From Polytrichum commune (lineage: Eukaryota; Streptophyta; Polytrichopsida; Polytrichales; Polytrichaceae), in assembly GCA_950295325.1 (NCBI GenBank), contig OX485807.1:5336501-5400500 (forward strand): DNA of 64,000 nt. The letters are read 5' to 3'. The translations under genes were made by a program, and so were the position numbers. The notes below the pieces were generated by a model that worked only from the letters and a program-made list of their open reading frames with translations, did not search any database and was not told the DNA's origin. Positions 1-64,000 of the stretch are shown here, piece after piece (positions within the stretch are counted from its first letter, which is position 1; every line of letters begins with the position of its first letter).

Positions 1-71
1 AGCACGCGCATACATATGTCTTTATTTGTTCATAGTCGGCGGAAAGGTCCAGACAACAAAAACATGACAAT

Positions 72-490
72 TTTATGGGCGCGCATCCGTAAATCTCTTC
101 GTGGTCAAAGAGGTCAATATCATGCGCAAATGTTTTCGCAAACTATACAACATAGGTATACGGACGTGCGTCCGCAAACATCCGAATGTCAAAAGTCAGT
201 GTTGTGCAAGACACACAGAGGTTTAGGAAACCAAGATGTCTAGGTGCCAGGTTCCTACTGTGTATTATGAATGTCAAAATATTATACTATGACACATAGG
301 ATGATGTAAGCTTAGGGTTTAGGGATCTTATACCTCCATTGACCATACAGTCTCAATGTAATATTCTACATGGCACATAGTGAAAAGTATGGAACCAAAG
401 GTTTGCAGGTTTACGGACGCGCGTCTGTAAACCTCTCTGTACCTCATTACTAGCACAAATAGGTTTAGGTTACTGGACGTGAGTCATAAA
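72..490. repeat. decayed copies of the CGCGCG-centred palindrome
   Basis: Four imperfect versions of the palindrome found intact further right lie here: about 72-95, 157-178, 407-432 (nearly intact, one arm mismatch) and 470-490 (very degraded). Several differences are C-to-T or G-to-A changes at CpG positions, as in CGTGCG for CGCGCG. No gene is recognisable in 1-590; the flanking sequence is AT-rich. Confidence 0.6.
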
Positions 491-591
491 ATTTTCATGA
501 CAATACAGTCTCGTTGGTATACTATACATGGCAAGTGGTCATGATGTCAGCTCAGGTGCAATACCGAACAATGGAACAAAAAGGTGCAAAA

Positions 592-900
592 GTTTACGGA
601 CGCGCGTCCGTAAACCTCAATGTAGATGAAATAGGTCAAGTATAATTCTCACTGCAATAGATATCCAATCAAGCAAGAGGTTAAAGGTTTACGGACGCGC
701 GTCCGTAAACCTCAATGTACATGAAATAGCTGAAGTATAATTCTCACAACAATAGATATCCAATCAAGCAGGAGGTTTAAGGTTTACGGACGCGCGTCCG
801 TAAACCTCAATGTACATGAAATAGCTCAAGTGCAATTCTCACAGAAATAGATATCCAACCAAGCAAGAGGTTTAAGGTTTACGGACGCACGTCCGTAAAC
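592..900. repeat. 95-bp tandem repeat, each unit carrying one 24-bp palindrome
   Basis: Palindromes begin at 592, 687, 782 and 877, exactly 95 bp apart. Each has the core ACGGACGCGCGTCCGT with GTTT/AAAC extensions. The fourth has one central change (CGCACG). The spacers share an AT-rich sequence (CTCAATGTACATGAAATAG and AATAGATATCCAA) with only point differences. This is a local tandem amplification of a palindrome-containing unit. No coding sequence is recognised in it. Confidence 0.9.
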
Positions 901-2109
901 CTCCGTGATTTGCGGCGCCATAATAGGACCATTTCACCAGGAACGATACTTGCCATAAACAAAAATCAATCACTATAAGGATCCAGACAGTGCAATCCAC
1001 ATAAAAATTGGCTCCACTAATGGGTTTATGGCTTGGAATTTAGTGTTTAGGGTATAAAAGGTCCATTGCAATAGGATCTGTACGTGCACGAAATAAACAT
1101 CCAGAACACTACAAGGGTCCAAACAGCGCAACCCACATCTGAGATGCAAAAAGAGTCCCTTGGTGGAGGGGTGTCCCCTTAAGTACTGATCGTTTCCCTT
1201 GGATCCGTTTTCCAACATAGGATACTAGCCACCATCTACGTCCTATAAATAAAAACCTAACATTACTACATTCCGTGTGCCAGCCTTACAATGGAATGTG
1301 TATTCATAGTGGACAACATGCATAGACGATGAGTCCACATAATGACAAAGCAAAAGGCATCTACGTATTTCTGGTGGACAACAAAGAAAATAGGCTAATA
1401 ATATATGAGCATTGAACATTGTTGAGGGGTGGTTTATAATATTGAAGTACCTAATATTGAGAGGTCATTGTAGAACTAGGAGACAGAAAATTATAGTGTC
1501 GTGTGAAACATCAACCACAACAATAACAATAGTACATGGAGTATAAAAATACGTGTCATTCAAAATTAAACTAGCATCTATTTTATTGTTTTGCATACGA
1601 TGTAATGATATTCACTCCAATATCATGTTATCTCCTCTCATCTAGCATTTAAACTAGTAATTACATTTGCCACCACCCTACCATCCAACCCGTTTAATTT
1701 ACCCACTTTTACACACCTATACATAATTATATTAATACGTACACAAACTTTGAGCGCCTATGAAAATAGCACATCTATTGTCATAGGCACTATGGGTTGC
1801 TTTAAAATCAATATTCTCAATTTCCTCTCTTAACCTTAGGGCCCCCTTCAATACATCAACATTTATTTCAAAAAAAATAATACTACCATTCTTAATGTAC
1901 TATACGTGAGACAAAAAACAATTTTTAGTACCCCATGTACATTATCTACAATATTGACTCAAACAATAGCAGTTGTTGTTCTAAGTAACATTATGAGCCC
2001 AACAAAGCATAATGGAGAGAAGGGGAGGGTAGGGTATCCAAATATTATAAAGGCAAGCAATTTTAAGTTGGTGACAGAAGGGGGATACTCTCATTAGTTC
2101 ATACGTGGT
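901..2109. other. gene-free stretch
   Basis: AT-rich sequence with scattered stops in all frames. I see no exon-like segment or recognisable mobile element. Two related phrases near 985-1015 and 1105-1135 (a perfect-looking 'caatccacat' / 'caacccacat' context) hint at a small old duplication only. Confidence 0.5.
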
Positions 2110-2174
2110 ACCCTAAATCCTAAACCCTAAACCCTAAACCCTAAACACTATACCCTATACCCTATACCCTATAA
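2110..2174. repeat. interstitial telomere-type repeat (CCCTAAA)n
   Basis: About nine units run from CCCTAAATCC through CCCTAAA units to degenerate CCCTATA units. CCCTAAA is the usual plant telomere repeat. A second short tract lies at 28939-28965 and a degenerate one at 46083-46111 inside a MORC intron. An interstitial relic is more likely than a chromosome end, since ordinary sequence continues on both sides. Confidence 0.85.
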
Positions 2175-2944
2175 CCGCCCACCCCTGAACAAACACGACG
2201 ACATACGGTACGCATGGTTAACTGAATAACTCCCAATACATGTGTAGCCTTAAGTGGAAGTAATTCAAAACTATATGACTACCTTTAAATTTTGTAAAAT
2301 AAAACCATTAACATTTCAAATGTGAAGCAAATTTAGGGGTAACCTTACCTTTCATTTTTTTAAATCTTTCTTTGGCTTTAAACCATTTGCTTTAAACATA
2401 TACTTTTGATGAAAGGTTTTGAAGATCGTATATTGGTATTCTATAATCGAGTCCTAAACACAACTCACCACCGAAAGAAAACTCCAAATATAAACAAGTT
2501 TGCTACTACTTATAAGCGATAATACAAGCTGAGGCCTATGTGTGGAAGGATTGGATGGATCCGAAAGGTTGTTTAATGTACAAGAGGGATGTACATTCAA
2601 CACATACCCATGCATTTTGTTTTAATACAAGCTTAGACCTATGTGTGGAGGGATTGAATTAATCTGTAATGTTGTTTAAGGTATTACAAGCATATGAATT
2701 CTCCCCATATCTCGATGTTTCGGTTTTGTTAATTGCGTTTCACAACTTATTGCGATAATTGAGGGATTCACAAGTATTTCTTGGCAAAGTTTCATGAGAA
2801 TTTGTGGCCAATTGGTATATTGCCCCAATTGCATTTGAATCCCACCTTTGAGAAGAAAAAGAATTCTTATACTGAAGTTAATCAACAAGACATCCTTTTA
2901 TTGAATATTATTACTATTCTCGAAATATAGAGTCCCCTCCATAG

Positions 2945-3894
2945 CTCGGGGGGTGCACTGTACTAAACATGTACGAGTTATACGTGAGTGCACAGGAGGG
3001 GTATTGATTTGGACCTTGCCGTATTGCATATACATATGGTATACATGTTATAATTTATAGTTACGTACATATATGGAAGGCCTTTAAAAAGTATACAATA
3101 ATTGTACTTGTATGGTATTGTTACTATACTATATATCATAAGTGTTCATATTGGATAAGTTTTCATAAGGTTTGGTTTGTTGGGAGAGTTTATAGGATGC
3201 GGAGGAAGTTTGGTAATCGTTGGGTGGAGTATAGGGATCCATTTGACTTGATGGACCGTCCATCAAACGTGGAGATTGGTTTATGTTGGTATCAAAAGGG
3301 GCTAACAACAAGTGGACATATGATCTTATTGATCATTCCATGGTAGACTTAGAGACAATAATTGCATTTGTATACTTATGTTAATGACTCTCGGGGGGGG
3401 GGGGGGGGGGGCAGTCATTGGTTGAAGTAGCAATATACGTGCAAACAAATGATAGGGTATTTTAAAAACATGGGGGCAAAAAATTATAAATGGACTTAAG
3501 AGTAATATAGGGTATCAAAAATGGCACTGGACATCTTTAAAGTAGTATAGGGTATGGAATAATAGGTAATTTGGAATTATAAGTAATGCAAGCCATTTTT
3601 CTATTAACCCAAAGTAGAAATTTATATAATGATAGCATGTGAAAAAAATAAGAGAATTGAAAGTAATACCCCCCTATATCCTTATTTTTTTAACACACTG
3701 CCCCCCCGAGTAATGACTAATATATATGAATGGATGTTTTTTTGTGTATACATATTGTCGCTTGTATATTTATTGTTGCAATTGTATGTGTATTACTTCA
3801 TTTCACAAAAAATCACTTGTATATATTAGGGGGTTTTTAGAGTATGCAGTGAACGCACGTGATTCTAGGTTTTAATGAAAGGTGCTCCCCCACT
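2945..3894. mobile_element. hAT-like non-autonomous DNA transposon, copy 1
   Basis: The imperfect terminal repeats are CTCGGGGGGTGCAC on the left and GGTGCTCCCCCACT on the right. They are flanked by the 8-bp duplication CTCCATAG at 2937-2944 and 3895-3902. Sub-terminal sequence (GTGCACT...ACATGTAC and TTTTAATGAAAGGTG) is shared with copies at 19848, 27464 and 42698. An internal segment at about 3190-3310 keeps an open stretch related to the 20.2 kb copy (MDRPSN..IG.CWYQK), probably a remnant of the parent element's protein. A second MITE (3390-3710) is inserted inside. An 8-bp duplication fits the hAT superfamily; the assignment is inference. Confidence 0.75.
3390..3710. mobile_element. G-run-terminated MITE, copy 1, nested in the hAT-like element
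   Basis: The terminal inverted repeats are CTCGGGG...GGCAGT on the left and ACTGCCCCCCCGAG on the right. The target duplication TAATGACT is present at 3382-3389 and 3711-3718. The 321-bp AT-rich interior has no coding capacity. A second copy in inverted orientation lies at 13698-14042 with a different 8-bp duplication. The poly-G end varies in length between copies. Confidence 0.9.
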
Positions 3895-4489
3895 CTCCAT
3901 AGAGGCTACACTAGAAATTGTAGTTAGTTTCTCTCATTGTTTGGAGTTCCAAAATGATATTATTATTATTATTGATGTCATTTAATTGTTGACAATGACA
4001 TAATAATTTACTCAACCTCACACCCTAATATAATTTCCTAAAATAATGAATACTTTCTAGAGCTCGTATGAATATTTCACTCATTATCAAAAGTGAAGAG
4101 AAGAGGCAACGAGATGGCTCATTTTATATTTAGAGTGACATTTAGTGTGACTTTTAACTTGCCTTAGCATAAACATAAGATGTTATTATGACATAATATG
4201 ATAATAAAATCACCAAACTAAGTATAAATTAAACCCCTATTTCAATACCAAATATAGACCAGTAGGGTGATGCCACGTAAGGGTATAGGCCGGCGATTGG
4301 GCGCGACGTTTGGGGTAGGGACACGTGGAGGCACGCCATTGTTTTAGGGTTCCAAGTACTCCAGCACCCTTTCGCCCTCGCTCTTCGTGCTTTTCTTTCC
4401 TTCTCTATCATCTCTTCCTTCCTTTCCTTCTACTGTTGCTCTTGCTTCTCTTGCTTTAGGGTTATAGGGTTTCAAAGTACACCGGCTCC

Positions 4490-4810
4490 CTTTTGCCCTC
4501 CTCTTCGTGCTTTTGCTTCCTTCTCTTGCAGCTCTTGTTTCTCTTGTTTCTCTTGCTCATCTGCTCTTGCTTCTCTTGCTCATTTGCTCATCTTCTCTTG
4601 CTCATCTGCTCTTGCTCATCTTCTCTTGCTCATCTGCTCTTGCTCATCTTCTCTTGCTCATCTTCTCATCTTCTCTTGCTCATCTGCTCATCTTCTTTTG
4701 CTTCTTTTGCTTCTCTTCACTTTCTTCTCTTGTTTCTTTTGCTTCTTACCCTTATCTTCACTTTCTTCTCTCTCTTCTCTTGCTTCCCTTGCTGGTCTTG
4801 CTTCTCTTTC
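4490..4810. repeat. pyrimidine-rich minisatellite (TCTTGCTCATC-type)
   Basis: Irregular repeats of CTTCTCTTGCTCATC and CTTTTGCTTC run across this stretch on the plus strand. Long open frames here encode only Leu/Ser/Cys/Phe strings and are composition artefacts. It could be part of a transcribed leader for the gene starting at 6464. Confidence 0.7.
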
Positions 4811-4845
4811 CTCACAATGCAAAACTCATTCTTATTGGTCAATTG

Positions 4846-4859
4846 CTGACGCGCGTCAG
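4846..4859. repeat. palindrome variant CTGACGCGCGTCAG
   Basis: A perfect 14-bp palindrome keeps the GACGCGCGTC core of the main family, but has T..A outside it in place of G..C. Both arms changed together, so dyad symmetry is intact. It lies between the pyrimidine minisatellite and the presumed leader of the next gene. Confidence 0.7.
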
Positions 4860-5244
4860 AGCTAGAGTAAGTTCTCCTTGTTTGCTACTCATTTGCTTAT
4901 TAGCTCATTAGTAAGTTTTGCTTGCTGCTTGCTTGCTTGCTGCTCATTAGATCATTAGGATGCTCATTGTTGCTTGCTACTGCTCATTAGGTTGTTTTCA
5001 GTTGTTGATCTCAGTTGTTGCAAGGGTAATTAGTGTTTCAGATGTTGCTCATTAGGGTTTCAGTTGTAGCTTCACCATGTAGTTCATTATATTTTTTGCA
5101 TACAAATCAATAGTTTCCTTTCACTTGTGTTGCATGAATCTGATTTATGAGCAACTTTTTTTGAGTAGTTCTCAATGTTGAATCATGCATGTGCACATTG
5201 AATTACTAGAGGTTTCTGACCTCAATTTTATTGTTCATTTGCAG

Positions 5245-5588
5245 TTGGTATTAGCTGCAGCAGGAGCAGCTAGTTGTGGTTTAGGAGCAAACACTCTAGA
5301 AAGGTAAGTTTTTTAGAACATTGCAATTGCATTTTGTATGATTGCAATTTTGGGTTGTTGTGGTTTAGGGCTTAAGGTTAGCATGAGAGAATGTGAGATT
5401 CCAGTTTCAAGGAATTCTGAATTTGTTTAGTACTTTGTCTATAGCTACATTCTAATAATCATTTAGTTATGGACATGTCAGTGTTCTGAAAGTGCCTTAT
5501 GTTGTCAATCTGCAGTGCAGTGTTTGCTATTGCAGTGAAGTAAGATTGCATTCTTATTTGGAGGGCAAAACCATATTGGACGACAAGG
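5245..5588 (+). other. possible 5' leader exons of the ParB-like gene
   Basis: Two segments look like exons by their splice signals: about 5245-5304 (preceded by TTTGCAG, followed by GTAAGTTTT) and about 5515-5588 (preceded by TCTGCAG, followed by GTAAAG). The start codon of the downstream gene at 6464 sits directly after an acceptor-like TTTGCAG, which implies a spliced 5' leader. Neither segment has a convincing coding frame. Inference from splice consensus only. Confidence 0.35.
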
Positions 5589-5639
5589 TAAAGTCCCGAA
5601 AAACACGGAGTATTAATGAAAACATTGGAATACGCAAAC

Positions 5640-6130
5640 ATTACAATAGCCTTTATAATCCTCAAAGTTTACGGACGCGCGTCCGTAAACTTTGTGGATC
5701 TTTGTGTAGGTGAGAGACAAGCCTCTCAAACAACATATTACGCAAATGAAGCCAAATATTGTAATATTAGGCATATTAAAATAGCCTTTATAATACTCAA
5801 AGTTTACGGACGCGCGTCCGTAAACTTTGTGGATCTTCGTGTAGGTGAGAAACAAGACTCTCAAACCGCATATTACGCAAACGAAGCCAAATATTGTAAT
5901 ATTAGGCATATTAAAATAACCTTTATAATATTCAAAGTTTACGGACGCGCGTCCGTAAACTTTGTGGATCTTTGGGTAGGTGAGAGACAAGCCTCTCAAA
6001 CAATATATTACGCAAACGAAGCCAAATATTGTAATATTAGGCATGTTAAAATAGCCTTTATAATACTCAAAGTTTACGGACGCGCGTCCGTAAACTTTGT
6101 GGATCTTTGTGTAGGTGAGAAACAAGACTC
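5640..6130. repeat. 135-bp tandem repeat, each unit carrying one 24-bp palindrome
   Basis: Perfect 24-bp palindromes begin at 5667, 5802, 5937 and 6072, exactly 135 bp apart. The unit contains CCAAATATTGTAATATTAGG and ATAGCCTTTATAATACTCAA phrases. Because 135 is a multiple of three, the array is open on both strands and gives spurious repetitive proteins with period 45 residues. It lies just upstream of the ParB-like gene, probably in a 5' UTR intron. The spacer is unrelated to that of the 95-bp array, so only the palindrome is shared. Confidence 0.9.
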
Positions 6131-6211
6131 TCAAAAATATATGTAGGTGAGAAACAAGACTCTCAAAAAAATATATGTAGGTGTGAAACAAGACTCTCAA
6201 AAAAAATATAT
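6111..6211. repeat. about 33-bp tandem repeat
   Basis: Three units begin with GTAGGTGAGAAACAAGACTC or a close variant at 6111, 6143 and 6177, each ending in a growing A-run and ATATAT. They look like a secondary slippage expansion at the right edge of the 135-bp array, as the same phrase occurs in that unit. Confidence 0.8.
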
Positions 6212-6261
6212 TAACCGTAACTTGAATACATTGATATTTACCACCATACTATCTTTGCGAA

Positions 6262-6410
6262 GTTTACGGACGCGCGTCCGTAACTTATAGAGATATTTGA
6301 GTATATAATATACGCGTTATGCGTATTTGGAAGAAATGTATCTTTTCATTTGGATCCAAAAATGTAATTGAGACAATTTGGAAAACTTTACGAACGCGCG
6401 TTCGTAAAGT
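6262..6410. repeat. two further palindromes, one with matched changes in both arms
   Basis: 6262-6284 is a near-complete copy of the family palindrome. 6385-6410 is a perfect palindrome with the core TTACGAACGCGCGTTCGTAA: the usual GGACG has become GAACG and the opposite CGTCC has become CGTTC, so symmetry is retained despite the sequence change. Both lie between the 135-bp array and the ATG at 6464. Confidence 0.85.
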
Positions 6411-6463
6411 ATGATCTATATCTTTTGCCAAGAATTCTAACTTATCTATCTTATCATTTGCAG

Positions 6464-9400
6464 ATGGCATCTAAAAAGAGACATGCAATTGAGATGTTCG
6501 CAGAAGCTCTCATTCCTCCGCTACTAGAAGCCATCAAAGACATAAGTCCCAACGACCATTACAAGCCACAAGATGAAATTGTGGATAATTGGACAGTATT
6601 GGTAGAAACGGACGAGAAAGAAATATTTGTGCTTAGATTTGCATATCAAATGAAGACGGACATAGATGAAGCTGAGAAGTGGATAAAGCTTAAATCGTGG
6701 ACAGTAGAGTGTGCAGTGGCACAAGGGGATTATGTAGTAATAGACCTTGAGAAGAAAGAAGATCGGGTTACTTTCATTTTGCACGAATCCTACCACCCCT
6801 TCAACAAAAATGAGTGTGAGAATGCTAGTACAGATGCGGCTTGCTTCAATCTCCAGACGGAGTTCCAAGACTATGCATGCAATGCACCTTGGACGACTCT
6901 TGAACAATGTAACAAGAGTAAATGGAGCCTTGCTAGAGGCCAGAAAGGGGAAAGAGAAGAAAAAACAAGTCGTTCCTGAACGACCCAAGCGTGTGCCTAA
7001 ACCAGTGCCGGAATCCTCAAGGCCCTCGCAGAGTGGTGCATCAAGAGAGAGCAGACAGGCGAGTAAACGCTCTCACTCGCAGATGGACTCTAGACTAACA
7101 GAGGGTCCGGATGTCAGCTCTACACTGACTGTCGCTCCACTCCTCAAAAAGGGTCAACGCCCTGACGCCGAACTCTCAACAAAAATATTCCAAGAGTTCG
7201 ATGAGAAGACGAAGGGATGCTGGCCCCTTGGCAGGTATTTTACTTTCGAAGTAGACGTCTACAAATGCCACAAGGGCACCGAAAGTATGAATACCAGAGC
7301 AAAAGAAGAAAGCGGGGTATGGTGGCAAATGAACAACATCATGAACAACCCCAAGTTTGACAGGCAGACCATTTGTGTGACACCAAAGGATCCTATCGTT
7401 GAAGTCAACGAAAAAAATTGGCCGATTCTCAAGAATGGAGAGTTCTACATTGTCGACGGCCAACATAGTGTAATGGCTGCAAAAGCTCTCCTTGAAGACG
7501 ACGAGTGGAAAAACCCATTAAAGGAGACAATCCGATATTGGAAGGCATTCGTCGTGCATTCCAAGGACTCGAACCAGCTCATAGCAATATCTGCCTTCAT
7601 GAACCAGGGGAATAAAGTGAGGCAGTTCGAGGCTTCATGGGCAGCCAACATCGTGGCTGGGAGGACCTTGTGGGTGGAGCACGAATGTCCCCCTAAAGAA
7701 AGAGATAATGCAGTCGTGAAGAACCCAAAATGGCAGGTATGTTATTCAAATAGATTTACGGACGTGCGTCCGTAAATGTGGCCCTTCTCCTCCCACTGAT
7801 TCAAATATTTGAATTTAATCTGTACTGAATTCAATGTTCTGATTTCTTGCAATTCGCGCCTCTTGCAGACATTCAACAATGCCATATTGACAAAGTTCTC
7901 GAGTATAGACATGAAGACAAGCGGCATGAAAACAGTGCATGAATTAAAAGACGAACTCAAGCTCATCACTGCAACAGAAGAGACGTGGTCAATATGGTTG
8001 CGACTTTTCGATGCCCACAACAACGGCGACCTTGTCAATCCAGATACGGAGAAAACCTACAAGAGCGACTCAAAAGTTAAGGTACCACCAATCCTGCGAG
8101 AGTTCTTTCGTCCCCTCCAAGGATTGATGGACTCGGAGTTGTATAGGGCAGCAGAACACATTCTTCTAGAAACTCCTAGAAGAACTCTGCCCTATCCCAA
8201 AATCTTTCTGAAGCGGCCGAAGCACATGAAGCCATCCACGTACCACATTAAGGAATGGTGCGATTACAGAAAGAAGAATACCATGGCTGTAAGGGAGATT
8301 AGCAAATTGCTACCCACCTACAACCTCATTAATAGTGATGGTGAGATCGTGTGGGAGAATTGGAGGAAGCTGAAGGGTGAATACCACATCAATGGCGTCT
8401 CAATGCAAGCTTTGATAAGAGGGGCATCATCCTTCCTTGCCCAACGATCCAGAAGGAATGAAAAGAAGGGATCCATCGACGAGAGGGAGGCAGGGTTGTA
8501 CGTTCACTTTCTCGATAGGAAAAAGAACGCGAAATTTGGAGGGTTTGCAAGATTCTGCACGGTCGCAAAAGGCATGAAGTTCGGCGCATGGGACACCCAT
8601 GCTTCAAGAGCCTCTGTGAGAGATGACCCCAGGGGTTGCCCTTTCGCCATTTTTGATTTTCGTGCAATTCCCGTAGCATGGAAGCAAGACGTTGCGGGAG
8701 CACCCTTCTACGAGCCCTTCTTAAAAGCCTTCAAGAGCTATCGCTCGCCTGCCCTCTTCGAGCCTCATGTGTGGTTATGGATTGTAGAGCAAGAGAGGTC
8801 CACATCCATTGTCCATCTGTACACATCAACGATGGACCTCGAATACGATATGTACCACAGCACCTACATCCCAGCGAAGACAGAAGGGATCACTTTCATT
8901 CAAGAGGCAAGGGGGGTGAAGCAAGTGGGAGCTGTGCAGCTTTATTTCTTAACACGCAAGTCTTCCCCAACTGGGCGATTGCCCAATAAACCACACGAGG
9001 TGTTCAGGAAAGTCTATTCGTTGCCGCCACTACATCCCAAGGAGCTTGTTGAGGAGACAATGCATGCAATCTATCCGGCGTTCGAGCTCCGGATGGACTT
9101 TTATATAGGGGTCTTGAAGGCTTTAACTATCATGAGTGAGACAGTTTACAACGTCTTCGGAGGCACGAAGTTTATGTATGCAGCACTGGTGAGTATTTGT
9201 TTGTCTTTTAACCCACCTATCTTTTGCATAGTTATTTTACGGACGCGCGTCCGTAAAAACCCAGTATCAGGTGCATGTGAATTTTACAACCGTGCGTCCG
9301 TAAAATTGTCCAACTTTTGAGTGGTGGTTTTACGGACGCGCGTCCGTATAACGTGTTGACATCTAGCCTCATTTATATGCAATCACCACTATTGTTCTTA

Positions 9401-9805
9401 TCTAATTTTCTTGTTATGGTCCAGATGCTTGGCTTGCAGGTGAATTCTTTTGTGCAGGATTCCGACTACGATGACGCCCATACTCACAGGGTAATGGCCT
9501 CCAAAATGGATATCCAGGACATCATGGACGTCCTTACACCCCATCCTGTTGTGCCTCTTTCTTCTAGAGAAGAGGCAATGCCCGGAATGGAGACAGACCC
9601 TGAAGAGGACCAAGATCCCAGTTCCCCAAGAGCGCAACCCTCCACACAGGAGCCTTTACACGGCCTTGTTCGCGACCCAATTAATCCAAGTGTTTTCCTG
9701 CTGGGAACAGACGACACGGATGCGCAGGAGGCACGCGTGAACTTCACTCCGATAAGGGTCCCTCATACCCCTGTTCTCTCACCTTTTGGGACTCCCACCT
9801 CTTGA
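6464..9805 (+). CDS. ParB/DGQH-domain protein with methyltransferase-like C-terminal part, frameshifted
   Basis: I infer three coding exons. Exon 1 is 6464-7736, exon 2 is 7869-9188 and exon 3 starts at 9425; both introns are phase 0 with GT-AG ends. The ATG follows an acceptor-like TTTGCAG. Exon 1 begins in one frame and continues in another; the switch is best placed at the A6 run 6960-6965. A ParB-like nuclease signature, VDGQHSVMAAKAL, lies at about 7452-7490. In exon 2, HPKELVEETM, then VFGGTKFMYAAL, then in exon 3 MLGLQVNSFVQDSDYD resemble the C-terminal order in beta-class N4/N6 amino-methyltransferases (HPTQKP, FxGxGTT, G...E.D..Y). An upstream IFDFRAIPVAW sits where DPPY/DPPW would be expected but lacks those residues, so activity is doubtful. 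The frame ends at a TGA (9803-9805) after which the same frame is again open. The family placement is my inference from motif order; no exact homologue is recalled. Confidence 0.6.
7754..7777. repeat. palindrome in intron 1 of the ParB-like gene
   Basis: ATTTACGGACG TGCGTCCGTAAAT fills the 5' part of the 132-bp intron 7737-7868. One central C-to-T change (CGTGCG) breaks otherwise perfect symmetry. Confidence 0.85.
9235..9350. repeat. three palindromes in intron 2 of the ParB-like gene
   Basis: The intron 9189-9424 contains a perfect copy at 9235-9258, a decayed copy at 9281-9306 (ACAACCGTGCGTCCGT core) and a near-perfect copy at 9328-9350. All three have TTTT/AAAA-type outer arms rather than the GTTT/AAAC arms of the arrays. 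Confidence 0.85.
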
Positions 9806-10856
9806 GTTGGATTTCCCTCAACTGCGGGTCCATCTCATGCTCCAGGAGTTATGGCCGAGAAGGATGTGGACCTTGCGGCAGAAGGCGGATGCACCGCTTC
9901 ATCTGGAGGGGGATCTCAACATTCAGATCTACCCCCTATGGAGGGGAGGGATGTGCTGGAGTTGATATTGAGGCCTGATATCTCTCTATATCGTGAGAGT
10001 CGACGAAAGAGGAACAAGACGCCATACAACGAATACCCTGAAGGCGCGGTCTTGGAGCTCTCCGATGAAGACGAGGATGAGATTAGGATTCACAATGCCA
10101 TCTTTGCCTTGCCTACGGAACCTGGCAAGGTGAAGAAAGAGCCGATGTCAGTGTCCGAATTGGACGAGAAGATGGAGAGGCGAATGAAGGAAGAGCTTGA
10201 CCAACGGCTTCGAGAAGCTAACGAGGAGCACGCCAAAAAGATGGCCGCCATCCAAGCTGAGATGGAGCAAGCTAGGTTGGAGTCTGCTCGAAGGCACGCC
10301 GATCTCATGGCCCAAAATCAACAGTTCTTGGCCCAAAGTCAACAATTTATGAGCCTGATGCAGAGCTTGCAGGCAAGACCCCCCTGTAGTCTATACAGCT
10401 CCCGATACCGTCATGTCTATGCCCCCCACTCTCATGCGGCCTCCGTCTAGTAGCCATGCGGTGTATATACCCGAGCATGCTTATCCAGCCCCCGCGTTGA
10501 TTGTCCCGCCCTCTCCCCTTGTTGTCGCCACTCCAGAGGAGCCCTCCTCTCATCCTACAGGAGTGGAGGAGATACCGGCACGTGACATGGCGGGTGCCGC
10601 CGAGACAGATATCAATGAAGGCAATGCCCCCATCGGCGATGAAGATGTACATATGCGGGGCAGCCAAGACTCCACAGATGAGGATCAGCCTTATGTGGAT
10701 ACTCAAGGGTCGCAAGCGGCTGGAGACACCTTGTTGGTGGTCGAAGATCTGGACAATTTTGCGGACGCGCGTCCGGATCCTGTGCCCATGACGGGGCCAG
10801 GTGAGGGAGGCACTGCTGGCGCGGACCTCGCCCCTGAAGAGGTAATCAACCTTTGA
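9806..10856 (+). pseudogene. coiled-coil and acidic tail, continuation of the ParB-like gene past a stop
   Basis: After the TGA at 9803-9805 the same frame stays open to about 10378. It encodes an acidic stretch (ELSDEDEDEI) and then a Glu/Gln/Arg-rich coiled coil (EKMERRMKEELDQRLREA onward). At the C6 run 10379-10384 the sensible frame changes and continues as a Pro-rich, then acidic, low-complexity tail to the TGA at 10854-10856. An ATG at 9851 could start a separate protein, but the seamless frame before it favours one longer gene broken by a nonsense change and a homopolymer indel. I cannot separate true decay from assembly error. Confidence 0.5.
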
Positions 10857-10886
10857 GCATGCCTCCCACGTTACGGACGCGCGTCC
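10762..10886. repeat. two palindrome cores, one inside coding sequence
   Basis: CGGACGCGCGTCCG (10762-10775) lies in the acidic tail and reads ADARPD in the coding frame. GGACGCGCGTCC (10875-10886) lies about 20 bp after the stop codon. Both keep the perfect inner core but have lost part of the outer AT arms. Confidence 0.8.
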
Positions 10887-11229
10887 AAAACTTCCTTGTC
10901 TGCCTCCTTCGTGGCGTGTGTATATTATCGAGTTCAATCCTCGACTTCGCCCGGCGGGTGGATACAATTTTGTTAGCATAGATTCCATTAACTTCAACAG
11001 ATATTTTTTGCGACAATGTATATTATTCACCAAATGTGTATCACCAATTACATTAATACCAATTTTTCAACTGGATGGTTCGGATTATTTTTGGCCTTAT
11101 AATTTGTGTTGAGTTTATCCATGCTTGTCAATTGGTTTTCTTGAGTAGTACCATTTACCTAGATAGAATGTTCCATCACAGGGTCCGTCGGAGATATGTC
11201 GCAACCCCGCGGGAAAACAAAGCGCGCCC

Positions 11230-11949
11230 ATGATGAAACCGTTCATAATATTTGACCTCAATGGGGTGCTTTGTCAATCCAAACATATCTCGAATAGTGC
11301 GTCCAAGGGGCCCTTCCGTAGTCCACAAGACATGGATTACGGCGGACATTTCGATACTCTCATAAATAAGAAGGTTGTACGTGCCCGCCCCGGTTTGAGG
11401 AGCTTCCTTCGTGAGGTCCTTGGCTTCGCCCATGTCATCATCTAGAGCTCTATGCTCATGGACAACACGAAGGCCATCGTCGGTTTCCTTTTCCGAGAAC
11501 TCGCAATGCCATGCTTGCTTCTCGGTCAAGAACACTGCAATGACCTCTATGACCGTAGTGGCAATATTGTACCCAAGGTCGGAGGAGGTCGTGGGCCTCA
11601 ATTCTTAAAGGTCCTGAGGAAGAACCTCTGGGTGGGCGTCCCTATGTTGGAGGGGGTTCCCCACGGTTGTTGGCCCACCCCGGATAACACACTCCTCATT
11701 GACGACAGCCCGGCAAAGAGTATTCTCAATCCCCCGGGCAATTGCATATTCCCGGATCCTTGGGAAAGCGATAGAAATGACAACTTTCTAGAGAGTGAAC
11801 TAGGACCCTACATTAGGAGGCTTGCCTATCACCCCAGAAGTGTCCCGGATTTTGTGCTCTCCAACCCAATTGGCAATAGGCCTCTAGGCCCACAAGATGA
11901 GGAATTTAGGAGATTGTACGGCTACGCTAGACTCAATAAATTAATATGA
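11230..11949 (+). pseudogene. FCP1/NIF-type HAD phosphatase-like protein, interrupted by one TAG
   Basis: The start FIIFDLNGVL is the HAD motif I of the plant NIF/FCP1-like group, where DLNG replaces DxDG. LLIDDSPAKS near 11695-11725 is the conserved DDSP motif of that family, and PDPW and a Tyr/Arg-rich end follow. One frame is open from 11230 to 11949 except for TAG at 11443-11445. The following SSMLMDNTKA sits where the family has WSSxxxDN, so the stop replaces an expected Trp codon by a single G-to-A change. The gene lies 370 bp after the ParB-like gene on the same strand. The second motif I Asp is Asn, as in plant relatives, so catalysis is uncertain even without the stop. Confidence 0.7.
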
Positions 11950-12041
11950 AAACTTTGATGATTTTGGGTTTGTACTTGGACTCTCCATGTAAATATCTAA
12001 CATTTCTCCCCTTATCTTTGTAATGTATTTTTGTGTCTTAG

Positions 12042-12938
12042 TTGCCTCACCAAGCACCCAAAAGTGTCGTCAATGGCATGTCTGCATCTCAGGCAGACAC
12101 CGGCTCCCCTTCCCTTGGTATGAGCGACGTTGCAATGCCTTCACTATTCCAATATTCGGCCGTCGATGCTGCCTCTGCTGTTGATTACTCCAAAGACTCC
12201 GGGTTTGAAGACGGAGTCGTGGATAGCCCTCCTGCAAAGGTTGCAAAACTCAATTACTCTCCAAGTCCATCTCCATCTCCCCTCCGCAGTGAGAAGCACG
12301 TCCGTAACCCACGGTCGACCAAACGCCTTTGCATGGATGAACCCCAAATTGATGTCCCGGCGTTTGCAAACGTCCCTCTCGGGCTTGTATCTACACCCGT
12401 CGATGTCCCAAAAGCTCTAACCAGCGCCCCAAAGGCGAAGGTGCCCAACTATTGGCATTCTCAAGTTTTTCCTTGATGATTTCCGTGTATTAGTGCATTT
12501 CAACTTCTTGGGTTTTTCGGACTTCCATCCGTAACTTGTAACCACTTATACTAACCCACTTCATTATATATATTTATGGTCATTGTTCAGACCCCAATGT
12601 ACACGAATGTGGGCCGGGCATCATCGACTTCGTCATTGGATAGGCGAACATTGAAGACAGCTTCTTGCGAGTCTGATCGTTGTTTGGCCCTACGGAAGAG
12701 TGCAAGACGTTCGGTTTCCCAAACGCATTCGTATTCCACTTATTCGGAAGGGGGTCGGCAAATATGGGCAAATGGCGCATATTTGGGGTCAACAAATAAA
12801 CAAGGTTACAGCCGCGGACCCGAGATCTTTAGGGCCATGGAGGCCATGAAAGCAAAGGAACGTGAAACGGCCGTAAATGCTAATAATAGTATTGCAAAAG
12901 CAAAAGTAGTGAGTCGTAATCATGATCCGAACGTATAG
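12042..12938 (+). CDS. unknown Ser/Pro-rich protein, two 3' exons
   Basis: Two segments join in phase 0: about 12042-12440 (preceded by TGTCTTAG, ending AAG before GTGCCC) and 12591-12938 (preceded by TTGTTCAG, ending at TAG after NHDPNV). The first encodes a Ser/Pro/Val-rich stretch with SPSPSPSPLRSE and a basic patch (NPRSTKRLC); the second is basic, with a short helix rich in Ala/Lys/Glu (AMEAMKAKERE). The intron between them holds a decayed palindrome (about 12514-12534). No upstream exon or start codon is clear. It may belong to the HAD gene above through alternative structure. No known domain. Confidence 0.4.
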
Positions 12939-13697
12939 GCTATATTAACATACATGTAGTTGTGGAATTATGTTTCTAGGACTTTCGCCTAATATTGGAT
13001 ATTCCACTTGCATTTTGTACTTCAACCCCTATTCAATAAATATGATATTGATTTTCCATATGCAAATGTTTTCATATATCCCATTTTCTTATTGTTAATG
13101 TGTAGTTCCATGCATTTGAGTCTCTTATTTGTTTCCAAAATTGGGAACATAGCATATTTTTAGTGTTTTCATTCCTATAAATGTGAAAGCCACGTCCTTA
13201 AATAGTCTCAAAATTAACAAAAAGTCTCCAAATAACGAATATAGTGTTATAGTGTCATCCCAAAAAATACTTTAAGTAAACATATATGGTTTGGGAGTAA
13301 ATTGTGAACCAAGATTTTGGGTAAATAGTTTCACTATAGACATCTTATTGATATATTGATGAAATCCGTAGGTAGTTGAATGAAAATAATGATCTACAAA
13401 CAGCTTCTTGCAATTAGAGCTATAATTATGGCATTGGGTTCTTGTAGTTGGTTACACTATCATCTTGCTCACCCCGCCATATTAAGGAGGTAGGGCAAGC
13501 TGAGGAAGAGAGACATTTCTTTAGATAGTTTGAGTGAATTGGTGAACTCGATAGTCTTGTCTCCCTCGACCGAGTGATTGTGTGAGATCAAATGCTAAAC
13601 TATTTTCTTTGTACAAATAGCAATCACGGCAGTGATTGTGGCATTGCGGCTTGTGAGAAAGCGCTTCTTGTTTATCTCCAAGTATGAGTTATATACA
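12939..13697. other. gene-free stretch
   Basis: AT-rich sequence with no exon-like or repeat structure that I recognise. It marks the right edge of the palindrome-bearing locus. Confidence 0.5.
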
Positions 13698-14042
13698 CTC
13701 GGGGGGGGGGGGGGCAGTGTGTTAAAAAGTTAAGGATATAGGTGCGAACAACCACTATTTTATAGGGGGGTATTACTTTCAATTCTCTTCTTTCTTTCAC
13801 ATGCTATCATTATGTAAATTTCTACTTTGGGTTAATAGAAAAATGCCTTGCATTACTTATAATTCCAAATTACCTATTATTCCATACCCTATAGTACTTT
13901 AAAGATGTCCAGTGTCATTTTTGATACCCTATATTACTTTTAAGTCCATTTATAATTTTTTGCCCCCATGTTTTTAAAATACCCTATCATTTGTTCGCAC
14001 GTATATTGCTACTCCAACCAATGACTACCCCCCCCCCCCGAG
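13698..14042. mobile_element. G-run-terminated MITE, copy 2, inverted
   Basis: CTCGGGG...GGCAGTGTG on the left and CCCCCCGAG on the right are flanked by the 8-bp duplication TATATACA at 13690-13697 and 14043-14050. The interior is the reverse complement of the copy at 3390-3710, with phrases such as CTTTGGGTTAATAGAAAAA and TACTTTAAAGATGTCCAGTG. Non-coding; hAT-type by duplication length. Confidence 0.9.
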
Positions 14043-14050
14043 TATATACA

Positions 14051-17000
14051 TGAACTACCAAAGTCCGGTATAACTATTGTTTTGTTGTGATTGAGTTCGG
14101 CAAAATTGAGAACTATTGTCGTTTGTTGTGATTGCATTGGACTGAGTCCAAAGCCACGAATGTAGGTGATTGAGTTAGAAGTTGTGAGTATTTTTATTTG
14201 TAAAGAGTGACATGAGATTGACAAAATTTGATTGAAGACATGAGAAAATGTATGATGTGCAAGTAAACTAGTCTTGAGTCTCGACCCTGTGATAGAAAGA
14301 TTGAAATAGACTTGGGGAGGTCACTAGCAAAAATCGTAAAAAAACCGTGTGATAAAGAATAAGGTCCAATATATTCATTGTGGATGCATTTTGCAAAAAA
14401 ACGTACACATAATACAGGGGGTTTGAAAATCATAAAACATGTTTACATGTAAAATACCATCACATATAATGGCCTCTTTTATCTAGTCATTACATATAAA
14501 ATAGCGTGGAAACGATTACTAGGGGTGGCGGGTCTAGGGTAGGCTTTGTGTTAGTGGATGAAAATAAGTAATTTTTTGTTGAAAAACTTTGGATGGATGA
14601 CTTCGTAGGCCAATTGGCTTGAACGTTACTGAACGAACGTATCCAATGTGGAGTTAATGTTCTCTACCTATGTGCCGGGAGGGAAAATTTCACCGCGTTG
14701 TTTGAATTACGATCTTCTTTCCAATTTTCTTTGGCAGTAGAAGTAAAATAGGGTATTTTTAAATGATTCCCCCCCCAAAAAATCATAATTATTGATAGGG
14801 TGTATTAAAATACAAGCATTTACCTTTATTTTGAAATTTATCATACCTTATAATCTTTTCTACAAGGTAAATAGCCCCCTGATAAGTAGGTCATGAGCGA
14901 ACGTGTATGCATTAATATAAGAGGGAGTGACCTCCCTGAGGAAATAGAAAGTCATGTGGTAGAAAATAAGTAAAAGAAGAAAGAATCAAATTTATTGGGT
15001 ACATGCACGGTTGGGGTACCCTTCAGGAACCAAGAACATTGTTTGTAATTGATGCTTAACTAATGTAACTGAACTCAAAAATGCCTCCCAAAAATAATAA
15101 AATAACACACAAAGCTAGTATAGATATAGAAGTGGTTTTCTAAATCAAAATACTATCAATAGTTGCAAATATATTATATTTAAAACCACTTTCACTTTCC
15201 AATGAGAAAGTCATTGAATATTTTGTCATCCATAGCATGTAACTCAACGATTGCATCAAGCAAAGAAAGACAAGGGCATAATAATTTAGCTGCAATCCAA
15301 AGAGCAAAACTTTAGGGAGCCCATGAGCGTTCTAAAAGCCTCGAGTTCGTAAAACTCTAAAACCCAAATGCAAACTCCAACAAGAATGGACAAGGTAGTC
15401 ATTGAGTCAACTAAAGTGTAGAATTGTTTTACATTATTCAACTAAAGTGTAGAATTGCTCCCCGTCCGGTAACATCGTGTTTCCATCCGCATCAATGCGC
15501 CATATAAGGAGACCCTCCGGCGGGCTCCAGTCTTGTGTTGTGCACAACAACTTGTATTGCATGGCGGGGACACCATCGTGATATGAACACCTGCCTCAAA
15601 GTACTTGCATCTTACAACATTCTCCAAATTTCTTGTGTGATTTTATCCATATTCTTATATTTGTAAATGTCTCAAAATGCCGAAAAAGTCCCAAATCAAC
15701 AAATATAGTATTTGATTTTTTTGCAAGTTCAACACTATGTGGGGCAACACCAACCTTCTCTACCATTATAGATCAAACTCTAAAATTGTGCACCCAATGT
15801 TGGCTTAGCTATTCATGCAAGCTTAGATTGTTCACCCTAAAGGTCTTCTGGTTCCACCGGATTTCCCCAAGAGAGTCTCCCCACTCTCTTTTCCAGGCTC
15901 TCGGTGGCAATAAAATAATGTTTTGCTTCATTAATCTCAAAAACACTTTAGAAGATTTTATTTTAAAAGTTATTGTATCTAACCCCTCTACTGTATCTTA
16001 CAAATAAAAGCAGAGAAAAATATGGGTGGCAGCAGTGGAGATGCCTCTAAGGTAAAGGGAAACAATCAATGAGTGGGGAGGGCTCCTACGAAGGGAACGA
16101 CAAAACTGATGACGTGCAAGGCGCGAGGGAAACTCCGCGCGATCTCATCTTGAAGGATAGATAGATAGTAGATAGAATACAAAAGTGGTGGCAGACTGAC
16201 TGGCATGGCAACCTTGTTGACAAGGCCGAGCGGCCTGCCTGCCTCTAACTTAGTGTGCGGTGGTGGGTATGAGGACTAGCTACCTCACACACACACACCA
16301 CTGCCACGACGTCCCTATATACTGCCATTCAACCTGCACTAGCTAGGGTGCCAAGTGAGAGCTAACTTACAAACGAAGGACACACACACACACCCCTGCA
16401 TTAACTTATATCACCCCCTCCCCGCACCCCAGCAGCATGCGCACACAAGTAATTACCATCGAGATCAATGATCAGGGAGAACCGGCAGTCAGTCACAGAT
16501 GAACCGGTTGAGTTTGAGAAATAACCGAGTTGAAGTTCAAGACTGCAGGAAAATTACCGATCATTTTGAAAGAACCTGTAGAATATACCCCAATTTAATA
16601 AAGGAGAACCGGAGGATGTCATCAACATGTAACCGGTTGGACTTGCAAACACTCGGATCTCAACCGATTATGAATGCCCAAACAATCTCCCCGATCGTCG
16701 ATCGAGATCATCATCGCCCCCCGGCCCGGCCCGGGAAGGCAAAGGGAAGGAAGGGAAGGGAAGGGAAGGGAGGGAGGGAGGGAGGGAGGGGGCTTGTGAG
16801 TGTACTTATTCTTAACTTAACCATATGTGTTGCCATGTGTATGATATGATGTACTTTGTTGGGGTGTAGCAGCAGCCCGGTGGATAGGATAGGTAGCCGG
16901 ACTGACTCGCCTCCTGATGGCCACCAGACTGGTGTCCAGCTGACATTACACTTCAATGTCTCCAGGACAACCGATTTAAAGTCCCGCGCTGATGATGGTT

Positions 17001-17171
17001 ATTTCGTAATATCCTCGCGTACCCTTGCGAATCTGCGTTATAAATGCCGCATTGGGCCAATGGATGCGCTCAGCTCCACAGGGGTGCATGCTTCCCAGCC
17101 CAGGTTTCTTGCGTGACTCCGCTCCGCCATGGACGTCGTCTGTCTCCTCCTTTAGAGGCGTCGTTCTCAGC
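14051..17171. other. gene-free stretch with a GC-richer part and GGGA microsatellite
   Basis: 14051-16000 is AT-rich with no recognisable gene. 16000-17170 is richer in G+C, contains CA tracts (16289-16303, 16381-16393), several AACCGGTT-like phrases around 16500-16640 and a GGAAG/GGGA tract at 16739-16790. It could be an untranslated or promoter segment, but no coding exon is supported. Confidence 0.45.
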
Positions 17172-18300
17172 AAAACAGAAACTGCTGCCAGGCTTGATAT
17201 TTGAGATTGGGAGTCTGTAAGGAAAGAGGCGAGGCCGGCCGCCAGTGTGCAGGGTACTGCCACGTGTGGTAGCTAAGTTAGTGACACTGATAATGCGCGA
17301 TTAGGGTGTCCCACGCTAATTTACACTGTCATTCCACACAACTGTATTTTAAGAATATAGTATCCCAACAAACTAAATATGAAGAGATATTTGTCTACTG
17401 TGGTTGGCACTGTATGAATGAATAGAATAGAAGTTATGTTAAGTTTCTGCAAAACGGAAATGCCTGACTTGATATTCGAGATTGGAGTCTGTAAGGATAG
17501 AGACCGCCCCCGTCCGGGTTCTCCCCCAGTGTGCAGGGTACTGCCACGTGCGGTAGCTAGTAACACTGATAATGTGCGCTTAGGTTGTCCCATGTTAATA
17601 TACTGACATTTCACACTACTGTATTCTAAGAAAATTTTATCACAACAAACTAAATACGAGATTTCTGTGCTGTTTTTTTATCTACTGTGGTTGGCATTAA
17701 TATATGAATGAATAGAGTAAAAGTTATGCTATGTTTTTGCAAAACAGAAATGCCTGACTTGATATCTGAGATTGGAGTCTGTAAGGATAGAGGCCAGCAC
17801 CCCCAGTGTGCAGGGTACTGCCACGTATGGTAGCTAGTAAGACTGATACGTGTGATTAGGTTGTCCCATGCTAATTTACACTGACATTTCACACTATTTT
17901 AAGAAAAAATATCACAACAAACTATATATTATGATATTTTTGTGTTTTTTTTCTACTGTGGTTGGCATTAATATATGAATGAATAGAGTAAAGTTATGTT
18001 GAGTTTTTGCAAAACGGAAGTGCCAGGCTTGATATTTGAGATTGGAGTCTGTAACGATAGAGGCCAGCCTCCCCAGCGTGCAGGGTACTGCCAAGTGTGG
18101 TAGCTAGTAACACTGATATGTGCGCTTAGGTTGTCCCATGTTAATATACTGACATTTCACACTACTGTATTTTAAGTATATAGTATCACAACAAACTAAA
18201 TACGAGACTTTTGAGTTTCTTTTGTGTACTGTGGTGGGTGCTATATGAATGAATAGAATAAAAGTTATGTTAAGGTTTTGTAAGCTGGTTTTGAAAGGTA
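17172..18300. repeat. about 280-bp tandem repeat, four copies
   Basis: Units begin near 17172, 17450, 17741 and 18010 with AAAACRGAARTGCC. Each contains TTGATATTTGAGATTGG, AGTGTGCAGGGTACTGCC and a CACTACTGTATTTTAAG phrase, and ends in a TTATGTTRAGTTT segment. Spacing varies (278, 291, 269 bp), so this is an older array than the palindrome arrays. Non-coding. Confidence 0.85.
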
Positions 18301-19839
18301 ATGTGCATGGGCAAAGAGGCAACCTATTCGTGAAGGCAACGTAGGTGCACACATCGGTTTAGGTGTATCTATAAGGTCCACATCACACTAGAGCTTGAGG
18401 GCCCTTGACCATGTGAAATACATATTTTGTGATTGGTCAAGAAGTCGGGTACGGTCCAAGTTCACTTTACACTAGACTTTACGGTCTAAGGGACCAAAGA
18501 AATTTGAATGGACAGAAAGTCCACATGAAATCCTACATGGTGTAACGAGTATATATATATATGTAGCTTGATCTACATGATATTGTGTTAGGCCCATCAA
18601 AAAGAGGTGGGTCTAATGCAAAACCAAGGCTCCTGTATTTGAAGGTCTGTAAGAGTACTTAGTCCAAATTTCTTCTAGATGATTCAAGTTTACTTGCATC
18701 ACAGTTTCATGTAGAGATTGATGAGGGCGCAAAGAAAATTTGATTCAATCTAAAAACAAATCTTAAATTGGTCAACCCAATATCAATGAAATCAAACGAA
18801 AATCTTTGGTGTCGCCCCACATAGTTGCTCCTCCCAATAATTTGAGTCCCGGTGGCCTTGTGTATTTTGTGGTAATGAATTTTTTTTTTAATTAGAGCTA
18901 AGAGCAAAAGTGTAGGGATCACCTAGGATGGAATCACCACTTTGACCTACAAAGTGTTTGCTTTGTTTGAGAATATTTGTTGGTTTAAACATCCATGTGG
19001 ACTAGCCCACCATATGAGTGTGTTACAGTGGATAGAATGTGGATAGGGTAGATGAGGCTAATGCGGACACCTCCAGCCGATGGATTCAAGTATTAGAAGC
19101 TTGATCATGTTAGCAATTATGAATGAGGACCAAATAATTTGAAATCGGAGTTGAGGAAGGTGTTGATTTAGGCTCTAGAATCAAAGATTCTTTGTTTTCT
19201 AATCCAATATTATAAGGGGGAACTCTCCCATCGTTTAATGTTGTGTAAGTGGTTGACATCACTAACAAATTCTACATGGGCCAATTGCCAATGAAAATCA
19301 AGTTTACAACCAATTTGACTCTATATCGTGTCTCTAAAGTGGTCATAGTAAGATAAAATGTTGCCAAACTAGCTTTTCATTATAGAATACCCCCAAAATA
19401 CAAGTTGGGGTCGGCACCTCACAACCACATGCCGCCTCCTAATTTGCCTGCCTTGCCCACGAAAATCAATTATATCATAACTCGGTGGATAGCACTCCTA
19501 ATTATGGAGGATGATGGGTGTAGTTTGATTTTTGTGAAGGTGACTAACCCAAACATCATCAAAGTGGTGGCTAAATCATCATGCATTACTCACCCACCGA
19601 ATTAGAGCGACTATGCTGCCAATTAGGAGCCAAAAACAAGTGTCCAATTAGGGAGGCTAACTGAATTGGCCTAATCTACCTTAGGTGACATTGAGTTGCA
19701 ACAACTTCTCCACACATTTGCAAACAATATATACTAGGTGGGGGGAAGTTTTGATTTTTGGGATTAGTTGTAAACATTCTTTGCTCCCTGATTTGTTTTT
19801 GAAATGAAATAGTGGTGTCAACTTGAGGTTAGATGGTGA
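18301..19839. other. gene-free stretch
   Basis: No exon-like or repeat structure was identified apart from a short TA run at 18549-18561. Confidence 0.45.
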
Positions 19840-19847
19840 ATCTCACT

Positions 19848-22629
19848 CCCAGGGGGTGCACCTTGCTTTAAGAACCAAGAACCATGTACATTCACAATAT
19901 AATAAAACAAAATTCCAATATCCAAGTTTTTGTGTAAAATTAAGCAATACATGTACAATTTCAATGATAAAAATACAAGTGACAATATGTATACATAAAG
20001 AATTTCATATAAAGTCATTAACATAAATATAGAAATATACTTTTGAAGAATAACCAACCCCTATCATATGTAATATGCAAAAGCCTAGCATTCATCACAA
20101 AGTTGTTGAAGATTTTTTCATCCCCCACATGTAACTCATAAGCATCTAAGTCTACAACATATGTCATAAATGCTAGTGCAATTATTATTTCAAAAGATCA
20201 ATACTATCATATGAAGTTTTTCATCAAATGATTAGTATCTTTGCAAGTCCACTTATTGTTGGCCTTTTGATACCAACATGAGCCAATGTCCATGTTTGAC
20301 GGACGGTCCATGAAAGTCAATTGGATCCCTATACTCCACCCAACAACTACAAAATTTTCTACGCATCTTATAAACCCTCCCAACAAACTAAACTTTAATT
20401 GGAGCTGATTTTTTGGTCTTATCACATTTTTGACAATTCTAGCTTCATGTGTGTTCTTGTCTTGACTTTCTTTGCCTACAACTTGTAGTTCTGATAGCAA
20501 TCAATCTCAAAGTCTCTTGAACAAAATAACTACTTGACCCATTTAATTCCACTTGTTGATTAGTCTCTACCACACATGCTTTAAAACTAGCCTCAACTTA
20601 ATTCAGAGACAAGACAAGCATTGTGCTCTCTATTCAAAACCAAAAATTCAATTGATGAAAGAACTTACCCAAGGGAAAACACCTCTATAGAGAAAATGGC
20701 ATACACTTGAGAGAACCAAGTATTTGTTTGAGGGCTATTTATCTTAGTCTTTGAATTATTTTTGAACCCTATAATTATTAAAATCCTTTCATCACCATTT
20801 CCTTCACCCTTTAGGTATTTATAAATAAATTGCACTCTATTTTATTTATAAAAAATAGGGGTGCAATTGGTTTCCCTTGTGATATTGGAGTGTAGTTCCT
20901 TGTTTGCTAATGTTTGTGATGTAAAGGAAACATAGCAAAATGACAAAACTTTTGAAAAATCTAAAGATCGCATGACTGTTCGGCTGAGGGAATTGTGCAA
21001 AATGACAATGAAAAGGGATTACTAGCTCAATGAGCTTCTAACCCTCTTAAACCTCTTTTTCCTTGTTTCATTCACAACAAACGAAAGTTCATCTATAGTG
21101 AATTGAATCTCATCCACAAAGATCGAAACTCCATTCATGTTTCCAACAAAGCCCCATTATTTTTTTTAGCATAACTTAACTTACCCTTTGAACATACTCA
21201 TCCTAAAAAATGAATCATTCCGATTTTTTTAGTCTAGTTTACAAAAAAAATTGAAGTAAATGAGCACAATTTATAGTATCGTATGTTATATTTATAAATT
21301 ACTTATGGATATATAATGGAGCCTAATGTAGATTTGAACAAAAGACAAAATCTATGTCTTACGAATATATTCCACCCTACCTTTTCTTGCACATCATTTT
21401 TACAAAAATCACCAATAAACTTCCCTAGAGAATTTATCTATAAACACCTATTGTTGCTTTCACAATCCAATACACAAAACCACTAATGTGGCGAGCACCC
21501 AAAGGAGGTAGGGGCAATGTGAAACACATGAAACAAATGAGGAAAGGAGGAGTTTTGAGCACGTTCGCAATTTTTATGAACTATAATGTTAGCCTTTGTG
21601 ACAAGACCTAACTTCTAAGTCACCCAATGCCTGCAATCACTACCTGCATCAACCACCCGCATCAATTATCCGCATCCCCCTTTGATTAGCCTTCGCATCG
21701 AAGCGTGGTTTGTTCCTCTTGCAACCCTAAGCAAGAAGTGGCCTCGTTCTCAACTGAACGACCCCTTCCACATCCCTAATATTGCCTCTTTCATACATGC
21801 ATGGGTGATATAAGGAAATGACAATTTTATTCATCCTATTTTCATCCAATATTGAATACTTATCCCATAAAGTTTAATAACATTACCATACAAGCACAAA
21901 TGCTATATATTTTCTAGAGGTACTTCATACATGTACATAAGCCCAGGGGGTGGACACTTCATACCACATATGAACTAACGTGAGTGTAGGAAGGGTATTA
22001 TTTGAGGCAATAGTGTACATAGTATATATAACAGAGAGGTATTATTTTCCCTAGTGTGTACATTTAAAAAGGCTATTAAGAAATACAAACTGAAGGTAGA
22101 AGTACAAAAGGGGCCCTTAAGGTTTAGAGGAAAATTGACAATAGATGTGCTAGTTTCATCCAATTTACCTTAGTTCATCCAAATGATGTGTGTTTTAGGG
22201 TCATATTATTATGGGTTCTATCCTATGGATGGAAAAACATTCAATGGCCTTCTCATTGGAAAGTGGAAATGGATTATACATGTAGTAAAGGCCCATTTAT
22301 TTCATAATTTATAATTTGTGTATGTAGTGTAGGCATTTATCACATTAAAATGAAAAGCTTAGTATAAATACATGAGTCCATTTTCTAGCCTATTGTTAGT
22401 ACATATAAATTTGTATTTCTCTATAAATGTTTTGTATATAGAGGGTTTTATTTCATAGACACCCACACACATCATTTAGGTTGCTAGTGAAGAGTCCACC
22501 TCCTGGGTACATAACTATAAGCTAAAATTTGTGTAGCACATGTATACGTAATACGGCAAAGTTCAAATTAATCCCCCCTTTGTGCACTCACATATACTCA
22601 TACATGTTATGAAAGGTGCACCCCTAGGG
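19848..22629. mobile_element. hAT-like DNA transposon, longest copy
   Basis: Terminal repeats are CCCAGGGGGTGCACC on the left and GGTGCACCCCTAGGG on the right. The duplications ATCTCACT (19840-19847) and ATCTAACT (22630-22637) match at 7 of 8 positions. A minus-strand open stretch at 20207-20500 carries MDRPSNMDIGSCWYQK, related to the copy at 3.2 kb, and is probably a transposase-region remnant. Segments near 21700-21900 recur in the 42.7 kb copy. At 2.8 kb and without a full reading frame it is non-autonomous. Family placement rests on terminal structure only. Confidence 0.75.
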
Positions 22630-22637
22630 ATCTAACT

Positions 22638-23875
22638 AGGGAATGAGAGCCCTTCTTCGTCCCTTAATACTCAACACTTTGCAGTCAACTCTACCAAAGT
22701 CATCCTTTCATTCAACCGCAATTTTGGTTGGGAGTTGGTTGATTTGCATGCAAAACTAAGTTTCCATGTTTGATCAGTTTTGGGGGCATGCTTGGAGTCG
22801 GTGTGAAGGTTTAATCAAATAACATTATGTATTGGTTCATTGGGGCTAAACTCATTGTCATGGCAAGAGATGTTAAAATGAGTTTAGCCTGGTCCAATAA
22901 ACCAATATAGAATGTTTTTCCGTTGAAACCTCCACACCAACTCCAAGCATGCCCCAAAAACTTACCGAAAATGAATAGTTTTGTATACAAAACTCCAGCT
23001 GAATTAAAGGAGAACTCTAGTGTCTTTAGACCAAAAACTTGGGGAGATCACTATCGATATTTTAGAAAACTATGTGTGTTAAAATATAGGATTTATTTAA
23101 TTCGAAGGATAAATTTTTTATATAATCTAAAGGGCTACTATAGGGTCCATGAAATGGTACGAAATCTTTTATATATAAAATAGGCTATGTAAAAACATCG
23201 TGTAGCATTAATAAGTTAGCCTTGACAAATAGGGGATGTGAATTTTTTTTCTTAGTAGGGTAAGTTCAGTTGTTGAATGTTAATATCTTATGGATGAAAA
23301 AATGTAATGTTGTCGCTATTTTCTAGGATGAAGGGCGGATGATAGGGTTTTTCTCCTCAATCCTACATTCCTTTGGCTTAGATGAAAGACCCATTTCAGG
23401 ATTTTCCATACCTTCATTTCCATGCGGCTAGGGTTAGAGAGGGTTTTGGTCTAGATCCTTTGCAAATCTTGTCCATTTCAGTTGTGTGCGGCTAGGGTTT
23501 GGATTGGGCGTTGCAATTCTCCTTTGCAACTTACCTTTGCATAGCAGATTGCCGATTTGTGTTAGTTGCATGGGGGTAGGGGTTTGGCTTGGGCCTTCCA
23601 TTTTTTCTTTGTAGCTTACCTTGGGCCGGTGATTTGTTGTTGTTGCGTGCGGATAAAGTTTGGCTTGGACCTTACATTTCTTCTTTGCAGCTTACCTTTA
23701 CTCTTCTCGGGCAATTTTTTGTGGTAGTTGCATGAACACTTGTGGCTCTCGTCAGCCATCAATCTATAGGTGTGTTTTATGTTTTTGTTTCTATTTCTTG
23801 TTGATTTAGAGATATATGAACGACACGAAAGTTTCTAATGTGTTGATTGTTCTTAAATGTTGGTGGTTTAGGGTA
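22638..23875. other. gene-free stretch with repeated GCGGCTAGGGTTTGG phrases
   Basis: 22780-22960 contains an inverted phrase (GGGGGCATGCTTGGAGTCGG with its complement near 22935-22955), a probable small MITE about 180 bp long. 23390-23740 has three imperfect repeats of TGCGGCTAGGGTTTGG...TTGCAGCTTACCTTTG. It may be the leader of the pseudogene that follows. Confidence 0.5.
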
Positions 23876-24990
23876 TAGGGTGCGTAATGTCATTGAAGGT
23901 TGAACTCTTCTCGTTAGAGCACGAATGGAGTGATCTAGAGATGATTGGCCCGATTATTGCAAAGGAAGCGAGTCTTACACCAACCTCAAACTTAGGTTGG
24001 AAGACATTGGTGTTGTAGATTGGCCAGTCTTTTGGGATGGGGAAGACAAAGTTAGGATTAAAGTGAAGCTTGAGGAACCTAACACCATCTTGCCAGAGTT
24101 GCATGTCATTCCAATGGAGTCTGATTCTGTTGATGTCGCAAAACGTCGTCGTGTTGGTGATGACTCCTATGTGTTTGATACGGCTCCGTCTAAGGCCATA
24201 GAAATCAAGGTTGTTGCTTTCAAGGATATTGTTGTTGAGGGAACCCCCATAGATCCAACAACTTGCTCTTGGGTTAGTGGGTGAGAATCCAGGTTGTTGC
24301 TAAAATCTCTTTTAATTCCTGAAGAGGTTATGGATTTGTATTTTAAAGGGGAGGAAATTTTGAGAAATGAACTTAAGTAGATTTCCCTTGAAGATCACAA
24401 CTGGTCCCTCAAGTCTTGGGATCTAGATGGGGGTTGGGGTTGTAAAGGTTTATTGTGAAGATTGTTTTAAGGATTTCGGGGGTGGGAGCGGCGGTCATAC
24501 AAAAATCAACACTTCTAATTTATTTTCAAAATTTGGCAAGAGCCATAAAATGTTATATGGATACATACGTAGTTGGTGTAGAAGGAAGGGTGTAGATTTT
24601 TGTAACCACCCTTAGCGGCTGCGCCCAAGGGTAAGACAATCCTATTAACTATTGCAGATCACAAAGTAATGATCGACGAGGGTGTCAAAATTGTAGAGAG
24701 TGTTAATTATAGTATATTTTTGGACCATGTTACTTTTGTGGTGGTTGGGGACGTGGATTGTGCTAAAGTTGAGAGCTTTTGGTTCTAGATCAAATGCACT
24801 TACTGTAGGGATTTCTTTCAGTTATGTCCTCCCGAAAAAAACCTTGAAGCTAACTTCAAGAACCACATTGACGGAACAAAGCATGAGAAAAGCGCTAGAA
24901 GATGCTGAGAATGCAAAGACCACGCGCCCAACATGGACGACCGGCAGGAGGGGAAGACCAACTCGACAATCAAGTGACGTTGTGGGGGAA
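23876..24990 (+). pseudogene. decayed zinc-finger-like protein gene
   Basis: Coding-like peptides lie in different frames along one strand. First, RLEDIGVVDWPVFWDGEDKV and a basic AKRRRVGDD stretch (23980-24285). Then VYCEDCFKDFGGGSGGHTK (24445-24510) with CxxC spacing. Then CTYCRDFF...CPPEKNLEANF...HIDGTKHEK (24790-24890), which resembles a C2H2-type finger with a long linker. At least two frameshifts and several stops separate them. No intron model restores one frame. The family is not identified. Confidence 0.5.
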
Positions 24991-27463
24991 AAAAAACACC
25001 CCTAAATTTTATAAGTAAAATACCCTCATGTACTTCATACCATCAAGAAATCTATATCAAACCATAGGGTATCCTAAATACACCCTCTACAGATTTATAT
25101 ATTTAAAATACGGTCGTCTAGAATACAAGGACCAAGGTAAATAGCCCCACATCATATGCCTTAAATTACAAGGAGTGATCAAAAACTACAAAGAGAAACA
25201 CGGAATGGCCACGAACGCAGCCATCAAGCTTTGAAGCAGCAGAATTAAAGAGAACAGGAACAGGAACAAAAGCGGAAGTGTTATTGCAGGCCACGACCCA
25301 AGACGATCTTGTGGAAGGCCTCGTGCCACCCAGATTGGTGTCTGGCGTGTGTAAAATAGAGTTGTCGAAGCCATCCGCTTCAAAGGACACAGTGAACAGC
25401 ATTTATGTTATAAGTCTCCCAGATGAAAAGCGTGTAGAAGAGGCCAGGACGCAAAACTCGAACCCATCCACTACAACTATCCGTTGCGCCTCATGCCGAG
25501 AAAATGCACACATCAATCATTTTGGTTGTTAACCGGAAGGTTTTTGGCTGCGGTTTTTGATCAACAGGTAACCAAAACCCTCTGGTTGCCAACCAAAACG
25601 ATTTCTTGCCACGAGTTGCAATGTCCTGAGCCGTAACGGATGGTTGCAATGGACAAGTTTTTTTCCATGATCCTGGAAATAAATGACTGAGTTTATGTGG
25701 ATCCATTGTGAGCGTGTAATCTCAATCGCTTAGTTGGAACAGTGTGACTAAATATTTGGTGTAGTTTTATCGTTTGTACCTAAAACTTTGCAAATTTTTA
25801 GAGGTAATATATGATGGAGAAAATATGTTGTATTGGATTATAACTAATATAAGATCCTATATAACATATCCCATTTGGTTATTTAGATATATATACCATG
25901 TGGGGTAAATTAACTTCATGTTGAGAATGGAGCATTTGTGTGTTGTTCATGTCATTGAGTGTGTAATGCCAACATTTTTGAAACCTAAGTTATTGAAGTA
26001 TATAATTTATGGTCATCGATACAAAAGCAATTGCCATGTGGAACTCAATGTTTCATGGTGCCTTTCCTTCATAAATGACACTTAGTTTTGGCACTCAAAC
26101 TGTTAGAAATATCTACGTCATTAATCTTTGGACTTCACTTTTCTAATTCACTTCAATTTGTCCTCATAAATGAAAGGGCCAAAAAGTCCCCCCCCCCTCC
26201 CTTCACAATTTGAAAGTAATTATATGCACCCTTAAAATACCTTGAATTAGATAATTAGGTTATTGAAAGGTCCATTTAATTAGTCCAGGCCATCAAAACA
26301 CCCCCTTATAATAATACCAGTCAGTCGCATGTGAAATACAACCCCCCATGGGTTGGATATGGTCTTGGTGGCCTTATGTGTTTTCTTGACAATGAAACAA
26401 AAGATTTCACTTGTCTCCCACAAAAATTAAAGAAGAAGAAGAAGAAGAAGAAGAAGAAGAAGAAGAAGATTGCATTTAAGTTGTGTGAGCTCAATGTCTT
26501 CAACTCCACTTGAAAGTGGCAACCTATGATTCGATGAGTATCTTAAAACAATTCGGTTCTACTTGTCAAGTATGTATCCATAAATGTTGTGCAGGTGTCT
26601 CTTGAGTATCTAGGCTCAATTGGGTGTCAATAGGGCACTTTTGTGAGTGGGGGGGGGGGGGGTAAATTGGAGTTTTGCATTTGTAGCATGTCACGGGTGC
26701 ATTGAAGGGTCATTGATTATGATTATGGTTCACAAAATTTAACTAGGGCTAAGGTATTTTCTTTTTCTTGACAATGCAAATATATTATGGGTATGACACA
26801 TTTATGGAACATTGGACCCATTAATAATTTTACAATCAGGGCATACATATATAGGAGATTGTAGAAAGTTAGGTATGGCTAAAGCTAGAGACAATCCTCC
26901 AACATCTAGTCAATGATGGCTCATCCATCGTCATCGTAATTTATCAAAGCATTAGTCATCAAGAGTTAGTTTCTTGGGAGGGTATATAAGATGTGTTAGA
27001 AGAAAGTAAGTAGGTGGGTAGAGTATAGAGATCCAATTGACCTCAGGAACCAACCTCATGACCAACCTTCAAATATAGAAGTAGGGTTATGTTGGTATCA
27101 AAAGTCAAGTGGCTCAATGTGGACTTATAATTTGATAGACTTGAAAACAATTATTGTGATGGCTACAATGACATTCACGGTATTAGGTAGGAACCAATAT
27201 GTATGAATTACATCTTGATGGATGAAAGAATCTTTCATAGCTTGCTGCTTCATTAAGCGAGAATGAAGTATTTTTTTGTACAAATATTGGAGGCCTATTT
27301 TTTGTAGGTTTTTTTTGTTTGTATAATAGGGTATGGTATCACCTCTTTATGTGGATTTTGTACCATATACAATGTTTATTTATTCTAATTTAGCTATTTC
27401 CTAGCTCACATTTTGTATGTAAACTTATTGTTTTGTCCTCCAAACAACTGAAAATAGGGGTTT
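24991..27463. other. gene-free stretch with a transposon relic and a GAA microsatellite
   Basis: 26430-26469 is a (GAA)n run and 26650-26663 a G-run. 26985-27125 encodes WVEYRDPIDL...SNIEVGLCWYQK with a stop, matching the remnant in the hAT-like elements at 3.2 and 20.3 kb, so another copy lies here without clear ends. 25150-25540 has some open length on both strands but no recognisable product. Confidence 0.5.
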
Positions 27464-28077
27464 CCTGGGGTGTGCACTATACTAAACATGTACGATTTAA
27501 ACATAAGTGCACAAAAAGGGTATTAATTTGAACTATGCCATATTATGTATACAAATGCTACACAAATGACAACTCGTAGTTATGTATGAAGGACCTCCAA
27601 ACAGTATACAAGTTTTGTACTTGTGAGGTAGTGTCACTAGACTTTATAGCATAATTTTTTCTTTATTGGCTTATGTTGGTATCAAAAAAGAACCAACAAT
27701 AGTGGACATATCATCATATTGATCATTTGATGGTAGACTCAAAAATAATTGCATTAGCTTTTTTATTGCAAACTTACATGCTTATGAGTGACATCTATGA
27801 GATAAAAAGACTTCAACGACTTTATTGATGAATGTTACGGTTTTGCATTATACATATGATAGGGGTTGATTAGAATTTAAATTCTATTTTATATTTGTGT
27901 TAATAATTATACATGAAAGATTTTTTATGTATCTATATTGCCACTTGTACTTTTATCATTGAAATTGTAAGTGTATTGCTTAATTTGACATTAAAACCTA
28001 TATATAGGGGGCTTTAAGAGTATGTTGCAAATATTCATGATTCTTCATTTTAATGAAAGGTGCCCCCCCCTCCCCGG
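27464..28077. mobile_element. hAT-like element, short copy
   Basis: The left end CCTGGGGTGTGCAC followed by ACTAAACATGTACG, and the right end TTTTAATGAAAGGTGCCCCC, match the other copies. A CWYQK-encoding relic lies near 27675. Flanks AGGGGTTT and AGGGATAT match only partly, so the target duplication is weak. The ends have probably mutated. Confidence 0.6.
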
Positions 28078-28352
28078 GAGGGATATTAAAATGAAGGCAT
28101 TGCATACATGTGACTTATGCATTAAGTGAAGTGTGTACCCCCCAGAGTATGAGAATAAAATATTTGATCCTGCTATTATCACATCCTTCAATAACAATTT
28201 GTGATAACCACTTCATATTTGTACAATTACCATTCCACAATTATCGTATGATTGCACAAGGTTACCTCTATAACCTTACAAATTTTACCAAAGAATTCAA
28301 TACCATGACATGTCGGGTATCAAAATTGAAGTTATCTTTCAGTAACCATACC

Positions 28353-28619
28353 CATGTCCAACCATGATAAGGTGTACCATTAGGGACTAAATAAAAAGGA
28401 GTCCTTCCATTTCATGAGGACTCATGTTTGAGACAATACTATCAATCAAAACTACAAGTCATTACTCAAATGTGACGACAATGTTTATGATTATGCTAAA
28501 ATTTGACTAAGTGAAGCTCAAAATAGAAGCATGATAATCATTCAAAGAAATAGTCAATAATTTTGGAAAACAAATGACTTATAACACAATTTTGGTACAC
28601 CTTATCGTGGTTGGACCCA
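28353..28619. repeat. inverted repeat, possible small MITE
   Basis: ATGTCCAACCATGATAAGGT (28354-28373) recurs inverted, with small changes, at about 28598-28617 (ACCTTATCGTGGTTGGACC). The loop is about 220 bp of AT-rich non-coding sequence. No target duplication was recognised. Confidence 0.6.
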
Positions 28620-28765
28620 CCCGTGAGTATATTGGGAGTTTTAAGAGGCCTGGGGGACGTTTCCTAACTACATTGGTGTTTCACCTTGACCCAAAAATCC
28701 AAGTTCCAATCCAAGAGACAAGCATGGCCTGCTTTTTGTTGACACAAACATTGCAAAGGATAAGG

Positions 28766-29525
28766 GGGGCCATTCACGGTTGGGGTACTACTTTTGGGAC
28801 AAAGGACTTAAGGACTTTATCGCATTGATCTTGGTTTTTATCATGATTTACTATTATTTGATCAATAAATTTTACATAAATAAGTAGATAGTTCATAAGC
28901 TTTATCAAGAAAGATTTTTATTATTATTTAATAATCACCCTAAATCCTAAACCCTAAACCCTAGGCCACATCAGTGGCATTTTTTTGCTATTTAGGTGTG
29001 CATTGGTGGTCAATTAATTCTTGTTATGTATCTTTGTACCTTGGTAAAAGTATCATGTGTCCATTCATATAATTTTTTTTGTCCAATTCTAATACTAGAC
29101 GTTCCTTTTACGTGTGGCCGTGAGTATATGTATATTTGAACATGTTTGGTGCCACATGTAGAATTGGGCAATTGCTATTCAATACATATTTGGTTCTAGT
29201 GGTACACACTTGAACGATGAGTGTGAGGAAAAAATTTGGGATCGTTTCGATTGATTCTTGTTGTCCTTTTCATTCCTTGATCCTAAGGTGAACAATTAAG
29301 ACAACACTCCTGAATGTCCTTTAAGGAATCAAAAGGATATTTTAGATGACCCTATTCCTTCTAAATTAACTTTATCAGTGTACTCGATATGGAGTATGAA
29401 ATGTAGGTATGATCCAAAATATGCTTCACAATACAAATCTAAGCATACTAAGCATGTGAAATTATCCAAAAAAGTCCGTTTTCCGTTAGACGGCCAAAAG
29501 TAGTACCCCAACCGTGAATGGCCCC
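28766..29525. repeat. perfect 32-bp inverted repeat around a 696-bp AT-rich segment
   Basis: The arms are 28766-28797 (starts GGGGCCATTCACGG, ends TACTACTTTTGG) and its exact reverse complement at 29494-29525. The enclosed sequence includes a short (CCCTAAA)n tract at 28939-28965. It could be a DNA element with terminal repeats, but I found no matching target duplication. Confidence 0.8.
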
Positions 29526-29694
29526 AAGGCCTTACATGTTTTGGCATAATTTAGGGCTTGTGGCTGCCAACTTGCCAAATAAGACCCCCTTTATAGTGTC
29601 ACACTTCAAGTAGTGCTCCAGTCGAGAGCTTGAAAAGAGAAACCTTCTCATTGGCAACCAACTTACGTGCCTCATACGCGTGCTTGTTCACTCT

Positions 29695-30105
29695 AAGGTA
29701 GGGGTGGCTATTTCCATCCAAATTTCAGATGTGCCTAGTTGGGATGCTGAAACTATTTTTTTTATAAATTTTGAGCGCTCCGCAAAGCTGGTGCAAGAGC
29801 AACTATGAAAAAATCAAAATTTTCCAGCATGTTTATGATTTCCTACAAATTTTTAAAGGTAACCTTGTAGAGTGACCAACACTCGCACATAGGGTACGTG
29901 GTATATCCACAGGGTGGATTTCTAAAACTGACCGCTGGCAACATTAAACCGACCGCTGGCAGCCAATGAAATGTTGGTAGCGATGTGAACAATAAAAACA
30001 CCTTGATAGGTGCTTTTGTAAACCCAGGTAAAAGCACCTAAAAAAGGTGCTTCCGACATAGGGGTCGACTTTAGGACCCGCATGGAAATTGCCACCCCTA
30101 CCTTA
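29695..30105. mobile_element. MITE with GGTAGGGGTGGC terminal repeats
   Basis: AAGGTAGGGGTGGCTATTTC begins the element and its complement GAAATTGCCACCCCTACCTT ends it, differing at one position. The 410-bp interior includes a hairpin-forming AGGTGCTTTT/AAAAAGGTGC segment. Non-coding; superfamily undetermined. Confidence 0.8.
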
Positions 30106-33100
30106 TCCCATTTCACGCATGACCTCACAACTTGAGAGCTTGAAATTTTTACCATACTTACAACACTTAGATGGGGCCTCAATATATTCTACAGGGGATG
30201 ACTATGACAAAGCTATCGGTTGATATCTTAAGCTACCTTATGGAGTTGAGATTTCGAGCTCTCGTTTTGTGGGCCCCAAGTCAATGGGCTTTCAAGCATT
30301 CTTTGGCTTGTCATGAATGCTCCTTTGACTTCTCATGAATGCTTCTATCATCCCTCCTTGAGCAATCTCTCACTTTGAGCAATATGATCGCTTCACACTT
30401 GCTCGAATCATTTTGAGTTTGACGATTGACCAAGCTCCGAACAATTTGAGTTCAAATTGGATGGAAGCTCGTCAACTCCGAGTGCTTATCAACCCTTTCG
30501 AGCATTGCAAATTCAAGCTCTCAACTCGAGCTCTAGTATAAAGGGGGCCTACTTCCGTGTTTTTGCCTTGATGGGCATCCCCATGCTACAATGATGAACA
30601 TATGACACATGATGGGCTCCTTGTCAACCTCACTCATGACTCATGACCAAGTTGTTTGTATCATAAGGGTTGGCAGACTTAAGCTTAGCCTTGACATCAT
30701 GCAAGTAGTATGTGAGAAGTGGTTTTATGACAAGGTAAGCAAGTAGCCTTGTTGTGACTATGATTGCATGCATTTTGGTTTGTATAAGGTATTTGACACT
30801 TTTGGAGCTTTGACTACATATAGACCTTAGTAGCACCACTCATAATCTAAATATATTGATAGGACACTTGAAAAATGATAAAACATACTCACTCACAAAT
30901 TGGTTTCCTTTTAGGCTTTAGCCACACTTTCTTTGTATTGTGGCCTAGCTTCAAAGGTCACCCATTCAAGGTGAATAAAAAAATAAAAAAATACAACGCT
31001 TTCTTTCATTGTCAAATAACATACATGGTTGTTAAGACCCAAAATAAAGAGAGAGGTGGCTCTCCAAGGTGCATGTAGTGGAACTAAACAACCCCACTAA
31101 AGGTAAGACAATAATGATTGGTCAATTAAGCCAACGAAAGGCAAAGTTAATTCAAATATTTCAGAATTGGATTGAAAGTATAGCAAGTTTTTTTGTTTCC
31201 CTACATTGTGTCGAGGATTTTGTTGTAGCAAGAGGCATCATCTTCAAACACACTTCATTGCTTATTCCCATATACTCATAACATAGCTAGAAGCCCTTGT
31301 CATATGGACCCCCTTCTAATCCCCGTCTAATGTTGTTGAAGGTTAAGTCATTTTCGACCCAAACAATCCATGAGTTATTGCCTCTAAGGGGCAACCATAA
31401 CTTAGCATAGTTATTCAAAGAGGGACCATCTATAAGCATAACTAGATCAATCAAACACCCAAAAATATTGAAGAATATACTTAGTGGGCAAAACGTCGTA
31501 TGTCTTACGGTGCTTGCTTCAAATGGCCAAGGCAACCAAATCTTCTAAAGAGTAAAATCTCTTCATCTTTTACCTTGATTGGATTGGGAATGAAAATCAA
31601 CAGACAACCAAGGGAGGCACTTGACATTGAGAACATGTCCACCAAACCGGACACATTTTCTTGCTAGCATTGGCATTTGAAACTTTATACAATATTATTG
31701 ATGACACACCCTCTTGAACAAAGACCTCCACAACTCACTGTATACGAACAACAACCTCCACAACCCGCCAATCATGACTAAGAAGACCTCTTTGAAAGCA
31801 TTGGCCGGACTAAATATGAATAAATTCACACCCTAACCAAAACCTCTAAAGTGAGAACCTCTTGACCATAATCACTAAAACCAAGTTTTAAGCATGCCAT
31901 CATACCCGTAAAGCGTATAAAGCCCCAAAAACCGATGGACACGCTCCGACGAGGTTTCGGGTTTAGATTCTCAAAAGACTCATGTCACACAACAATCACA
32001 TGTGACCCTGCTACATGATGACTTCACTTATGCCCCCTCCCCACCTGACTTTACCAAATGACCAAAGTCTTTCCTGAAAACCGGGTAAAGCTCCCTCGGT
32101 TATAGCGGAGGCGTTCGGCTATCCCAATGCACCTACAAGAACTTGCTCCAGAGATTGTCGAGCAAGTTTTACTTAAGTAGCTTTCACACATGGTCATTTT
32201 TTTATCTACCAAGCAATGAATGTTGGATAGTTTTTGTCCCATCCCCAAATGCCTTGCTACTCATCTATATTACCATCGGTTTTTGTTAACGGAGCCCCTC
32301 GTGCCCTCATAGCTAAGACTAACAGCAACCAATCACAAAGGCGGCAGGCAACACTATCAAAGGTCCTACATTCTTACGTCATGTCTAGGCTGCGATGAGA
32401 GGGTCTGTGCTTGGGGCTTAAAACCTCCACTTTTAAACCATGCCACATCATTCGCCAACTAGACTTGGCACTAGATAATGTTGATGGTGCGAAGGCCGCG
32501 TTTTTAGAACCGACTTTTAGGCTTAGCTAAAGTCAGGTGGGGGGGAGGGGGCATTAGTCTTGATACCTAGTCAGTCATAGGACAAAAAGCTGGTGGAGTG
32601 TAAATCAACCAATGCTAAGTATAACCTTGTGGAGAGTCAACATATAGGCATTATAGACAACAATAGGGGGGGAGGGGGGGGGGGTATATTACCTTCTCCG
32701 ATCCTCGTGAAGATATTCACAAGTTTCACATATATACTTACCCCCCTTTCGGCCTTTTGGCGTGGTTGAAATTTTACATACCTACCTGACAACCATCATC
32801 TACTGACACTTCTTCTGTGTGTGTGCCTGCCTGCAGACTGCAGGAGGCTTGCTCACGGTACTTGTGGAATGCAGGCCCGATATGATCATCAAACAAGAAT
32901 ATCAGTAAGTACCTGCTGCCTTGTCAACAAAGTGATCCGGCCATATTATACCTACAATTCTACAGCTTCAGTACTACTCCTCCTCCTCCTCTTTACTACT
33001 GGCACCTTGGCCACGCCCAGCCCAGCCCCAACTGCTCCGATTCGAGCAGCAGCAGCATTTTCTTCAGGCAACCAAAAATATGCCTTCTTACTACTGTAGC

Positions 33101-33300
33101 TAGCCTCATCTGCTTCTGCTGCTGCTGCTGCTGTGGCTGCGGCTATGGTATCACACAAAAGGCTTTACGAATGGGTCAACTGCAGTGGAAGCTTCAATAC
33201 TCATCCCTCGTCTCTCGCCTCCATCAGGTGCTCGCCCTGCCTGCACCTTGCCCGTACTTATATATAGATATAGATATATATATATATATATACCACAGGT
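30106..33300. other. gene-free stretch with low-complexity patches
   Basis: No supported exon. There are G-rich runs at 32538-32551 and 32667-32683, CTG runs at 33112-33131 and a TATA run near 33258-33291. 32800-33240 is G+C-richer with CTGCTG and CTCCTC triplets and might be untranslated sequence of an unrecognised gene. Confidence 0.4.
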
Positions 33301-33311
33301 GCACGGAGCGC

Positions 33312-34266
33312 TCGAAACTCCGTAGTATCACACCTGTGGCGACCAAAGTGCACGTGATATTACGGAGTTTTGTAGCGTGAACATGGGTGCGTGGTACTAT
33401 GGATTTAGTGTAGCATGTGGCATTGTGGGAATAACACAAAGGAGATGTGAGGACAAGTTGAATTCGTTCTCCCGTCACCTAGTACGCTAGTGTGGTCCAC
33501 TCCACTTGGCCTTCCTGGGCGATGTGGTGGACGCATGCACCAACATTTAACAAGTAGCATAAGAGGAAGAAGAAGAATGAGAAGAAAGTGACACTCCACA
33601 TGTTGACACACGGCGCAATGCGAGGGTGTGGGTTGGCTTCTTTGGTGGTTTGCATTAATGACAAATTTTGTGATAGAAGGGAGAGGAATGTGACAATAAG
33701 GAGTGAGATTTGAACTTTACGAACATCCGTTCCCTAGGGTTTTGGGATATTAGAGAGTGTGTGACATTATGAAGGTTGATATTACGGAGTTTAGGGTGAC
33801 TCTAAACTCCATAGTATCACACATGTGGTGACCAAAGTACACGTGATATCACGGAGTTTTGTAGTGTTAACATGGATGCATGATACTATAGAATTAGTGT
33901 AGCATGTGACACTGTGGAATAACACAAAGGAGATTTGAGGACAATTTGAATTCATTCTCCCGTCACCTACGCTAGTGTGGTCCACTCCACTTGACCTTCC
34001 CAGGCGATGTGTTGGACGCATGCACCAACATTTAGCAAGTGGCAGATTAAGAAGAAGAAGAAGAAGAAGAAGAAGACACCCCGCATGTTGACACATGGCG
34101 TGATGCGAGGGTGTTGGTTGACTTCTTGGGTGATTTGCATTAATGACAAATTTTGTGATATAAGGGAGAGAAATGTGACAATAAGGAGTGAGATTTGCAC
34201 TACAAACATCCGTTCCCTAGGGTTCCAGGATATTAGAGAGTGTGTGATATTACGGAGTTTAGGGTG
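33312..34266. mobile_element. tandem pair of long-TIR MITEs (GGAGTTTAGGG family)
   Basis: Two direct copies, about 33312-33793 and 33794-34266, share CCAAAGTRCACGTGATAT, GTGGTCCACTCCACTTG, AAGAAGAAGAAG and CGTTCCCTAGGGTT. Each starts with AAACTCCRTAGTATCACAC and ends with an inverted version (GTGTGAYATTACGGAGTTT). Related, more diverged copies lie at 58979-59303 and 60700-61036. Non-coding. Confidence 0.8.
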
Positions 34267-35302
34267 TACTACTAAGGTGAATGGGTCTTAAATGGTTACC
34301 TTTTTTAGTAGCCCACTTCTCCGATGATATTATTAAACACATCGCGATTATGGTGTACGAGATCGTTAGGAGTTCCAAATTGAGGCCGTCGCCACTTTCC
34401 TCAAGATATTCGGAGCTTATATGAAAATTTGTCTTATTCATTATCGAAGTGAAGGTTATTGTGCTCATTGAATGGTCAAATAGATCCCTTCTCCCAAATT
34501 ATGTTGACTATTGAGCCTAGACTGGTTATAACATTTTGAGCATCCAATCCAATCTCTTTTAAAGGCATGTCTTTTTGGTATCCGTTCTTGGAGCAACACC
34601 CAACTGCATACCACTCACATATAGGTGTCCAATTAAGATAAGTCACCAAATTAGGCATATCTAGGTCCTTACTAAGGTAGATGGATAATTACTTTTCTCT
34701 CTGCACCCACTTCTCATAGGACATGAAACACATCGCAATTAGTGATATATTAACTTTGGATTTGTGAAGGAAAAAATCATAAACATTTGAAGAACACATT
34801 GATCTATAAAGCCAATCAGTTTATGTTGCCAGAGAAAATTTCAAGAAAAGTCTACATATTTTAGAAGACGGTGCAAGTAGATACATTGAACACATAATTA
34901 TCTAGAATTTGTTTAAACTATGATAAAATTGCATAAAATTGATGTTTTTCTAGTGTTTTTGTGTGTGATGGTGCCCTCAACTTTATGATGAATTCAAGGA
35001 ATATGAAATTAATCCAACTTCAAAATATTTAAGGTCATGAAATCTATGTCCAAAACTAGAATTAGCCATTGCCTTTTGAGCAATACTTTTAATGATAAGT
35101 TTTGAAGATCTCATCTTGTTATTTTATATTTGAGTACCTCACACAACAGTAGAGGGTACTATGAAAAAAAAATCAATTTAAACAACACTTTGCTATTTCA
35201 TTTAGGCGTTTGACCCAAAAAAAAATGATTTTAGTATACCGGAGCATTTTTTCTGTATACTTGACCGTGCTTGCTCCCTGGGCATAATTTAGAAAGGGAG
35301 GG

Positions 35303-35530
35303 AAATACCTCATATGAGCGTACCTCTCATCCATCCAACATCTAAACCTGACCCCCTATAGGTTTGTGGCCGATCCATCTCAAATGACTTGGACTAGACT
35401 AAGTCGGGGTCTCCAAGGCCAATTTCTCTCAGAAATTGACTAAAAACAACAAACCCCCAAGATGTTCATTTATTTCAAGGCTTTCTTATGTTGGATGAAT
35501 GAGAGGTACGTACACTCCTATGAGATAATT
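35303..35530. mobile_element. inverted-repeat element, probable MITE
   Basis: The left arm with GTACCTCTCATCCATCCAAC and the right arm with GTTGGATGAATGAGAGGTAC are nearly complementary and continue outward into CATATGAG / CTCCTATGAG. The loop is about 150 bp. A (CT)n tract adjoins the right arm. Confidence 0.7.
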
Positions 35531-36055
35531 CTCTCTCTCTCTCTCTCATATAACAATATTCAACTAAACGACCAAGTTGGGTGGGGCTGGGAATATGTCA
35601 TGTAAAGGCACTCTACAACTATACCTTACGGATGCTCGTCTCAGCATATTCAACCTGGGAAACCCAGGTGAAGGTCTGCCACTACGTATTATTAGAATGG
35701 AACGGCTGATAGCAACTGAACAATGTTATGCCGGTGTAAAAGTTTCAACACAAATGATTCCAATTGCAAACTTACCTCACCTTCAAAACTTGATCCAGAC
35801 TCGTCGTCATCTCGTCCTCCTCCTCCTCCTCCTCTATCTGCACATATGACACATACCTATATTGCTGCTGATGTTGTCAGGCCCAACTGCCCTGCAACAG
35901 CAGCAGCAGCAGCAGCAGCATCAGTGGGAAGGGAATGAGTTATAAGTACCATTGGCCATTTGCCTTGAATTTTGCCCTGCTCTCATAAATCTTGCGTATA
36001 TCTACATTGAGAGCTGGACCTTGACTTCCTTAATGACAACGTAACTCCCCATGCA

Positions 36056-36181
36056 GGATCTTAATGTCAACCAAGACACTGTAACTGGCGCACACATACA
36101 TGTGGGAGCCCAAGTCCACCGGGCCATTTTTCATGAGCCAAAGCCTCTGGAGGCAGAGCTAGCTGCTGCCTTTTTATATAG
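36056..36181 (+). other. exon-like segment of unknown role
   Basis: The segment is preceded by CCATGCAG and followed by GTAAGTACTG, a strong donor. It has no convincing coding frame. It could be an untranslated leader exon of the MORC gene about 1.9 kb downstream, or part of a non-coding transcript. A CAG run (35898-35921) and CT runs lie nearby. Confidence 0.3.
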
Positions 36182-36948
36182 GTAAGTACTGAACTCACAC
36201 CCCCCTAGCTATGATCCTCTCCTTCCCTCCTCCTGGGGATTTGCATTTGCAAGCCATTCAGCAGACACCCATAATTTAATAAATCCTCAGTCTCCGTTTT
36301 CCCAGAGGTTTGGGGTTTATATAATTGAGCAGCCAGATGGATCTATTGCAGCTGCTTGTCATGCATGGATGTCCTGTGCCCACCAGGGATAAATCCACAA
36401 TTGCAATGAAGTGTCTCTGTATATATAGAGAGAGAGGGAATTGTTAAATCGACCACATAGACGTGTCACGCGGTCACATGATCTGTCAAACTTTGATTTT
36501 TCATCGCACACGTGAAGAGGAGCAAGGTCTTAGCTTTGTGTTTAGAATTAATAAATTGTGTCAAAGTCTAACAATTGACACCTTGCATATTGAATGTGGT
36601 TGTTGTAACCAATGTGTGGTCGATTTGTCAATCCCCTGTAGGTAGATAGATAGATAGATGGGTGGGTTATGTACATTGAGGTTGATGGATCAGCTATGGG
36701 TTAAGCATGTGAACAGAAATTACCTTATATAATAAGCAGAATGATGATGATCTTCTTCCCGAAGATGCCGTACCGGAAACTTGACATCTGCATTTCTCTG
36801 GAGGAAATTTTGCTGCAACTTACTTACTTACTTACTTACCGGAGCATCAAGAAAGATAGGGTGAGACCCGATGAAACCCTGAGCTGCTGCCTGCCATTTT
36901 TCTCTTGTAGTTCAGGCCTTTTTCAGCTCTTGTGTTGGGCCAGCCTCC

Positions 36949-36954
<6 letters not shown>

Positions 36955-36999
<45 letters not shown>

Positions 37000-37287
37000 G
37001 CGTAGTTGTCCTGGCCGCCAATGAAACCAGGACACCAGCTTTCTTGGTTCTGGATGTGCAGGCTAGGGAAGTACTGCTGCTGCTCCTGCTGGGGTTTGGC
37101 AGTGATCTGAGAGTGATTCTGGCCTCATGCTGCTTGTCTAATCCTAAGCAGTCGGCCAGCTCCCTCATCAAACTTCATTTCCATTTGCAGCTGCAATTCA
37201 ACCGGCGCAGTCGTCCAGCGCTGTCCTTTGTCGCCTTCCCCAGACGTACGTCGGCAACATTGCCGCCATTTCATATTTCCTCTCATG

Positions 37288-37335
<48 letters not shown>
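36955..37335. repeat. two (CT)n microsatellites upstream of the MORC gene
   Basis: (TC)n occupies about 36955-36996 and 37292-37335 on the coding strand of MORC, 0.7-1.1 kb before its ATG. CT-rich tracts are common in plant 5' UTRs and promoters, so a regulatory or transcribed leader position is plausible but not shown. Confidence 0.8.
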
Positions 37336-37337
<2 letters not shown>

Positions 37338-38070
37338 GACTTCCGGCGCCTCACCGTGTTGTAGCTTCCTGAACAATATTCTGCAGTAGGAATGAGGACT
37401 TGAAGAAGTGCAAATATTCTGTTACCAGTTAGCCTGGGAGCTGCCTCATGTGCGTAAGGTAGCTTCTTATATCTGGTATACAATATCCCCGCATGTATGG
37501 ACATTGCGGTAGGTAGTACTGTTGCCTTTCCGCAAGAAATCTTGGTATGGTCATATTCCGCAAGAAATATATATTGCTTCATGTGGTGAATATCCCGGTG
37601 TCAATATCCTCCTCTCCTGCTCCATCAGCATCTCCTCATGCTCCTATCAACATATATTTATATCGTGCGTGTATGTTTATAAGCATCACCTATACCTGTT
37701 ATAACTTGTCCGGTTCAGTTATGTTGCAACTGTGTTGATGATGATGATGTTTTCAGAAGCTATTGCTTGCTGCTGCGGGATATACCATCATGCTGTCACA
37801 TGTTATATACTCCAGCACCATCGACACGAGGATGACGAGGAACGTGAGTAAAGATGACGCATCATCAGCAGCTCCAGGGAACAAGGGCACATGAAAATGC
37901 ATCAGGTGCCATGGTGATGATTCTTGGGGTTCCAGTATGGGTACATAGTCATCGCATCACAAAACCTGAGCTGCTGCTGCTGCCACCACCGACGAACAGC
38001 TTGTCCATGGCGATGAAGTAGAATCATGTGAAGTGAGAGGGAGTTACACAGCTAGGGATGCAATAGAAAC

Positions 38071-41000
38071 ATGAGTGTGGAGGTGCAGCTGCCGGTCATG
38101 GGTGCACAGGGCGCCAAATTGGAGGAGCCGGCAGCTGGAAACAACAACAACAACAGCAATGTGGCCGTCATGTCGTTGGAGCTGAGCTCCACCACCATGA
38201 GCGACGGAGGAGCAGCTGGAGGAGCAGCTGGATTAACCCCTCACAGGAGGAGCAGCTATGTCAGGCAGCTCAAAGCATGCATACTCCAGAAACGGCAGAA
38301 GGTGGAACCCTCGACGGAGGGGATAAGCATCATAAGCCCAAGCACTGAGGTGGAAGATGAGAGTTCCAGTTACCATGATGCAGGATTAGGAGGCATGCAT
38401 CATCACAACATGTCGACCAGCATCAACAACATGCATCATCATCAACATCATCACAATATGTCGAGCAATATTAACCAGCAGCAGGTGCATCATCATCAAG
38501 TGACAGTGGCCAAGCAGTCGAATATTAAACCCACCGCAGCTGCTCCCTTCTTCGCATGGCCTATTGTGACAGAAGGAACCACCGCACTTGCGGCAGAAGC
38601 CGCGGCTGCACCTGGCCGGGCTCGAGGCCCATGTCGGCAGTTCTGGAAAGCTGGAGAGTACGATGGCCAGCCTTCCATCACCACTCAACAATCAGGTATG
38701 ACAGAAAATTCGCAAAACTTGCAGACATCTTGTCAATGTCCACATGAGGGTTTAAGTGTTGGCTGCAAGACGACCTTCATTCTCAAACTCGTATTTATAA
38801 GCCATATCACATCGTCAAGAATCAATACAGGGGGGTCGGATCTGAAGAGAATTTGCACCTCTGATACCTCTGAAGAGAGTTGAGTTGTGACGTTTCTTAA
38901 TGACCTTCTTGAGTCCTCCTGCAAATGGAGCTGATGGCATATGAGTATTGACTCATATTGACCAAGTTACAATAATTCTTGTGAGTATACAATACGTGTG
39001 CATGTTTCGTCATGTGAAAGTAGGCCCTGAAGTTTCACGTTGAAGTGTTTCTTGTCACAGTGGTGGTCAGATAATGTTATGGATTGTCTAGTTCCCCACA
39101 ATATGTGTACATGGCCACGACACTAGAGTTTTCTTTGTGAATGTTGCAATAAGCCCATGCACACTAGCAGCAGTAACATTTCGAGTTTTCAATGGTTCTT
39201 GAGTAACCTCTTTGCAATTGAGGCCGCTTGGTTGAGGTTTGGATAGACCCCATTGACTGCGGAGGCCAGTGAACTATATGAATGTAAAACTCGGTCAACT
39301 GTGGACTTCTAATTTGACATGGGTTGCGTCGCAGGCGGCATAGACCATGTGCGCGTTCACCCGAAGTTTCTGCACTCCAATGCAACAAGTCACAAATGGG
39401 CATTAGGAGGTAATATTCGACACTCAACCACATCGGCGACATCATTTTCATGCATGGATTGTTGTGACGAATCTGGCATTCTGAAGCCTTCGGAGTCATG
39501 TAATCTTGCTTTTTTTGGCTACTGGTATGATTTGAGAAGATTATAGGGTGAATACAGTGAAACAATTTCATCCATGCCACATTCTTCACCAACTAGGACA
39601 AGGTTGCATTATAGTGCCCGGGATTACTCTTCCAACAGGGATTTAATCTCTAAATTTAGTTAGTAATGTAACCAATCTGCTGAAATTTATGTTTAGTAGC
39701 CCAGGAAATAGTGATAATGGATTGAATGCAGTTGCGCGGCAGAATACAATGTGTACCATTCTGACAGTTGGGTTTGATCGTATGCAGCTATTGCAGAGAT
39801 CTTGGATAATTCTATGGATGAGGTATCGCTTCAAGCGTCCCTGTGGCCAAGACAACCTAATTCATTCTTTCCTGTGTCTTGTGTAGCCCTGTTTACGACA
39901 TAGCCTTTCATATACCCCTTTAATTACTACGTCCTCCTTAATGATTGCACATCCGTGCTTTGAAATGATTCGATTCGGTTCGTTGATATTGTTTTTTACA
40001 CTATTGTAGGTGAAGAATGGTGCAACTTTTGTGAATATCGACATGATAAAGGACCCAAGAGATGGATCGCCGATGCTTTACATCGAAGGTTTTGACTATG
40101 TGTACCATAAAGAGTACTCTGAATATCTTTTGTCACCGAAATTCAGTGCTTCATAGGTTTTCATATACTTGCTTGACATATTCACATGGACCAAGATGCA
40201 TGAATTTTCTCCCCATTCTGAGTTTAAGAATATTAGGAAGCGAAGGAAAAGGGGAATAGGCACTGTGGTTGGAAAGTATTTGTACCAAAACTTACTTAGC
40301 AAGGTCTAGTGCTCCAATCGTACTGAATTCGGGTGGCTTTTGACGGAGAAAATTAGATGGAGTAACGGGGCATGTTTTGCATTTAATTTATTTTTTCACA
40401 ATTCCTGAGAAAAACGTTGCTGCTTCGCAGACAATGGTGGTGGAATGACACCAGAACGTATGCGCGAATGTATGTCATTGGGATACTCCACGAAGAGCAA
40501 AAGCGGCAACACAATTGGCCAATGTAGCTTCTCTTTCCACCCTTTTTGTTTATAGCTCTCATCCCGAATCGATCTGTGTGAATTTCCAGAATTAATGATC
40601 ATTCAGGGTTGGTCAGGTTGAATGTTCATTACTAATGCCTATCCCTGTCTGTGTGTAATCTCTTCCAGATGGCAATGGATTCAAGACAAGCACTATGCGG
40701 TTGGGGGCCGATGTGATTGTTTTCTCACGTTCCCCTGCTGATATTGGACGGAGGCATAGTACATCAACCCTTGTCTACCTTACTGCGATTGCAACTATGA
40801 TCCTGGTTAATGACTTCACAAGAATGTGTCTGGTTCGAACCCTCAATGACAATAGATGATAGTATGGTGCTGACAAGATTGAGAAAAATATATTTTTCCA
40901 GACCGACTCAAATTCAAAAATCTCTCTAAGTTGGTACAAGTGTCAAGTGTACTGTCTGTTGTACTGGAAATTGAAATATCTTTCTTCCTGATGCATTCGA

Positions 41001-44000
41001 ATACAGGGCTACCCAGAGTATCGGTGTGCTGTCTTTCACTTTCTTGCGAAGCACAGGGCACGATGACATAGTTGTTCCCATGGTAAGTGCCTCTGACCGT
41101 GATTAGGCTTTAGACATTCCCATTTTATTAAAAAAATTAGCTTTAATTGATGACAGTTGCAGCAAGTCCCTTTAATTTGAATATTTTCAAGAATCTGCGA
41201 ACACAAAGATTCGAGTCTTGACCAGTAGCTAGGTAATCATCACCTTATTGCAAGACCTGTCTGTTTGATGTTTCTTCACATGTTTTCTATACACAAGTCA
41301 TATGGCCGCAAACTGCAAGAGCTGGACACATATTTCACTCTAAACTTTCATTCTGCGTAGGTGGATTACGAACTGAAGGAGGGCAAAATATGTCCACTAA
41401 TCAGATCAACAACAACAGATTGGGCCCACAACCTTCAAACCATCCAGCAATGGTCTCCTTATTCTTCTGAACACGATCTGTTCAACCAGGTACTACAGTA
41501 ACCTTTATTTCTTCACAATATGCTCCATACACGTACACAACCTTGCAATTTTCCTCTTCATGATCAAGCAGTACTATCCGCTACAATTTACATTGGCTCA
41601 TGCATCCTCCTTGAGCAGTTGGATTTGGAGGAACCTGTATTTACTTCGATTGTTGTAACATTTTATTTTTGTGTTCCTGCCATACCTTTGATGACTCATT
41701 ATTATCAAGCAGTGTGCATTCATTATGTGGGCCCAAGAATATAACCATGGCCTGGCACAGCTAGTGCAGATTCAAGTCTGAATCTGCACTAGCTGCGGCA
41801 TTCACTACTGGAATCCAGTGGATTTAATGTCATATTCCTTTTCAAGTTTGTGACATTCTTAGTTTTCCACTGAAAATGTCATGTTTGTGACATTATTGTG
41901 CTCAATAGGTTGACATTAACGCAGTCAAAACGCATTAGTGATGGTTATATTCTTGGGGACCGCATGAACGGACACACACTGCTTGATAATGTTATGGAGG
42001 GCAAAGCACATACTCGGGGCTCCCTAAATACCCCCGACGAGCGTTGCAGGTGTCAGGTTCGGAGGCCAGGTTCGGTGGGGTTTATTTTTCTGGCCCTCCC
42101 CGTTTTAGCCACTTGGTGACTTTTTTTGGTTTTTTTTTGCTAAATTTGGGTCCTGCGGCCCCAAATTACCCTAGGGAGCCCCTTATGAGATCAATAAGGC
42201 CCCACCCAATTAAAAAAATAGGGGGCATGTTTTATGCCAACCCTGCCACCCCCTCCCGAACCTAGCCTCCGAGCCACGCTCGTCGGGGGTATTTAGGCAA
42301 ATCCGCACATACTCTAAGAAATGATGTATGTAGCAGGTGGTAGGAGTAATATAATAAGTAATCAATGAATGCAATTCTGTAGACTCAAGAATGTAAGGAA
42401 GTCAATTACACATAAATGTACATAATGCAAAGAGCATAATCTAAAACATGATGCATGTAGGAGGTGGGAACAGCAATAAAAATAAGTGATCACTGGATGT
42501 GCTTGTGTAGACTCAAGAGTGTGTGAGGAAATCATTTACATCTTACACGTCTGTGCTTAGAATCGGTATCACCTCGGTATCCTCTTCAGTATTTCAGAAA
42601 TATTTCTGGGTAGGAGAAAGGGCACTGTTTATGAGGACCTATCAGACTTGAGGCATTGAAAACAGAGATATCAAGGCTATTCATGTTCGCTCCTAAAACC
42701 CAGGGGGTGCACCTTTCATTAAAAACCAAGAACAAATGTGCATTCGCAACATACTGTTGAAACCCCCTATATACAAGTTTATTATTTTGCAAAATTAAGA
42801 AATACACGTACAATTTCAATGATAAAAATACAAGTGACAATATGCATACATGAAAAAAATTACATTCATATCTAGTCATTAATATAAGTATAAAAATATG
42901 CTTTTGAATAATAATGAACCCTAGCATATGTATTATGTAAAACCCTAGCATTTATTAATAAAGTTGTTGAAGACGTTTTCATCCCCTAGTAAATGTAACT
43001 CATAAGTATCTAAATCTACAATATATGTCATACAAGCTAATGCAATTATTGTTTCTAATATAACATCAAATGATCCGTAAGATTGTAAGTCCATTTATTG
43101 TTGGTTCCTTTCTAATATCAATATAAACCAGTCCCCAAGCTTGATCCTAGAACTTGCAACAATTGTGATCCCTAAATTCTTGATCCATATTGTTCCACAC
43201 ATTGGAGGTTTACTAATGATACAAAATGGATTGAGAGAAAAGCTACTTGGAAATCAACACCTTTGCAATTTTGATGCCGCTCATGATCTAACAAAGGCAT
43301 CAACCACAAAGGAGCGCCACAAAGAAGTGCCAGTCATTCCTCTTGCAACCCTAAGCAAGAAGTGGCCTCATTCTCAGCTCAACCACCCTTTCCAAAATCC
43401 TAACACTGCCTCTTCCATACATACATGGATGAGATAAGGAAGTGAGAAAACTATTCATCCTAGTTTCATCCAGTATTAAATACTTATCCCATAAAGTCTA
43501 GTGACCCTACCATGTAAGTACAAATGTTATATACTTTCTAGAAGTCCTCCATACATGTACATAACTATGAGTTATAATTTGTGTAGCATATGTATATGTA
43601 GTATGGAAACATTCAAAATGAAAACCCTTTTTGTGCACTTACGTAAACTCGCGTGTTATGGAAGGTTCACCCCCCAGGCTCCTGAACCAGTTTCAAATTG
43701 AACACAACAGGAATGTCAATGTCTCTAAATCGTTGTGTAAAATGTTGTGATCCACAGTTTTTTGGTATGACGGAAAAAGGAACGAAAGTCATCATTTACA
43801 ACCTCTGGGAAGACGACCAGGGCCAGGTGGAGCTCGACTTTGACACGGACTGCTTTGTACGTAGCATACGCACATAACCCTCAGTACACCTTTGAAAATT
43901 GTTATTGCTGCTCAGGAACTTCTAAAATTATCAACTTTGTAGAAAATGAAAGGAGAACCCTCTTTGGTTGTTTCCAATCCATGGATAGAAGTGATGGCAT

Positions 44001-47000
44001 AGGCGAATACAAGATTATGTAGATGAGGGCACAGGTAAATTCGTTCAAAACCTCCAGAATTTGGCATGCTTACGACATCATTTTTGCCACAACAGGACAT
44101 CCAGGTCAGAGGAGCGGCACAAGATGAGAAAAGAATTATGATGGCCCAGCGATACACTTACTCAAGGCACTATCTGACTTATCAACATTCATTGCGGGTA
44201 CCAAATGCTTATTTCTGGCCCTCCTGTGGATCCTGTTCAATGAGTAACATGAAAGTGGAATTACATTGGGTTACTGTGATTACTCAGTATTGTCAATCAA
44301 AAAAGATAAATCATCCGATTCAGGAAAGGAATTGGTCCCACTGGCGGGAACAGATTTTAATGAATCTTGTACTTCGATTCTTGACTCCTAAAGACAGTGG
44401 ATATGTGCAATTTTCCTCTTCACTGCAAAACCCATCCTGTTGAGATTGTGGAGAGTCAGTGTTCTTTGGTTGCCACAGATTCCTCACAAAGATGTCAATA
44501 ATATGAGAGGTGCTGAAATTTATTAGTCCAAGGATAATTCTGATATGTTGAGATTGGTCCTAGCTAATTAGTCTCAATTATCAGACCCACACATCTGGTT
44601 TCAGAATCAAAGTACATTATTTGTGGATTAATCTTCTGAATTGATCTGTGGATGAGTTTCCGAGGTGGTTGTGAAGATAACCGAGGTGATGTACTGCGTT
44701 TCCTGCAGAGTTATGCATCCATTTTGTATTTTAGGCTTCCACCAGGCTTCCGTATCATTCTAAGAGGTCAAGATATCCAGCACCACAACTTGGTGGAGGA
44801 CTTGATGTTCACACAAGAGCTAACTTACAAACCGCAAGGCTTTGAGAGTTCCAAAGATGTGAAGGTTTTCTTCTGCCTGATTTATTTTGAAATAAGTGCT
44901 TATATATTTTGAAGGGTTCCAATGTATTTTTATCGGAATATCAAAAGCCCAACAAATTCTGCAAGAGGAAAACGCTCTTCTTTCCATGTCCCTAGGGATT
45001 TTATGCACAAAAAAACTTGTCTGGTGGAACGTGTACCCAAAGTTTTGACTAACATCAATAATTGGACTGCATGCAGATGGTTGCAACGGTGACACTAGGA
45101 TTTGTAAAGGATGCAAAGGAACATGTAGATGTACAAGGCTTTAATGTCTACCATAAAAACCGTCTGATCAAGGTACTTCACTTGGAAGGCATGATTTAAA
45201 TTTCAATATGTCCATTTGGTGCACACTGTTATACCTCCAAGTGGAAATGTTTTTAAAAAAAAATGTCAGTATATGTATATGCAATGGGAAGTAGTTACAA
45301 AATTGGCGCCATGAATCTCCTGTTGTATAAATTCAACCATGTTTTCTTGGGTGCAGCCATTTTGGAAGGTTTGGAACACAGCTGGAAGTGATGGGCGAGG
45401 TGTTATCGGTATAATATTCATCATGATCCTACTTTTTCGAATAGTCAGATGAATAGTGTTGTATAAAAAACTAGAACAGCCTATTTTTTGGATGTAGATA
45501 TCCTCCCACTATGAATGCAAACACCTGGTTGATGTCCATAGATGGTTCAGGTAAATGATTTATTGCAGACAATTTGATTATAATATATCCAATCGCTCAA
45601 ATGTATGTCAGATACAGTCAAAATATTGGCGTGTACTCTTTCCGACACATCTAAGATATGGATTTTATGTTACCACCTACCACATTCACCAGCTGCATAT
45701 TTTCAATTCTTCATCAACTTCAAGAAATTGTTGCAACCTTACATGGTTATATGCATTGTGCAGGGGTATTGGAAGCCAATTTTGTGGAGCCTGCCCACGA
45801 CAAGCAGTCATTTGAACGCACGGCAGTGCTGTCCCGGCTGGAGCTACGACTCTTGCAAATGCAAAAAATATACTGGTGTTAACTGCGCACTCCATCTACT
45901 TCTGAGCTCTTCAGCTTGTAAATAAGAAAGTGAAGTTTCACATAAAAAATGTTATGCCAGTATACCAAGTGGTCTCATCCGTCAAAATTTATTTCTGACA
46001 GGGCAAACAATTGTCACCTCGTTGGCTACGTCAACAAGAAGCTGAATAGGAAGAATAGTAGACAATCTGCCTCTGGTTTAGGTAAACCCTAAACCCCAAA
46101 CTCCAAACCCTTTGTCGAAGTTTCAGAAACCTTTGTCGCCCTCAATGGTCTTGTTAATGAGAACTGGAAATTATAAATTTTTGAGATCAGGAGCTGCAGG
46201 GTCTGTTATGAGGTTAAGTGCTAACCTGATCATTTTGTTCAAGATATGAAACTGTAACCAAGACTTTCAAAGGAATCTGTGGGGTATTCTTATCAGCTTC
46301 ACTACATATTACATATCTCTGTTGTTGCAGATTTTAATACTTGCAGTGGACAAGTCGAAGCAAATGTATGCGTTAGGCCTGAACCTCATCTTGAGGCAGC
46401 TCAACTTCAAACATCTGGCTTTTCTATCAACGGTGCGAGGGTGGACATGTCAAGTCCGCCGTTGGACATGGCTTTCCATCTTGTGTACAGGAACCGCTCC
46501 AACCCAAAACCAAGTCCTGTGTTTGATATGAGTTATGAAGTCGACCGCAGCGGCTCTCCTACACCTGAAGTATCTAATGCCTATCAGGTGATACTCATTT
46601 TATGTTTACATCCGTTAATTCCCATTCAAAGCAATGTACGACATGATAATCAGTACCCATGGTTAGAGCAAACAACCACCAGCAGGGCATGGTAACGGTT
46701 ATTGAGGTCCATGAAATTTAACAGTATACCTAGCTAAGAAATGGGAAATATACACATATTGACTCACATTTTAACTGCACTATAAGCAAATTACCAAACT
46801 GAGAACCAGGAAATTTTTGGGCGGCAGGGACCCGAATCTGATACCAGGGAAACTACAGGCGCCAGCAGAAGTTTGGAAGAGCTTGTCAGGAACTCTGGAA
46901 ATGTAGGCTTCCCAACCCATCAACTCCTTCCTCTTAATAAGACTTATTACTGATCTTGTAGCTGATCCTCTTTTACTTTGAAACTCTTATACCCAGACAT

Positions 47001-48733
47001 AATGATATTCTTCATGTCATTCAGTCAGTCAATCTGTTCCACTCTACTTGTGGGCATCTTCGTCAACACTATGCTGTTTTCATTTGTGATGAGCGTCCTG
47101 ATGATTTGAGTACGATAATTATTTGAGTGACCGGGTTCATTTATAAGCGCAAAGAGCCCTGCAAAATATAATGATACAGAAAACTCTCAGCTGCAGCTAG
47201 TATTGAGGAGAGAAGCTACAGAGCAGGAGACCATACGTGGGCGCCTAACCCCTATGAATGGGCAGGGGCAACCTTTTAATTCAGAGATCACAAGGGAGCT
47301 GGAAGAAAATAAGCAGCTTCGGGATAGGTGGGTAAATGCATCACATGATAAAGAACCCATGCTCACAGTTATGATGATGTTCCTGTCATTGGTTCCACGC
47401 CAATGCAAGCTTTCTAATTGATGTAAGCTTGCAAGTTCATGAACGTTTTTTACAAGTAGGAGGGTACCTATTAACTTTCTGAAGCCTATGAGTGTGCAGG
47501 TTGAGAAGACTGGAGCAAGCAGAGGAACGAACTTTGAATTTTGAGGTTGATAGAAACCGCAAACTAGAAGCGCAGGTAAAATCGAACCCATTTTCTATAT
47601 TATGATCTTGTGAAATTACAGAGTGATCCAGAAATTGCAACTTGTGAGAGAGGATCCAGAGGTTGGAACTTGCTGGTCACAACCTTACCCTAAATCTGCC
47701 TCTATGATAAGCTATGGTGATCGAAAATTCAGAATGTTTCTTAGCACAACAATAAATCCAACATAATGAATGCTGTTTTGACAAAGCGAATGTAGGTTGT
47801 ATCACAAAGAAAGATTTATTATGTTTCTTTCCATAACTATAATTCCAACATAATGAATGTCGATCTGACCAAGCGATAGGGGAGGTGATCTGAGTGGGGA
47901 GAAGTTGGTTATGTGCTTGGGTAGGGCAGCTGTTGGATATGGAACAGCAAGAGGCAGTCGACAGGCGTTGCTTAGAACAGTTTCTCAGAGAACGTGACAA
48001 CCTTCGAGCTGCCCTGGACCAGGAGCGGCGCCTACATGAAAATGATGATGAAGACATGCGTAAGAAATTAAAGGTATTGAGAACCATTGCAATTTGATTA
48101 CATTTCTATATCTTTGGATGCAAATTGAACGCATTCAATTGCAGTAGGTCAGTACAGCCTTCTCCCTCTTTTTGATTAAAATCCAGTACGTATGTGACTT
48201 GGACTGCTCTTTCTCTGACATGAAATTCATGTATCAGAAATTTCATCGCAGAAGCTCGTGAGTCACTTTGTCCACCCCATAAACTTTTATGTGTGAACCT
48301 GTAGCGTTGTTCATTCCACACTTGCAGTGAATTTCTAGTCAATGAAACTCTCAGGTGCTGTAGAGTTATATGCATCTAAGATAGACATGTCTTATCAATA
48401 ACCAGCCTTTTTCAAAACACCTACTTTTGGGTGGAAAATGGTTCAATATTCTCTAAGAAGTTTCCATATATGCTCTTTAAATGTTCGTCACAAATTGAGG
48501 TTTAGTCACCTCACCCTCATTCTTATGGGATTGGATTCGTACAAGATTTGCTAATCAAATGGTGTTTTTCATGAATTTATTATACATTACAAGGGGGCAA
48601 ACCTCATGGAAGCACTCCTATCTTACTTATGAATATTAACATTCAGGAACTGATCTGTCCTGTGTAGGTTGCACTTCTTCGCATTCGAGAGCTTGAGAGT
48701 GAGAACAATCGCTTGCGGTTACCACGAGGCTGA
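38071..48733 (+). CDS. MORC: MORC-family GHKL ATPase, complete, 21 coding exons
   Basis: Exons: 38071-38695, 39335-39409, 39788-39822, 40010-40088, 40431-40523, 40669-40753, 41007-41082, 41361-41489, 43758-43856, 44096-44197, 44709-44864, 45077-45172, 45357-45408, 45764-45875, 46002-46081, 46331-46587, 46810-46902, 47191-47327, 47500-47575, 47930-48073, 48668-48733; phases agree throughout and give 888 aa. Exon 1 encodes a His/Asn/Ala-rich N-terminus ending CRQFWKAGEYDG, typical of plant MORCs. DHVRVHPKFLHSNATSHKWA precedes the ATPase motifs AIAEILDNSMDE (about residues 234-245; Glu237 and Asn241), DNGGGMTPERM and GNGFKTSTMRLGAD. TQSIGVLSFTFL and KGTKVIIYNLW are the S5/MORC-specific segments. 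The last four exons form a charged coiled coil. No CW finger is seen. Plant MORCs act with RNA-directed DNA methylation factors in heterochromatin compaction and silencing. The boundaries of exons 6, 17 and 18 are the least certain. Confidence 0.92.
40754..41006 (+). other. inferred GC-AG intron of the MORC gene
   Basis: No GT donor in the right phase lies near the end of conserved exon 6. AG|GCATAG at 40753/40754 resembles the GC-donor consensus and, joined to ACAG|GGCTACC at 41006/41007, gives ...DIGRRATQSIGVLSF, which aligns with plant MORCs without extra residues. This is inferred from reading frame and homology, not from transcripts. Confidence 0.6.
42016..42304. mobile_element. Mutator-like MITE in MORC intron 8
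   Basis: Terminal inverted repeats contain CCTAAATACCCCCGACGAGC, followed inside by GTCAGGTTCGGAGGC and its counterpart. The 10-bp duplication GCACATACTC flanks it (42006-42015 and 42305-42314). A 9-11 bp duplication with long repeats is typical of Mutator-type MITEs. The 289-bp element is non-coding and lies wholly inside the 41490-43757 intron. Confidence 0.85.
42698..43678. mobile_element. hAT-like element in MORC intron 8
   Basis: The left end CCCAGGGGGTGCACCTTTC and right end GGTTCACCCCCCAGG are flanked by CTCCTAAA (42690-42697) and CTCCTGAA (43679-43686), a 7-of-8 match. The interior repeats parts of the 19848-22629 copy, for example GCAACCCTAAGCAAGAAGTG, so it looks like an internal-deletion derivative of that longer form. 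Confidence 0.8.
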
Positions 48734-50020
48734 GACTGGGAGCTGCTGCATGCATGCAACCGACACATTGTATTCAAAATTGTGAGTCAAGCTCTTCTAG
48801 CCAGGAAAGTTACTGTGAAATACTTGAGCAATATCATTGACATCATCGACACATGAGTAGCAACAAGCAACACATGATCATTTGTAATATAAGCCCTGAA
48901 ACATTATTTTCCTTAACATTGTGCACTCGACCCAATTCCCACTATGCGAGTCAACTCTCATTCACAACCTTACAGATGTGTCTTTATGTCTCCTACAAGG
49001 GACACATTATCTTCAGCTAAAGTTCTCAACTACTGAGAGTATTCCCTGGGATCAATTGAGCACAAATTGGGTTCTTCCTTAATTTTCAGTTTCCTTCTTT
49101 GATGATTAAACAGTTGCTTCTGAATCTCATCAGTGCTACACAGTTCACATGTCTTCCACATGCCTCTTGCTTTGAGGCAATAAATAGATGAATGTGTAGT
49201 CCATGGCATGGTCAAGTTAAGATTTGTCCACTTCCAGTGTTGGATTCTGAGGCGTGCAGCGGAGAAAGAATGCATATAGACCCACAGCCTATGACCTTAG
49301 GTTATTTTCCTCTTTTTGCGGTTTATTCTTGACGCCCCAGCTTGTCCAGTCTAGCAATCAAACCCACATTTCTGTCTGCGTCCAGTGGTGGTCAACCATG
49401 GTGTAGTTCTGGCCAATTTCAATCATGCCAGTATCTCACTGAGACTTATTTCTTGCACTCCTTACAATGATGATAAGGCTATGGAGTCCTTGTAAAGTAT
49501 GGGTATGACAATGTTGTGTGCCACATTAATAGATATTCTTCTCAGGGTTAGATAGTTGAGTTTGTACAATGGAATGTGAAATGAAGCATGGAAATTTGCA
49601 CTGTCAAAATCTCTGCATACACAATTCAGATTTTCATGGCATGACAGTCAGTGCCGTAGCATCTGCAGAGCTGTTATATTCGAACTCTCCAGTTCAAAGG
49701 ACTTGTTCTTAATTGTCACTGCTTCTAAATGTAAAGCCTCACATGACCACCAAACAAGGCTTCATGTATAAAGGTTTCCTTGCCTTTGCTTTAACGTGTG
49801 GTTCAAAGAATCTCTGCAAGATTTTTTCTCAGATCACATGCAGGACAGAGTTGGATGAAGCTCAGGAAACTGTGTTTTTATTAGCGGGAGGCAAAACTGT
49901 AAAGGCCTTTGGCTCTGAGTAATCTTCCTCTGGAGTACAATACAAGAAATTTACAGAGAAGCTTATTTTCTCCAAGTGACGAATTGAGAACTACAACTAT
50001 GGAAGAATCATGTCATATTG
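48734..50020. other. convergent 3' intergenic region
   Basis: This lies between the MORC stop (48731-48733, plus) and the DUF21/CBS stop (50021-50023, minus) and presumably holds both 3' UTRs. No further coding exon or repeat is recognised. With only 1.3 kb between stops, transcripts could overlap. Confidence 0.6.
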
Positions 50021-53000
50021 TTACTGCAAATCGATCTTGGTATCCAGACTAGATCCAAGCAGTGGTTCATTAAGGCCTTTCTCACCCTTCTTGTTCATTT
50101 GTGCAATCACATCACCACTCATTTGTGATGTGATTGCGTCCACCCTGCCTTTCTGCACCGCCTCTTGGGCTTGCCTTGATAACCCCATGTGCTGCACTCC
50201 AACAAAAAAGAAAGTTCAATATTTTTAAGCATGGAACATAAGTTGAGGATCCGTTTTAACTAGTGTATCCACATCAAATAGTTCTTCAAGTGTTTTTTAT
50301 AAAGAATTCTCAATCTGTAAATCAGTGTGATGAAACACATTCTTAAGTAGCCTGTTCAGATTCTGGTGCAAATGGAATAGTTCTTAAGTGATTTTAAATA
50401 ACCAGAGAATGGTTCCATTTGAGATACTCCTTCAATTGAGACACCCCTTGGTAGATGGAAGAAAGCTTTGTGTACAAAGATAGGCAACAATGAAGGAGGT
50501 GATGACTAATGAGAGCTTGCACCTTGATACTTGGAAAAAATTTCTTGAGCTAGAATAGAAAAAGAACATCATTACGCATGCTTAAGAATGCTATGAATGA
50601 GAAGGGGTTAACTTACGACATTAGGAATGGAAGCTCGACGACTCACTGATGTGGCTCTACCAATTTGTGCTGCAGCAGCAGCAACTCGAATCCTGAGCCA
50701 CAAATTAATGATATTAAAACTAAGGTTCAGGTTCCTCAGTTCCCTGCTTACCTCGGCCCTTGAAGAGTTATCTTTTATTACTTGGGTAGATGCCTGATCA
50801 TAGAAAACGTAAAGAGTAATCGATAATGGATATACAATATACATCAAGACCTCAGGACACAATCCTAGCCTGCTCTAATTTCCACGATTTTGTTGAGATA
50901 GGCCACGTTTTTCATGAAGAATCTAGCAACACCACCAAATATATTGCTCATCTGGTGCTTAGGTATTACATTATTATAACATGCTGCATGAAGAATATTG
51001 TTCACCTGATGATTAGGTATTATATTGTAAAAATTGTTTCATAAAGGTGAGAAGTACTCACCTCTTATGTACATCTATGTATTCATCCGTCTCATCCACA
51101 ATTTCCTCCTGAAAAAACAACCATAGGTCATTTTGCCACAATGAGTGCAACTATTACATGTAAATTCAGGTGAACTACGCCCAAAAAAAACATAAGTGCA
51201 GGAGATGCCGTTAAGCCCAAAACATTATCACAACAAGAACACCCAGAACAAATTTACAAAGCCATGATCCACAAGCAAGAGGCTACTCATATGTTCAAAA
51301 GGGGAGACAGTAAGCTGAAAGCATTTACTTCCTCAAACTTGTTGCAAGATTTGACATGTGAAGCCTTTGTGAGCCCAAATGAAAAAATCAGTCATTAGAG
51401 TAATCCGAATAGTCACCAGGTCAAATTCCAGGTCAGTTGGCTAAAAGGATACTATTAGAGCTTATGCATAAAGTCGCCCAAGTTTTCTTAAGGCTTAAAT
51501 TAGGATGCCAAAACAGTAGGATTGGGCTATTGAAAACCAGAATCTAGCTTGTCATACTAGGATCGGTGGGCTAAGCTAGCCTTGCATAGGCCAAGTTGGG
51601 ATTCAGGGTGCTAAGTCCCATGGGCCAAATCCTATTTTAGATCCTATAGTTCTCTCAAGTTTTATTTGGATTGAAAGAGGAGTGCCAAGGACATTTTCAC
51701 CCATGTTTCAAAATTAGGCTCTGCCACAAGATGCTACAATGAGCTCTTAATAGAGAAGTACTAAGAGCCACCTAACTCCTACTTTGGTCCCTCTTTGAAA
51801 AACTTTGCGGATAACTCTATTATAGAGGTGTACAAATCCATCCAAGACCTATGTGTTGTTACTCACCTCATATACCAATGTGTTGTAAACTCACCTGCAA
51901 AAGCTCTTCCATGATATCCTCCATGGTGATAATTCCAATAACGTCGACTTCATCTAAACCCTCTGCTCCGTCGTCGTGCCGACCCGTTTCACTGTTTGGT
52001 TTTTCTTCAATCGGTTTGTAGCTTGATTCACCATTCATTTTTGCATGAGGGCTCTTGGAGAGTTTCTCCGTATCCACTTCTGCAATGTGGTACTCCTTGA
52101 ATCCCTTCCGTTCCTCTTTGTGAGCTCCAAAGCTGGCCCTCTTGGTAAACTTTCTTTTATTACTCTTTACTTTCACCACGGCTGCCATGTGGCTACCTCC
52201 CTTTTGGAACTCATTTAGGATATCGTAGAGCGGCATGTCCTCCGGTACCCTAAGAAAACACAAACACCATACTTAATAAAGAAAATGAGGACAAGTTAAA
52301 TACACCAACACAAGATAGCATGCATTTGACATGTCAGTAACTTGCCTCTTACAAAGGCAACTTCACACCTTCGATTTGAGGATTTAACTATTAAAGGAAA
52401 GAATTTCTACCTGCTCATCAGAAACCTGTTCAAACATGAAAGAGGTAAGGTCTATGGCCCTATTGTGGGCACTTCCAGCATCACAGAAAATTTTGACTAT
52501 TGCATTAGATTGGGAATTGTTGCATCCGGTTAGCAATTGCAATGTATCACACAGATTGTTCTTTCAAGTTTCAGATATTGAAGTTGAGATGCAAAGGTTA
52601 TAATGCGTCCAAGTGTAGATGCTCTTTCTCTTCAACTAAATACATAGACCCTCCCAATTATGTTAACTCTTAATAGACTGCGTGTCTCTATTTTAAGTAC
52701 ATACTCCAACCTCATCTTAAACACATGTCATTTTGACATCCATTAACTACAAGGCTTGTCATGTACAATTCAAATATAGGTGTTTTATTAAGAAGAGTAA
52801 CCACATGCCTTTATAACATGGGCTTCCCCAATCTTCTTTGCAAATTTGGTAACTTAAAATGTCTTGACATGAATTTTACACAACTAAAGAACTGAAATAA
52901 TTGTCAAGAAACACTAAATCGGCCTCACTGAAAACCTTGGTCAACCTTACAGCAAGAAAAAGTATTGGAAGTACCTGGGAATTCTTCTGATTGATACTGC

Positions 53001-56000
53001 ACTCACAGGAGTCTCATCCTCTGCACGAATGGTCAGTAGACTTTTCACCTACAATGAGACAAGTTCTGTAGGTCAAAGATCATCAAAAACCTCTTTTTCA
53101 TTACATCTGAGGTGGTTTTGGAGATACATCTATAGCAGTTGACAACTTTGTCAGAATTTGTATAAATTCACTAGTTGAAGATCAGCAGATTGTCAGGTTC
53201 ATTGCCCTTAGAAGGCAGATAGACCCCATGCTTGCTGATCTAAAACTCATCTTAAAGCTTCAAACTCTACAAAATTTTGTTCATTTCTGTTCCAGAATAG
53301 GACAGAATACTTGCAATTGTCAAATATTTTTAAATTAGTTGTCGCACCAGCAACAAGCCAACAATGTTCCGAGGGTTGCCAGCATAGACAGGCACACGAC
53401 TATGACCTCGAGCCAAAATTCGACCCAACGCCTCCCTGCAATGCATCCAAAAGATTAGAAACTGCTCAAAGGTATAAAATGCCAAGCCATGTGCACCAAT
53501 GCCATGAAAACTCACACAAAGCAGGCTGAAAATTTAACCATGAATCACTTCATTTTTTCATTTGATAATGTGCAGTATGGCACCTCATAACTGAAAAATA
53601 ATATCATACCAATCTAGCTTGGAGCATACATCCAAAGAAAATGTCGACTCAATTGGAGTCATAGCCCCTTTGGCTATCTGCACAAACATCAAGTATCAAG
53701 AGAATCAACAAAGGTCAAACAAATCACAGACGAAAGACCGGTTCAGGGTAGAACTGGAACAATTGACATGTCTTAAGAGAAGGACACCCACAAATTTTAT
53801 TTTTCGCAGGGTCAAAGGAAACTGAGTGAGATTGTCAAAGCACCTTCTCAGTCAGGTCTAATGCACCAGAAATGATAGTTGTCTCATCCACCGTCAAGTA
53901 TCCTCCAGCCTGCACTCAAACAGCAGATTAGTTTTTACTATATTTCCCTTCTAATTTATATGCTACTGGAAGAAACAAAGCATTTAAAAAGGTCTATCAA
54001 GTGATTCACAGTAAAGAAAATGGAGCACCCAGAAATTTAATACTAAACACATTCATTATTGAATTTCTTTTTAAATAAAGAAAGAAAGACTTACCTCTTT
54101 TCCATGTATGGAAACAAGAGCCTTCAGTTGTGCCCGCCTGAACAATGCTGAATCATCATGACCAAGTAAATAGTCCAATATCTGCACCACCCACAAGAAT
54201 TTCAGTATTTCACTAGTGTTGATGATTCAGAAACCTCCTTAAAATTTGATCTTCTTAATTTGATGAATGAGAATGTACTTGAATTGAAGTGGCTATCTCA
54301 TAGTGGGCCAAAAACTTTTAAAACTTGACGCAAAATCTGATAAACTAACAAGAAACTGGAACACGATGACACTTCAAAATCTCACAAACCTTGATATATT
54401 ATAACTTATATAGAGGATGTTAATGAAATAGCATTTGGTTGAGAGCCCAGTTGCATGTGTTTTATACTAAATTTGAAGGCCCGTGCCCACACAAAATTCC
54501 ATTTTCACTTTTCTATGATATGACCTTCAGATGTATTTCAAGGGCTCTCACAATTCCATGGTCACGGCTATCGGCCATAGTATAAGTAGCCCTTAATGTA
54601 CTCAAGTAACAAAAGCATAGCCAGGAGTAGAGAACTAACCAGTCCAATTGGGTACGCAAGTGGCCAGCAAGCATACATCAAAAGTTTTACCAGCCAAACA
54701 AGGTTCGCCCCCACAGCTAATCCGAATCGTGAGCATATGGCTTGGGGAATGACCTAAAAAACCATCAACATGTTACAACCAACTTGGATGTCAAAAACCC
54801 TTTACCCAAAAATTATGATATGCAGTTCCTTTTGTTATAGACCACCTACCATGATCAGCCTACAGCAAAAACAATAAGGTCTGCCAACAGAAACACAAAA
54901 GAACTGCAATGCACGGGCTAATCTCAAGTGCATCTTCACCCCCATTAAGTGATTTCAAAACACAATCAAACCATTCCTGAAGTAAATATCTCAAATATGT
55001 CAAAGGTAGATGTCTAACTTCTAGGTATAAAACATCGACAAAGAGGTATACCTCACCAAATGCGAGTACAAATGTGACTGACAGCATCACAGCCACCCAT
55101 TCATTGAACATCTTGTCCAAAAAAATTGGAAGTGCCTGCAATAAACTTTATAAAAGTCAGGGTAAGATAGTAAAGGCACTTAGCCATCATAAAGGCAACT
55201 TGTTGAGTTTGCACTAAACCCTGAAAGTATCTTCTGCAGGTGAGAAGTGCAATCCTATGTTTGGACAATATTGGACTATTGGAAATTTCAAGTTTCTTAC
55301 CAGAAACTGATAAATGCATTCTTTGTATTGACTTCACTATGGTGTAAGCTAGATGCCAACATGAAAGACTATGGTGATCTTACCTCCATTGCACATGCAT
55401 TGCAAAGAAGCAAAGTGACCAAGAGCTGGTGTTGCTTTTCCACAACCGGTGCAATTGCATCTGTTCAGACAACCAAGAATTTCAAAAGGAATTCCTTGAT
55501 ACCAATTTTTTAACTCCAAAAATAGCCTCAACAACCCAGATCCATAAACTTTGCACTTAGAATCAATTCATGGCCTGCTTAAAATCCATCTGCACCTTCC
55601 AGATGAATTCGTACAAGGACTTTATAGGTCAGCTATTCTTCTTCCTACAAGGACATTTCAAAACTTGTACTGTGAAAATTCAGTGGTTTCACAGAAACAT
55701 TTTAGAAGGTCGTTATTGCAAACACCTGTCGAATAGCATGTCAGAATTTGTCAACACTGCCCAATTTGTCAACAAATTCTGCGCCAAAACATGACAGCCA
55801 AAGCTCTATACACAGCCCCAAATTTCAGAGAAATTGGTAACCCTGAGCTCAAGAAACCGCTCGCATTGAGACATTCACATACATTAATAGAGAATCCATA
55901 AGAGAATATCCATTGAAAACTTCCCCTTCTTTGCTCAAGTCTTTCAGAGAGATAATGTGGGAAGGACTAGTCTTCTTGATTCAAATGTAAGAAAACTACA

Positions 56001-57671
56001 AGCTGTTCTACAACCCTAGAATAAATTCTGCCAATACTGGCAGGTGCCCACCAGCACTTGCAATCTCTTGGTAAGTAGGTATTGCCACAAGTCCACCTAA
56101 AAGAGATGATGATACGTTGTTGACACATCCAACATTGTTACCTATACCAATTCCCATTCTATGCATACAAATTGGGGCCAGGAATTTGCAACAAGACCAC
56201 CAACAAAATGGATAGATACTCCATAACATATTCTCCGTTGATAACTTTCCCCCTCCTTACAATTCTTTCAGAGGGATAATTTGGGTAGCAAACCGCAGTT
56301 GGTCTTAATCACTCGATTGTAAGAAAACTACAAACCTATAATATTTTTTGCCAAAAATGGCAGGTGCCCACCCCAACACTGGCAATCTCCTGGTTAAGTG
56401 AGTACTGCCACAAGGACACCCAAAAAGGGTGATGATACATCGTTGACACCTCTCACATTGTGCATTGCTACCTATACCAATTCCAGTTTCTTTGCACACA
56501 ATTTGCCCAAAAATTGTGCCAATTGTACTCAAATATAAGAAAACTACAAACTTTTTACACACCTAGAATGGCAGGTGCCCACCCCAGCGCTTGCAGCCTC
56601 TTAGTTAAGTATTGCTACAAGGACACTCAGAAAGGATGATGACACATCGTTGACACCTCTGACATTGAACATTGCTACCTGTACCAATTCCACTTTTATG
56701 CAGACAAATTGCGGGGAATGGATAGATACTCCATAAGAGATTATCCATTCATAACTCCCATTTTCTTTGCTCAAACCTCTCAGAGAGAAAGTATGTAATC
56801 ACTCGAATGTAAGAAAACTACAAACTATCTTACAGCCCTCGAATCAATACTACCAATAATGGCAGGTGCCCACTGCAGCACTTACAATCTCTTGGCAAGT
56901 ACTGCCACAAGAACGCTCCGAAAGGAAGGATGGTGATACATCGTTGACACATCCGACAATGAACATTGCTACCTATGTCAAGTCCAGTTCTATGCACACG
57001 ATTGAGGGGAGGATTTGCAACAAGAACACCGACAAAACGGATAGATACTCCATAACAGATTATCCATCGATAACTTCCCCCTTCTTTGCTCAATTCTTTC
57101 ACAGAGATGGTTTGGGGAGGACGTAGCTACTGCAGCTAATCTTCGTCACTCAAATGTAAGAAAACTACACTCCATTTCACAGACCTAGAGCACTTGCAAT
57201 CTCTTGGTTAAGTATTGCCACAAGAACACTCAGTAAGGATGATGATACAAGGTTGACAATGCTACCTATGCCAATTCCAATTTCATGCACAAAAATTGGG
57301 GGCAGGAATTTGCAACAAGAACACCAACAACGCCAACAAGTGCATTGTTAAGAAAAGACAAGCAAAATAACCAAAAGGACAAAAACAGGTTAAAAAACAA
57401 AAACAACAAGATATGTGCAACTTTGTAAGGCAATCTTACTGGCTTGCTTCTTCTCAAGATCTGTGCCACTTCTTTGGAGCACCTCCAGGTCCATAAGTCC
57501 AAGCGACATGAGTCCAAGGGTTAACCCAGACATGATTCCCGCAAAACACACCAAAAAAATCGAAATGCCGCCAAAAATCCACCACCGCAAGGACCCGATT
57601 TCCGCAGGACTCTCGCCTCCCACAAAAAATTGACCTCCCAACAGCCCCGCCACCATCATCTTGAACAACAT
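50021..57671 (-). CDS. DUF21/CBS-domain membrane protein (CNNM/CorC-type), complete, 13 coding exons
   Basis: Minus-strand exons in coding order: 57671-57440, 55460-55384, 55135-55052, 54753-54640, 54181-54095, 53909-53844, 53677-53610, 53435-53348, 53048-52975, 52249-51895, 51108-51062, 50692-50617, 50191-50021; phases agree and give 512 aa. The DUF21/CNNM transmembrane domain spans exons 1-4 (FAGIMSGLTLGLMSLGLMDL; ALPIFLDKMFNEW; VIPQAICSRFGLAVGAN). The CBS pair spans exons 7-10 (AMTPIESTFSLD; LARGHSRVPVYAGNP; MPLYDILNEF; VIGIITMEDIMEELL), with a hydrophilic insertion rich in Lys/Ser in the second. I chose the ATG at 57671 because plant relatives start shortly before the first membrane segment; an in-frame ATG at 57884 would add 71 hydrophobic residues. 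Plant members include Arabidopsis At4g14240-type CBSDUF/MGR proteins, linked to Mg2+ transport at plastid or vacuole membranes. Which membrane applies here is not evident. Confidence 0.92.
55983..57330. repeat. degenerate tandem repeat, about 5 copies, in intron 1 of the DUF21/CBS gene
   Basis: Copies start near 55987, 56320, 56532, 56808 and 57153 with TGTAAGAAAACTACA. They continue with ATGGCAGGTGCCCAC, TGCAATCTCTTGG, TGATACATCGTTGACAC and CATTGCTACCTATRYCAA. Spacing ranges from about 212 to 345 bp because of internal deletions. The array accounts for most of the 2-kb intron. Confidence 0.85.
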
Positions 57672-58330
57672 TGCAATGAAACCTAAACCCCCTAAACCTC
57701 TGGGAACCAATTTAACCCCCGCAGCTGGAAAAAACGAACAAAAAAAAAAAAAGACCTCAACAAAACCTCCGTAAAACCTCACCGAACTCAAAACCCAAAC
57801 ACAAACTCGTACACAAGATCCCCGCAAGATTGCAACCGAAACGAGCAGGGATCGCAACCACCCGCGGTTCGACGAGTTCCACAAAAGAATTTTAGGAATC
57901 GGTCGGTTGCACGCCCCAAAACCTCGGACGGTTCAATTTCTCCAAGATCAGGGGCTAATTAAGTAGGATTCCGTAATAGGTTGTGGAGATTTTTAAGTCT
58001 TGACGTGTAACATTGTTTTTGAAGTACCGTACCCTGACCCTCTGCAGGGAGCAGGGAATCGGCAGAGAATGGCCAAGCAATGAGTCGGAGCAGCAGCACT
58101 GCGAGACTGCGACCGAAAGAGATTTACACTTCAGTTAAAGTGAGATGCCAGGTGCGGCGAGAGGTTTAGCGACGGAAAGGAAGAGAGAAAGGAAGCTGGA
58201 CGTTGATAGGTGGCTGGCTAACTGGCTGGTAGGTAGGTACGTAGGTTTAGTAGGTAGGTTGGTACCGTAGGTAGGTAGTTGGATCTTCTACCTTCCAAGT
58301 ACTCCATCACCACATTGCGCCACGTGTCAC
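57672..58330 (-). promoter_or_regulatory. 5' leader and probable promoter of the DUF21/CBS gene, with a G-box
   Basis: The gene reads leftwards, so its promoter is here. A G-box, GCCACGTGTC with the CACGTG core at 58321-58326, lies about 650 bp before the chosen ATG. A GGTA/GTAG simple repeat occupies about 58205-58285. G-boxes bind bZIP/bHLH factors in plants. The transcription start is not visible. Confidence 0.4.
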
Positions 58331-58403
58331 ACAGTCACTAGACTTGTACATACACGTCATAGGAGGGCCCTAGGGAAGGCATAGGAGGTTAGTTGCAAGC
58401 AGC

Positions 58404-58787
58404 GTTCAAGATTGAAGCCTTCAATGCCCTTCAAACGCGATTCCGCCCTTCAAAATATACCTCTCTCAAACGAGCCCTTCAAAACACAACCCCAAATTAA
58501 GAATGAGGACATCACTTGAAGTCCTCAATACGATTTGCCCGCCACAAGAACAAACAAGCGTAGGGCATTGTCATTACAAGAAGTGGAGTTGGATGGTTGA
58601 ATCTTAATTCTTCACATTGTACTAGAAACATGTACCATATGATTCATGCACAAGTTTAATATGAGTTTTGTATTTCATTTTTATATTCTTAGATTGACGT
58701 CTTGGATTTGAACCAGCCCTTGAATTGAAGGGTTGAAATTTGAGAGCCCTTCTAAATGAAACTCATATGAGGGCTTCAATCTTGAAC
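58404..58787. mobile_element. MITE with GTTCAAGATTGAAGCC terminal repeats
   Basis: GTTCAAGATTGAAGCC (58404-58419) and its exact inverse GGCTTCAATCTTGAAC (58772-58787) bound 384 bp. Internal CCCTTCAAA/TTGAAGGG repeats add to the fold. I did not find a convincing target duplication. Confidence 0.7.
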
Positions 58788-58978
58788 ACAGGTTGTTAGG
58801 AGGACAATTCTAGTCTAATGTAATTTGGACCCCGTTGTGAGCATGATGGTCCAAATCATAGACCATAATTGTTTGACCGACGACTAGTCTCCTAAGTGGT
58901 CTGCCTTTGGCAAGACATCCTCCGCATCTTACTTTGGGGTTTCATCTTACACTAGGGAACATTTTGCTTCGAGGGGGT

Positions 58979-59303
58979 TACACTCTAACCTCCCTAACAT
59001 CACACAATGTGGCAACTAAAGTGTACGTGACATTGAGGAGGTTTGTATTGTTAACATGGATGCATGATAATAGAGATTTAGTGTGACATGTGACATTATG
59101 GAATAACACAAGGTTGACATTATAATGATGACATCGTGATTCATGCGAGCCTGTGGTTTGGATTCTTTGATGGATTATTTTAATGTCACAACTTGTGATA
59201 TATGAGAGGGAAATGTGAAGGAGGGAGCTCTAAATTGATGACATTTGTTTCCCTAGGGTTGAGGGATATAAGAGAGGAGTGACATTACAAAGGTTAGGGT
59301 GTA
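58979..59303. mobile_element. TACACTCTAACC-type MITE, copy A
   Basis: TACACTCTAACC on the left and GGTTAGGGTGTA on the right. Interior phrases (GTTAACATGGATGCATGATA, TTAGTGTGACATGTGACATT, GTTTCCCTAGGGTT) match the pair at 33.3-34.3 kb and an inverted copy at 60700-61036. Confidence 0.75.
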
Positions 59304-60699
59304 CTATTCCGGCATGTGATTCCCCCCCCCCTTTTTTTTTAACCCACGTCATATCGAGCCAAGGCAAATTATGTGGCCTTGTGTGGTCACTCTTCATGGT
59401 TGGTTTCTAGAGCCTTGTTTTTGGTGTGTCGGCTTCCTAGTGCTCTATGTCTAGACAAGGATTATAAGGCATATTCAATCCACCCTCTTCTTACTTGCCC
59501 TTACCTTCCTACTTACCTCTCCTACTTATCCCTAGCGACTTACCAATTTTCCAAAAACCAACTATGTCCGGTAATGTGAAATCTTCCCCACATTATAGTT
59601 GGTAATCGGCCCCCATACATCAATCACTTAATATGTAGTTGGACAATGGACACCCCCCTAATCATGGGTGGTTAGGTTAATATGGCACATGTTATATATT
59701 AGTAACCAACGAGAGTGTGGATGACGAGCCACATGAGCAGTGAGCCAACCACCTACTCAAGTTGGTTATCAATCATAACCAATCCACTCATGGATATAAT
59801 TTGAGAATTATGGATGATAATGTGGCTTCATGGATGAAAATTGAAGACGAGTTTTGATTATCTTTTTGCTCTTGAATGAGCAATTGGCTAATATGAACAT
59901 TTCTTAGTTTTTAGCAGTGAGCAATTGCTTTTGTTGTTGATTATCTATGTTTTGTTTTGGATAAGTACATGTATTTTGGAATCTATTAAACATCACGATT
60001 TAAGATAGGTGTCACTCACCTAGATGGCAAAGGCTTGTACTTCATGATGGACACCCAAAAAATGCAAAGATTGGACGCATGTGCTCAAAATGTAGACCAC
60101 ATACTAGGTTTAGTACATTGATTGTCCTAGTTAGTGCGTGTGATGCTAATTCGTGAAACATGCACTATTTTGCCAACTCTCAAATCTAACGAGGGCTAAT
60201 TTTTTTTACTAAGTGATACCAAATCCATGAATACATGCTTATTTACCATACATTTCAAGAAAATTAATGTGTGCTCTAAGGTGTTTTGTAATGTGATAAG
60301 CAAATTATATGCAAAAGTGAATACTACCAGGATGAGTAGTGCCAATACTTTTAGTGACAGTGCTACTATGAATAATGTTGGGATGAACTATGGTTCCTAA
60401 ATCTTTTGGTGGCCCTAAATTTAGGACCACCTGCGCTAATTTCCCACATTCACTATCAATCATGCCCTCATTAATTGGGATAATCAGTGTAGTGAACAAT
60501 ATTGGGAGGGAACATATGCTCACTTTAATAAAATAAAAAAAATCTTCACTTTGAACTCTTGTAGCTTTTGCATCTCTAATATGATTATGAAACTTGGAAT
60601 GATGATTTTAATGATTTATAAATGCTAACTATACAGTATGAGACAATTTCCAAGCCAATCCGACAATCATAAGTCTTTTATGGAATTGCTTAAAGTAAG
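59304..60699. other. gene-free stretch
   Basis: AT-rich sequence with C and T runs at 59322-59340. A segment near 59480-59530 has CTTACCTTCCTACTTACC-type repeats. No exon is recognised. Confidence 0.45.
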
Positions 60700-61030
60700 T
60701 ACACCCTAACCTCCATAAGATCACCCTCCTCAATGTCACTCCTCTCTTATATCCTGAAACCTTAGCAAACATATGTTCTCCGTTTTCCCTTTTTGTGATA
60801 TCACAGGTTTTGACATTAAGGTAATCTACCAAAGGATTCAGCCACTCGCTTGCACGCATCATGATACCATCGTTGTAGTTATTGTCATCGTTGCAATATA
60901 GACTTGGTGCTATTCTATGATGTCACATGCTACACTAATTCTCTATTATCATGCATCCATGTTAACACTACATACCTCCTTAGTATCATGTGCACTTTGA
61001 TTGTGACAAACATGATATTAGCGAGGTTAG

Positions 61031-61036
<6 letters not shown>
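60700..61036. mobile_element. ACACCCTAACC-type MITE, copy B, inverted
   Basis: ACACCCTAACCTCC on the left and GAGGTTAGAGTGT on the right. The interior is the reverse complement of the 58979 copy (TATCATGCATCCATGTTAAC, GTCACATGCTACACTAATTC). Its right end runs into a (GT)n tract. Confidence 0.7.
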
Positions 61037-61084
<48 letters not shown>

Positions 61085-61085
61085 T
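61032..61085. repeat. self-complementary (GT)n(TA)n(CA)n microsatellite
   Basis: GTGTGT, then TATATA, then CACACA in direct succession makes a near-perfect palindrome that could extrude as a hairpin. It probably grew from the MITE end to its left. Confidence 0.85.
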
Positions 61086-62072
61086 ATAATACTTCATCTC
61101 TTGAAGAATAGTTGATTACCACAACATTGGTAAGCCATGGGAAAGATTAATCCCTTCACACACATCCCTCCCCAACACAAACAAACCACTCCCCCCTTAG
61201 TGATCAACGAAGGACGAGAGGAAGGTGAAGGTAGGTACTAGGATGGTAGGTACACTAGATAATCCTATTAGTGCAGGTGGAAAATTAGCGTAGGGCACAC
61301 TAAATTACTAGTCAAGGTGGAGTTAACGTGGGTCCAAGACCCCGGATCTTCTCCTAAGTCTTCATAAAGACTTCCAACCAACACATTGAATATTAGTTAT
61401 AAGACAAAATAGCACACAATAGAATTATCACCCACAATCATTTTCCAGAAAAACAATTCCTATGACCCATGCTAATTTTCTACTAGAAATTTAGTGTGGG
61501 TTGAAAATTATAATGGTGCACACTAATTCTCATTACGAGTATTAGCGTGGGCTCTAAAAAAGTATTGTGTCCCACAATAGTAGGACTATTTAGTGTAGTT
61601 GCCACTTCTAGTTGCCCCTTGGTGATTATCCTCCTAGACGGGTCATGTTGTCATGTCACACTATGACACGACAACCCTCACCAAGACTCTCTCGAAAGAT
61701 CTTATGTTGCATGTGGTGTGAGGTTTTATATTTTGACCTCAACAAAGATAGTGTGTTTTGACACTCATGGGAAGCTGAATGATATATGGGAGAAAATAGT
61801 GGATTGCTGGTACTATATTGCAGAGTTTTACTTCATTAATCACCTTCTCAAAATTTGTGTTTTGCATAATAAGAATCATAAAGTTGCTTGTTGTGTAGTA
61901 CTGTAGAATTTCATGACAATGTACAGATAACACACACACCAAGACATGCACAGCATGAGTCATCTAAGCCATCATTGAAGACAATGATGACTGTCATGTT
62001 GGTTACATTTTTTTATCATTTCTTATGAAATCATTCATTGCACCACAAAAATCCAAAGTAACAAGTTTGTTA
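61086..62072. other. gene-free stretch
   Basis: Several TTAGCGTGGG / CCCACGCTAA-like phrases (61285-61300, 61490-61500, 61545-61560) recur without clear element ends. No exon is supported. Confidence 0.4.
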
Positions 62073-62342
62073 CTCCCTCCACCCCAAAATGATTGTCCTA
62101 CCTCCCAGATTTTTTTGTCGCAAAATGATTGTCCAGTTTATCTGCTCGGCTAGAAGTTAAATATTTTTGCACCAAACTTTTTATATCAAGAAATCTTTCG
62201 ACACCGCAACTTCCAGGGACGTTTCAGAGCACTTGTTGTTTTCTACTTTAAGAGCCATACTTATAACTACTCAGTCAATGGTCAAAGGGCCTTAATCTCA
62301 CCAAAGTTAGGATCATGGACGATCATTTTGGGATGGAGGGAG
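62073..62342. mobile_element. Stowaway-like MITE (Tc1/mariner)
   Basis: CTCCCTCCACCCCAAAATGA on the left and TCATTTTGGGATGGAGGGAG on the right follow the well-known Stowaway terminal consensus. The 270-bp size is typical. A TA precedes the left end, but the right flank reads CA, so the target duplication has mutated or the right boundary is off by a base. Confidence 0.9.
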
Positions 62343-62869
62343 CACAAGATTACATGATTTGAGCTTATTCAGGTAAAAATGTGTAAGACCTCAAGCAGTG
62401 ACATTGTTGAGGGGTTCTTTGATCTAAAGCGAGTATTTCAATATTACAATAATACGTCCAGATGGCATAGTGTTGCGACTTTCCAATAACACGACATTTT
62501 TACCGTTTCCGAACCATGTCATATATTATCAAGATGGGACTGTATCATGGACATGAAAGTGAGAATCTAACGACCTAACTTCTCCAGATGGCCATGTTTA
62601 ATCTCTCATGGACCATAAGATCAAAAAATCTTCATCTATATGATAAGCTCTGAAGCTCCAAGAGTGTTGGGTCCATACTAGAGACAGCACACAACCATCC
62701 CCTGACAATGCTGTTGTAAGAGCAGCCTAAGGAACTGTCAACACCTAATCCTGATACAAGTTTGGTACCTTTGCAAAAGGCAACCTTGTCAATAGCTTTA
62801 AGTGAACATTAATGAGAAGATCAGACCAAAAAATCCTAGACAAGTATCCTAAACCCCAGACAGGACCCC

Positions 62870-63884
62870 TCAAAGTTGGGTTGTATTGATAGGAACAAAA
62901 GAGTTCTTGCTACTTTGTCGAACCCACCAAGCCACTGCTACAGCTACAGCCAGGGAGGCAAGTGACACAAGTAACGAAAACGTGCCAAACGCTGTCCCAG
63001 ATTTGTTTTCACTCTTACTTATTGCCCCGGGAAGGAGTTCAAGAGGTAGCCAGTCACAGGTTGCTGAGTAATGGTCATATGGTTGCCAACTTCCGCCATT
63101 TACAGGGTACCAAAATGCAACTGCCATACGTTGCGTTTGCCCAATTGTAAATTGAAAATCCTGAGATGCAGAAGGATTTGTCAGTACCAGACAAGTACCA
63201 GGTGACAAATGCAGGAGTAGCAACGCTTACAGGTTTGCAACTTCAGTGTTTTCAGCAAGAACACAACTCTCCAAAATCTGGGATGCAAGTAAAAAGATCC
63301 CTGGAGAGGCTGTGAGTGCCTGGATCGCAAGCCTCTCACATTTTGATCACCCTGTGAGTGCCTGGATCGCAAGCACCACTGATTGCATGGCTTGAGTTAT
63401 GAAGGAGGGTAGGTAATAGTCTACAATACTAAATTTTGACAAATGAGAAGCTGCCCACGCAGGGTAGGTCAGTTTGAAGTACTAATAACAAAACTACCAA
63501 GGTACAGAATCAGATATATACCTGCTGAAGAACATCTTTGGTACGCAACGACCTTGCAAACTCAAAGGTGTAGGTTCCAGTACTATCCACTTTCCCATAC
63601 GGACTGTCAATAGCCACTAGGCCTGTGTAACCAAGGAATAATCAGTGTCTGAGGACATCATTCCTAATCTACAAGAGCAACAGGCTCCTTCCTTGAAAAT
63701 AACTCCAAACTACTTTCCAACCCTCAGGCAGCAATTGAAGGGCACACGTTTGTCACTTGTGCTTCTTTCCAATAGAAAATTCTGAAAGATATTCTGAGAT
63801 TTTTCAAAAACTTACCATAGCTTGTATCCATAGTGCTGTGAGTCCAAGATCCACGCCAATCGTTTGCACCACCACCAGTGGCAC
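62870..63884 (-). CDS. DOMON-like haem-binding (ethylbenzene dehydrogenase-related) membrane protein, 3' part
   Basis: Three exons in coding order: 63884-63816, 63622-63522, 63160-62870, with matching phases and a TGA at 62872-62870. The peptide contains ATGGGANDWRGSWTHSTMD, then DSPYGKVDSTGTYTFEFARS and DFQFTIGQTQRMAVAFWYPV. The last two resemble the end of the cytochrome c-552/DMSO-reductase-like haem-binding fold (EB_dh), where a strand with [FE]xR is followed by a polar loop and AFW. A C-terminal hydrophobic helix (FSLLVSLASLAVAVAVAWWV) and a short basic tail suggest a single-pass membrane anchor. The upstream exons and start codon lie beyond the right edge. Function in plants is unknown to me. 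Confidence 0.65.
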
Positions 63885-64000
63885 CTGCAAGCAACAGTGT
63901 GTCAATGTTAGTGTTGATCATTTCATACGTGCAAATTGCAGACTCAAATGACCTGAACCTAAAACAGTTTAATTTGACAAGACATGAGAAGCATGACCTT

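Follow-up and report, generated by a model that had tools for sequence, protein, structure and literature searches.

The CpG-dense palindromes that recur in the first 13 kb of the window (the whole 64,000-nt stretch of Polytrichum commune DNA analysed here) are parts of a transposon of about 17 kb that is present in many copies in the genome, and they are probably binding sites of a protein that the element itself encodes, the likeliest candidate being its DGQH protein, through which the element would be regulated or relieved of silencing. The original prediction had offered two readings, that the repeat is recognised by the neighbouring protein or that it has spread along with it, and each proves partly right: a single transposon contains both the palindrome and the DGQH gene, so the two travel together, and recognition by an element-encoded protein is supported by a half-site that changes from clade to clade of the element.

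The core of the palindrome, ACGGACGCGCGTCCGT, has 18 matches at ≤3 mismatches in the window, every one of them within positions 75-10,888, compared with a mean of 0.03 and a maximum of 1 in shuffled sequence, and positions 13,301-64,000 contain no occurrence of the three clade half-site motifs at ≤2 mismatches. The predicted distribution, with about 20 intact or decayed copies in the first 13 kb and none beyond, is thereby confirmed, as are the two tandem arrays (Table 1). Confinement to the locus of a single gene, also predicted, was accurate insofar as the palindromes cease near 13 kb, but they do so because a 17,188-bp DNA transposon ends there; its left 3.94 kb lie upstream of the window and hold two weaker palindromes, so that the locus is wider than one gene. 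At ≤4 mismatches, the whole element has 22 palindromes, 20 of which are inside the window.

The element is a DNA transposon with terminal inverted repeats and target duplications of fixed length: the terminal inverted repeat AACACTATATTCG is common to the seven complete elements that we examined, and all seven are flanked by 4-bp duplications (ATAG, CACT, ATGG, AATT, TTGT, TTTA and ATGA). Its genes encode a DUF7869 protein (the inferred transposase), the ParB-like DGQH protein and a NIF-type phosphatase. Elements of clade F1 carry 21-26 palindromes each (n=6), situated upstream of the transposase and DGQH genes, in the DGQH introns and at the DGQH 3' end. The copy in the window is broken by frame changes and stop codons (Table 1). 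We also considered a composite transposon whose boundaries would be the 240-nt inverted repeat at 3439-3678 and 13761-14000, and rejected it because the 8-bp duplications differ (TAATGACT and TATATACA) and one repeat lies inside the element and the other outside, as two separate MITE insertions.

Table 1. Features of the element in window coordinates, except where element coordinates are given; DGQH exon limits are inferred from GT/AG and open frames.
Feature	Position	Strand	Remarks
DNA transposon, window part	1..13248	+	whole element 17,188 bp, contig C5:5332561-5349748
Transposon right end	13,248		ends ...GAATATAGTGTT; target duplication ATAG; boundaries common to copies A-E
Weaker palindromes left of window	element 2276, 3895		4 and 3 mismatches, respectively
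Palindrome zone 1	75..896		upstream of inferred transposase gene (outside the window, pointing leftwards)
Zone 1 palindromes	75, 160, 413, 596, 691, 786, 881		95-bp tandem array 588-903
Small unrelated MITE within element	3390..3711		ends CTCGGGG...CCCCGAG; 8-bp target duplication TAATGACT
Weak palindrome	4845..4860		4 mismatches; upstream of DGQH gene
Palindrome zone 2	5671..6405		adjoins DGQH ATG on upstream side
Zone 2 palindromes	5671, 5806, 5941, 6076, 6266, 6390		135-bp tandem array 5640-6142
DGQH (ParB-like) exon	6464..7736	+	frame shifted near 6.9 kb in window copy
Intron 1 palindrome	7758..7773		inferred intron 7737-7868
DGQH gene, second large exon	7869..9189	+	methyltransferase-like by motif alone
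Intron 2 palindromes (three)	9239, 9286, 9332 (9239..9347)		inferred intron about 9190-9424
DGQH gene, C-terminal coding part	9425..10856	+	TGA 9803-9805; frame change near 10.38 kb
Exonic palindrome	10761		inside DGQH C-terminal coding part
Palindrome	10873..10888		between DGQH and phosphatase genes
NIF/FCP1-like HAD phosphatase gene	11227..12938	+	downstream exons inferred; TAG 11,443-11,445

Genome-wide, the exact core occurs 1,097 times and its reversed control not once. Among the first 50 of these cores (all on contig C1), 49 have a listed DGQH match no more than 12 kb away, where about 0.6% would be expected, and the remaining one is within a partial F1 element; to this extent, the predicted concentration of cores around DGQH copies was borne out. 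Conversely, all 33 DGQH loci that were read carry palindromes, although exact ACGGACG sites are restricted to F1 and F1b loci, those of clades F4 and F2 bearing a motif of their own.

The association between site and protein clade is close. The half-site is ACGGACG in F1 and F1b, ACGAACG in F4 and GGGTCG in F2, with the layout of the palindromes along the element retained (the F4 and F2 forms are ACGAACGNNCGTTCGT and TTTGGGTCGNNCGACCCAAA), and it matches the clade of the DGQH protein at 18 of 18 loci in the discovery set and 15 of 15 in the follow-up. In F1 and F2 elements, the same five palindrome zones are filled with unlike sequences, and at the thresholds used neither contains the motif of the other. 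Sites that occupy the same places but are spelled differently among related elements suggest that a protein of each element recognises its own DNA. However, the rule is not absolute, in that 6 of 11 F1-labelled loci also contain an exact ACGAACG-type site, and independent half-site changes number only about two, agreement within clades being largely a matter of descent. A third family, F3, which lies beside copy A, is truncated and has few palindromes, including one exact ACGAACG-type site; it stands outside these counts.

Descent within clades, together with arrays that grow and shrink by tandem duplication, is what would be anticipated if the palindromes were neutral hitchhikers, mere duplications or remnants in a multicopy element. 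We regard this as very improbable: F1, F4 and F2 have identical zones with different sequences, and the core diverges more slowly than its surroundings on average (8.5% versus 20.1% in the flanks for 13 single-copy F1 palindromes, although 2 of the 13 diverge equally or slightly more than their own flanks, contrary to what recognition would predict). Once palindromes are masked, moreover, the zone-2 sequences of F1, F1b and F4 fail to align with one another; judged from these alignments, sites persist while the intervening sequence turns over.

Recognition by an element-encoded protein leaves more than one candidate binder. The DGQH exon reads through without interruption in many other copies, often for 474 aa, and its protein diverges quickly between clades (identity to F1 of 46-50% in F4 and about 35% in F2) with dN/dS of 0.095 between F1 and F1b (dS 1.6) and 0.057 within F2. 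Because the transposase and the phosphatase also vary among clades, the DGQH protein is the favoured rather than the proven binder. Between F1 and F4, the C-part of the transposase is 82% identical and the N-part only 64% over most of its length; between F1 and F2, identity is 67-76%, falling to 47-53% in the C-part.

This variation, and the element-specific nature of the palindromes, would also fit internal transposase sites, acting as transposition enhancers or repressor sites, with the DGQH protein not the binder. A 257-bp MITE with F2-like ends (L005:8965-9221, duplication CTGG) likewise retains one F2-type palindrome (2 mismatches; 0 of 5000 shuffles). The positions of the palindromes make a role for the transposase unlikely: except for the 4-mismatch site at element position 2276, within the 17.2-kb element they keep at least 3.9 kb away from its left end and at least about 2.4 kb from its right, and they occupy upstream regions and introns. 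In addition, the terminal repeat is nearly identical in all clades whereas the palindrome is not, and, among the genes compared, that of the transposase has diverged least overall, even if the values for its C-part run into those for DGQH. An argument that palindromes are dispensable in cis, on the grounds that MITEs lack them, was dropped, since the sole MITE of the family examined has this decayed F2-type site.

Placement in upstream regions and introns is also compatible with sites for a host protein (a transcription factor or the silencing machinery) or with RNA hairpins in transcripts, as is dyad symmetry that reaches beyond the core in F1 and F1b (at offset 4 in F1, 0.66 versus 0.37 for shuffled partners). 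Both are distinctly unlikely: three half-sites at the same positions in three clades of one genome would be hard to reconcile with one host factor, and the free 2-bp centre should suit a double-stranded site better than a loop.

Under the preferred reading, recognition by the element's own protein, each element would encode a binder, most likely the fast-diverging DGQH protein, which may sit as a dimer on two half-sites flanking the free centre. Binding to the arrays could counter host silencing of CpG-methylated DNA and so keep the element's promoters active, or could regulate those promoters otherwise, and the NIF/FCP1-type phosphatase may share this pathway. Each core contains five CpGs against a background CpG o/e of 0.46 (0.44 in zone 1 minus its palindromes); zone 2 minus its palindromes, at 0.84, is not CpG-poor, which counts against this reading.

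As for the proteins themselves, the inferred transposase of copy B matches Pfam DUF7869, a domain of unknown function, at 4.5e-40, and the phosphatase matches Pfam NIF at 0.0041 and 4.3e-05 in two window pieces and at 3e-14 in an F2 copy. The DGQH motif is invariant in all six aligned proteins, yet database searches gave no confident match for the DGQH protein, a point against it as the binder. The predicted ParB-like character receives weak support (phrog_1033 in two of the six proteins, best E 0.025; no significant match to ParB families in Pfam, NCBIfam or PDB), and the predicted methyltransferase-like region, searched as the second exon alone, has no significant match. That label derives from a published analogue and from an FGG motif, read by eye as one of the N4/N6 DNA methyltransferase family. 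Single-sequence AlphaFold models of the DGQH protein were unusable (mean pLDDT 37 and 32). An N-terminal YEATS domain was discarded, since in F1 it falls below the Pfam cut-off (E 0.0036 in the window piece, 0.017 in copy B) and it turns up in one of six family members only. So was a viral origin: viral_contigs yielded no relatives of the two DGQH-gene exons and no exact match to an 18-bp form of the core, and the three stretches that fit a peptide pattern encode no relative.

Prokaryotic parS sites are palindromic, and the element resembles ParB/parS systems and DGQHR-type proteins in its invariant motif and palindromic sites, but here the gene contains introns and belongs to a eukaryotic transposon, and profile similarity is weak. 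Target duplications of 4 bp are typical of the Sola1 superfamily and occur here too. Sola1-1_Ec32 of Ectocarpus is a giant DNA transposon of 21.5 kb with a large accessory gene on the strand opposite the transposase. The product of this gene combines a ParB-like domain with one of the N4/N6 methyltransferase type, and its authors proposed that proteins of this kind bind the transposon that encodes them and modify it epigenetically (PMC12477816). Giant Sola1 transposons carrying ParB-methyltransferase genes have already been described; neither palindromic sites nor clade-wise motif change features in the passages available from that source (PMC12477816). Like Sola1-1_Ec32 and the algal relatives cited with it, as far as those passages describe them, our element is giant (~17 kb) with a large accessory gene opposite the transposase, and unlike Sola1-1_Ec32 it has a NIF phosphatase gene and a methyltransferase domain that is putative, recognised by motif only.

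VANDAL elements combine a Mutator-like transposase with a VANC-type protein, whereas the inferred transposase here matches DUF7869 only and Pfam scans of the accessory proteins found no VANC-type domain. VANC motifs form arrays upstream of VANA and in VANB/VANC introns, the VANC21 motif being a 9-mer arrayed in a single orientation (PMC5735166), and loss of methylation has been demonstrated (PMC5735166, PMC10398659). On these accounts, the parallel with Arabidopsis VANDAL21/VANC lies in element-specific short motifs that form arrays in front of the transposase gene and within accessory-gene introns, and that diverge between related elements along with the accessory protein; the differences are that ours are palindromes rather than one-orientation 9-mers and that loss of methylation, a feature of VANC, is hypothetical here. 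It is conceivable, if somewhat doubtful, that the moss elements constitute a second, independently evolved transposon system for sequence-specific anti-silencing or self-marking, built from a ParB-like protein of prokaryotic type and palindromic arrays directed at the element itself; separate protein/site pairs would let coexisting clades avoid cross-activation.

Our literature search found no report of co-diverging palindromes in such transposons. If binding is real, the VANC strategy arose more than once, and these elements would supply new DNA-binding proteins that are orthogonal to one another and have long palindromes as their sites. The palindromes provide a candidate cis partner for transposon ParB-type proteins previously proposed to bind their own element, and one genome offers three matched candidate protein/site pairs that are open to an in vitro swap.

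The 16-bp CpG-dense palindrome had been noticed in the first 13 kb of the window and not beyond, and all 18 matches to its core at up to three mismatches do lie at positions 75-10,888 (expected, 0.03). Genome-wide (408 Mb in 64 contigs, with the window at C5:5336501-5400500), there are 1,097 exact copies of the core, against none of its reversed control. A test proposed at the outset was whether the core is densest around copies of the DGQH gene: among the first 50 of the 1,097 exact cores, 49 are no more than 12 kb from a DGQH match in the lists (expected, 0.6%), and the other is inside a partial element of the window copy's clade, F1, that holds ten palindromes at up to two mismatches.

The palindrome-bearing locus is a transposon. 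It shares sharp matching ends with five other core clusters (copies A to E, on C1), it begins in oriented copies with AACACTATATTCGTTAATTGGAGACTTT and ends with a near reverse complement of AACACTATATTCGTTAATTGGAGACTTT, and each copy has a 4-bp duplication (window copy W, ATAG; A, CACT; B, ATGG; C, AATT; D, TTGT; E, TTTA). Identity to the window copy over aligned columns is 82-99% for A, B, D and E; copy C (C1:37083664-37116385), which was excluded from this alignment, contains ~15 kb of extra DNA directly left of the palindrome array upstream of the putative transposase gene.

Features of the window and of related elements
Feature	Location	Strand or orientation	Details
Window copy (F1)	3.94 kb upstream of window to window 13,248		17,188 bp; ends common to A-E
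DUF7869 gene	left 4 kb of element	minus	Pfam DUF7869 4.5e-40 in copy B; other copies match by sequence
DGQH gene	predicted exons at window 6464-7736, 7869-9189, 9425-10856	plus	open frames, GT/AG sites
NIF-type phosphatase gene		plus	Pfam NIF 0.0041 and 4.3e-05 (two window pieces), 3e-14 (F2 copy)
Complete F2 element	C1:36932225-36949893, beside copy B		17,669 bp; duplication ATGA; near-identical terminal repeat and same gene order as F1
Small MITE pair	window 3390-3711 and 13698-14042	inverted	97% over 240 nt; CTCGGGG...CCCCGAG ends
Tandem repeat	window 17186-18280, outside transposon		270-bp unit, ~4 copies

Exon limits of the element's genes were set by open frames and GT/AG sites rather than by RNA. 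From its position and conservation, we infer that the DUF7869 gene encodes the transposase. The genes of the window copy carry stops and frame changes, and the DGQH exon is free of stops in many other copies. The original prediction described the DGQH product as a ParB-like domain joined to a methyltransferase-like region; all six aligned proteins have an unchanged DGQH motif, and profile support for the first label is weak (phrog_1033 matched two of the six, best E 0.025); searches gave no significant match for the second. DGQH copies number in the hundreds: 136 of 963 first-look candidates were scored with an F1 query, 103 of 1,053 with F2 and 137 of 993 with F4 (clades defined by the DGQH exon), in partly overlapping match lists that are each a lower bound. 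A recent burst is suggested by thirteen F4 matches that all score exactly 606.2 bits.

At up to four mismatches, the six F1 copies carry 22 (W), 23 (A), 23 (B), 23 (C), 21 (D) and 26 (E) palindromes. These lie beside the start of the transposase gene (zone 1), immediately ahead of the DGQH ATG (zone 2), within introns 1 and 2, inside the 3' exon and ahead of the phosphatase gene. Array spacings in D and E differ from those of the window copy. One palindrome (window 10761-10776) falls within DGQH coding sequence and is read as ADARP.

Divergence at 13 single-copy palindromes is 8.5% in the 22-bp core versus 20.1% in the 50 bp on each side, pooled over five non-independent copy pairs; two single-copy sites have no slower core (element position 2276, 11.8% versus 11.3% in flanks; 14813, 8.2% versus 7.2%). 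Across 115 F1 sites (copy C excluded), 142 differences from the core were counted, 66 of them CpG transitions, so the sites do decay at CpGs. With palindromes removed, observed/expected CpG is 0.44 in zone 1 and 0.84 in zone 2, the background being 0.46. When palindromes were masked in seven zone-2 sequences, the only alignments were between the two F1b loci L026 and L028 and, over two short pieces, between E and W; no alignment was obtained for W-D, F1-F1b, F1-F4 or the two F4 loci with each other, indicating that the sites outlive the sequence between them.

Half-sites follow the clades. The F2 element has 29 sites of the form GTTTGGGTCG-NN-CGACCCAAAC in the same five zones as F1 (at most one mismatch in 12 half-site letters); the F1 core was not found in it at up to three mismatches, nor the F2-type site in six F1 elements at up to one. 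F4, whose DGQH exon is ~50% identical to that of F1, has TTTACGAACG-NN-CGTTCGTAAA in zone 2 and intron 1 (five loci) and in zone 1 (one locus), and F1b (~82% identical to F1) keeps the F1 half-site ACGGACG. In a follow-up, clade was set by protein identity before ~0.9 kb of upstream sequence was taken, and the clade's own motif was the best in 15 of 15 loci, which were drawn from the three match lists at rough steps, not formally at random; the 18 earlier loci, the discovery set, agree, although locus counts are not independent and the informative events are about two half-site changes. Three of the four follow-up F1 loci additionally hold one exact ACGAACG-type site. A 257-bp MITE (L005:8965-9221) with F2-like terminal repeats and a CTGG duplication contains one F2-type palindrome (two mismatches).

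Proteins of the element diverge unevenly. Between F1 and F2, protein identity is 67-76% for the N-terminal and catalytic regions of the transposase and 47-53% for its C-terminal region, compared with 35% overall for the DGQH exon (29% and 48% by segment), 37% for the second exon, 25% for the DGQH C-terminus and 42% for the phosphatase. Between F1 and F4, the transposase retains 82% (C-part) and 64% and 89% (N-part, by segment), and the DGQH exon 46-50%. DGQH exon dN/dS is 0.095 from F1 to F1b (dS 1.6) and 0.057 within F2, dS being saturated in the other three pairs.

Letters beyond the half-site match across the dyad in F1 (0.66 at offset 4 versus 0.37 with shuffled partners) and F1b (0.84 versus 0.38 at offset 6), values inflated by tandem copies; F4 and F2 have little match past offset 4, and their 2-bp centre is free. 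Such symmetry would be the trace expected of a dimeric DNA-binding protein. Sites that precede both main genes and also occupy introns, are selectively kept and change jointly across dispersed zones with the accessory protein point to a putative element-encoded binder, for which the DGQH protein, by its fast divergence, its adjacency to the sites and its ParB-like motif, is the best candidate. Of the two proposals originally made for the palindrome, spread along with the neighbouring gene is partly borne out, both being parts of one transposon, and recognition by its protein is suggested by the clade-specific sites.

The accessory protein might bind palindromes upstream of the main genes and in introns and, by analogy, strip DNA methylation from its own element, as is reported for a protein of the Arabidopsis transposon VANDAL21, where the site layout is the same (PMC5735166, PMC10398659). 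A role in transcriptional autoregulation or self-modification is almost equally possible. Binding by an element's own protein has been proposed before: the Ectocarpus study (PMC12477816) describes a 21.5-kb Sola1 element in which a gene with ParB and methyltransferase domains lies opposite the transposase, suggests self-binding by its product, and refers to examples in green and red algae (Iyer 2011; Petroll 2025). This gene type and the self-binding idea are therefore known already; as none of the matches listed from openly licensed literature reports palindromes in these elements, the site families, clade specificity and phosphatase partner appear new.

Copy D (C1:30492468-30511533) has 90-96% identity with the window copy over its first 3 kb and its last 2.2 kb, versus 50-89% for intervals between these conserved ends, and dS is 0.19 between B and D for the transposase C-part versus 0.84 between W and D for the second DGQH exon; modules may have been exchanged between clades by recombination. 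These transposons may also cluster or nest, as copy B (from C1:36951047) lies ~1.15 kb from the complete F2 element, and a truncated element, F3 (from C1:27941143), adjoins copy A (from C1:27947644). The MITE pair in the window represents separate insertions, with 8-bp duplications TAATGACT and TATATACA. To judge by an ACCCTAA-type repeat at window 2110-2176 and intron-bearing genes, the host is plant-like.
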